NCBI GenBank assembly: GCA_009726065.1
Contig: WLNA01000004.1
Span: 1-40,672, forward strand
Reading direction: 5' to 3'
DNA length: 40,672 nucleotides
Source of the DNA: Actinomycetota bacterium
GTDB taxonomy: Bacteria; Actinomycetota; Acidimicrobiia; Acidimicrobiales; RAAP-2
The notes beneath the pieces are model-generated. The model was not told the origin of the DNA. It saw only the letters and a program-made list of their open reading frames with translations, and made no database searches. Position numbers and translations under genes: made by a program. Shown here piece by piece: positions 1 to 40,672 of this stretch (positions within the stretch are counted from its first letter, which is position 1; every line of letters begins with the position of its first letter).

Positions 1-117
1 CAGCGCCAGTCCGTTCAGTTGGAGTCGAGTTGCTTCGACGGCCAACTCTTCCGGATCGCTAGCTCCATCAAGAAAACTAAAACCAGAGTGGGCGTGGAGT
101 TCTCCGTAGCGGGCCAT
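1..117 (-). CDS. dnaE2: DnaE2 error-prone DNA polymerase III alpha, N-terminal fragment (cut by window edge)
   Basis: Only the first 39 codons are in the window, and the gene runs off the left edge. The minus-strand translation begins MARYGELHAHSGFSFLDGAS and continues DPEELAVEATRL, the start of the PHP domain of the DnaE2 group: a short N-terminus followed by the HxHSxFSFLDGAS block, with histidines that in PHP domains bind metal. DnaE2 is the SOS-induced, non-processive C-family polymerase that extends DNA across lesions together with ImuA' and ImuB. The ATG overlaps the imuB stop by one base (TGATG), so the gene is the third cistron of the operon and is probably translationally coupled. 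Identity is very likely from both the motif and the gene order; nothing can be said about the polymerase domain. Confidence 0.9.
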   Translation of the reverse strand, partial: MARYGELHAHSGFSFLDGASDPEELAVEATRLQLNGLAL

Positions 118-1199
118 CAGTCAAACACTCCCGCCAGCCACCACTGGGCCCGTTCCGCATAGAGCCAGAAGGCCCGCCCGTCCTCGAGCAGTACGTGCAG
201 GTGAGCCCGGCGGTGGCGACTACCCCACCAGCCTTCGTCGTGAGGCCAAGGGCCCGCACTAAAGGCGACGCGGTGACTCTTGCCGGGAGGAAATCGCATG
301 GCGTGAATCGGCGCACTCAGCAGTGCTCGACCGGTGACGCGAACAGCGTCGCCCTGTTCGCTCGTCACCTCTACGGCAACCGGATGATTCAACACCACGC
401 TGGGAGCAGGCGAAGGGAGCCGGCCGGGCCACGGTGCACTACCCACTACCCGTCGGGGGGTCGGCGCCCCCCACGGCCTCCACTCCACCTGATCGTGTGG
501 CGTCCTACCTCCACGGAGCGAGGCGGTCCATACCGACTCCACGCCGAGCCGGGTCGTGATGTGATGGGCCACCGCAATTGCTCGGCGATCGGCATCGGTG
601 CGATCACCGAAGAAGCCCATTTGGCCCACCACGACTTCCTCTTCACCGTGGATTTCGCGTAGACGGCGAAACAGCGTTGGGTCGCGATAGGCATCCCAAG
701 CATCACGCTCCCCTCGGGCCAGCTCGTGCAGTACCACGACGGCGGCCGAGAAGCGCTCGGTCACCCGACCGCGAGGCAGTGCGGCGAAGGAACCAACGGT
801 GTGGAGACCAAGCCGACGAGCCGTAACGGCCAAGTCGTTCATCCCCAGTGCCTCAATCGGTAGAGCGCTACGAAATGTGGCTGTCTCGTTGGGCCGAACC
901 ACCACATCGCGAAGGGCGGCCGCGTGGGCGGCAAAGAGTCCGTCGGCGATACCAACGTGAACGGCCCCCTCAACGTGGCGAGCCGCGAGCACACGCACGC
1001 TCTCGATGACGATTTCCTCTCCCCCGACAAAACGACTCGGACCCCGTACGGGAAGAACAAACAGTCCGTATCGCACCACTTCACTAAAGGGACAGAACAG
1101 CGTGAGGTCACCGAGTAGCGCCGCGTGAGCACGCGACACCGCACCGTCGTCGCTCTCTTGTTCGAGCACCGGAACCCACAACGCCAAGAGCCGCTCCAT
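117..1199 (-). CDS. imuB: ImuB-like Y-family polymerase homologue (short form)
   Basis: This is the second gene of the mutasome cassette, 360 residues from an ATG that overlaps the imuA' stop (TGATG at 1197-1201). An upstream in-frame start at 1223 is less likely because it would lie inside imuA'. ImuB is a catalytically inactive Y-family homologue that bridges DnaE2, ImuA' and the beta clamp. Recognisable pieces are the N-terminal LLALWVP, then FCPFSEVVRYGLFVLPVRGP with FVGGEE, VHVGIADGLFAAHAAA, the helix-hairpin-helix-like region LHTVGSFAALPRGRVTERF, and the terminal WWLAGVFD typical of ImuB ends. Family members are usually near 500 residues. Here the stretch between LWVP and the FCPFSEVV block is very short, so most of the first palm segment seems missing. 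QVEWRPWG could be a clamp-binding peptide, but this is speculative. Confidence 0.85.
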   Translation of the reverse strand: MERLLALWVPVLEQESDDGAVSRAHAALLGDLTLFCPFSEVVRYGLFVLPVRGPSRFVGGEEIVIESVRVLAARHVEGAVHVGIADGLFAAHAAALRDVVVRPNETATFRSALPIEALGMNDLAVTARRLGLHTVGSFAALPRGRVTERFSAAVVVLHELARGERDAWDAYRDPTLFRRLREIHGEEEVVVGQMGFFGDRTDADRRAIAVAHHITTRLGVESVWTASLRGGRTPHDQVEWRPWGAPTPRRVVGSAPWPGRLPSPAPSVVLNHPVAVEVTSEQGDAVRVTGRALLSAPIHAMRFPPGKSHRVAFSAGPWPHDEGWWGSRHRRAHLHVLLEDGRAFWLYAERAQWWLAGVFD

Positions 1200-1858
1200 C
1201 ACGGCCGATCTACCGTGCCGCACATAGTTGGCAGGAGCAACTTCACATCATCGCCCCGCCGGGCCGCCCCCCGACCACTGATGCGCGCCGTGATAAAGCG
1301 TTCACGCAGCGTGGCGTCAGTCCGCCAATCGGCATCGGTGATATCAATCGTCACATCCACCGGAACGGGCCACGCCGAGCGAGGTTCGCTCACTACGAGC
1401 AAGACGGCGCGGCGCTCTCGTGCTCGCGCCATCAATCGACGTGCGACTCCATGCGCCGGTCGCGACGGCGGCCGCACCACAACGAGATCGATGCCATCAA
1501 TCAAATCAGCCGTTGCCTCAACCCAGGCGTCCCGCGGACGAGGCAGAAAGAGGACGTGGGCCAGTGAGACGCCAAACTCGGCCATCGCCACGACACCGGG
1601 ATCGTCCACCCCCACGAGGGCGGCCCAGTGGCCCTTACTCGTGGGGTGAGCCACCACGCTGAAGGCCGCACTCAGGCCACCCGCTCCCGCGACACTGGTA
1701 ATCACAATGGTCGATCCCCGACGGAGCCCACCATCAGGCAAGAGTGCCGACCACGGAGCGCCTACCGGAATCTGGCGACTGGAGGCCATGGCCACGGGGC
1801 GAATGGAGGCAGCCAGCGAAGCCGGTAATTCTGGGCGATTGGGTAAAAAAGCGAACAT
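1199..1858 (-). CDS. imuA: ImuA'-like SOS mutagenesis protein
   Basis: First gene of the SOS cassette, 219 residues. It has a RecA-like fold signature: a beta strand then SVAGAGGLSAAF where RecA would have its Walker A loop, but without the GK[ST] residues, followed by a WAALVGVDDPGVVAMAEFGV segment and IDLVVVRPPSRPA resembling a Walker B strand. Loss of the ATP-binding loop fits actinobacterial ImuA', which supports ImuB/DnaE2 mutagenesis rather than recombination. The ATG at 1858 sits inside the LexA box, and a TAGAGT hexamer lies 8 nt upstream, so a leaderless start is plausible. The next in-frame ATG at 1789 (MASSRQIPVG) is the alternative. The identification rests strongly on order with imuB and dnaE2, since the sequence itself is divergent. 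Confidence 0.8.
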   Translation of the reverse strand: MFAFLPNRPELPASLAASIRPVAMASSRQIPVGAPWSALLPDGGLRRGSTIVITSVAGAGGLSAAFSVVAHPTSKGHWAALVGVDDPGVVAMAEFGVSLAHVLFLPRPRDAWVEATADLIDGIDLVVVRPPSRPAHGVARRLMARARERRAVLLVVSEPRSAWPVPVDVTIDITDADWRTDATLRERFITARISGRGAARRGDDVKLLLPTMCGTVDRP

Positions 1859-1865
1859 TTGTTCG
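1852..1865. promoter_or_regulatory. LexA (SOS) box, CGAACATTTGTTCG
   Basis: A 14-bp symmetric match to the Gram-positive/actinobacterial SOS operator CGAACRNRYGTTYG. It lies across the imuA' start codon and directly downstream of the putative -10 hexamer, where bound LexA would block both polymerase and the start region. It should make imuA'-imuB-dnaE2 damage-inducible. Confidence 0.9.
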
Positions 1866-1866
1866 T

Positions 1867-1872
1867 ACTCTA
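1867..1872 (-). promoter_or_regulatory. Putative -10 element of imuA' (TAGAGT)
   Basis: On the minus strand TAGAGT is preceded, after 18 nt, by TTGGCG, a reasonable -35. It ends 8 nt before the imuA' ATG, placing the transcription start within about 2 nt of the start codon and inside the SOS box. Confidence 0.55.
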
Positions 1873-1982
1873 ATCAGTAGACGTGACATTCGCCAATCCC
1901 CCCAGGGCCACCCCTCGGAGTCAGGGGTTTTGCGACGCAACAACCACACGCCCGATGAAATATTCATTACCATCAGGGCACG

Positions 1983-2954
1983 ATGAGTGACAACAGCCAA
2001 GACCTAGCAATCGATGAATTTGGACAACCCACCGACGCGAAGAGTGCTCGCAAGGAGGCCCTCGCCGCCGAACGGGCCATCGCCTCAAAATACTGGGGTG
2101 GCTTTCAGCTCCGTATCGTCGCGACCTTTGCCCTCTGCGTAGCGCTCTGGGTGGCCGTTGTGGCCGTGTCTCTGACTCACCACGTCCCGCTGTGGGCGGG
2201 ACTAATTATCAACACCATTGTGGCGTCACTCTTCTACATGCCCATGCACGAAGCGGTCCACGGCAACATCTCTGGCCGACAGGAGAAGTGGCGAGGAGTG
2301 GAGAATTTCGTTGGCGCCATCTGCGCTATCCCGCTCGGCTTCTCGTTCGCCGCGCACCGATCTTCACACTTACGCCACCACGCCTACACCAACAACCCTG
2401 ACCGTGATCCCGATCACTACACCTACGGCAAGCTCAGCTCCCTCGTCGGCAAGTGGTTCGCGGTAGCAGTGATTTCCAGTTTTCTCCCGTTCTTTGCCTT
2501 TATTCCCGCACTCCGAAAAGTCTTACCTCAGCAGATTCAGCGATCCCTCGGCGCCGACAATGACCGCGCGAGTGGCCTCATTCAGCTTCGATTCTGGATC
2601 TTGACCACCGTTGCTCTTGGTGCAGCATTTCTTCTCGGGGTCGGCTGGCCGGCGCTCATGCTCTGGTATATCCCGGGACGCCTTCAGGCCCTCTGGTTGC
2701 TCTTTGTCTTTGCGTGGTTCCCCCACCACCCCGCTAGCGAGACGGGCCGCTACGTCGACACCCGTATCGCCGTTTTTCGTGGTTCACGATGGCTCATTCG
2801 TGGTCACGACCACCACGCACTGCACCACCTCTACCCCCAGATTCCCCACTACCGCCTCCGGGCTCTTTGGCAGGAGGCGGCCGACGACCTCGTAGCTAAG
2901 GGCGTGCGGGCCGAAGGTCGGGCGCTGGCGGCAACGGGGCCCATCGTCTGGTAG
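1983..2954 (+). CDS. Membrane fatty acid desaturase / hydroxylase family protein
   Basis: A 323-residue integral membrane di-iron enzyme of the FA_desaturase superfamily. The histidine boxes are all present: HEAVH at about 89-93, HRSSHLRHH at about 125-133 followed by AYTNNPDRDPD, and HDHHALHH at about 275-282, with a further HH at 248-249. Hydrophobic segments flank them (about 43-64, 70-86, 108-122, 153-176, 206-245), as expected for a desaturase with the metal site at the cytoplasmic face. It should use O2 and electrons from a ferredoxin or similar donor to desaturate acyl chains or hydroxylate a lipid-like substrate; carotenoid hydroxylases share the same boxes, so the substrate is not settled. 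The gene diverges from the SOS operon. TACCAT lies 9 nt before the ATG, suggesting a very short leader. No partner redox gene is adjacent. Confidence 0.85.
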   Translation: MSDNSQDLAIDEFGQPTDAKSARKEALAAERAIASKYWGGFQLRIVATFALCVALWVAVVAVSLTHHVPLWAGLIINTIVASLFYMPMHEAVHGNISGRQEKWRGVENFVGAICAIPLGFSFAAHRSSHLRHHAYTNNPDRDPDHYTYGKLSSLVGKWFAVAVISSFLPFFAFIPALRKVLPQQIQRSLGADNDRASGLIQLRFWILTTVALGAAFLLGVGWPALMLWYIPGRLQALWLLFVFAWFPHHPASETGRYVDTRIAVFRGSRWLIRGHDHHALHHLYPQIPHYRLRALWQEAADDLVAKGVRAEGRALAATGPIVW

Positions 2955-2981
2955 TCACGCAGTACGTCGCACGCGAGTTCG

Positions 2982-2987
2982 TAACAT
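2982..2987 (+). promoter_or_regulatory. Putative leaderless -10 element (TAACAT) of the SRAP gene
   Basis: TAACAT followed by 7 nt and then ATG; no Shine-Dalgarno sequence is visible. The predicted transcript would begin at or next to the start codon. Confidence 0.5.
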
Positions 2988-2994
2988 TCTCACT

Positions 2995-3696
2995 ATGTGC
3001 GGACGCATCGCTCTCTATACCCCTCCGGCCACGTTGGCTCGTTTTCTCGATGCCGCGCTCGCGGCTGGCGTTAACCCCGAAGGTCGACCGAGTTGGAATG
3101 TCGGACCGCAACGGACACTCTTTGCCGTCACCGAATATGAAGAGACGCGTGTGCTCGATCGCTACCGATGGGGGCTTCTCCCGAGCTGGGCTAAAGACCC
3201 GGCCATCTCCAACAAACTCTTTAATGCCCGTGCGGAAACAATTGCGGAAAAGCCGTCATTTCGCTCAGCTTTCGCCAAGCGTCCCTGCGCCATCCCGATT
3301 GATGGTTTCTACGAGTGGGACCGCCGTGACGGCCAAGGTCGTCAACCACACTTCTTCACTCGTCGAGACGGTGCGCCCATAGTGCTCGCGGGCCTCGTTG
3401 AACAGTGGCGTAACCCCGCCGATCCCGATGGCTCGATAGTGCAGACCTGCACCGTCATCACCACCACACCGAATGGGGACATCGATGGCATCCACAATCG
3501 GATGCCGGTCATCTTGACGGTGCCTACCGTGGAGCTTTGGCTCGATACCGATGCCCCCAGAGCATTGCGCCAGGCTTTGCTCGCCCCGGCACCGAGCGGC
3601 ACGCTTGAGCACTACGGCGTGAGTAGCGCCGTAGGTAATGTTCGCAATGATGGACCGGAACTTGTTGAACGGAACGAACCAACCACGCTCTTCTAA
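2995..3696 (+). CDS. yedK: SRAP-domain abasic-site protein (YedK/HMCES family)
   Basis: A 233-residue protein beginning MCGRI. In the SRAP family Cys2, exposed after Met removal, forms a thiazolidine crosslink with abasic sites in single-stranded DNA, protecting them from cleavage. Other conserved elements are visible: PSWNVGP near residue 33, RWGLLPSWAKD, NARAET, a FYEWD block holding the family's catalytic glutamate, and HNRMPVIL with its histidine. The length is normal for the family. The start is fixed by the requirement for Cys at position 2. The gene ends exactly where the convergent dehydratase gene ends (3696/3697, no gap). Its location close to the SOS operon may be coincidental, but the DNA-damage theme fits. 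Confidence 0.95.
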   Translation: MCGRIALYTPPATLARFLDAALAAGVNPEGRPSWNVGPQRTLFAVTEYEETRVLDRYRWGLLPSWAKDPAISNKLFNARAETIAEKPSFRSAFAKRPCAIPIDGFYEWDRRDGQGRQPHFFTRRDGAPIVLAGLVEQWRNPADPDGSIVQTCTVITTTPNGDIDGIHNRMPVILTVPTVELWLDTDAPRALRQALLAPAPSGTLEHYGVSSAVGNVRNDGPELVERNEPTTLF

Positions 3697-4665
3697 CTAT
3701 TCGGCCAGGAGGCTCTGAAGCAGATCGAAGGCGATGTTGCGCCCGCAGGCAATGAAGCCGACCCGGCTGGAAGAGTCGTGGATCAGATTGTTCGTAATAG
3801 CGGCGTAGGAGGCCGTTGCCGATCCCTCCATCACCAGGCCATTCTGTTCCACACACTCGCGTACGGCACTGCGTATCTCTGCCTCGGGTACGAGTACAAA
3901 GGGAATCTGGTGGTGGGCCACGATGGCATTCGTCATGGCGCCATCATCACCACCGCCCGCCAAACCGTCGGCGATAGTGGGGAGATGGCTGATTTCAGCC
4001 ATAGTTTTGCCCTGCAGCGCAAAGTAGAGGGCCGAGGAGTTCTGGGGCTGTACGGCCGTCACTCGAATATCTGTTCGACCGTGGACTTCGCGAGCCACGA
4101 GACATCCCGCAATAAGGCCACCGCCACCGACACTGACGACTAGGTGTTCCAACTCGGGAGCCTGCCGCAGCATTTCTTCGAAGACCGTGGACTGGCCGGC
4201 GACCACATCGGGGTCATTAAAGGGCGAGAGGAAACGGATGGAGCGCTCAGCTGCCAACGTGAGGGCAAACGCTTGAGCATCGTCATAGGAGTTACCGTGC
4301 TGAATGAGTTCAATCTCGTAATTTTGGAGCTTCTTTACTTTGGCGGCCGAGGCCGTCGCGGGGACTACGACCGTCGCACGGGCACCCAACAGCATGGCGG
4401 CGTGAGCGATGCCGAGGCCGTGGTTACCGGCAGACGAAGCAATAACGGCACCCGTGGGATCGCTGCGCAGGGCGGCGTCGATAGCCGCCAGAGCGCCTCG
4501 AACCTTAAAGGCCCCCGTTGGCTGAAAGAGTTCCATCTTGGTCAAGACCGGTCGACCGCGCAGCATGAGAGTGACAGTGGGCGTAGGAACTAAGTGATGA
4601 GCAATGACGCGACGGGCCGCTTCCAACTGCTGCTCGGTCGGTGGTGGCACGGTTTGATTCATCAT
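3697..4665 (-). CDS. Threonine/serine ammonia-lyase (PLP fold-type II)
   Basis: 322 residues from ATG at 4665; an adjacent ATG at 4662 is equally possible. PLP lysine is in FQPTGAFKVRGA (Lys54), the Asn of the phosphate/cofactor environment in ASSAGNHGLGIA, and the glycine loop is VSVGGGGLIAG. These are the hallmarks of catabolic-type threonine/serine dehydratases, which deaminate L-threonine to 2-oxobutanoate or L-serine to pyruvate. The short length without a C-terminal ACT regulatory domain argues against the feedback-inhibited IlvA and for the TdcB/serine racemase-like group; racemase activity cannot be excluded. The open frame continues upstream to 4995, but that part is antisense to the next gene and not family-like. 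TACAGT at 4677-4682 on the minus strand could be the -10. Confidence 0.9.
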   Translation of the reverse strand: MMNQTVPPPTEQQLEAARRVIAHHLVPTPTVTLMLRGRPVLTKMELFQPTGAFKVRGALAAIDAALRSDPTGAVIASSAGNHGLGIAHAAMLLGARATVVVPATASAAKVKKLQNYEIELIQHGNSYDDAQAFALTLAAERSIRFLSPFNDPDVVAGQSTVFEEMLRQAPELEHLVVSVGGGGLIAGCLVAREVHGRTDIRVTAVQPQNSSALYFALQGKTMAEISHLPTIADGLAGGGDDGAMTNAIVAHHQIPFVLVPEAEIRSAVRECVEQNGLVMEGSATASYAAITNNLIHDSSSRVGFIACGRNIAFDLLQSLLAE

Positions 4666-4719
4666 TGCTCCAACCCAACTGTACTGCCGTGAAAGATGTC
4701 CTTTACTCGGCATGCGGGG

Positions 4720-4725
4720 TATGGT
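4720..4725 (+). promoter_or_regulatory. Putative leaderless -10 element (TATGGT) of the CadD-like gene
   Basis: TATGGT, 6 nt (gacccc), then ATG at 4732. This placement decides the start in favour of 4732 over the upstream in-frame ATG at 4696. Confidence 0.5.
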
Positions 4726-4731
4726 GACCCC

Positions 4732-5304
4732 ATGCACGACGTGATAGTGGCTATTGCAATTGGCATGGGTGCCTTCTTGGGCACAATGATTGATAACTTT
4801 TTTGCCTTTGCCGCCCAACTGACTCTCACGGAGCCCAAGCGGTTTCGCCGAGTTTCTTACGCCCACGTCATTGGTGTGCTTGTTCTGATCATCGGATCGG
4901 CCGCAGTCGGTAGTGCTCTCAATTTCATTTCGCTGGAATGGATTGGCTTCCTCGCGGTGGCCCCGCTGGCTCTTGCCTGGCACGGATGGCGACATCGTAA
5001 CGAATTAGCGCCGCAGCGGCGGGGAGCGACCACCACCTTCCTCGTCACAGTGGGGCTCGGGGGCGACAATATTGCGATTTGGATTCCCATTCTGCGGGCT
5101 CAAGGAGTCTTACGGGGGATCACCGTGGCACTCACCATCCTCGTACTAGATATCGGGGCTGTCGGCCTGGCTCGATATCTAGTTCAACGACCCTCGGTCA
5201 TTCAATTTGGCCAGCGCTGGAGCCTCACGTTGATGCCTCCCCTCTACTGCGGGCTCGCCGTACTCATTGTTTGGCAATGTCGATGGTTTTCCTTCCTAGG
5301 CTGA
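4732..5304 (+). CDS. CadD-like cadmium/cation resistance membrane transporter
   Basis: A 190-residue membrane protein with about five hydrophobic segments. The first carries GTMIDNFFAFAAQ and the central one GLGGDNIAIWIPIL, the paired acidic motifs found in CadD-type transporters of the LysE superfamily. CadD proteins confer cadmium resistance by efflux in Gram-positives; the true substrate here is unproven. It is followed after 4 nt by the hemolysin III gene, so the two may be co-transcribed, although that gene also has its own promoter-like hexamer. No metal-responsive regulator is adjacent. The start at 4732 (MHDVIVAIAIGMGAF) places the first membrane segment at the N-terminus as usual. 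Confidence 0.75.
   Translation: MHDVIVAIAIGMGAFLGTMIDNFFAFAAQLTLTEPKRFRRVSYAHVIGVLVLIIGSAAVGSALNFISLEWIGFLAVAPLALAWHGWRHRNELAPQRRGATTTFLVTVGLGGDNIAIWIPILRAQGVLRGITVALTILVLDIGAVGLARYLVQRPSVIQFGQRWSLTLMPPLYCGLAVLIVWQCRWFSFLG
5297..5302 (+). promoter_or_regulatory. Putative leaderless -10 element (TAGGCT) of the hemolysin III gene
   Basis: TAGGCT inside the last codons of the cadD-like gene, then 6 nt (gaccgt) and ATG at 5309. The same TAGGCT-N6-ATG arrangement occurs at 6717-6729 on the other strand. Confidence 0.45.
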
Positions 5305-5308
5305 CCGT

Positions 5309-5953
5309 ATGGAAGAACCGACAGTCACCACTAAGCCTCTCCTTCGAGGGTGGTTCCACGTCGGTGGGCTGATTGTCCTGCTGGCCTGTTCGCCAATCTT
5401 GATTGTGCTCGCCGAAAACGGGGCCGATGTGGCATGGTCACTGTGTTTCGTGGGTGGCGTCGCCACCATGATGTTGACGAGCGCACTCTTTCACCGGATT
5501 AACTGGCAGCCTCGAGCACGTCGAGCCTGGCGTCGGGCGGATCACTCCGCCATCTTTGCCGCGATTTCAGGGAGTTACTTCGGTATCGCCGGCATAACCA
5601 TGCACGGCACCCCACGAACTATTTTGCTCGTCGTCGTCGCTAGCGGCACCGTTATCGGCGTAGCAATTCGCCAACTAGCCCTCGATACTCCGAAATGGGT
5701 CGCCACGCTCCCCTATCTCGTTGTCGGTTGGGCCGCCGTGGCCTTCATCCCGCAGATGTATCGTGGCGGCGGTCTCGCCTTTCTGCTCTTCGTCTTAGGG
5801 GGTGGTCTCGCCTACACCGCCGGTGCCATCTTCTACGGTACGAAGCGCCCCAAGCTCTGGCCTCGAGTTTTTGGCTACCACGAACTCTTTCACGCCCTGA
5901 CCTTGGTGGGGGCCAGCCTTCACTTCACCGCCATCGCCATCGCCCTGCGTTAA
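5309..5953 (+). CDS. Hemolysin III family (PAQR-like) membrane protein
   Basis: 214 residues, seven hydrophobic segments. Family markers are visible: SALFHRINW in the first third (the SxxxH motif), RADHSAIFAAISGSYF (the D-H pair), and GYHELFHALTLVGASLHF near the C-terminus. In PAQR/HlyIII proteins these Ser, His and Asp residues are proposed to bind zinc and act as an intramembrane hydrolase. 'Hemolysin III' is a historical name and does not prove a toxin. The length is standard. Its stop TAA shares TTAA (5950-5953) with the stop of the convergent SDR gene. Confidence 0.88.
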   Translation: MEEPTVTTKPLLRGWFHVGGLIVLLACSPILIVLAENGADVAWSLCFVGGVATMMLTSALFHRINWQPRARRAWRRADHSAIFAAISGSYFGIAGITMHGTPRTILLVVVASGTVIGVAIRQLALDTPKWVATLPYLVVGWAAVAFIPQMYRGGGLAFLLFVLGGGLAYTAGAIFYGTKRPKLWPRVFGYHELFHALTLVGASLHFTAIAIALR

Positions 5954-6717
5954 GGCAGTGGCGACAGCCCACCGTCGAGGTTGATGCCCACACCCGTGAG
6001 ATAGCTCGCACGGGCTGAGAGGAGATACGTCGCGAGATCGGCAAACTCGCTGGCCTCACCAACACGGCCCAGCGGTATCCCCTGGTGCTGAACGATGGCC
6101 CCGTAGAGATCATCGTGGGCCATCGACATCGCATCAGCTCGACGGGTCCACTGGCCTGACTTAATCAGACCAATCAAGATGGCATTCACTCGAACGCCGT
6201 GTGGAGCCAACTCGCCCGACAGGGCTTTGGTCATTGCCAACCCGGCCGCTCGCGATGCGGCCGTGGGGGTGGAGCCGGCGTCCGGGGCCTTGCCTTTAAT
6301 GGCCAAGATATTGAGGATAGAGCCACGACTCTTGATGAGTTCGGGGATAGCGCGGCGGGCTAGATGCACGGCCGCGATTACTTTAAGTTCGAAGTCCTCG
6401 CGCCACTCTTCGTCGGTGGACTCCAGCAATGGAGTTGCGGCCGAACGACCGGCATTATTAACTAAGCCGTCTAGTTGCCCAAATGTACTAAGCACCTGGT
6501 CGTAGAAGGAATCCAATTCGTCACCCTTAGTAACATCGGCCTGTAGGGCGAGGCTCCGACTGCCCAGCAGCACAGATGCTGACGCGACTTTGTCGTCTCG
6601 TCGACCACAGACGGCCACGCGGGCCCCTTCGGCCACCAAGGAGTGCGCCAGCGCTAAGCCGAGCCCCTCGGTGCCACCGGTAATGATGAAGGCCTTGCCG
6701 GAAAGTTCGAGATCCAT
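5950..6717 (-). CDS. Short-chain dehydrogenase-like protein lacking the catalytic tetrad
   Basis: 255 residues with a full classical SDR fold. The dinucleotide-binding glycine motif TGGTEGLG (about 14-21), CGRRDD for adenosine ribose/phosphate recognition, and LVNNAG are intact. The active site is not. Where E. coli FabG has Asn110, Ser138, Tyr151 and Lys155, this protein has Glu (FELKV), Ala (ILNILAIKG), Thr and Arg (PTAASRAAG). So it probably binds NAD(P) but may not reduce ketones by the usual mechanism; some SDR subgroups with an S/T-AAR-A motif are known. The minus-strand start has TAGGCT exactly 6 nt upstream. It is divergent from the MFS gene at 6795, which may share its regulation. 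Could be a regulatory or non-canonical enzyme. Confidence 0.85.
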   Translation of the reverse strand: MDLELSGKAFIITGGTEGLGLALAHSLVAEGARVAVCGRRDDKVASASVLLGSRSLALQADVTKGDELDSFYDQVLSTFGQLDGLVNNAGRSAATPLLESTDEEWREDFELKVIAAVHLARRAIPELIKSRGSILNILAIKGKAPDAGSTPTAASRAAGLAMTKALSGELAPHGVRVNAILIGLIKSGQWTRRADAMSMAHDDLYGAIVQHQGIPLGRVGEASEFADLATYLLSARASYLTGVGINLDGGLSPLP

Positions 6718-6723
6718 AGGAGG

Positions 6724-6729
6724 AGCCTA
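6724..6729 (-). promoter_or_regulatory. Putative leaderless -10 element (TAGGCT) of the SDR gene
   Basis: On the minus strand TAGGCT, 6 nt (cctcct), then ATG at 6717. No Shine-Dalgarno on that strand. Confidence 0.5.
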
Positions 6730-6781
6730 GAAGGAGGAATCTCCAAATGTTGCTTACAGTCACCACGTTTCGGGGGGAAGG

Positions 6782-6787
6782 TAGCGT
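6782..6787 (+). promoter_or_regulatory. Putative leaderless -10 element (TAGCGT) of the MFS gene
   Basis: TAGCGT, 7 nt (ggtcacc), then ATG at 6795. This competes with an AAGGAGG sequence at 6731-6737 placed 9 nt before an in-frame ATG at 6747. Confidence 0.4.
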
Positions 6788-6794
6788 GGTCACC

Positions 6795-7964
6795 ATGCCA
6801 GTCATGAGTCCTCAAAAGATCCTGCGGCGTCTGCAATTCATTGTGGCGATCCAATGGATGGGCGCCACCCTCGGACTTCCTCTCCTCTCCCTCTTTCTCC
6901 GCGAACGAGGCATTTCAACGGCCGAGATCGGCGTCATCATGTCGGCCTTCTTTATTGCCGGTGTCGTTACCCAGTTCCTGGCCGGTCATTTGGCTGATCG
7001 GTTCGGACGTCGGGTGATTTTGGCTGGTGGGCTCTTTCTCTACGCAGTGGCGAGCCCCACCTACCTCCTCGCCGTGCCGGCCGTTTGGTTCATCATCACA
7101 CGCGCGATTCAGGGCGCCGCCGCGGGAGCTATTGAGGTCTCCTCTCTCTCCACCGTTGCCGCGCTTTTCCCTGAGAACGAGCGTGGCGCAGCGATGGCCA
7201 AGATCTACGCCGCTCAACTACTGGGCATTGCGACCGGCCCGCTCGTCGGAGTCTTCATCACCGTTGACCAACTGGGCTGGGCCTATCTCGTCGCCGGCAT
7301 CACGAGCGCTGTCGCAGGCTTCTTCACACTGAAGACACTTCCGGCAATGCCACCCGACAACCACCACGAGCCCCTCCCCTCATTGCAGATCACGCCCCAG
7401 GTCATTGGGGCCGTCGTCGGTTCAGCGGCCGTGGGGCTCTGTGTCGGCGTATACGAAACCTGTTGGAGCCTCTTGATGAACTCCGTAGGGGCATCATCTA
7501 CTCAGATTCGACTGAGTTGGACTTTTTTCTGTCTGCCGTGGGTCATTCTGGCCGGAGTCGGCGGTCGCATGACTGACCGATTTGACCGACGCATCATTGC
7601 CATTCTGGGTGGCCTGAACGGTTCGCTTTTCTTATTTCTCTATCCCCATATACACAACATCCCCGCATTGTTAGTTCTGGGATCTGGCGAAGCGATTGGT
7701 GCGGCACTTTGCGTTCCGGCATTGTCGTCCCTTTTGACACAAGGGGCTCACGACCGTGAACTCGGCCGCCGACAAGGCATCTCTACAACTGCCAACACTG
7801 CGGCACTGGCTATTTCGGCCATCCTCTCGGGGTACCTCTTTGAGATTTCACCGGGACTTCCCTTTACCGTGATTGCCATTGCGTCAGCGCTGCTCGTACT
7901 GACTGAGCTCTTTTGGTGGCGCGCTACCCCTGGTCGTATCGACCAGCCCACCCCAGAGGCCTAG
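6795..7964 (+). CDS. Major facilitator superfamily transporter (12 TM drug/solute type)
   Basis: About 389 residues with twelve hydrophobic segments. The conserved loop 2-3 motif is clear (GHLADRFGRRVILAGG), and a related copy follows in the second half (GRMTDRFDRRIIAILGG), showing the two-fold MFS repeat. The sequence resembles proton-coupled exporters of the DHA1/multidrug type; substrate unknown. I prefer the ATG at 6795 (MPVMSPQKILRRLQFIV), because it leaves 77 bp for divergent promoters and has a TAGCGT hexamer 7 nt upstream. The alternative ATG at 6747 has a good AAGGAGG Shine-Dalgarno and would add 16 residues. It lies divergent to the odd SDR gene and is closed off from the next gene by a strong hairpin. 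Confidence 0.88.
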   Translation: MPVMSPQKILRRLQFIVAIQWMGATLGLPLLSLFLRERGISTAEIGVIMSAFFIAGVVTQFLAGHLADRFGRRVILAGGLFLYAVASPTYLLAVPAVWFIITRAIQGAAAGAIEVSSLSTVAALFPENERGAAMAKIYAAQLLGIATGPLVGVFITVDQLGWAYLVAGITSAVAGFFTLKTLPAMPPDNHHEPLPSLQITPQVIGAVVGSAAVGLCVGVYETCWSLLMNSVGASSTQIRLSWTFFCLPWVILAGVGGRMTDRFDRRIIAILGGLNGSLFLFLYPHIHNIPALLVLGSGEAIGAALCVPALSSLLTQGAHDRELGRRQGISTTANTAALAISAILSGYLFEISPGLPFTVIAIASALLVLTELFWWRATPGRIDQPTPEA

Positions 7965-7970
7965 AACACG

Positions 7971-8001
7971 AAAAACCGGCGGTACCCGAAGGTACCGCCG
8001 G
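7971..8001 (-). terminator. Intrinsic terminator of the substrate-binding protein gene
   Basis: Perfect 11-bp inverted repeat CCGGCGGTACC - CGAA - GGTACCGCCGG (7976-8001). Read on the minus strand the stem is followed by TTTTT (7975-7971), so it ends transcription of the 8031-9887 gene. For the plus-strand MFS gene the same stem lacks a U-tract but could still slow readthrough. Confidence 0.9.
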
Positions 8002-8030
8002 TGTCAATCGTTACATCCAATCTTCAAGGA

Positions 8031-9887
8031 CTAGACCTTGTAGATGTGCTCCCAGCGAGCCGAACCACCGTCGGGGCTGTAAGCCCGAGCGGTTGCGTTG
8101 ACGCCAGTCGCAGTAGCTCCAGCGGCGTACGCAAAGTTGCGTACGTTCGCACGTGCAACCATGATGTTGACCGTCGTCGTAAGGAACAGGTATGGGATGT
8201 TTATCGCCATACGAGTGTTTACGGCCTGCCACGCAGCAAGCTGCTTCGCCGAACCTGGGGCCTCTTTCATGCCCGCGAGCATGTTCGAGTTAATCAACGG
8301 GTCGGTCTGCTGAGCAAAGTTCACGTAGTTCGGGGTTCGCTTGCCAAGGAATGCTGAGCTGTTGAACCAGACGTAGTTAAGGTCTGGGACTAGGCCACCG
8401 AACTGGCTCCATGTCGAAGCATCGAATTGCTTGCTGACCTTTAAGTCGATCAACTCAGGCTGCGTCTTGGGACGAGATGTCACCGTGATGCCAACGTTAG
8501 CCAGTGCGCCCTGAATGAACCCGAAAGCCAGCAGCTGAGAAGCATTGCCCTGAACAGTGTCGATAACGAATGCACAGGGAAGACCTGGGTTAGCCTTCTT
8601 CCAATCACTAACGAGCTTCTTGGCTGCGTTGACGTCGTACTTAGGGTACTTAGGGTCCTTGTAAAGACCCTTTGCAGCCTTGCCATTGATTTTCGAGCGG
8701 TAGATTCCGTCAGCGACCTGACCGATGCCCTTGTCAACGGTAGTGAAGTACGTGGCTCGGTTAATCGCCATCGCGCAAGCCTTACGAATATTGACGTCAC
8801 CAACTACAGACCGTGCGTTTGGATCCCAATCTCCGTTTGCCTTAACCGCGCCGATGGGCTTCCCTTGGGCGTTGTTGTAATAACCCCCCTGGGCGGTACG
8901 GAAGATGATGGAGTTCGTCGCAGGTTCACGAACACCGTTCTCGTCACTGACCCACTTGTAATTGGCGTTCGAGCCTGAAGTCTTAGCCAGGCTGGAGCTT
9001 CCACTGACATATGTCTTAATGGCCTTAACCGTGCTTCCGTCACCATTAACCATCAAGTCAATGGTGCCCGACTGCATAGCCTGCCAGCGCGACGCGGGGT
9101 CCACAATCACCTTGAAGACAATGGTGTCAACGTATGGCAATGAACCACCGTTAGCGTCTTTCTTCCAGTAGTTGGTGTTCTTCGCCAATGTGCTTTGACC
9201 ACCACCGGCAAGGGAGAGGTCCCAGTCATCCAGGTTCACCAACTTGAATGGACCAGTTCCCATCGGCTTGCCGCCGGCTTCATCCAGGCATGTTGCGTGA
9301 GCCATGAAGGAAATCTGCTGCTCAGCCAGCTGGAACGGGAAGGAGGCCCAAGGCATCATCGTGGTGTACTTCACTGAGTACTCGCTCACCTTTACGCAGC
9401 TCGCGATCAGTGGCTTAATGGCCAGACCGACCTTGAGGTCAGCGTGAGCGGCATCGTAGTTTGCCTTAACGTTGTCGGCATTGAACGCACTGCCGTTGTG
9501 GAAGGTAACGCCCTGGCGCAGCACAACAGTCCACTCGGTCTTGGCGGTGTTTGGTGTAGCGCTGAGAGCCAAGTTTGGCAGCCAGGTCTTACCATCGGCC
9601 GAGGAGAGAAACAGTGGGTCGTAAACGGCGTTAGCAACGCAGAATCCCGAGGCGTCCATGCTGCCTTGAGCACCGTTGAAGTTCAACCGGTTGAGTTGCT
9701 CGGAGGCAATTCCCACTCGGAGAGTTCCACCTTTTTGTCCACTTGTTGGGATTGAGTCCACACCAACTGCGGCTACGGCGCCAGCGGCAGAAACCAATGA
9801 GTCGACAACTGTGCCGGCCATTGCAATTCCACCGGCAGCAGCTGCCGAGTGAGTGAGGAACGAACGACGGCTAAACGTGTTTTCCAC
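8031..9887 (-). CDS. ABC transporter substrate-binding protein, family 5 (peptide/nickel-type), Tat-exported
   Basis: 618 residues from GTG at 9887, which follows GGGGGA by 4 nt; the ATG at 10001 would add 38 unlikely residues. The N-terminus has a twin-arginine signal, FSRRSFLTHS, with a following alanine-rich core and no lipobox cysteine. The mature part starts GGTLRVGIASE and has the family-5 pattern: YDPLFL, a W..VLRQGVTFHNGSAFNADNVKANYD stretch, GTGPFKLV, KNTNYW and DVNIRKACAMAINR. Such proteins bind oligopeptides, nickel or other solutes for ABC import. No permease or ATPase is adjacent, so the partner transporter lies elsewhere. The good ribosome site, long upstream region and strong terminator suggest high expression from a single-gene unit. 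Confidence 0.92.
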   Translation of the reverse strand: MENTFSRRSFLTHSAAAAGGIAMAGTVVDSLVSAAGAVAAVGVDSIPTSGQKGGTLRVGIASEQLNRLNFNGAQGSMDASGFCVANAVYDPLFLSSADGKTWLPNLALSATPNTAKTEWTVVLRQGVTFHNGSAFNADNVKANYDAAHADLKVGLAIKPLIASCVKVSEYSVKYTTMMPWASFPFQLAEQQISFMAHATCLDEAGGKPMGTGPFKLVNLDDWDLSLAGGGQSTLAKNTNYWKKDANGGSLPYVDTIVFKVIVDPASRWQAMQSGTIDLMVNGDGSTVKAIKTYVSGSSSLAKTSGSNANYKWVSDENGVREPATNSIIFRTAQGGYYNNAQGKPIGAVKANGDWDPNARSVVGDVNIRKACAMAINRATYFTTVDKGIGQVADGIYRSKINGKAAKGLYKDPKYPKYDVNAAKKLVSDWKKANPGLPCAFVIDTVQGNASQLLAFGFIQGALANVGITVTSRPKTQPELIDLKVSKQFDASTWSQFGGLVPDLNYVWFNSSAFLGKRTPNYVNFAQQTDPLINSNMLAGMKEAPGSAKQLAAWQAVNTRMAINIPYLFLTTTVNIMVARANVRNFAYAAGATATGVNATARAYSPDGGSARWEHIYKV

Positions 9888-10274
9888 GCTTCCCCCTTTT
9901 CCTCGGAGATCTCTTCTCAGAAATCTCCGTCTATGAGACGCCCCCCTTGGACGACCTCGTAATTGCGACACTACACAAACTTTTAGGTCGTTGCTATTCA
10001 CCTAGGAGATTTTCTATGAGAACGTCTTCACAAGCGCACAACATTCGAGTAGGCGTTGGCGAAGACCCGCGTTGAATTGAACAGTTCCCCCTTCAATTAA
10101 GGGTTTCTACAAGAGTTCAGTTTGGCAGTTCTTTTCATTATGGCGTTGCCGCCATCGGGTCCCATGAAGGTCCCGCCCTGAGACGTTCTCCCACCTCGCC
10201 GGCCTAGCGGCAACAGAGAGGCACTCAACGTGTCGTCCGAGACGCTTCGAAGTGACCACCACTCCCTCGAGTCT
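9888..10274. other. 387-bp intergenic region upstream of the substrate-binding protein
   Basis: No gene is convincing here. It must hold the promoter and leader of the 9887 gene. Visible structures are GGAGAT..ATCTCC (about 9905-9928) and CGTCT-ATG-AGACG (about 9929-9941), two small inverted repeats in the leader, and CCCTT-CAATT-AAGGG near 10089-10103, a weak hairpin. The nonamer TCTATGAGA-like sequence recurs near 10012. A short minus-strand open frame at 10097-10342 overlaps the next gene and has no protein-like character. Confidence 0.5.
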
Positions 10275-10973
10275 CTACCGAAATATTTCAAAGACGTCGT
10301 CGTGCGCGGGGGTGAAGAACCCACTTGCGAAGAGGATTGCAATCACGTCGACATCGCCCCACCACTCCATTGCCTTAATTTGCGTAACGCTACGCCGACC
10401 GTTGCTAGCCCGAAACCAGTCGAACGCCGTGGCCGAGAGTGTGAGCGCACGGGCACCATCACCACTCACAAAATCTTGATCATCCAGATGAAGCGTGACG
10501 CACAAGTCGTTTTCCTGCGCGGCGAAACGGCTGAGGGTGAATTTTGAAAGTAGCGAGAGCGTCCGGGGCTCAAGCGCGATTGGGACACCGAGGGCGTGGC
10601 AAATATCGGCTTCGTGGGTCACTTGGTCATAGAGCGCAATCGCCAAGGATTCCGAGAGCATTTCGCCAATGGGGAACTCTTGCCATTGATCAATCAGTTC
10701 GTGGGCATCGAATGTGCGGAGTCGTTCCACTTGAGCCCTAGTCCAAGCATCAAAGTCTTGTGGGAAGTTGCCACTTGAGACATCTTGCGCGACACCCACC
10801 AAGTGCGCGACGATGTCACGCACTCGCCATTCGGGAGTGAGCGGGGCGATGGCGTCCAACTTCGAAAGTTCCGTCCGAAGAATTAGGTCGCTCACGCGAT
10901 CTCTACTCGCATTCCAAGCAGTTCCGTATTCGTTCACGCTTTCACGATACGGCGCCGGTGCTATTGAAGTCAT
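10275..10973 (-). CDS. DinB-fold / mycothiol-dependent maleylpyruvate isomerase-family protein
   Basis: 232 residues. The N-terminal half matches the MDMPI_N/DinB four-helix bundle: an early W-V/R-DIVAHL segment (WRVRDIVAHLVGV) whose His is the first metal ligand, and ALYDQVTHEADICHALGVP, which provides the acidic and second His ligands. The C-terminal part (from about 140) resembles the SCP-like MDMPI C-terminal domain, with AFDWFRASNGRRS. Known members use mycothiol, the actinobacterial thiol, in isomerase or transferase reactions; many are uncharacterised. The substrate cannot be told. It is divergent from the NCS1 permease with only 52 bp between starts, so shared control is possible, but a link to pyrimidine metabolism is not evident. 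Confidence 0.8.
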   Translation of the reverse strand: MTSIAPAPYRESVNEYGTAWNASRDRVSDLILRTELSKLDAIAPLTPEWRVRDIVAHLVGVAQDVSSGNFPQDFDAWTRAQVERLRTFDAHELIDQWQEFPIGEMLSESLAIALYDQVTHEADICHALGVPIALEPRTLSLLSKFTLSRFAAQENDLCVTLHLDDQDFVSGDGARALTLSATAFDWFRASNGRRSVTQIKAMEWWGDVDVIAILFASGFFTPAHDDVFEIFR

Positions 10974-11025
10974 ATTCCATTAGACCCACACCATCACCAA
11001 ATGCTCAACTTGTTAGGCGGTCACC

Positions 11026-12558
11026 ATGTCAGATGAAATCGGCAACAAGGAGCCCCAGTCATTTCGCGTCGAGCTGCATGGCATTGATTTCATCAGCGAG
11101 CAGGAGCGGTGGGCTACTCCTCAATTGATCGCCGGACTCTGGGGTGGTGTCAGCACCAATATTCAATACTTTGTCTACGGCGCCCTCTTAATGGGATTTG
11201 GTTTCAGCTTTCCGCTCACGGTCAGTTTGATTCTGCTGGGCAACCTTTCATACTTTCTTCTGGCTGTTGCTTCGCTCCAGGGACCTGATGCCGGTACGAC
11301 CACCTTCACAATTGCGCGGGCGCCCTTTGGCGTTCGTGGCGCACGCCCAATGGCATTTTTCAATTGGATCACCCAGCTGGGCTTCGAGACTGAAGGGTTG
11401 ATTTTGATTGTGGGAGGCGCCGTCACGCTTTCTGAACTCTTTGGGCTTCATCCCACCTCAACCGTGAAGGTCTTATACATCGTGGTGGCAACGGCCATTA
11501 TGGTCGTCCTACCCTATTTCGGTCACGCCACCATGGTGCGGGTTCTAAGAAAACTGATTGTCCCTTTTGTTTTGGTCTACGGGATGCTGCTCGTTTTTAC
11601 CGCGGGTCATTGGCACCTCGACTACACCCCAGCCATAACGGGATTCAACTGGCAGGTCTATTCAGCCGCACTGGCCTTCTCCTTCACGCTGGCGGGACTC
11701 AGCTGGACCGAAAACGGCAACGACTACACCCGGTATCTCCCCCGTACAACTTCCAAGGCATCGTTGACTCGATGGATTTTCACGGCCACGGCCTTGCCGC
11801 AAATCTCCACAATGATTGTGGGTGCCACGGCGTACACGGCATTTGGTTCCGTGGCGGTTTGGAACAGCGTTAACCCCTTTGATGCATTTTTAACGACACA
11901 GCAATCAATTGTTCCTCGATGGTTTGTGGTGATCTTTCTCGTGATGGCCATCGTCCAGCTCTTTGGCATCAACGCCCTCGATCTCTACTCCTCGGGCGTC
12001 TCACTCCAAGCGCTCGGGCTACGGTTACAGCGCTATCAAGCAGTATTGATGGACGGAGTCATCGCCGGACTGCTCACCATCTGGGTCACCTTCGGGTCAA
12101 CGTTCTCCCTCTTCATGAAGGGGTTCGTCGGCGTGGTAATTGTCTGGATTGCTCCGTGGTTCGGAGTCTTTATTACTGATTGGTTACTCCGGGGGCGGAC
12201 TTACGATCCGCTCGCTCTTCAGGACTCATCGAAGTCATCGAGGTACTACGGCAAGGCCGGTGTTAACTGGAACGGAGTCATCGCCTTCATGGTCGGAGTC
12301 GTGCTCGCCACTAGTGCCTACTCCAAGGCGCCCCCACCGATTAACTTTCCCTTTCACTGGATGACCCCTATCTCGAACCATTTCGGGTCCTTCTATGATT
12401 CCGCACTCCGCGGTTGGTGGGGTGGCGCCGACTTCTCTATTCCCCTTGGTATCGGTGGCTCGGCATTTGTGTACTGGATACTGGAACGTTGCACGCACTA
12501 CGTTGCGAAACAGAGCGACCACCCTCGCCGCGCCGATGACGACACCTCCCGTTTGTAG
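11026..12558 (+). CDS. NCS1-family nucleobase permease (probable cytosine permease)
   Basis: 510 residues with about twelve hydrophobic segments in the NCS1 (cytosine/purine, uracil, allantoin) pattern. The N-terminal soluble stretch ends in ERWATPQLIAGLWGGVSTN, followed by FVYGALLMGFGFSFPL, then GPDAGTTTFTIARAPFGVRGA, the conserved loop seen in CodB/FCY2-type carriers. GLSWTENGNDYTRYLPRTTS is the NCS1 signature between helices 5 and 7. It should import a nucleobase with protons or sodium. The next gene, 26 nt downstream, encodes a yeast-type cytosine deaminase and the one after that uracil phosphoribosyltransferase, which makes cytosine the best guess for the substrate. Expected role is supply of cytosine from outside for UMP synthesis and nitrogen. 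Confidence 0.88.
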   Translation: MSDEIGNKEPQSFRVELHGIDFISEQERWATPQLIAGLWGGVSTNIQYFVYGALLMGFGFSFPLTVSLILLGNLSYFLLAVASLQGPDAGTTTFTIARAPFGVRGARPMAFFNWITQLGFETEGLILIVGGAVTLSELFGLHPTSTVKVLYIVVATAIMVVLPYFGHATMVRVLRKLIVPFVLVYGMLLVFTAGHWHLDYTPAITGFNWQVYSAALAFSFTLAGLSWTENGNDYTRYLPRTTSKASLTRWIFTATALPQISTMIVGATAYTAFGSVAVWNSVNPFDAFLTTQQSIVPRWFVVIFLVMAIVQLFGINALDLYSSGVSLQALGLRLQRYQAVLMDGVIAGLLTIWVTFGSTFSLFMKGFVGVVIVWIAPWFGVFITDWLLRGRTYDPLALQDSSKSSRYYGKAGVNWNGVIAFMVGVVLATSAYSKAPPPINFPFHWMTPISNHFGSFYDSALRGWWGGADFSIPLGIGGSAFVYWILERCTHYVAKQSDHPRRADDDTSRL

Positions 12559-12572
12559 CGTCTTCACCACGG

Positions 12573-12578
12573 CATACT
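12573..12578 (+). promoter_or_regulatory. Possible leaderless -10 element (CATACT) of the cytosine deaminase gene
   Basis: CATACT, 6 nt (tatgcc), then ATG at 12585. It keeps the key A2 and T6 of a -10 hexamer. The gene may also be read from the permease promoter. Confidence 0.35.
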
Positions 12579-12584
12579 TATGCC

Positions 12585-13058
12585 ATGAGCACTGAGAACC
12601 GCCCACCACTAGATCGAGAACTGGCTAAGCAGATGTTGCGAACGGCCTACCAGGAGGCCGCGAACGGCTTACGCGAGGGAGGCATCCCGATCGGGGCTGC
12701 ACTCTTCCATCGAGATGGCACGTTGCTGGGCGCGGGACATAACCGACGCGTCCAAGAAGACGATGCTTCGGTGCACGCCGAAACCGATGCGTTTCGCAAG
12801 GCCGGGCGGCGGCGCGACTACCCAGACTGTGTCATGGTGACGACACTGTCCCCTTGTTGGTACTGCTCCGGACTGGTCTACCAATTCAACATTGGTGCTG
12901 TCGTCATCGGCGAAACCGACAACTTCTACGGGGGTCACGATTGGCTCATTGAAAAGGGTGTCGAAATTATTATCTTGGATGATTCCGAGTGCACCGACAT
13001 TCTCAAAACCTTTATTCACGAGCACCCTGAAATCTGGCACGAGGATATTGGCCTCTAA
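12585..13058 (+). CDS. Cytosine deaminase, yeast FCY1 type (zinc-dependent)
   Basis: 157 residues, the size of yeast Fcy1 (158). The zinc site is complete: His64 and catalytic Glu66 in VHAETDAF, Cys91 and Cys94 in TLSPCWYC. The similarity to Fcy1 extends well beyond the motif: AYQEAANGLREGGIPIGAAL and GAGHNRR near the start, VVIGETDNF, a LDDSECTDILKTFIHEHPE segment, and the C-terminal WHEDIGL, whose Asp154 corresponds to the yeast Asp155 that contacts the cytosine amino group. It should convert cytosine to uracil and ammonia in the cytoplasm. This fold is unrelated to E. coli CodA. Between the permease and upp it completes a cytosine-to-UMP route. Confidence 0.93.
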   Translation: MSTENRPPLDRELAKQMLRTAYQEAANGLREGGIPIGAALFHRDGTLLGAGHNRRVQEDDASVHAETDAFRKAGRRRDYPDCVMVTTLSPCWYCSGLVYQFNIGAVVIGETDNFYGGHDWLIEKGVEIIILDDSECTDILKTFIHEHPEIWHEDIGL

Positions 13059-13061
13059 GGA

Positions 13062-13697
13062 TTAGCGAGCGGGTGGACCAAAGAGTCGGTCACCGGCGTC
13101 GCCCAGTCCCGGCGTGATGTATCCCACGTCATTCAATATGGGGTCGAGGGCCGCTGCCACGATCCGAACATCTGGGTGCGCCGCGCGCACGATGTCAGCA
13201 CCGGGTTGAGCGGCAATCAAGACGAGTGCCGTGATATCGGCAGCGCCACGAGACTTCAAGAGTTCGACGGCCGCTATGAGTGACCCCCCGGTGGCGAGCA
13301 TGGGGTCGCAAATCACCACACTCACGCCATCGATGCGATCGGGCAAGCCGTCGAGATAGAGATCTGGCTGCAAGGTCTCTTCATTACGACGAAGCCCCAT
13401 CAGACAGACGCGGTGACGGGGTAGCACGGCTTGGACGGCGGGGCTCATACCGAGTCCAGCTCGAAGAATGGGCACGATGAGGTATTCACGTTCGACTCGG
13501 ACCGCGGGGGCATTCTTCATTACGGGAGTATCTACCGTGGTATTCACGACCGGAACGGTGCGAAAGGCCTCGTACGCGAGGTACCGAGTGATTTCACCGG
13601 CCAGCCGCAAGAAGTCGGCATTAGGGGTTCGTTCGTCACGGAGCTGACGAACGGCGTCGGCAATGAGTGGATGGTCGACAACGTGCAATTGGCTCAC
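13062..13697 (-). CDS. upp: Uracil phosphoribosyltransferase
   Basis: 211 residues from GTG. It joins uracil and PRPP to give UMP. The PRPP-binding loop is SVVICDPMLATGGSLIAAV, the family-specific YLIVPILRAGLGM stretch lies in the middle, and the uracil-recognition end DVGYITPGLGDAGDRLFG is intact. The early LHVVDHPLIADAVRQLRDE segment is the usual Upp start. The length is normal. It is convergent with the cytosine deaminase gene with a 3-nt gap, and together with the permease forms a cytosine/uracil salvage set even though it is on the other strand and has its own TATCGT promoter hexamer. Confidence 0.97.
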   Translation of the reverse strand: MSQLHVVDHPLIADAVRQLRDERTPNADFLRLAGEITRYLAYEAFRTVPVVNTTVDTPVMKNAPAVRVEREYLIVPILRAGLGMSPAVQAVLPRHRVCLMGLRRNEETLQPDLYLDGLPDRIDGVSVVICDPMLATGGSLIAAVELLKSRGAADITALVLIAAQPGADIVRAAHPDVRIVAAALDPILNDVGYITPGLGDAGDRLFGPPAR

Positions 13698-13703
13698 GGT
13701 GAA

Positions 13704-13709
13704 ACGATA
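13704..13709 (-). promoter_or_regulatory. Putative leaderless -10 element (TATCGT) of upp
   Basis: On the minus strand TATCGT, 6 nt (ttcacc), then GTG at 13697. Confidence 0.5.
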
Positions 13710-13755
13710 CGCCGACTAAGCATCATCTCCTCGAATCGCCGTAGCATCTCCCCTT

Positions 13756-15231
13756 ATGACCGCTGACCCCCACCCCAGTTCAGCTGCAATTGCCTACGCC
13801 TCAGTTGGGGATCTGCTGGACCGACTCGAAGAAGGAAGCCTCACATCCGAACAGCTCGTGGCGACACTTCTAGACCGCATAGCGAATATTGATGCACCGA
13901 GTAGTCCCATCGCCCTGCGAGCCATTGCCGCGATAGCTCCCGACGCACTAACGATTGCCGTAGAGCGTGATGCCGAGCGCGCTCGAGGGACTATTCGGGG
14001 GCCGCTACACGGCATACCAGTCATCATCAAGGACAACATTGAATCGCTTGGCCTGCCCGGTGCCGCTGGGAGCACGGCCCTACGCCAACGAGAGACACGA
14101 GACTCTCCTCTCGTCCAGAGCCTTCGAGCAGCTGGGGCCATCGTGATGGCCTCCACCAATCTCTCCGAGTGGGCGAATATGCGTTCGCCTCACTCCACGT
14201 CTGGCTGGTCGGCGACTGGAGGTCTCGTGGGCAACCCGTGGCGCCTCGACCGCAGCGCGGGTGGTTCATCGAGTGGGTCGGGGGCGGCCTTAGCCGCGGG
14301 ACTGGCCCCTTTGGCCGTTGGCACAGAGACTGATGGCTCCATCATCTGCCCCGCGTCACTGAATGGCGTGGTGGGCCTCAAACCCACCGTGGGACTCGTC
14401 TCAACTGAATACGTCGTGCCGATAAGCGCCAGCCAAGACACACCCGGACCCATGGGCCGCACCGTAACGGACGTGGCACGACTGTTTTCCGTCTTGAGCG
14501 GACAGCCTCTCAAGTACAACCAAGATAAGGAGCTCCGTTTTGTGGCGGCCATCAATTGGCGCACGGGCCACGCCGCCACTGATCAAGCATTCGAAACACT
14601 CGTTTTGAACTTGCGCGCCTCGGGTGAACTCATACTTGATCGCGAAGTTGCCATACCCGGTGAGCAGGAGGAAGCCGATGAGATAACCGTACTCATCGCT
14701 GAGCTGGGCGAAGACTTGTCGTTGTACCTTGCGAGTCGTCCCGGGGTCGGGGTCACATCAATTAATGAAGTCATTGCCTACGAGGATGAGCATTTTGCGA
14801 TTGAGCAACCACATTTCGGCCATGAATTTTTGAAGATGGCCGCTGCAGCCGGTGGACGAAGTACGAATGAATATCGCGATGCACGCGTACGCAATCTGAC
14901 GTGGGCCGTTGAGACGTGCTTATCCCCCGCACTCGCGGATGCCGACATCCTCATCGCCCCCGCCTATGGACCAGCCTGGAAGAGTGATCTCACTATTGGT
15001 GGACACGCCTCGGCAATGTCGAGTGGATCAACAATGCCGTCGGCGGTGGCTGGCTGGCCGCTTGCGTCCCTACCAATTGGCTTGGTTGATGGTCTACCAA
15101 TCGGCATCACCATAAGCGGGCGACCCCACGACGAGTGGACTATCTTGGCGGCCGCTCGCCGTATAGAGGCCGTAGTGGGTGCCACCGTGCAACTTCCTCG
15201 AGCTTCATTTCTGCCGCCCCAGCGCGGATAG
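13756..15231 (+). CDS. Amidase signature family enzyme
   Basis: 491 residues with the complete amidase-signature catalytic apparatus: the catalytic Lys in HGIPVIIKDNIE (about 90), the glycine/serine block RSAGGSSSGSGAALAAG with the cis-Ser, and the nucleophile region GTETDGSIICPAS. The overall order and the SLPIGLVDGLPIGITI segment near the C-terminus are as in the family, which hydrolyses amides to acids and ammonia and includes GatA. The neighbours do not include gatC or gatB, so this is likely a stand-alone amidase rather than the tRNA amidotransferase. Substrate unknown. TAGCAT lies 8 nt before the ATG. It is divergent from upp with a 58-bp gap. Confidence 0.93.
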   Translation: MTADPHPSSAAIAYASVGDLLDRLEEGSLTSEQLVATLLDRIANIDAPSSPIALRAIAAIAPDALTIAVERDAERARGTIRGPLHGIPVIIKDNIESLGLPGAAGSTALRQRETRDSPLVQSLRAAGAIVMASTNLSEWANMRSPHSTSGWSATGGLVGNPWRLDRSAGGSSSGSGAALAAGLAPLAVGTETDGSIICPASLNGVVGLKPTVGLVSTEYVVPISASQDTPGPMGRTVTDVARLFSVLSGQPLKYNQDKELRFVAAINWRTGHAATDQAFETLVLNLRASGELILDREVAIPGEQEEADEITVLIAELGEDLSLYLASRPGVGVTSINEVIAYEDEHFAIEQPHFGHEFLKMAAAAGGRSTNEYRDARVRNLTWAVETCLSPALADADILIAPAYGPAWKSDLTIGGHASAMSSGSTMPSAVAGWPLASLPIGLVDGLPIGITISGRPHDEWTILAAARRIEAVVGATVQLPRASFLPPQRG

Positions 15232-15258
15232 TTAGAAAGTTCAAACGCCACCCACCAC

Positions 15259-15264
15259 TACGCT
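15259..15264 (+). promoter_or_regulatory. Putative leaderless -10 element (TACGCT) of the ABC exporter operon
   Basis: TACGCT, 6 nt (taacca), then ATG at 15271. Confidence 0.5.
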
Positions 15265-15270
15265 TAACCA

Positions 15271-17112
15271 ATGACTAACCCACGCCTGGAACCTATGTTT
15301 CACGCGAGTGGACCGAGTCCGGCCTTTGAACACATAGGCGAAACACAACGCTTTGCGGGCCCCCGAGCCGAAATATCACGAGACCGAAATTTGGCGTGGT
15401 GGCGTCGCATCATGCCAGTTCTTAAAAGCCACCGCCTAACTTTTATTGGCGCCATTTCCTTCAGCTTCGTGAGTCTGATTTTTCAAACCCTCGTGCCGAA
15501 AATTTTGATGAGTGCCATCGAACGTTTGACGCCCGGACATCACCAACCAATTCACGACATCGTGGTCGCCGTGCTGATTATCGGACTCCTGGCCGGCGTG
15601 GCGGGCTATCTCTCCCGACGATTTCTCTTCACTACTGCGTACAACGTCGAATCAGATCTTCGCAATTTAATGTACGAACACTTGACGTGGCTGTCCTTCA
15701 GCTTCTATGACCGCGTGCAGAGCGGACAACTCATCAGCCGTGCCAACAGCGACATCCGTTCAGTACAGATGTACTTCACCTTCGCCCCCCAGATCATCGT
15801 GCAGTGCGGGATTGGCGTCATCGCATTTGGCTTCATGCTCTCGATCAACGTGACACTGGCCCTCATTGCCATGATCACCATGCCCATCATGTACGTCGTC
15901 GGTATCAAGATGCGTCAAGTGATGTTTCCAATTTCCTGGATCATCCAAGCTCGACTGGCGGAAGTCGCCGCCATCGTTGACGAAAACATCAACGGAGTTC
16001 GAGTCGTGAAATCATTCGCCCAAGAGGCGTCCGAGATAAATCGTCTGGCCGACGCTTCCGAAAAAGTGGCGTGGGCCTACACCAAGGATGCCGACATTCG
16101 TGGACAGTGGGCACCGTGGGTCCAGAATCTTCCCCAACTCGGACTCGCCCTCGTCTTATTCTTTGGGGGATGGATGGTCACCCTGGGCCACGCCCCTATC
16201 GGTGCCATCGTCGCTTTCAATGCCTATCTCTTAATGTTGCAAGCGCCCTTCATGATGTTGGGGCAACTTGTCATGATGGGTCAGCGCGCTCGAGCAAGTG
16301 CCGAACGCATTTTCGAAATTCTTGACGAGCAGCCCGAGATTACTGAGCGACCAGGCGCGGTCGACCTTCTTGATGTGCAAGGTGAAGTCGTCTTTGATCA
16401 CGTCCGCTTCGGGTACGCCGAAGGGGCTGACATTCTGCAGGACTTCCACGTGACTATTCGGGCCGGGGAGTCAGTAGCGCTCGTCGGTCGAACAGGTTCC
16501 GGTAAGTCCACCGTGGCACGATTAGTGGCCCGTTTTTATGACGTCCGTGATGGTTCGATTCTCATTGACAATCATGATGTTCGCGATGTCACGCTTCCTA
16601 GTTTGAGATCCAACGTGGGCCTCGTGCTCGACGAACCATTTCTTTTTTCAGTTTCAATCCGAGAGAACATTTCGTACGGACAAGCCGACGCCACACTCGA
16701 TCAGATCATCAGTGCCGCGAAGGCAGCTAACGCTCATGGGTTCATTGAACAACTGCCCGATGGGTACGACACGGTCGTTGGCGAACGGGGCTACACCTTG
16801 TCGGGTGGACAACGCCAGCGTATTGCCATCGCCCGAACCTTGCTCGTCAACCCGCCCATTCTCATCCTCGACGATGCCACTAGCGCCATTGACGTTCACG
16901 TGGAGGCTGAAATCCACGAAGCTCTCGAAGCACTGCTGGAACACCGCACCACCTTGGTGATTGCCCATCGGATTTCCACGATCGCCCTGGCCAAGCGGGT
17001 CATACTCTTGGAGGATGGTCGCGTCGTTGCCGAAGGCACGCACGACGAGCTGTTGGCCTCCATCCCTCTCTACGCCGAAGTACTGGCGCAGACAACTTCG
17101 GAGAACCTCTAA
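15271..17112 (+). CDS. ABC exporter half-transporter 1 (degenerate Walker B/Q-loop, consensus LSGGQ)
   Basis: 613 residues: an N-terminal six-helix transmembrane domain (about 45-330) and a C-terminal ATPase. Walker A is GRTGSGKST (about 406-414) and the signature LSGGQRQR (about 510). Walker B is ILILDDATSAID, with Asp where the catalytic Glu should be, and the Q-loop is VLDEPFLF, with Asp in place of Gln. The H-loop His is present (VIAHRIST). This pattern is that of the degenerate subunit in heterodimeric exporters such as TM287/288 and BmrCD. Its stop overlaps the next gene's ATG (TAATG), so both subunits should be made together. Exports a lipid, drug or peptide of unknown identity. Confidence 0.95.
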   Translation: MTNPRLEPMFHASGPSPAFEHIGETQRFAGPRAEISRDRNLAWWRRIMPVLKSHRLTFIGAISFSFVSLIFQTLVPKILMSAIERLTPGHHQPIHDIVVAVLIIGLLAGVAGYLSRRFLFTTAYNVESDLRNLMYEHLTWLSFSFYDRVQSGQLISRANSDIRSVQMYFTFAPQIIVQCGIGVIAFGFMLSINVTLALIAMITMPIMYVVGIKMRQVMFPISWIIQARLAEVAAIVDENINGVRVVKSFAQEASEINRLADASEKVAWAYTKDADIRGQWAPWVQNLPQLGLALVLFFGGWMVTLGHAPIGAIVAFNAYLLMLQAPFMMLGQLVMMGQRARASAERIFEILDEQPEITERPGAVDLLDVQGEVVFDHVRFGYAEGADILQDFHVTIRAGESVALVGRTGSGKSTVARLVARFYDVRDGSILIDNHDVRDVTLPSLRSNVGLVLDEPFLFSVSIRENISYGQADATLDQIISAAKAANAHGFIEQLPDGYDTVVGERGYTLSGGQRQRIAIARTLLVNPPILILDDATSAIDVHVEAEIHEALEALLEHRTTLVIAHRISTIALAKRVILLEDGRVVAEGTHDELLASIPLYAEVLAQTTSENL

Positions 17113-19052
17113 TGGCCTGGGGTGGCGGATGGGGTGGCGGCCCTGGGATGGGTGGCCAGCACCCAGGAGCCACCGGTGGCACGGGACTGCCGTTCGGTGG
17201 TATTCCTCAAGAACTCATGGACGGGGTTAAGAAGATCGTCGCCAATGAACCTTCCCACCCGCCGGCCACCCTCTCGTTTCAACAGCTTCCGAGTGAAGCG
17301 GAATCACGACGTTTGACCCTTGGCCGAATGGTTCGATCGCACACGGGTCTCTTCGCATTTGCGTCACTCCTCGTGGTCTTGATCTCAGTTGCATCACAAG
17401 CGGGCCCGGCATTGGTGGGCTACGCCATCGACCACGGGATGCAGCCTGGGCATCACTCCATGCGTGTCATTGCAATCTGCTCTATTGCCTATCTGAGTGC
17501 CGCGCTGGTGGCCTCGCTCTTTCAGCGGTGGCAGGCTTCCGTCTCCGGACGGTTGGCTTCGCGCGTCATGTACGACTTACGAATCAAAGTATTTACTCAC
17601 TTTCAACGACTAAGTCTGGACTTCTTCACCGAAGAGAAGGCCGGCGTCTTAATGAGCCGCATGACAAGCGACATTGAAAACCTCCAGCAACTCCTTCAAG
17701 ACGGCCTCGCCCAGTTCGCCATGCAGGGTCTCACGATGATCATCATCATCATTGCCCTCTTCTCAACCAACGTCGTGCTCGCCACGTGGACCGTGCTACT
17801 CGTTATTCCAATCCTCGTAGTGCTCACAATTTGGTTTCACATCAGTAGCGAAAAGGGGTACTTGCGAGCCCGTGACGCCATTGCCAACGTGCTCGCCGAC
17901 CTCTCAGAATCGCTGTACGGGATTCGGGTGGTCACGGCCAACAACCGTCAACGACACAACATCATTCATCACCGCAATGTGGTTGGTGAGTACCGCAATG
18001 CCAACATGTTCACCGGTCAAATCATGAGCGTCTACGGACCGGTAACAATCATGGTCGGGATTTTGAGCCAGGCGCTGTTGTTAGGGATTGGAGGCCAAAT
18101 GGTGCTTCGGGGCGAGCTCTCACTCGGTGGTCTCACTTTGTTTATTTTGTACTTAAACAGATTCTTCCAACCGATTCAGCTCCTCGTACAGCAGTACAAC
18201 CTCTTACAGCAGGGCCGATCGTCGATTATTCGGTTACGCGAGTTACTGGCAATATCGCCTTCAGTTAATGAAGTACCAAATGCCATCACACTGCCGCCGA
18301 TTACTGGTCGTCTCACTTTTGAGGACGTCTCCTTCGGATACATCCCCGGGCGTCCCGTTCTCGAGCACGTCAACCTGGAGATTGCCCCAGGCGAGAGTGT
18401 CGCCTTCGTGGGACCAACGGGTGCCGGCAAGTCGACTCTCGCCAAACTGGCCACGCGCTTTTACGACCCGACGGCTGGTCGAGTGCTCGTTGACGGTGTC
18501 GATCTCACGACGGTCACCATGCATTCGCTCCGCAGCCAGCTAGGTGTCGTTCCCCAGGAACCCTTCCTCTTTTCGGGCACCGTTCGGGTGAACCTGCGCT
18601 TCGGGCGTCCCGGTGCCACAGATGCCGACATCGACGAGGCCGTTGATGTCGTAGGCCTGCGCGACCTGATTGATCGACTACCCAACGGACTGGACACGGT
18701 GGTGCACGAGCGGGGTCAAACCCTTTCAGCTGGCGAACGCCAACTCCTCGCTCTCGCACGGGCTTTTCTGGCTCGCCCTCGAGTTCTCGTGCTGGATGAA
18801 GCAACATCGTCGTTAGACCTACGGAGTGAAACCATTATCGAGCGCGCCCTTGACCGAATGCTCGAAGGCCGCACGGCAATTTTGATTGCCCACCGCCTGA
18901 CTACGGCCCAGCGGGCCGATCGAATTGTCGTGGTTGACCAGGGCGGCATCGTTGAAGTTGGTAGCCACCAAGAGCTCGTACAGGCGCAGGGTATTTATGC
19001 CGGAATGTACGAAGCGTGGATTGCGTCCGGAGGACGCGATACCTCGCTCTAA
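17112..19052 (+). CDS. ABC exporter half-transporter 2 (consensus Walker B, degenerate signature)
   Basis: 646 residues. It begins with a glycine-rich tail (MAWGGGWGGGPGMGG then GATGGTGLPFGGIP), a feature often seen in actinobacterial exporters of this kind, followed by a six-helix membrane domain (about 75-365). Its ATPase has Walker A GPTGAGKST (about 433), Q-loop VPQEPFLF with Gln, Walker B VLVLDEATSSLD with the catalytic Glu, and H-loop LIAHRLTT. The signature is LSAGERQ instead of LSGGQ. Thus this subunit's Walker motifs pair with the good LSGGQ of partner 1 to make the active site, and its own LSAGE closes the inactive one. Overlaps the partner by one base and the convergent hydrolase by four (CTAA). 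Confidence 0.95.
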   Translation: MAWGGGWGGGPGMGGQHPGATGGTGLPFGGIPQELMDGVKKIVANEPSHPPATLSFQQLPSEAESRRLTLGRMVRSHTGLFAFASLLVVLISVASQAGPALVGYAIDHGMQPGHHSMRVIAICSIAYLSAALVASLFQRWQASVSGRLASRVMYDLRIKVFTHFQRLSLDFFTEEKAGVLMSRMTSDIENLQQLLQDGLAQFAMQGLTMIIIIIALFSTNVVLATWTVLLVIPILVVLTIWFHISSEKGYLRARDAIANVLADLSESLYGIRVVTANNRQRHNIIHHRNVVGEYRNANMFTGQIMSVYGPVTIMVGILSQALLLGIGGQMVLRGELSLGGLTLFILYLNRFFQPIQLLVQQYNLLQQGRSSIIRLRELLAISPSVNEVPNAITLPPITGRLTFEDVSFGYIPGRPVLEHVNLEIAPGESVAFVGPTGAGKSTLAKLATRFYDPTAGRVLVDGVDLTTVTMHSLRSQLGVVPQEPFLFSGTVRVNLRFGRPGATDADIDEAVDVVGLRDLIDRLPNGLDTVVHERGQTLSAGERQLLALARAFLARPRVLVLDEATSSLDLRSETIIERALDRMLEGRTAILIAHRLTTAQRADRIVVVDQGGIVEVGSHQELVQAQGIYAGMYEAWIASGGRDTSL

Positions 19053-19915
19053 GCCAAATCGGCGACGCCGGAAATTTCGGCCGTGACTTCCTGCCAGAGT
19101 GGTTCGGGCAAGCTGTGACCCATCCCGGGATATACGACGTGCTTGGCGTGAGGAATCGACGCAGCCGTTGCCTCGCCACCCGAAGGGGTCACCAGAGGAT
19201 CCTCGTCGCCGTGAAGCACTAAGACCGGCATGGTGAGCGTGGCAAGCCCTGGTCGGCGGTCGGGTGAGGCTACGACGGCGCATAGATGGCGAAGTACACC
19301 CACGGGATTGCGTCCACGGTTCATCGCGGTGATGGCCTGTTCGCGGACCCACGTTGCATCTGGGGGGTAGACCGGTCCATTTGTGAGTTGCCAATTCTCC
19401 AACTCTTCGGCGAGAAATGTTTCCAAATCGGCGCTACGAGGTCGGGTCAACATCTCCATGCACTCTGGCGTTGACGTGCCCACTTCGAGAGGTGCGGGCG
19501 TCGACATAATCGAAGTGAGTGTCAGTGTTAGTTCGGGGAAACTAATCGCAAACTGCTGAGCAATCATTCCCCCCAGCGAGACGCCCACTACGTGTTGCGC
19601 GCCGAGTCCGAGAGCCTTCACTAATGCGGCTCCGTCGTTGGCCATGTCGCTAATGAAGTACGGGGGAGGTGTGAGGCCAAACAAGATGGCGCCGGCATCT
19701 GGTTCCCCGTGCTCATCTAAGTGTGTCGATAAGCCAACGTCGCGATTGTCGTAGGAAGTGACAAAGAATCCGGCGGCCACCAACGAGTTGAGAAAACCTT
19801 CCGGCCAACTCGTTATCTGGGCACCCAAGCCACAGATCAAAAGTAGCGGGCGACCAGTGGGCTCACCATACTGCTCGTAGTAAATCTCAATTCCGTTCGC
19901 AGCAACCTTTGGCAT
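19049..19915 (-). CDS. Alpha/beta hydrolase
   Basis: 288 residues from ATG at 19915, chosen over 19960 because GGGGAG lies 6 nt upstream and MPKVAANGIEIYYEQYGEPT is the normal start of this family. Nucleophile elbow VVGVSLGGMIAQ (GxSxG), oxyanion region LLICGLGAQITSWP, catalytic Asp in VLHGDEDPLV, catalytic His in GMGHSLP. Such proteins hydrolyse esters or related bonds; some are annotated as aclacinomycin methylesterase- or haloperoxidase-like. No substrate can be assigned. It follows the terminator of the F420-type oxidoreductase gene, so it must have its own promoter or depend on readthrough. Confidence 0.9.
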   Translation of the reverse strand: MPKVAANGIEIYYEQYGEPTGRPLLLICGLGAQITSWPEGFLNSLVAAGFFVTSYDNRDVGLSTHLDEHGEPDAGAILFGLTPPPYFISDMANDGAALVKALGLGAQHVVGVSLGGMIAQQFAISFPELTLTLTSIMSTPAPLEVGTSTPECMEMLTRPRSADLETFLAEELENWQLTNGPVYPPDATWVREQAITAMNRGRNPVGVLRHLCAVVASPDRRPGLATLTMPVLVLHGDEDPLVTPSGGEATAASIPHAKHVVYPGMGHSLPEPLWQEVTAEISGVADLA

Positions 19916-19955
19916 GCCGACTCCCCTCGTGCTCACCAACTCTAGAAGGTGGAAA

Positions 19956-19990
19956 CGCAAAAGGCGGCGCCGGTTGCCCGGCGCCGCCTT
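19956..19990 (-). terminator. Intrinsic terminator after the LLM oxidoreductase gene
   Basis: Perfect 13-bp inverted repeat AAGGCGGCGCCGG - TTGC - CCGGCGCCGCCTT (19961-19990). On the minus strand it is followed by TTTTGCG, a short U-tract. Confidence 0.85.
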
Positions 19991-20004
19991 GCGAACTGCG
20001 CTGG

Positions 20005-21054
20005 TTACATCATTTCCTTAACCATGCCAATGAGGTCGGCGTTGGTCTGGTCGCCCTGGGGCAAGGGGTGGACGTCGAGGTGGGTGACTCCGGCTTCCTT
20101 GAAGGCCGCAACGCGCTCAGCCACGTAACTCTTTGGACCACAGAGCGTGGTTAGTTCACAGAACTCAGCGGGGACGGCCGCTTCGGCCTCCTTCTTCTTG
20201 CCTGACAGGTAGAGATCCTGGATGATTGTCGCTTCCTTCTCGTAGCCGTACCGGACGGCGAGGTCGTTGTAGAAGTTACGACCCTTGGCACCCATACCGC
20301 CCACATAGAGTGCAATCATCGAGCGCTGGAGCTCACGGAGCTTGACAATCTCTTCGCCTTCACCGATGGCCAAAATACCTCCGGCCTTGGTCATCAGGGG
20401 ACCAAGCTTCGGGTCACGATTCGCTTCACCGGCGGCAAGAGCATCACCCCAAACGTCCTTGGCACGCTCGGGAATGTACATGATGGGAATCCAGCCGTTT
20501 GCAACTTCGGCCGTCATTTCCACGTTCTTGTCACCTAGTGAGGCGACCCAAATGGGGATTTCGCTGCGGAGTGGGTGGGCGATGATTTTGAGAGCCTTGC
20601 CGAGCCCCGAGCCGCCCTGTTCCTTCGTGAGGGGCATGTTATAGAACTTGCCGTGGAACTCGAGGGGCTTCTCGCGCTTCCACACTTCGCGACAGATTTC
20701 AATAGTCTCACGCGTCTTGCCGAGGGGATACGTGTACGGCACGCCGTGGAAACCCTCAATCACCTGAGGATTCGAAGCACCGATACCGAGACTGAACCGA
20801 CCGTCGGATAGCGCGTCGAGACCGGCGGCGGTCATTGCCATCAACGTGGGGGTGCGGGTGCCAATCTGCAAGATGGCCGAGCCGATTTCGACCGTCTCGG
20901 TAAGAGCGGCCAGATAACCCATCAGTGATGGGCCGTCGAAGCCATAAGCCTCGGCGACCCAGACAATGTCAAGGCCCGCCTTTTCCATTTCTACAACGTT
21001 GCGCGCGGCTTCTTTGAAGCCACCGCTGTATGCCAATTGAGTTGAGAGTTTCAT
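20005..21054 (-). CDS. LLM-class (luciferase-like) F420-dependent oxidoreductase
   Basis: 349 residues with an excellent AGGAGG five bases before ATG. It is a TIM-barrel flavin/F420-dependent protein of the luciferase-like superfamily: MKLSTQLAYSGG at the first strand, DIVWVAEAYGFDGPSLMGYLA, then IGSAILQIGTRTPTLMAMTA and the phosphate-binding RFSLGIGASNPQVIEGFHG. IPIWVASLGDKNVEMTAEVANGW is the conserved second-half strand. This resembles actinobacterial F420-dependent enzymes related to glucose-6-phosphate dehydrogenase and methylene-H4MPT reductase; actual substrate unknown, often annotated only as LLM class F420-dependent. A perfect terminator follows, so it is a single-gene unit. Confidence 0.93.
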   Translation of the reverse strand: MKLSTQLAYSGGFKEAARNVVEMEKAGLDIVWVAEAYGFDGPSLMGYLAALTETVEIGSAILQIGTRTPTLMAMTAAGLDALSDGRFSLGIGASNPQVIEGFHGVPYTYPLGKTRETIEICREVWKREKPLEFHGKFYNMPLTKEQGGSGLGKALKIIAHPLRSEIPIWVASLGDKNVEMTAEVANGWIPIMYIPERAKDVWGDALAAGEANRDPKLGPLMTKAGGILAIGEGEEIVKLRELQRSMIALYVGGMGAKGRNFYNDLAVRYGYEKEATIIQDLYLSGKKKEAEAAVPAEFCELTTLCGPKSYVAERVAAFKEAGVTHLDVHPLPQGDQTNADLIGMVKEMM

Positions 21055-21139
21055 GATTCCTCCTGGGGACTTCAGGAAACTCTAGTGTCCGTCGACGAGT
21101 CACTGGTGCCTACTTTTCTAGGCAAGTCCAATGGTTTTT

Positions 21140-22234
21140 CTAGGCGATGGCGCAACGATTCGGTCCGAGTTCCATTTCGCTTATTTCTTCGGCACTCAAG
21201 GTAGACATCCCGGCATTGAACTTGACAATTTCTATGTAATTAGGTGGTCGGTCCTTAACGTGCGTGAGGGCCCAGTTGACAAAATCCTCTTCGGAGTAGG
21301 CCAGCGCCGGCAACACCGGGCGCAGATCGCCCAAACGGGCAGTGACGAGTTCACCAAACGTCACCGGTACGGCGTCGCCCCAGTGGGCCGGAAAGATCAA
21401 GATGTCGTCGGCCAGCGTCAGTATTCGTGTGTGCAGAGTGGCGTAGAGCGCATGGGCAAACTCTTCGGCCTGATCGGCCAAATCGGGTCGGCCAACACTC
21501 TCGAGGAACAACGTGTCTCCCGTAAAGAGGGCGGCGTCACCGAGTCGATATACCGTCGAACCTTGCGTGTGGCCCGGTGCGCTGACAGCTTCAACCGTTA
21601 AGTGCACATTGTGCTCAAGTTCGACCGACAGGCCGTCTGTCAGTGGGGTGTAGGGGTAGTGAAACGTGTCGGCCGGATTGAGCACCAACGTGGCCCCCGT
21701 CGCCTCGGCTAAGGCTCTGCCTCCGCTGACATGATCCGCATGAAGGTGGGTATCGAAGACGTGGGTAATCCGAAAACCGTGATGCGAAGCGAGACTCGTG
21801 TAGCGATCGATATCAGTTGAGGGATCTATGACCGCGGCGGCCGTACCGGCACCAATGAGATAGCTCAAGCAACCCTTACCTCTACGGCGAAGCTGGATCA
21901 CCGTGGCCGCAGCGAGTGTCACTTCGACCGAGTCGTAGGTCGTGGCCCACGCTGACATTCCACCGTCCATGACTGATGCGGTAATCCCCCGCACGGCCAG
22001 CATGGCCGCACCCGAGTGCGCTCGAGCGCCTTTGGCACAGATCACAACAATCCCACGATCGCTGGGCACTTCTGCGAGTCGCGCCTCGAGCTGCCCGAGA
22101 GGGATATTGACGGCGCCAGGAATAACCCAGTCAGCGAATTCGTCCGGTTCACGAACATCGAGCAGAAAGGGACTGTGAGCTGTACCCAAAAGTGGGAGAA
22201 GTGATTCGGCCGTTGTTATGTTGGGCGTGCTCAC
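21140..22234 (-). CDS. Rhodanese - metallo-beta-lactamase fusion protein (persulfide dioxygenase-like)
   Basis: 364 residues. Residues 1-110 are a rhodanese domain (LLDVREPDEF, then active-site loop CAKGARA with the persulfide-carrying Cys). Residues about 115-364 are a metallo-beta-lactamase domain: THLHADH metal motif, APGHTQGS, FTGDTLF, and final FPAHWGD, plus SVGRPDL as in ETHE1/persulfide dioxygenases. A role in sulfide or persulfide detoxification, oxidising glutathione- or mycothiol-type persulfides and passing sulfur to the rhodanese, is inferred. The rhodanese-first order is opposite to CstB. Two successive GTG codons (22237, 22234) could start it; TAGGGT lies exactly 6 nt before the second, which I chose. 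Confidence 0.9.
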   Translation of the reverse strand: MSTPNITTAESLLPLLGTAHSPFLLDVREPDEFADWVIPGAVNIPLGQLEARLAEVPSDRGIVVICAKGARAHSGAAMLAVRGITASVMDGGMSAWATTYDSVEVTLAAATVIQLRRRGKGCLSYLIGAGTAAAVIDPSTDIDRYTSLASHHGFRITHVFDTHLHADHVSGGRALAEATGATLVLNPADTFHYPYTPLTDGLSVELEHNVHLTVEAVSAPGHTQGSTVYRLGDAALFTGDTLFLESVGRPDLADQAEEFAHALYATLHTRILTLADDILIFPAHWGDAVPVTFGELVTARLGDLRPVLPALAYSEEDFVNWALTHVKDRPPNYIEIVKFNAGMSTLSAEEISEMELGPNRCAIA

Positions 22235-22240
22235 CACGCC

Positions 22241-22246
22241 ACCCTA
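22241..22246 (-). promoter_or_regulatory. Putative leaderless -10 element (TAGGGT) of the rhodanese-MBL gene
   Basis: On the minus strand TAGGGT, 6 nt (ggcgtg), then GTG at 22234. Favors 22234 over the GTG one codon upstream. Confidence 0.45.
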
Positions 22247-22276
22247 GGACGCCGGATAGTCATTGCTGGGGTCAAT

Positions 22277-22304
22277 CGCCCCTACGGTCGCGACCCTAGG
22301 GGCG
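22277..22304. terminator. 28-bp near-perfect palindrome at the SDR stop codon (possible U-less terminator)
   Basis: Outer arms CGCCCCTA and TAGGGGCG enclose a perfect inner palindrome GGTCGCGACC, separated from the arms by one C on each side. The right arm contains the stop codon of the minus-strand SDR. It can form a long GC-rich hairpin with a 4-nt loop but has no U-tract, so it may be a U-less terminator insulating the rhodanese-MBL promoter, or a dimeric protein's binding site. Confidence 0.6.
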
Positions 22305-23243
22305 AAGAAGGCTCTCAGTCATTTCCCAAACGTTGTGAGCGTGGGCCGAATCCAGGGCGTACGGCATAACACCCAAGAACGGCTTAGCGGGATCCATGGG
22401 CCCAGCTTCCTGGCAGTTTTCCAAGTAGAGGCCTCCAACATTGTGCAGTTCCTGCCCCGTCGCGGCCCATGTCGACGTAGACGCCCCCTGGGCCGCATTC
22501 TTAAACATCGCGTTGGGATTGCCATCATCATCGATGAAACCAGCGGCTCGCTGTTCTTCGATTGGCATGTGTTTTTGCAGTCCAGTCATGATGCCACCGG
22601 GCATCACGGCATTAGCAAAAATTCCATCAGCTGAATAGCGCTTGGTGAGCTCTACGGCAAACAGTGCGTTCGCTGTCTTGGACTGTCCGTAAGACGCCCA
22701 CTTGTCGTAGGGGCGGTGTGCAAAGTTGGGATCCTCGAGATCGACGTCACTTCGCCGGTGAGCGCTAGATGAAAGTGCTACGACTCGGGCGCCGCCGCTG
22801 GCTCGCAATGCGGGCAGGAGCCCCTGAGTCAAGACGAAGTGTCCGAGATGATTTGTACCAAATTGCAATTCATAGCCCTGTTTGGTCGCTCCTTGCGGGG
22901 TCGCCATCACGCCAGCGTTATTGATGAGTATGTGGAGAGGTCGACCGCCCTCCACATACGACGCACTGACCGCGCGGACTGATTCGAGGTCAGCGAGATC
23001 CATCGCAATGAGGGTGATTCTTGATTCGAGAGCGGATCCCAAATTGGCCAAGAGGCTTTCACCTTGACCGGGAGTACGCAGCGCTACGGAAACGTGGGCA
23101 CCCGCTGTCGCAAGCGCACGAACGGTCTCGATACCGATACCAGAACCACCGCCGGTCACAAAGGCGTTGCGTCCGGTGAGCTCGATGCCGTCCACTACTT
23201 CTAGAGCCGTTGAGTGGTACCCGAATTGAGAAGTAATCGCCAT
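22296..23243 (-). CDS. Short-chain dehydrogenase/reductase (retinol-dehydrogenase-like)
   Basis: 315 residues from ATG at 23243. All classical SDR elements are intact, in contrast to the other SDR in this window: TGGGSGIG nucleotide motif, DLADLESVR, INNAGVM, FGTNHLGHF with the structural Asn, VVALSSSAHRR with catalytic Ser, and YGQSKTANALFAVEL with catalytic Tyr and Lys. The long form with the ALSSSAHRR and DLEDPNF segments is typical of SDRs annotated as retinol dehydrogenase/WW-domain oxidoreductase-like; in bacteria the substrate is usually unknown. The start is uncertain: an in-frame GTG at 23282 would add 13 residues. Its end lies in a large palindrome. Confidence 0.88.
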   Translation of the reverse strand: MAITSQFGYHSTALEVVDGIELTGRNAFVTGGGSGIGIETVRALATAGAHVSVALRTPGQGESLLANLGSALESRITLIAMDLADLESVRAVSASYVEGGRPLHILINNAGVMATPQGATKQGYELQFGTNHLGHFVLTQGLLPALRASGGARVVALSSSAHRRSDVDLEDPNFAHRPYDKWASYGQSKTANALFAVELTKRYSADGIFANAVMPGGIMTGLQKHMPIEEQRAAGFIDDDGNPNAMFKNAAQGASTSTWAATGQELHNVGGLYLENCQEAGPMDPAKPFLGVMPYALDSAHAHNVWEMTESLLRP

Positions 23244-23482
23244 ACTGATCCCGTCGTAAGTGAACGGGACGACTTTACTCACGAGCAGTTCGAGGTTTGA
23301 TAACTAGACCGTGGGCTTTTGCGGTACGGACAGCGCCACGGTGGCCCCAGTGTGCCCAGAATCGAACGACACGTTGCCAGCCGGACCGCCCGATTATCGC
23401 CAAAATTTCCACATCACGCTAATTTTTCTTACCGGTGGACAGTACGCTCACTGAAGTTGATCCTCAATCGAAAGGAACCAAA

Positions 23483-24829
23483 ATGCGGAATCGATTTTCA
23501 CGTGGCGTAGCCGTGTTCAGCGCTTCCGCCCTTTCGCTTGGTTTTTTGACCACTGGGATCGCCGTGAGGAGTGCCGGCGCCACACCCACCGAGCCCGGAA
23601 TCAATACGGCGACCAAAGTCATCACCATCGGGGCCACAGTGCCATTATCAGGCAACGCTTGGACCGGCTACTCCGACATTGCCAAGGCGGCCAACGCCGT
23701 CTTTAAATATGTCAACGCCAAAGGCGGCGTGAACTCATGGAAGGTGAACTTCCTTATCAAGGATGACTGTTACGACGCTGTCGGAATTTTTGGTTGCACG
23801 AGTCGTTCGGGGACCGTCTCTCAAACGCGCCAACTTATAGAAAAACAAAATGTTTTCGCCATGGTTGGATCGTTCGGTACCGCCACACAAGATCAAGTAC
23901 GCAACTACCTCGATGGCAATGGTGTCCCGCAACTGTTCGTGAACTCCGGTTCGAAAGATTGGGATCACTCCTCAACCTGGCCCGGGCTCTTCGGCTTCCA
24001 ACCTAGTTATTTAGTCGAGAGCAAGATTTTGGCGAATTACGTGAAAGCGCACTTCAAGGGCAAAAAAGTTGGCACTATCGGCCAAAGCGACGACTTGGGT
24101 GCCGATGGACTTCAGGGCCTCTTAAATGGGGGGCTAACGATTGCTAGAAACGACCGCCATACGTATGCCGCCACCGATGTCATTTTTAACGCAGCCTCCT
24201 TTAACACCTCGTTAAAGAAGTTGCGCACGAACAAGGTGCAGGTCGTAGTCCTCCACACTGTCCCGGCAGCCACCAGGGTGATTCTGAACAATGCCAAGAA
24301 ACTTGGGTATCGACCTCAGTTTGTGATTTCGAGCACGGGCGCTGATCCTCAGATGGTGAAGACCGCGAACGAGAAGAATGCGCTCTCATTCTCATACCTC
24401 CCAATTGTGACCGACACCACTAATCCTTGGAATGCCTGGATGAAGAAGGTCATAGTGGCCGACAAGGCCGATTTCCCTAACTTCACTAGTGGCTCCTTCA
24501 TCTCGGCCAATATGCAAAGTGGTGCGGCGTGGGCCGTAGCATTTTTGGAAGCGCTCAAACAGTTGAATGGTGCCAAACCGACACGACTTTCAGTGGTGTC
24601 GGCACTCTTGGCAGAGGACGGTATCGCCACTCCTGCCGTAGTGCGACTCCACTACAACAACAGGAACCATCAGGGACTTACGGGTGGTTACGTCATTAGA
24701 ATTGTATCGAAGACCCATTCAGTCGTCGCTGAAAAGCAGATATACCTCACTGGTGATGGACCCCTATCGACGTCACCGCTGGTGCGAGTGCCGGGCTCGG
24801 TCTCCCCTGTCCCCTCGTGGCTGGAGTAA
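23483..24829 (+). CDS. Branched-chain amino acid-type ABC substrate-binding protein (LivK-like)
   Basis: 448 residues from ATG at 23483, which has AAAGGA 7 nt upstream; the frame open from 23435 is not needed. An N-terminal signal peptide (MRNRFSRGVAVFSASALSLG, then FLTTGIAVRSAGA) has an Ala-x-Ala-type end and no lipobox. The mature part is a periplasmic-binding type I fold: ITIGATVPLSGN (ligand loop), a long VFKYVNAKGGVN segment, KDDCYDAV, VFAMVGSFGT, then LGYRPQFVISSTGADPQMVK in the second lobe. These proteins feed amino acids or related acids to Liv-type ABC importers. No livHMGF genes are adjacent, so it is another orphan binding protein. The gap upstream (23244-23482) holds only a possible TACGCT -10 near 23445. 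Confidence 0.9.
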   Translation: MRNRFSRGVAVFSASALSLGFLTTGIAVRSAGATPTEPGINTATKVITIGATVPLSGNAWTGYSDIAKAANAVFKYVNAKGGVNSWKVNFLIKDDCYDAVGIFGCTSRSGTVSQTRQLIEKQNVFAMVGSFGTATQDQVRNYLDGNGVPQLFVNSGSKDWDHSSTWPGLFGFQPSYLVESKILANYVKAHFKGKKVGTIGQSDDLGADGLQGLLNGGLTIARNDRHTYAATDVIFNAASFNTSLKKLRTNKVQVVVLHTVPAATRVILNNAKKLGYRPQFVISSTGADPQMVKTANEKNALSFSYLPIVTDTTNPWNAWMKKVIVADKADFPNFTSGSFISANMQSGAAWAVAFLEALKQLNGAKPTRLSVVSALLAEDGIATPAVVRLHYNNRNHQGLTGGYVIRIVSKTHSVVAEKQIYLTGDGPLSTSPLVRVPGSVSPVPSWLE

Positions 24830-24895
24830 CGATCTGGGTGGTCTCCCTTTCGAGTTACCAGAGATTGAACTCTGGGCTCACCTGCTAAACATCCG

Positions 24896-24901
24896 TAACA
24901 T
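24896..24901 (+). promoter_or_regulatory. Putative leaderless -10 element (TAACAT) of trhO
   Basis: TAACAT, 6 nt (tggatt), then GTG at 24908. The same hexamer drives the SRAP gene in this window. Confidence 0.5.
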
Positions 24902-24907
24902 TGGATT

Positions 24908-25813
24908 GTGGAGCCCTACAAAATCCTTCTCTTTTACCGATTTACTCCACTGGCTGACCCTGAGGCCATCCGACTGTGGCAGTGGACGCTTTGCGACAGT
25001 CTCGGATTGCGGGGTCGAATTATCATTTCCTCACACGGGATCAACGGAACAGTCGGTGGTCCACTCAGCTCAGTCAAGAAGTACATCCGAATGACTAAAG
25101 AGTGGCCGGGCTTTAAAGACGTTGATTTCAAATGGTCCGAAGGCACCGGACACGATTTTCCCCGACTCCAAGTTCGTGTACGAGACGAGCTGGTTTCCTT
25201 TGGGGCACCGGGAGACTTGAACGTCGATCAAGCAGGCGTAGTCCATGGTGGACCACATCTATCACCCAGCCAGGTGCATGACCTCGTTGCGACACGGGGC
25301 GACGAGGTGGTCTTCTTTGACGGCAGAAATGCTTTCGAGGCGGAGATCGGTCGATTTAAGAATGCCATTGTTCCCAATGTGGAAACGACGCATGATTTTG
25401 TCGAAGTTCTCGAGAGTGGCGTATACGACCACCTCAAAGACAAACCGATTATTACCTACTGCACTGGTGGTGTGCGCTGTGAAGTACTGAGCTCCCTCAT
25501 GCTGCAACGGGGGTTCCAGGAGGTCTACCAAGTTGAAGGTGGCATTGTCCGATACGGCGAGACCTTCGGTAACGAAGGACTCTGGGAGGGATCACTCTTT
25601 ATCTTTGACGGTCGGATGAGTCAAGAGTTCGGCCCGAACACCAAAATCATCAGCGTGTGCGAACGGTGCACCGCGCCCACAAGTCAGTACTACAACTGTG
25701 CCAATTTGGCGTGTCGACAACTCATCTTGTTGTGCGACACATGCATCACAATGAACGGGTCAACCAACTGCCGAGAACAGCACCACGGGGCCCGGTACCG
25801 TTCGAAGCTCTAG
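24908..25813 (+). CDS. trhO: tRNA uridine(34) 5-hydroxylase TrhO (YceA/UPF0176 rhodanese family)
   Basis: 301 residues from GTG. It has the three-part layout of TrhO: an N-terminal ferredoxin-like domain ([15 protein letters not shown], then [13 protein letters not shown]), a central rhodanese domain with [19 protein letters not shown] and the catalytic loop YCTGGVRCE (Cys185), and a C-terminal Cys-rich tail with CERC, CANLAC and CDTC clusters likely to bind a metal. TrhO uses O2 to hydroxylate U34 in the wobble position, the first step to (c)mo5U. The length and motif order match the family. The end overlaps the copper-monooxygenase gene by four bases (CTAG). Confidence 0.95.
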
Positions 25814-26994
25814 CTGCCCGCTCCGGACGAAACAATCAACGTACCGAGGCACATTTCATCGCTTGATCCGTCACCCCATGTGATGTAGCGCGGGGGCAAT
25901 TTTTTCGTCTGCGGATTTGATTTCCGTAGGGCCGGGGAGTACGTGCAGGTCACCTTGACATAGTCACCCTTGGTCATCGTGACGGGATTCGCCAAGGCGT
26001 AGCCAAACTGATTGTCGAAGTTGTACGAAGGTACAACCAGCAATGTCTCTGAGTTAGCTGTTCCGCACCTCGAATCTTGATGGCAAAGCACGACACTAAA
26101 GGTTTTACCCAGCATGTGCATGTGCGGCCAAATCTTATGAATGGTTACGGGGGTGTTATCGTCAAATAACCACGCGCACGACGCCGATGCGGCGTTCGGT
26201 GATGATGCGCTCGTCGGGAGACCACTGCGATTGCAAACCGCCTCGAGAAGTTGCGTAAACGAACGCGCTTCCGGACCAAAGCGCTTAGCCAAATCTGCTA
26301 ACGACGCATCGTGCTTGCACAGTGGGTACTTCTTGACGTCGTTGTAGGGCGCCACGCACGGCATGTCTGGTGCCGCCACGTAGTGACGCGAGGTGAGCGC
26401 CACTCGGCTAGAAGTCGAAGTAGCTTCGCTCCAGACATTAAATCGAGAAGTTACCGCTTTCTTCCCGGCTAATGAGTTGTAGTGGATTTGGAGAACTATG
26501 AGAGACCCGGCCGGAACGGCAGTTCCGTAACCGGCCTTCGCGACGTCAGCACCGTGGCCCGGCGACCAGCCGTAGAGCCACGGGAGTGCCGCCAGTCCAC
26601 CCATCGAAGTGGCGCCAAGGGGAGACGAAAAACATGTCCAGCCCTTAGTCCCAGTGCGATCGAGCGCTTTAACTTGAGCCACTACCGCTGGTGAAGCGAT
26701 ATAGGCGATTGCGTGATGCAATTCCTTCTTATTCGCCTGGGACTTGGAGGTATCCGCCAGGAACTCCGCCTTGGTAATCATTTGACTCGTGGCAAAGTGG
26801 GGATCAATCCAGGTGCAGCGATACTCGTCGGTGGCATCTTTGGGTGGCGATGGAGCGTGGGTAACCGAGGCCGTCAGATTTGGAGTCGCGGCGGCATGCG
26901 ACACCACAGCCGATTGAGCATTGGAAGTCCGTGCCAGACCCATAATCATCAGTGATCCAGTCAAGAGAAAGGCAATGAGCGAACGTTTCTTCAT
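25810..26994 (-). CDS. Secreted copper type II monooxygenase-like protein (PHM/DBH-like)
   Basis: 394 residues with a signal peptide ([20 protein letters not shown], cleavage after an ASNA-type site). The sequence matches the two-domain copper type II ascorbate-dependent monooxygenase fold (PHM, dopamine beta-monooxygenase). All six copper ligands of PHM have counterparts: His93-His94 in ELHHAIAY and His171 in LQIHYNS (CuH site), His291 and His293 in PHMHMLGK and Met381 in SDEMCLG (CuM site). Spacing agrees except for an insertion of about 50 residues between His171 and His291, rich in Cys. Many Cys suggest disulfides in the mature exported protein. In animals these enzymes hydroxylate a C-H bond with O2; the bacterial substrate is unknown. 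It has its own leaderless-like promoter. Confidence 0.8.
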
Positions 26995-27000
26995 GGGCTA

Positions 27001-27006
27001 ACGATA
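27001..27006 (-). promoter_or_regulatory. Putative leaderless -10 element (TATCGT) of the copper monooxygenase-like gene
   Basis: On the minus strand TATCGT, 6 nt (tagccc), then ATG at 26994; the same hexamer and spacing as at upp. Confidence 0.5.
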
Positions 27007-27132
27007 ATGGATTCCGAACCGACGGAGGGGGTCGCGCTGAAGGCGCTGATAGCCCGACTATGGCTGGTCTCGGGGTAAGCGATTCTTGCGCCACTTCATA
27101 GGCATGGCATTATCCGGCCCCATCCACAATGA

Positions 27133-27513
<381 letters not shown>

Positions 27514-27524
27514 GATTGATAGCG

Positions 27525-28775
27525 ATGAATTCAACTGACACGCTCTGGGTCATTCTCAGCGCCGCACTCGTTCTCTTTATGACCCCTGGACTCGCCCTGT
27601 TCTATGGCGGAATGGTTCGCAGCAAGAACGTCCTCGCAATAATGATGAATAGCCTCGCCGCAATGGCGGTCGTCACGGTTCTCTGGGTCGCCATTGCCGG
27701 TTCACTCTCCTTTGGTAGCGACGTTGGCGGTGGACTAATTGGTGACTGGTCGTTAGCGGGGCTCGCCCATATTCCGGCGACTCTCCCGGGACTTTCCGGA
27801 GTCCACGCCTCTCCCCTCGCAATTCTGATTTACCAAATGATGTTTCCTATCATCACGGCCGCGCTAATCAGCGGTGGCACAACTGATCGAATTAAGTTCT
27901 CGTCCTTTGTAGTTCTGATTTCCATCTGGACGTTGGCCGTCTACGCACCTCTGGCGCACTGGGTTTTTAGCCCCAACGGATGGTTGGCCCAACGCGGCGT
28001 CTTGGACTTCGCCGGTGGAACGGTCGTCGAAATTAACTCCGGGTTTTCTACCCTGGCCGTCGTCTTAGTACTGGGCCCGCGCAAGGGGTGGCCCCGTGAT
28101 GCCATGACTCCTCACTCCGTCCCGCTCAGTCTTCTAGGACTGGGTATCTTGTGGTTTGGATGGCTTGGTTTTAACGGAGGATCCTCACTGGCAATGAACG
28201 GTGTCGCAGTCTCGGCCGTGCTCAACACGCAGCTGGCTGCTGCCGCGGGACTCATCGGCTGGCTGATCTACGAACGGACGACCGAGCACTACGCCACCAC
28301 TTTGGGGGCGGCATCTGGTGGCGTGGCCGGCATGGTGGCCATCACGCCATGCGCCGGATTTGTTCAGCCTTACGCCGCATTGATTATTGGACTTATTGCC
28401 GGGCTGGCCTGCTCCAAAGCTGTACGTATGAAATTCAAACTTGGCATTGACGACTCCTTAGACGTCCTTGGCGTTCACGGTGTTGGTGGAGTCATTGGCA
28501 TGGTCCTCCTTGGTCTATTCGCGTCGAAATCAATCAACGCGGCTGGCACTGATGGACTTCTGCAGGGTGGTGGTTTTGCGCTACTTGGCAATGAGGTGTT
28601 AGCCGTCGTCGTGACGGGGGCCTTTTCCTTTGGGGTCACGTGGCTTATTGCGCAGGCCATCGCCAAAACTATCGGCCTACGTGTGAGCGAAGAAGATGAA
28701 CTGAAGGGTCTTGACCTCACACAGCACGCCGAGAGCGCTTACTCCGGTGGAGGATCAGGGCGCTTTAGCAGTTAA
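27525..28775 (+). CDS. amtB: Ammonium transporter (Amt/MEP/Rh family)
   Basis: 416 residues, eleven hydrophobic segments. Family blocks are all there: MTPGLALFYGGMVRSKNVL at the start, APLAHWVFSPNGWLAQRGVLDFAGGTVVEINSG split across the middle of the sequence with the first pore His, and DVLGVHGVGGVIG with the second. It conducts ammonium into the cell and is gated by the P-II protein encoded just upstream. ATG at 27525 is used; a TTG at 27516 is a weak alternative. The TAG stop of glnB lies in a TAGGAT hexamer 8 nt before the ATG, so an internal promoter is possible in addition to the operon. Its stop TAA is shared with the convergent esterase (TTAA). Confidence 0.97.
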   Translation: MNSTDTLWVILSAALVLFMTPGLALFYGGMVRSKNVLAIMMNSLAAMAVVTVLWVAIAGSLSFGSDVGGGLIGDWSLAGLAHIPATLPGLSGVHASPLAILIYQMMFPIITAALISGGTTDRIKFSSFVVLISIWTLAVYAPLAHWVFSPNGWLAQRGVLDFAGGTVVEINSGFSTLAVVLVLGPRKGWPRDAMTPHSVPLSLLGLGILWFGWLGFNGGSSLAMNGVAVSAVLNTQLAAAAGLIGWLIYERTTEHYATTLGAASGGVAGMVAITPCAGFVQPYAALIIGLIAGLACSKAVRMKFKLGIDDSLDVLGVHGVGGVIGMVLLGLFASKSINAAGTDGLLQGGGFALLGNEVLAVVVTGAFSFGVTWLIAQAIAKTIGLRVSEEDELKGLDLTQHAESAYSGGGSGRFSS

Positions 28776-29716
28776 GAAATTCCTATCCCGCGGGCTAGTG
28801 CTGCCATCTGTTCCGTCACGATTCGCTTTGATACCTCGGCCTTACGGTCGATTATGCTCCCGTGAAATGTACCGGGGTAGGCGTGAAGCTCAACGTGCAC
28901 ACCGGAACGCATCAACGTCTGGGCGTAGGCGATGCCTTCGTCCCGGAGGGGGTCAAACTCCATAACGGATATGTACGCCGGAGGGACATGTTCCAGAGCC
29001 TCCGCACGGGCCGGGGCCGCGTAAATCGGTACATCTCCGCCGTTAAGTCCGCACAGGTAATACTGCCAACTCAATTCCGCATTGGGTCGATTCCACACGG
29101 GTGTGTCCACGTACGCCACCATGCTGGGTGTTTCGAGTCGATCATCAAGTTCGGGAATATCCAACAGCTGGAAGGCAATAGGCAGTTGAGCCCCATCACG
29201 GTTGAACAGTGTCAAACCTGCAGCGAGACCGGCACCGGCCGATGTCCCAAATAGCGCCACTCGATTCGGATCCACTCCGAGTGCGGCGGACTCCGAATGG
29301 ATCCACTGCAGCGCTGCGGCGCAGTCCATGAGACCGGCCGGGTAGGGAAATTCGGGAGCTAGGCGGTAGGCCACCGAAACAAAAACTGCCGGCAAGACGT
29401 GTGCGAAGCCAACGGCAATAGGAAGATCAACGATGACACTCCCGACCGCAAATCCCCCACCATGAATTCGAAGGACGCACGGTGCGTTATCGGGAACACT
29501 GGACGACCGATAGACATGAACCGTAACGCTTGGTTGACCAGGCAAACCAGGCACCTCGTGTGCAGTGATTTCTAAACCGGACGTGTCGAGCTTACGAGCC
29601 ACCCGCTCGGCATTAGCGGCCTGAAAGGACCGAGCTGTTGTGAGATCAGCGAACGTTGCCGATCGGGGAAGGATTGTAAGGATGTTCTCGAAGTCGGCAT
29701 CGAAGTCGTAGCTCAT
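28772..29716 (-). CDS. Alpha/beta hydrolase of the hormone-sensitive lipase family (esterase)
   Basis: 314 residues. It has the family IV (HSL) pattern: oxyanion motif LRIHGGGFAVGSV, nucleophile elbow FGTSAGAGLAAGL (GxSAG), catalytic Asp in EFDPLRDEG and His in YPGTFHGSI. Such enzymes cleave short-chain esters or acylated small molecules in the cytoplasm. It lies 9 nt behind the DHA2 exporter gene on the same strand, which suggests a shared transcript, yet it also has TAGGAT six bases before its ATG. A link between export and ester cleavage, for instance of an acylated compound, is possible but untested. Confidence 0.93.
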   Translation of the reverse strand: MSYDFDADFENILTILPRSATFADLTTARSFQAANAERVARKLDTSGLEITAHEVPGLPGQPSVTVHVYRSSSVPDNAPCVLRIHGGGFAVGSVIVDLPIAVGFAHVLPAVFVSVAYRLAPEFPYPAGLMDCAAALQWIHSESAALGVDPNRVALFGTSAGAGLAAGLTLFNRDGAQLPIAFQLLDIPELDDRLETPSMVAYVDTPVWNRPNAELSWQYYLCGLNGGDVPIYAAPARAEALEHVPPAYISVMEFDPLRDEGIAYAQTLMRSGVHVELHAYPGTFHGSIIDRKAEVSKRIVTEQMAALARGIGIS

Positions 29717-29722
29717 AAGAGA

Positions 29723-29728
29723 ATCCTA
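29723..29728 (-). promoter_or_regulatory. Putative leaderless -10 element (TAGGAT) of the esterase, containing the stop of the upstream gene
   Basis: On the minus strand TAGGAT, 6 nt (tctctt), then ATG at 29716. The TAG of the hexamer is the stop codon of the DHA2 gene. Confidence 0.45.
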
Positions 29729-31177
29729 CGAGTTAGCAGGCGGAGTCGAAGGAGTGCGAAAAACTGAGAGAACTTTCTCGTCATCAATGAAGAGCGCCGT
29801 TATCGCACCAAGAAAGGCAAAGATGCACGTCCACATGAACGGAACCTTGTAGGCGTTATACGCATTGACTAGATAGTCAACGTGTACCGGAATCTTGTTG
29901 AGTTGCGACATCAGTACCGAAATGAGGACGGCGATACCCAACGAACTCGCGACTTGACGTTGCGTCGAAAATAGCGCACTCGCACGTCCGGTATCCAGCG
30001 GTTGAATCTGCGAAAAAGCCGCCGCTTGGAGTGGGATAAAGACAAAGGCCCAGCAGAGGCCGCGGCTAAAGAGGATTGCTCGGTACACCCAGAGATTGGT
30101 ATCCGGCGTCGTCCACAGCAGCAGCAGCATGACAAAGCCAGCCACGACGAGTCCAGCCGCAATGAGTCGACGAGGTCCAACCTTGGGGTAGAGCTTCCGT
30201 GCCACCTGGCTCATCAAAATCACACCGATGGCTTGAGGAAATGTGGTGAGTCCAGATTCAGAGGGGGAGAGTCCTCGCACACCTTGCAGCATCAGGGGCA
30301 TGATCAAAACAAGTCCGAAAAAACTGGCCGTGGCGAATACCGACGTGATGTTCGTCATAGTAAAAACTCGATCACTGAATAGTCTGAGTGCCAGAATCGG
30401 TTCGGCAATGCGCCGTTCCACAAAAATGAGCAGCGCTCCAAGAGAAGCACCAATCACCAAGGAAGACAGCACGCGCGTTGAGGTCCACCCTTCCAGCTCG
30501 ACTTGGTTCAACCCGTAGAGAATGGCCCCCAGAGAAATCGCCGAAAGGAAGAATCCTGCGGGATCAAATTTTCCAGCGGTGGGGTTTTTGTATTCCTTAA
30601 GGCGCAAAATACCAATGACGAAGGCCACGATTCCGAATGGCAGGTTGATAAAAAATATCCAGCGCCAACCCAATCCATCAGTGATAAAACCACCGAGCAC
30701 CGGGCCCGTTGCTGGAGCCAAGAGAGTCGGAATAGAGAGAATGGCACCGACCTTGGCCCGCTCAATGGGCGGGTACTCCCGATAGAGCATGGCCGTGCCG
30801 ACGGGCGCCATCATGCCCCCACCGATGCCTTGAAGAAACCGAAACGCTGTCAGCTGGTCGATCGACTGCGCCGTGCCACACAGTATGGAAGCGGCGGTAA
30901 ACATGAAGAGGGCAAACAGGAACACTTTCTTGGTCCCAAACTTGTCACCGAGCCAACCCGAGGCCGGGATCCAAACGGCTAACGACAACAGATAGCCCAG
31001 TATGACCCAAGCCAGATCGGTGGGCGAACCGTGGTGAAGCTCTGTACCAATTGCAGGCAGAGCGGTATTAACAATTGTTCCATCCATGATGTCCATGAAC
31101 ATGGCCATCACAAAGACAGTGGCGATTGCCGCACGGTCACTGATTGCGTAAATCCCTCGTCGTCGACCAGTTTCCAT
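29726..31177 (-). CDS. DHA2-family (EmrB/QacA-like) MFS exporter, 14 TM
   Basis: 483 residues from ATG at 31177 (AAGGAA upstream); the frame open to 31384 is not protein-like. The hydrophobic profile and length fit fourteen helices. Markers are MDIMDGTIVNTALPAIG in helix 1, the SGWLGDKFGTKKVFL motif A, the LQGIGGGMMAPVGTAM motif in helix 4, and the APATGPVLGGFITDGLGWRWIFFINLP antiporter motif C region with its following loop. These drug:H+ antiporters export hydrophobic cations, lipids or fatty acids. The adjacent esterase may be functionally linked. No TetR-type regulator is visible, though 31178-31430 is a long divergent promoter region shared with oleA. Confidence 0.93.
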   Translation of the reverse strand: METGRRRGIYAISDRAAIATVFVMAMFMDIMDGTIVNTALPAIGTELHHGSPTDLAWVILGYLLSLAVWIPASGWLGDKFGTKKVFLFALFMFTAASILCGTAQSIDQLTAFRFLQGIGGGMMAPVGTAMLYREYPPIERAKVGAILSIPTLLAPATGPVLGGFITDGLGWRWIFFINLPFGIVAFVIGILRLKEYKNPTAGKFDPAGFFLSAISLGAILYGLNQVELEGWTSTRVLSSLVIGASLGALLIFVERRIAEPILALRLFSDRVFTMTNITSVFATASFFGLVLIMPLMLQGVRGLSPSESGLTTFPQAIGVILMSQVARKLYPKVGPRRLIAAGLVVAGFVMLLLLWTTPDTNLWVYRAILFSRGLCWAFVFIPLQAAAFSQIQPLDTGRASALFSTQRQVASSLGIAVLISVLMSQLNKIPVHVDYLVNAYNAYKVPFMWTCIFAFLGAITALFIDDEKVLSVFRTPSTPPANS

Positions 31178-31430
31178 TTCGTTCCTTCGTAGCCTTGGCA
31201 ACCTAGCGGTTGAAGCAATCAGCCTCTTCAAGCCCTGGGAGTGGGCACTATGGTCCGTACATATTGCAGTCGAACCAGCGATTCTCGAAATTCCAATACA
31301 TACACCGCTTGCGTGATGCCCCCATATGCTCCCCAATGGCTCCCAAGCCTTTTCCACAATGAAAAAGACCTCTAATCGGCACATCTCGCTGCTCGGTAAG
31401 CATTATCCCGAATACCCCTAACCTAAACGA
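31178..31430. other. 253-bp divergent intergenic region between the DHA2 exporter and the ole operon
   Basis: It contains the oleA -10 (TAACCT at 31419-31424) and presumably the exporter's promoter. No gene is convincing. Nothing resembling a known operator was recognised, although the shared space would allow joint control. Confidence 0.4.
31419..31424 (+). promoter_or_regulatory. Putative leaderless -10 element (TAACCT) of the oleABCD operon
   Basis: TAACCT, 6 nt (aaacga), then GTG at 31431. No Shine-Dalgarno. Confidence 0.5.
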
Positions 31431-32444
31431 GTGCCTTCACCAGTCCAGTTTTCGCAATCGTATCTTTGGAGTTTGGGCCAGGTCGAAGCACCGGAAATAG
31501 TGAAGTCGTCATGGATTGATGAACAGTTAGCCGGCACGTACGAACGAATCGGCATCCGGGCGGGATTACTCGAAGCCGTAGCAGGTATTTCCGAACGCCG
31601 CTGGTGGCCCAGAGAGACCTGTTTCGATGACGCCGCAGCTCAAGCGGGCAAAGTGGCCCTGGATCGAGCCGGTGTGCTGCCGAGCGAAGTTGATCTCCTC
31701 ATTTCCACTTCCGTCTGCAAGCACCACCTGGAACCCAGCGTGGCCTGCGCTGTGCACTTTCGACTCGGCCTGAGTGCCAACTGTCTGAACTTCGACCTTG
31801 GCAATGCCTGCCTGGGATTCATGAATGCCATGTCGGTGGGTGCTATGGCGATTGAAACAGGCATGGCAAAGACGGTGCTGATTGTTGACGGCGAAGGTAG
31901 TCGCCAGCCACAGGAGGCGACCATCGCCAGACTGCAGGGACCAGAAACGACATTGCAAGATTTTTTCGACCAGTTCGCCTCACTCACCTTGGGCTCCGGC
32001 GCCGCGGCGTTAGTGATGGGTGGGCCCCGCCAAGGCGCTCACCAATTTCTTGGCGGCGTTAGCCGTGCGGCCACGAACCATCATGACCTCTGCGTCGGCG
32101 ATCTCGACAGCATGCGGACAAATACAGCGGAACTGTTGACGGCAGGACTAGACATTGGTCGAGAAGCGTTTGACGCCGCTCTGGCGCAAGGGTGGGACTG
32201 GACGAACTGTGACCGCTACGTAATGCACCAAGTCTCCAAGCCTCATACCGAAAAGTTATGCGAACGACTGGGTATTGATCTCGCCCGAGTTCCCCTGACG
32301 TATCCGCACTTCGGCAACATGGGGCCGGCGGCCGTACCGTTTACCTTGGCCAGCATTGCTGACGATATTTCCGAGGGTGAACGCATTCTCTTGATGGGAA
32401 TCGGCTCAGGACTGAACTGTGCCGCCACCGAAATTATCTGGTAG
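31431..32444 (+). CDS. oleA: OleA, thiolase-fold acyl-CoA condensing enzyme of olefin biosynthesis
   Basis: 337 residues from GTG. It condenses two fatty acyl-CoAs head-to-head to a 2-alkyl-3-ketoacid, the first step to long-chain olefins. The FabH-like thiolase fold is clear. Catalytic Cys127 lies in FDLGNACLGF, His266 in YVMHQVS, and Asn296 in HFGNMGPAAV. Glu101 in KHHLEPSVA corresponds to the distinctive OleA glutamate that separates OleA from FabH and is thought to act as the base in Claisen condensation. Gene context (oleBC and oleD directly downstream) makes the assignment firm. Length is normal. The gap to oleBC is 7 nt. Confidence 0.95.
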   Translation: MPSPVQFSQSYLWSLGQVEAPEIVKSSWIDEQLAGTYERIGIRAGLLEAVAGISERRWWPRETCFDDAAAQAGKVALDRAGVLPSEVDLLISTSVCKHHLEPSVACAVHFRLGLSANCLNFDLGNACLGFMNAMSVGAMAIETGMAKTVLIVDGEGSRQPQEATIARLQGPETTLQDFFDQFASLTLGSGAAALVMGGPRQGAHQFLGGVSRAATNHHDLCVGDLDSMRTNTAELLTAGLDIGREAFDAALAQGWDWTNCDRYVMHQVSKPHTEKLCERLGIDLARVPLTYPHFGNMGPAAVPFTLASIADDISEGERILLMGIGSGLNCAATEIIW

Positions 32445-32451
32445 CTAAGTC

Positions 32452-34860
32452 GTGAGTCGCTCTACGCCTAGCGATGCGGAGCTCGAACAATTCGGCATTA
32501 TCCCGTCGTGGTCACGACGAGTCACATTCATGGGTGCCGATGGCTCTCCGGTCACGTGGAATGTGCTGGATACTGGTTCAGGAGTCAAGGGCACCATAGT
32601 TTGCGTTCACGGTAACCCCACCTGGTCCTATCTCTGGCGCAACCTTCTCCACAATCTCTCACCGGAGTGGCGCGTTGTTGCAATCGACCAGACGGGCATG
32701 GGCTACTCAGAACGTGGCCGACCTCGAGTGCTCGCACAGAGAATTGCTGAATTGGTTGCTTTCTGTCGCCAAGAGATAGCCGGCGATTTTGTTCTGGCGG
32801 CACATGATTGGGGTGGGGCAGTCGCGATGGGCGCCGCGCCGCAGCTCCCGGTGATCCGCATGATTTTGTCTAATACTGCCGCCGCCAAACCCGATGGAGT
32901 GAGAGTTCCACCATTAATTGGTATCGCCCGACGGGCAGCACCGCTCATTTGTCAGTGGACGCTGGGCTTCGTACAGGGCACTGCACTTATGACCGAACGC
33001 CAACATCACCTGGCCCTACGAGCCCCCTACAAGGGTTCTCGACGCCGTCGGGCGGTTGCCGATTTCGTTATCGACATACCAGTGCATCCCTCCGATACGT
33101 CGTATATGGCCCTCACTGGGGTTGCCAGTGGTATTGAAGCACTAACCATTCCAACGCTGTTGGCGTGGGGTGGCCGAGACCCGGTTTTTCATGATCGTTT
33201 TTTACGAGACCTTCAACGTCGAATCCCCCATGCCGACGTCGAACGATTCACTAACTGCGGCCATCTCGCTCCCCTAGACCCGGCATTCGCGCCCCTAGTG
33301 GCGCAGTGGCTGGCCACTCCAGCGCACGGGAGCAGACCAATCCCAATCAGTAGGACGACCTCGGGCATCTATCAGTCCATTGACCGTCACGAGCACGACG
33401 ACGAAGCGATTGTTGACGGTCCGCAAGGATCACTGACGTGGGCTGAACTGGCGAGCCGGCGAGCCGACATTGCTGAAACGCTGCGCAGTCAAGGTATAAA
33501 GACGGGCGACAAAGTCGCGCTCTTAGTCAAGCCGAGTGGCGAATTACTTGTCGCCGTGGCCGCACTCTGGGCCCTCGGGGCTGTGCCGGTGGTGGCCGAT
33601 CTCAATGGCGGAATAAAGCAGTTACGCAATCTCTTTCGCACTGCAGCCCCCACGGCCGTAATTGGCTCGAAGATGACAGTGCGCTTTAGTCGTCTCGTGC
33701 GACTCGCTCCTGGCACCCAGCATGGAGTTCTCGGCCGTCGCTCACGCCGCGCTCTTGAAAATGGTCTGTTACTACCTCGCAGTGAATTTGAACCACTGCG
33801 GAGCGAAATGATGGCGGCCATCGTTCATACGTCCGGTGCTACCGGTCCGGCGAAACCAGTTCGTTATAGCCATGGTGCCCTGGAAGCACAGCGTGACCTC
33901 TTTGCCACCATGTTCCCGCTCGCGCCCGGAGAAGCCTTTACCACTTCCTTTGCACCGTTTTTATTGTTGGCTCCGGCTATTGAACGGACCTGCCTCTTAC
34001 CTAACATTCGCTTTGACCGACCGAGCCTCCTGCGAATCAGTCATCTGCGAGAGCTGGCGGGGTTTGCGCCTTTGGGATTGGCATGGTTCTCACCCGCAGC
34101 GGCCCGCGGCGTCATAACTGCACCTCATGAAAATGGCGTCGACATTCGAAGAGTGCTACTCGCAGGCGCACCCATCGACGACGAACTTCGAGTTTCAGTG
34201 AGAGCAGCTACCCACGGCGAGGTATCCGCGCCGTACGGAATGACGGAATGTCTGCCCGTGACCGATGGCGGCACCCTCGGTCACGGCCTCTTTGGTGGCA
34301 CGAACACGGGCCATCCCGCCGAAAACTGCCAAGTCCGAATTGTGGCACTTGACGATATTGACGCTGAACTACCAATCGGGCAGTGGGGCGAGATTCTTAT
34401 TTCTGCCCCGTGGATGTTTGACCGGTACGAACAGCATTGGCTCGAAAACGAAAAAACCGCGGTGTACGTCGATGGCCTCCGATATCACCGAACTGGCGAT
34501 GTTGGCTATATCGAAGAGGGCGTTCTGTTTCATCTTGGTCGGAGAACTCACGTCATTGAGCATTCTCAAGGGCCAATTGCGAGCGTTGCCGTAGAGGAAC
34601 GGGTGCAGCGTGCCCTTAAAACTCAAGTGGCTGCAGTCGGGGTCGGACCAGTCGGGGCACAAGTAATCGTCGTGGTCATCGCAAGTGGTGGCAAACTGCG
34701 CCTCGCCGATGTTCAACTGGCAGAATTGGTTAGAACTCTTGTCGATCACAACGTTGCGGCCGTTCTTGAAGGCTCACTGCCACTGGACAGCCGCCACCAG
34801 TCAAAGATTGATCGAGTGACCCTCGCCAACCTTGTTTCGGATTTCCTCAGCGGACGATGA
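32452..34860 (+). CDS. oleBC: OleBC fusion: beta-lactone decarboxylase (OleB) plus beta-lactone synthetase (OleC)
   Basis: 802 residues from GTG. Residues 1-295 are OleB, an alpha/beta-hydrolase of the haloalkane dehalogenase type: HGNPTWSY loop, nucleophile Asp119 in AAHDWGG, Asp243 in GGRDPVF, His271 in NCGHLAP. It decarboxylates a cis-beta-lactone to an olefin. Residues about 310-802 are OleC, an acyl-adenylate-forming enzyme: P-loop VHTSGATGPAKP (about 459-469), SAPYGMTEC, YHRTGDVGY and a C-terminal SRHQSKIDR lysine region. OleC makes the beta-lactone from the beta-hydroxyacid with ATP. The fusion is known from actinobacteria such as Micrococcus luteus; in Xanthomonas OleB and OleC are separate. 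The stop overlaps oleD by four bases (ATGA). Confidence 0.95.
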   Translation: MSRSTPSDAELEQFGIIPSWSRRVTFMGADGSPVTWNVLDTGSGVKGTIVCVHGNPTWSYLWRNLLHNLSPEWRVVAIDQTGMGYSERGRPRVLAQRIAELVAFCRQEIAGDFVLAAHDWGGAVAMGAAPQLPVIRMILSNTAAAKPDGVRVPPLIGIARRAAPLICQWTLGFVQGTALMTERQHHLALRAPYKGSRRRRAVADFVIDIPVHPSDTSYMALTGVASGIEALTIPTLLAWGGRDPVFHDRFLRDLQRRIPHADVERFTNCGHLAPLDPAFAPLVAQWLATPAHGSRPIPISRTTSGIYQSIDRHEHDDEAIVDGPQGSLTWAELASRRADIAETLRSQGIKTGDKVALLVKPSGELLVAVAALWALGAVPVVADLNGGIKQLRNLFRTAAPTAVIGSKMTVRFSRLVRLAPGTQHGVLGRRSRRALENGLLLPRSEFEPLRSEMMAAIVHTSGATGPAKPVRYSHGALEAQRDLFATMFPLAPGEAFTTSFAPFLLLAPAIERTCLLPNIRFDRPSLLRISHLRELAGFAPLGLAWFSPAAARGVITAPHENGVDIRRVLLAGAPIDDELRVSVRAATHGEVSAPYGMTECLPVTDGGTLGHGLFGGTNTGHPAENCQVRIVALDDIDAELPIGQWGEILISAPWMFDRYEQHWLENEKTAVYVDGLRYHRTGDVGYIEEGVLFHLGRRTHVIEHSQGPIASVAVEERVQRALKTQVAAVGVGPVGAQVIVVVIASGGKLRLADVQLAELVRTLVDHNVAAVLEGSLPLDSRHQSKIDRVTLANLVSDFLSGR

Positions 34861-35801
34861 AAGTCTTTCTCACTGGCGCAACAAGTTTGCTCGGTCGCAC
34901 CGTGGCCGAGCAACTCCTCCGACGCGGTGACCTGGTAACGACCTACCAGCGCCAACCAAGTGGTTTAGCGACTCCAGAGGTTCTTGGTGATATTCGCGAC
35001 GCGGAAAAACTTTTGTTGGCCGCCAGGAGCCACGATGCCGTTATTCACCTGGCCGCGCTGGTTGCACCTCGTCCGGCGTGGTCGGATGCTGACAGCGTCA
35101 ACCGACTCGGTACGATGTATGCCCGTCAGGCCGCCGAACTATGCGGGCGCTTCGTCTACATCTCGTCACCCTCGGTCGCCTTTAACGGCGTGGCCATCAT
35201 GGGCTCCCCTACTGAATTGCCCACGTACGACGGTAGCGATCGCTATACGAGGTCCAAGGTTGCGGCCGAATTGGTAGCGTTGACTAATCCCAAAGTGCCT
35301 ACAGTCGTCATTCGCCCACACCTCGTCTGGGGACCAAACGACACTCAGTTGGTTGCTCGCATTGTTACTCGAGCACGTCAGGGGCGGCTCGTCCTACCCG
35401 ATCACGGTCGAGCTCTAATTGATTCGACGTACGTCGACGACGCCGCCGCCGCCATTGTGGCTGGCCTGGACGCAACTGACTCGAATAGCTCCGCCGTGGG
35501 GCATGCTTGGACAATCACGGGGAACGACCCGCGACCAATAGCCGAACTGGTTCACGGCATTCTCTTGGCTGCGGGGATTAAATCATCGCCAAAATCGATC
35601 AGTGCGCCACTCGCTAAGCGTCTGGGTTGGTTCTCGGAACACCTATGGTTGGGCGGTGAGCCGCCGTTAACAAAATTCGCCGCAGAGCAGTTATCGCTTG
35701 CTCATTGGTTCGACCAACGAGCGGTTCATGAGGCGCTGCACTGGCGACCCGTCGTTAGCGTCGAAAAGGGACTCCAATTGCTCGCAGATTCGTTCCAGTG
35801 A
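34857..35801 (+). CDS. oleD: OleD, NADPH-dependent 2-alkyl-3-ketoacid reductase
   Basis: 314 residues, an extended-SDR (3-beta-HSD-like) protein. It begins MKVFLTGATSLLG (Gly-rich dinucleotide motif), has VIHLAALVAP, VYISSPSVAFNG with catalytic Ser, and YTRSKVAAE with Tyr and Lys, then VIRPHLVWGPND and the STYVDDAAAAI substrate segment. OleD reduces the OleA product to the 2-alkyl-3-hydroxyacid used by OleC. ATGA overlap with oleBC shows translational coupling. The operon thus contains everything to turn acyl-CoAs into a long-chain olefin: OleA, OleD, OleC and OleB. The downstream gap before the convergent glycosyltransferase is 120 bp with no clear terminator. Confidence 0.95.
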   Translation: MKVFLTGATSLLGRTVAEQLLRRGDLVTTYQRQPSGLATPEVLGDIRDAEKLLLAARSHDAVIHLAALVAPRPAWSDADSVNRLGTMYARQAAELCGRFVYISSPSVAFNGVAIMGSPTELPTYDGSDRYTRSKVAAELVALTNPKVPTVVIRPHLVWGPNDTQLVARIVTRARQGRLVLPDHGRALIDSTYVDDAAAAIVAGLDATDSNSSAVGHAWTITGNDPRPIAELVHGILLAAGIKSSPKSISAPLAKRLGWFSEHLWLGGEPPLTKFAAEQLSLAHWFDQRAVHEALHWRPVVSVEKGLQLLADSFQ

Positions 35802-35921
35802 TCAATCTTCGTAGCTAGTAGACACGTGGAGCCAACTCACTCTCCCGCAAAGTAGTCCTCGTTGACAGGGATGGTACTGACGCGAGATTTCTAAACGCTA
35901 CTCAACCTAGATCTGTGATGC

Positions 35922-37172
35922 CTAGGCACGCATCCTCATTGCAGTGACGTTGAGTTCCCTCGCCCATCGAAGTGCGTCCGCCTCTCCTGCTCCGGTGGCG
36001 GAGGCATCGAGTTGAGGTTGTGGCACTTCATGCACCGCCATGCGTAAAAGCGCGCCAACCAACATGACCCATCGGCTAGATGACATGGGTGGACCAACGA
36101 GTACAACGAGGCGAAGTCCCCGGCAACGGAGCCACGCTAAGCGGAAGACGTTTCGAGGGTTGACTGAAACGGCAGGATTACCCACCTCGCGGCAAGCGTT
36201 CATCAAGGTCTCCGAGCACGTCGATTCAGCACAGACAATTGCAATACGGGCTCCCCGAGGAATCACGGCCGAAGCCAATTCAAAATCGAAGGCCAGTGTT
36301 TGAATCAAGTGGTCAATCGCGACCCGATCCAGCCGAGGCGTATTTCTATTTTTGAGTAGCCAAAATCCGGTCAGTGACACCCACGGAAGCACTACGAAGG
36401 GTGTTCGTCGTGAGAGCAGAGTCACCATCGTTCCCAACATGACAAGAATCATGACGTTCCAAAACAACGCTGCGGGGTGTGTCTTGAGCCAAGTCCACCG
36501 TTGATCTCGGTGATATCGAACGATGGTCCCGGACCCTCGCCCCCATCGCCAGGCGCGGCGTAAGTTAAGTCCGATATTTCCCCAGGGCATCTCCATGACT
36601 GCTTCGTGAATCACAAAACAATCGATACCTTGATTACGAAAACGGAGTAGTAAGTCATTGTCAGAGCCGTAGTTGTAGCGCTCATCAAATCCCCCTACTT
36701 GATTAAAGACTTCACGCGTGAATGCCACGTTGGCGGTCGGAGCATTTATTGTGATGGTGCCCGTGGGCGATGGGTTGAATGTCTCAAACGACCCAGCTTC
36801 ACTCGGAACGATTGGACCGCTGACATACTGGTACGTTCCAGCCACTAATGGGGCCGTGATGTTGCGTAGCCAATCACCGGCCGGTCGGCCACCGGCATCG
36901 CAGAAGGCAACAATGTCAGTATCGGCTTGTCGAACTCCTATATTGCGTTGGTGGGGAATTGAAGATTTCCTCCAAAAGGGCTTGACGTAATCGACCCAGG
37001 CCACCCAGGGATTCGCCACGCGTATATGGTCCAATCTTCCCTCTGACGCGTCAATTACCAAGCAGCGCGCCGCCATGCTTTCGCACTGCGGGCGAAGGAG
37101 GTCCAGTGACTCCGCAAGAGATGGCTCATCCTTTGACAGCAGCACCACAGCAACGGACATTGGAGTTTTCAT
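35922..37172 (-). CDS. Family-2 glycosyltransferase with extra C-terminal domain
   Basis: 416 residues. The first ~230 form a GT-A domain: SVAVVLLSKDEPSL, SIPHQRNIGVRQADTDIV, then FCDAGGRP where GT2 enzymes have the metal-binding DxD (here Asp-Ala-Gly), and FNQVGGFDERYNYGSDNDLLLRF as the acceptor-site block. It is followed by one or two hydrophobic segments (about 236-275) and a separate C-terminal region of about 130 residues (from IPRGARIAIVCAEST) that I do not recognise. It probably transfers a sugar to a polysaccharide or glycolipid; donor and acceptor unknown. The start may be the first ATG (37172) or one at 37160. Downstream in the pair of glycosyltransferase genes. Confidence 0.82.
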   Translation of the reverse strand: MKTPMSVAVVLLSKDEPSLAESLDLLRPQCESMAARCLVIDASEGRLDHIRVANPWVAWVDYVKPFWRKSSIPHQRNIGVRQADTDIVAFCDAGGRPAGDWLRNITAPLVAGTYQYVSGPIVPSEAGSFETFNPSPTGTITINAPTANVAFTREVFNQVGGFDERYNYGSDNDLLLRFRNQGIDCFVIHEAVMEMPWGNIGLNLRRAWRWGRGSGTIVRYHRDQRWTWLKTHPAALFWNVMILVMLGTMVTLLSRRTPFVVLPWVSLTGFWLLKNRNTPRLDRVAIDHLIQTLAFDFELASAVIPRGARIAIVCAESTCSETLMNACREVGNPAVSVNPRNVFRLAWLRCRGLRLVVLVGPPMSSSRWVMLVGALLRMAVHEVPQPQLDASATGAGEADALRWARELNVTAMRMRA

Positions 37173-37311
37173 CAGTCAGCGTTCTCTGACGCGAAATTAT
37201 TTTGCATAGCAGTCAATAACCAAGGCCCTCTGTGGGGAAGTAGCAAGGTAGTTGCCTTGAAGGCTGGTGACGCAGATTTAGTCATACGTTGATCCGATGC
37301 CATGTCTCCAC

Positions 37312-38388
37312 CTACTTCGTTTCTTTACTTCGAAGCCAGCCACCGACGAACCCGATAATCCCAGAAATCTCCTCGAGGGCGATCACTAACCGGAAGAGAG
37401 GTTTCTCAGTCCATCGAGCCTTACTAGAAGAGCTGGTCGGACGTGCCGCAATCATGTACGGCGCCAGCATGGCACACGCCAAAAGAAGCCACCAGCTACG
37501 AATGCCAAGGAATTTGAAACAGATAGCACCTGCCCCCGCGGCCATTACAAGTAAGCCGATAGGGCCAACCGACGGAATGCCACCTTGTTCGGCAAAATCA
37601 CGACCCGATCCACGGCCGTACGCGTATGCACGTCGGAAGGTGTCACGCAACTTGGGATCAAAATTATGATGCATCACTATGGATGGAGAGCACCAGACTG
37701 ATTCTTGACCCCAACGCTGCTGAATGGCAGCACAGACGGGAATTTCGTCTCCTCCAAATCGTCGACGGACATCGAAGCCACCGATCTCTTTGAGCGCATC
37801 GCGGCGAAAAGACATATTGGCCCCGACCAGGACAAATACTGGCTGAGGGCTGTCGCTCGATATCACGATGCCTTCGTTGCGAAGATAGAGCCAGAGACGT
37901 AGAAGGAAGCCGGCACCACTAAGTCGAAGTGAGGCCGGCGCAAGCGTGTGGTGGAATTGATTGAAGCGGCGATTAAATGTATCGGTGGCATGTGATTGAA
38001 CCGTGCCGCCCAATGCCTGGATGTCTCCATTCAGCTTCGCCCATTCAGTCACTAGATTCGCCACCCAGCCTGGTGGTGGGATGCAATCATCGTCCGTAAA
38101 CGCGACGAGTGGTGCGAGTGACGCTTCAATTCCCAAATTTCGTGCCGCCGAAAGCCCAACATTCGTAGGCGAGGAGATTAATCGAACTGGAAACTTCCGA
38201 ACAACTTCAGACGTTAGATCGGTTGATCCATCATCAACCACAATAATTTCCATTTCGCCGGCGAAATTCTGACTCGTCAGGGCTCTCAACGTATCGCGGA
38301 TGGTGCCTTCGCCGTTATGGGTGCATACCACCACGCTGATTACAGGGGCGGAACCATCATGCGACATCTGAGGAGGAGCTGCGTTCAC
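37312..38388 (-). CDS. Family-2 glycosyltransferase
   Basis: 358 residues from GTG. Canonical GT2 catalytic domain: VISVVVCTHNGEGTI, EIIVVDDGSTD, GLSAARNLGIEAS, VAFTDDDCIPPPGW (DxD), LVGANMSFRRDALKEIGGFD, and FGGDEIPVCAAI. Two or three hydrophobic segments at the C-terminus (about 280-345) suggest membrane association. It likely adds a sugar to a cell-surface polymer or lipid-linked precursor. The next gene on this strand, 139 nt further, is another GT2, so the two may work in one pathway; the gap contains a small CAAGG-CCTTG hairpin (37244-37259), so they may not be one transcript. Confidence 0.9.
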   Translation of the reverse strand: MNAAPPQMSHDGSAPVISVVVCTHNGEGTIRDTLRALTSQNFAGEMEIIVVDDGSTDLTSEVVRKFPVRLISSPTNVGLSAARNLGIEASLAPLVAFTDDDCIPPPGWVANLVTEWAKLNGDIQALGGTVQSHATDTFNRRFNQFHHTLAPASLRLSGAGFLLRLWLYLRNEGIVISSDSPQPVFVLVGANMSFRRDALKEIGGFDVRRRFGGDEIPVCAAIQQRWGQESVWCSPSIVMHHNFDPKLRDTFRRAYAYGRGSGRDFAEQGGIPSVGPIGLLVMAAGAGAICFKFLGIRSWWLLLACAMLAPYMIAARPTSSSSKARWTEKPLFRLVIALEEISGIIGFVGGWLRSKETK

Positions 38389-38484
38389 CGAAACCTGGGA
38401 CTAACACTCGTTGTAATTGGTAACCACACACTTGCATCGTAGCGATGCTGCGTCGACGTAGCAGTCACGCATCGCCTTAATCAC

Positions 38485-38490
38485 TAGTCT
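38485..38490 (+). promoter_or_regulatory. Putative leaderless -10 element (TAGTCT) of the FMN-binding protein gene
   Basis: TAGTCT, 6 nt (gacgct), then GTG at 38497. Confidence 0.5.
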
Positions 38491-38496
38491 GACGCT

Positions 38497-39111
38497 GTGA
38501 GCGCAACAACCTCTAACTGGTCCGAGGTTGCCGCCGTCTTGGACGAGGGCTGGATCCTTCACCTCGCAATCTTTAGTCTCGACCAAACGCCCATCTCGCT
38601 GCCCCTGCTCTACGTTCGCGACGAGCACTCGCTCTTGCTGCACGGGGCGGTAGGGAACGAACTACTTCGTGGTGTCACCGGTACCGACATCGCCTCGGGT
38701 ACCGTCACGTTGATTGACGGGTTAGTGGCGGCGCGTTCGGCTTTCCAAAGCTCCGTGGCCTACCGTTCGGTGATACTCCGTGGTCGGCTTACATCCCTAA
38801 ACGGTGGCGCCAAAGAGGCCGCTCTTATTCGGATAACCGATGGTCTCATCCCGGGACGGCGAGCAGAGATTCGGGAATCAACGACGGGCGAAGTTCGAGC
38901 CACCACCGTCTTGCGTTTAGAAATACTCGAGGCCACACTGCGGGTCAGCCCCTTGACCGTTGACGACACGCCGAGTGACCGCAACAGTGACACCTGGGCC
39001 GGCGTCGTGCCGATCAACCTCAACGCTGATCTGCCTCAAGCCGCTCAGGATGTGCCAAGTAGCACGGTGGTTCCTCCAAGCATTCGTGCCTGGCAGCCAC
39101 GTCAGGGATAG
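38497..39111 (+). CDS. Pyridoxamine 5'-phosphate oxidase-like FMN-binding protein
   Basis: 204 residues from GTG. The split-barrel flavin-binding fold is indicated by WILHLAIFSLDQTPISLPLLYVRDEHSLLLHG, read in parts: LHLAIFSLDQ and ISLPLLYVRD match the first strands, LLLHGAVGN the phosphate/FMN region, and FQSSVAYRSVILRGRL the strand that follows. Such flavin-nucleotide-binding proteins include nitroimidazole-resistance and FMN-dependent reductases; few are characterised, so no substrate is given. It is monocistronic, ending ahead of a hairpin region. The C-terminal ~40 residues are variable. Confidence 0.85.
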   Translation: MSATTSNWSEVAAVLDEGWILHLAIFSLDQTPISLPLLYVRDEHSLLLHGAVGNELLRGVTGTDIASGTVTLIDGLVAARSAFQSSVAYRSVILRGRLTSLNGGAKEAALIRITDGLIPGRRAEIRESTTGEVRATTVLRLEILEATLRVSPLTVDDTPSDRNSDTWAGVVPINLNADLPQAAQDVPSSTVVPPSIRAWQPRQG

Positions 39112-39140
39112 GGCAAGTTCCGTTGCATCTAACTCGTTAT

Positions 39141-39183
39141 GCCGCCTAGACGTAGCACGTCATCCATCATGCAGAGAGGCGGC
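39141..39183. terminator. Two-tier inverted repeat between convergent genes (possible bidirectional terminator)
   Basis: GCCGCCT (39141-39147) pairs with AGGCGGC (39177-39183), and within the loop GACGT-AGC-ACGTC forms a second hairpin. It lies between the convergent FMN-binding gene and vapC. No U-tract on either side. Confidence 0.45.
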
Positions 39184-39212
39184 TGCACCAACTTCAGCGA
39201 GAGTAGACCGGA

Positions 39213-39623
39213 CTAGTCAGCTAGGCGTTCGAGCGGCTGATTCGTTACCGCGGCAATGAGTTCAAAGTCTTTGTCGAGATGCAGTACTGTCAGCGAAGCC
39301 AACTCCGCCGTCGCGGCTAAGAGGACGTCAGGAATCGACGGGGCCCGATGCTGACCGCGGTCGGCGAGGAGTTGCTGCAGCTCGATGGCTCGCTCCTCAA
39401 TCGCAGGAGTCAAGTACTCAGTGGGCATGGCAGCCAGTGGTGCAACCGAATTCGCGTAGCGGAGGTCATCACCCGACCGGGCAGAGAATCCCACCTCCAG
39501 ACGGGTGAGCGACGAGATGCGGACCAGCCCTCGCTCAATCCGATTCGCCCACTCGGCTGCTTCGCTACTTTGCGCCAGGCGGACTAGCGCAGACTTGTCG
39601 ATCAACCATTCGGTCACCGCCAC
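39213..39623 (-). CDS. vapC: VapC-type PIN-domain toxin ribonuclease
   Basis: 136 residues from GTG at 39623, overlapping vapB. PIN-domain acidic residues are in the right order: Asp9 in [11 protein letters not shown], a conserved Glu in [12 protein letters not shown], an Asp in [11 protein letters not shown] and another in [10 protein letters not shown]. These chelate Mg for single-strand RNA cleavage. The WLIDKSAL opening is typical of VapC. As the second gene after a ribbon-helix-helix antitoxin it forms a complete type II module, kept silent by VapB until the antitoxin is degraded. The target RNA cannot be predicted from sequence. Confidence 0.93.
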
Positions 39624-39832
39624 GCCTGTTCCATGACATCTGAATCAGCCAAATCTTCGAATGTCGAAGCAAACTTCGTCAGGTCCCCGACCGTCACCGT
39701 GGTGCGAAGTCGGCGTTGACCAGCCAAGGTCCGCCGGAGGTATTCAGTGCGCGAGAGTCCCAGAGTTCGAGCCGCAGCATCAATGGCGATCAGGACGTCT
39801 TCCGGAATATCTCGAATCAGGATGTCTGCCAC
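39614..39832 (-). CDS. vapB: VapB-type ribbon-helix-helix antitoxin
   Basis: 72 residues from GTG at 39832 with AGAAGG 4 nt upstream. The N-terminus [20 protein letters not shown] followed by [16 protein letters not shown] is a classical ribbon-helix-helix DNA-binding domain; the C-terminal [16 protein letters not shown] is the toxin-wrapping tail. It overlaps vapC by ten bases. It should bind VapC and repress its own promoter, probably at the GATATC repeats just upstream. Confidence 0.92.
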
Positions 39833-39851
39833 AGAACCTTCTTTTAAATAA

Positions 39852-39867
39852 GATATCTAATGATATC
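39852..39867. promoter_or_regulatory. Likely VapBC operator: paired GATATC repeats
   Basis: GATATC occurs twice, 10 bp apart start to start (39852-39857 and 39862-39867), one helical turn, as expected for two dimers of a ribbon-helix-helix antitoxin. It lies 20-35 bp before the vapB start codon, within the promoter region. Confidence 0.6.
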
Positions 39868-40470
39868 ACTTTTACGCCTCCCGCTGTCCTTCTATCCACA
39901 ACGGTCGCATGTCAACCCACTGAGCGAGACCTTGAAGCTGAACATCTCGACGGAGTCGGAGTCAACGAGGCGACCTTCACCCGGCGCCTCCACTCGATTA
40001 CTGAGGCGCGGATCTCACCGCAAGAAGCCATGGCGACCCTGCAGCTCGGCGACTTTGATCTCGACGCGACTCTCGCCAAAGCTCAACGATCTGTTTGGAC
40101 CGACGAAGCAGTTGGAACCGCCGAAAGACTAGATGCGATAAGGGGAATCCTCGACTACGAGGAGGAAAAATGCAATTGGCAGTCCCAGCGGGCCCATTAT
40201 GGAACCAGGTCGAACATTAGAGCAGTCTGGTTTCAAGAATCTCGGTATGACAGCCCATAGGCGCCAAAGGGAATGTCGCCCACCCAACAAGACTGACACG
40301 CCAGAGTCCAGTGATCGGCTTGTCAGTTGCATTCGACCATGACGAAATCGGTTGAGCTCAATTTCAGCGACCAACTGGACCGGACAAGATTGGTTGGCTC
40401 GGAAGAACTTGAATTTCCGTTCGTTAGTTCTCTCTCATTGGGCGTATTGTGGAATCAAAGAGAACTAACG
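39868..40470. other. Gene-poor stretch between vapBC and the IS element, with possible gene remnant
   Basis: No recognisable gene. A plus-strand frame continuing through 39868-40260 is somewhat protein-like at about 39918-40090 (RRLHSITEARISPQEAMATL and DLDATLAKAQRSVW) but has no credible start codon and runs back antisense to vapB; it could be the remains of a gene. A minus-strand frame at 40129-40374 has no family resemblance. The rest shows nothing. Confidence 0.4.
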
Positions 40471-40672
40471 TGTCCTGACCCCCTTCAATCGGTCCATCTC
40501 TTATGACTAGAGAGCCCCAGATAAGACTGGGAATGGAGGTTGACCATGAAGAGAACCAGGCACACGCCCGAACAGATAGTTAGCAAACTAAGAGAAGCCG
40601 ATCAACTGCTGGCGGAGTACTCGCCACTGGACGAAGTGGTTCGATCACTCGGTGTTTCTATCCAGACCTATC
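40471..40672 (+). mobile_element. Left end of an IS3-family insertion sequence (truncated by window edge)
   Basis: A candidate left terminal inverted repeat, TGTCCTGACCCCCTTCAATC, begins at 40471 and is followed after a short leader by a typical OrfA. TG at the tip and a CTGACCCCC core agree with IR sequences of this family. The right end, second frame and target duplication are outside the window. The element could be intact. Confidence 0.7.
40546..40672 (+). CDS. IS3-family transposase OrfA, N-terminal fragment
   Basis: ATG at 40546 has GGAGG seven bases upstream. The visible 42 residues begin MKRTRHTPEQIVSKLREADQ and go on with LLAEYSPLDEVVRSLGVSIQTY, the N-terminal helix-turn-helix of IS3/IS407-type OrfA proteins, which bind the terminal repeats. 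The rest of OrfA and the frameshift-produced OrfB with the DDE catalytic domain lie beyond the window. Confidence 0.9.
   Translation, partial: MKRTRHTPEQIVSKLREADQLLAEYSPLDEVVRSLGVSIQTY

Follow-up and report, generated by a model that had tools for sequence, protein, structure and literature searches.

The fusion of oleB with oleC and the chemistry of the fused protein are established in Actinobacteria (PMC7158056, PMC7064751). According to a survey published in 2020, oleABCD is confined, among Gram-positive orders, to the Micrococcales, and the ole genes are almost always uniformly present or absent within a genus (PMC7158056). A paper of 2026 records oleBC in MAGs of the Actinobacteriota, and its main text does not name the Acidimicrobiia (PMC13170169). 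Our literature search found no paper joining the Acidimicrobiia with oleABCD, although later surveys beyond that search may have done so.

Here, we describe an ole locus in a MAG of the Acidimicrobiia (Actinomycetota) that is 66% complete. The stretch of DNA analysed, hereafter “the window”, is 40,672 nucleotides long. It very probably carries a functional three-gene ole operon for the head-to-head synthesis of long-chain olefins, judging from its sequence and that of its relatives. The features discussed below are as follows.

31419–31424, + strand: −10 box TAACCT, 6 nt ahead of the oleA GTG (leaderless start)
31431–32444, + strand: oleA, GTG start, 337 aa, uninterrupted ORF
32452–34860, + strand: oleBC (oleB–oleC fusion), GTG start, 802 aa, uninterrupted ORF; OleB, residues 1–290; linker, about 291–305; OleC, residues 306–802
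34857–35801, + strand: oleD, ATG start, 314 aa, uninterrupted ORF
29726–31384, − strand: DHA2 exporter, with a better start near 31180, divergent from ole
28772–29716, − strand: lipase-like esterase, paired with the DHA2 exporter
1983–2954: desaturase (PF00487), 28 kb from ole

With the ole genes of Micrococcus luteus and other Micrococcales (PMC7158056, PMC7064751), the locus shares the gene order, the OleBC fusion, the OleA signature, the catalytic residues and the three-gene operon. In comparison with those systems, known here from their descriptions, it differs in its host class, in a promoter that is leaderless in families f1 and f41, and in a distribution that is patchy rather than genus-wide. 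By analogy, the window operon would provide the same four activities as Xanthomonas campestris oleABCD, with which it shares the OleA fold and its catalytic residues, but in X. campestris oleB and oleC are separate genes, whereas those of the window are fused. The OleC half of the window protein is also shorter and divergent: the 802-aa OleBC is 33–39% identical to the fusions of two families outside the order, f54 and f55, which are 886–977 aa long where complete.

A complete oleA–oleBC–oleD operon had been proposed from the sequence alone, and family models, residue conservation, synteny among relatives and purifying selection all bear this out. All three genes are co-directional, with 7 nt between oleA and oleBC and a 4-nt ATGA overlap between oleBC and oleD, exactly as that reading had given them. 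Homologues of oleB, oleC and oleD lie within 5 kb of oleA, contiguous with it and on the same strand. The sequence-only reading had placed the operon at 31419–35801; its end holds, whereas position 31419 opens the −10 box, and the GTG of oleA follows at 31431.

OleA scores 403.7 bits against NCBIfam PRK09258 (cut-off 285). Its best match in the PDB is the OleA of X. campestris (E 2e-78; entries 3row, 5vxf and others). By alignment offset, with query residue 8 placed on residue 24 of the chain in 5vxf, X. campestris OleA has C143, E117, H285 and N315 where the window protein has C127, E101, H266 and N296. The four window residues, which the sequence-only reading had named as needed for the condensation, are invariant in 27 sequences. 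The published OleA signature, EPxx[AS]x(14,18)DxxNACL (PMC7158056), lies at residues 101–128 and is found in all 27 proteins (the window and 26 relatives); a FabH-like protein that the window genome encodes on contig 41 lacks it.

The fused protein has the Pfam domains Abhydrolase_1 (48–276) and AMP-binding (311–659), and its AF2 model (pLDDT 87.6, pTM 0.84) has two domains joined by a weak linker at about residues 291–305. OleB has been placed in subfamily III of the haloalkane dehalogenases, for which a catalytic pentad has been described in DhmeA (PMC10503415). The corresponding residues here, N55, D119, W120, D243 and H271, are invariant in the 21–23 OleBC sequences compared, among them Asp119 and His271, the two singled out by the earlier reading. 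In the OleC half we recognized the motifs TSGATGPAK (460–468), YGMTE (595–599), TGDV (681–684) and SKIDR (784–788), and this half of the model matches the ANL (adenylate-forming) enzymes, the best hits having TM-scores by target of 0.75–0.80. OleD keeps Y130, K134 and S103, invariant in 19 sequences, together with the nucleotide motif GATSLLG; the YTRSK motif noted earlier is Y130-TRS-K134 and is intact.

It should be mentioned that both OleC and OleD miss the NCBIfam equivalog cut-offs, which are a database criterion and do not define the pathway. The olefin beta-lactone synthetase models NF045786 and NF045785 align with OleC over nearly their whole length at 166 bits, against a cut-off of 900, and the best NCBIfam model for OleD is oxyalk_red_OleD (NF042422, 2-alkyl-3-oxoalkanoate reductase; E 3e-63, 214 bits, cut-off 580). 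Fused OleBC (265–299 bits) and OleD (329 bits) from elsewhere in the phylum also fall below these cut-offs, and we therefore ascribe the low scores to the divergence of the fused type. The models, named after proteins of Xanthomonas and Shewanella, appear to cover only those types. Among the OleBC proteins scored, those of f1 and f41 form the most divergent clade, on a long stem (0.82) in the tree.

We infer the ole reactions, their product and its location from characterised homologues. Transcription would start at the leaderless promoter directly upstream of oleA. OleA, a protein of the thiolase fold, would condense two long-chain acyl-CoAs head to head in a non-decarboxylative Claisen condensation, yielding a 2-alkyl-3-ketoacid, and OleD, an extended SDR, would reduce its keto group at the expense of NAD(P)H. 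The OleC half (beta-lactone synthetase, ANL fold) would then use ATP to close a beta-lactone ring, and the OleB half (beta-lactone decarboxylase, haloalkane-dehalogenase-like) would release CO2 to leave a cis internal alkene. The alkene would probably stay in the membranes.

The Pfam domains, taken by themselves, are all generic, and they would also suit ordinary paralogues of FabH, acyl-CoA ligase, hydrolase and SDR that have come to lie side by side by chance. We consider this scarcely credible, in view of the OleA score well above its model cut-off, the signature that separates OleA from the FabH-like protein of the same genome, and a gene order that is kept across families. A more specific alternative is that the OleB half works slowly or not at all and that the operon makes a beta-lactone natural product resembling lipstatin or nocardiolactone, exported by the DHA2 pump. 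Homologues of OleA, OleC and OleD are indeed shared with such clusters, being common to beta-lactone pathways (PMC7064751), the pump is adjacent to ole, and an orthologue of at least 66% identity is present in five of the nine ole-positive members of the genus but in only one of the other 90. On the contrary, the published beta-lactone clusters, of the oleACD type, are without oleB (PMC7064751), whereas oleB is here fused in frame to oleC and conserved, with a dN/dS of 0.05 and an invariant pentad. The pump, moreover, lies near ole in just two genomes, that of the window and its closest relative, G016, and its co-occurrence with ole is inseparable from relatedness (p 0.5). Because OleB keeps the whole catalytic pentad, a beta-lactone end product is improbable, and this suggestion of the sequence-only reading is not favoured. 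We attach a similarly small probability to a shifted function in the f1/f41 OleBC, with its long stem and shortened OleC half, such that the main product would be a beta-lactone or another neutral lipid in place of the usual long-chain alkene.

A further alternative holds that the operon is an accessory which this lineage has only recently gained or is losing, and which does little there. It would account for the presence of ole in just nine of the 99 members of the genus, for the rejection of genus monophyly in the ole tree, and for the differing sites at which close relatives carry the genes. Nevertheless, the reading frames are intact, dN/dS is far under 1, the promoter is conserved, and the ole tree is congruent at the family level, so that we regard this alternative as very improbable. 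An operon that functions in head-to-head olefin synthesis is thus the reading that we retain.

The sequence upstream of oleA reads TAACCT-AAACGA-GTG. Each of the 13 loci in the f1/f41 clade has a −10 box of this kind (TAACCT, TAGCCT, TATCCT or TAGGCT) 6–7 nt ahead of the oleA start; the box has a pairwise identity of 0.91, compared with 0.26–0.36 for blocks from −55 to −15. TANNNT at such a distance is a mark of leaderless genes, which are normal in Actinobacteria (PMC3160421), and the leaderless-type promoter recognized in the initial reading is backed by this conservation. The other ole families seem, read by eye, to have purine-rich, Shine-Dalgarno-like oleA leaders. When 27 genes of the window were checked, about half proved to have a TANNNT box 6–8 nt before the called start or a neighbouring start; the ole promoter therefore follows the house style of this genome, in which leaderless transcription looks common on the evidence of the window (1–40,672). 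An Rfam search for RNA elements gave no match.

Two kinds of partner had been suggested for the operon. It does diverge from an exporter–esterase pair in the window, but these are not conserved partners: pump and esterase both adjoin ole only in the window genome. G016 has the pump, with an acyltransferase gene intervening; in G052, the pump is beside an amt gene on a contig other than that of ole; and in the remaining ole-positive genomes that carry one it is located elsewhere. In total, six of the 99 genus members have the orthologue. When relatedness was taken into account with a tree of two ABC-transporter proteins, five independent pairs remained, two concordant and three uninformative, and on this basis the partnership is not supported. 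The desaturase proposed as a source of unsaturated chains is real, as its PF00487 match attests, but it is not a consistent companion of ole, being undetected in the ole-positive genomes G052 and G263 and represented by just a 37% match in G040.

At the other loci, ole is flanked by genes for a methyltransferase, a SpoU methylase, a phosphotriesterase, an alanine racemase, a luciferase-like monooxygenase, SufB and a sulfite reductase. None recurs among the neighbours checked, except the sulfite reductase in two close relatives (G005 and G051). As the flanking genes differ at nearly every locus, the operon appears to stand alone, with no conserved partners.

Several other features of the window deserve a record. 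Two glycosyltransferase-2 genes, weakly MftF-like, occupy 35922–38388 between oleD and a PNPOx gene; they are missing from this place in G016, where PNPOx directly follows oleD. The desaturase and PNPOx (38497–39111) genes have dS values of 0.3–0.4 against G016, compared with 0.9–2.1 for six other window genes, which suggests recent exchange. The gene at 25810–26994 encodes a protein whose N-terminus is signal-like and which carries PF03712, the C-terminal domain of copper type II ascorbate-dependent monooxygenases. The last bases, 40471–40672, are probably the end of an insertion sequence (TGTCCTGACCCCC..., then the ORF MKRTRHTPEQIVSKLREADQLLAEY), and the window contig stops within this element. 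The ORF resembles an IS3-type OrfA; its 42-aa stub gave no Pfam match. A 60-base stretch here is identical to one in G040, 314 nt downstream of oleD (L033:12676–12735).

Within the genus of the window, OleA (E <= 1e-60) is present in nine of 99 genomes. Full or partial OleBC was found in 18 of the 396 genomes sampled across the phylum, from families f1, f7 and f41 within the order and f54 and f55 outside it; further OleBC in f13 and f27 brings the families of the order to five (f1, f7, f13, f27 and f41). The order and strand of oleA, oleBC and oleD are identical at every complete locus among the relatives, in these five families and in two more of the phylum, and loci cut by contig ends have the same gene order as far as the sequence reaches. 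In one scan, the only OleBC matches among named contigs were CANGMP010000039.1 (Acidimicrobiaceae bacterium isolate Jr-7aug17-11) and a single distant one from the Desulfobulbaceae, and no plasmid copies of ole were found. Some of the absences may be assembly gaps, because the contig of G519, the sister of the ole-positive G040, breaks off 2.1 kb from where ole would be expected.

In a concatenated ole tree, f1 (99% SH-aLRT) is sister to f41, with f7 and f13 next. The gene tree thus follows the families, which marks ole as a long-resident gene set, and descent at this level has been mostly vertical. Within the family, monophyly of the genus is rejected (AU p 2e-35), a sign that genera have exchanged the operon or that old losses have occurred. 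The dN/dS values are 0.023–0.025 for oleA, 0.06 for oleBC, 0.05 for its oleB part and 0.12–0.16 for the 3' end of oleBC with oleD, all of them rough because dS is near saturation.

A separate observation concerns G016, in which both ole contigs (L042 and L043) break inside oleBC. Against window positions 34577–35561, the 3' end of oleBC and oleD of this genome have a protein identity of only 64–68% (69% in DNA), whereas its OleA is 96% identical in protein, the next gene downstream is 92% identical in DNA, and the background over another 8 kb is 80% in DNA. This divergence reflects either a recombination mosaic or an assembly fault.

The window operon is otherwise an ordinary example of a well-known three-gene set. 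What is modestly new is the occurrence of ole in several families of this order of the Acidimicrobiia and its patchiness within a genus, with assembly gaps as a caveat; the host class and the nine of 99 genomes depart from both of the statements of the 2020 survey cited at the outset (PMC7158056). The mechanism is not new, but the genes for olefin biosynthesis are hereby extended to several families of the order, and their presence there may help in interpreting the long-chain alkenes of environmental lipid samples.
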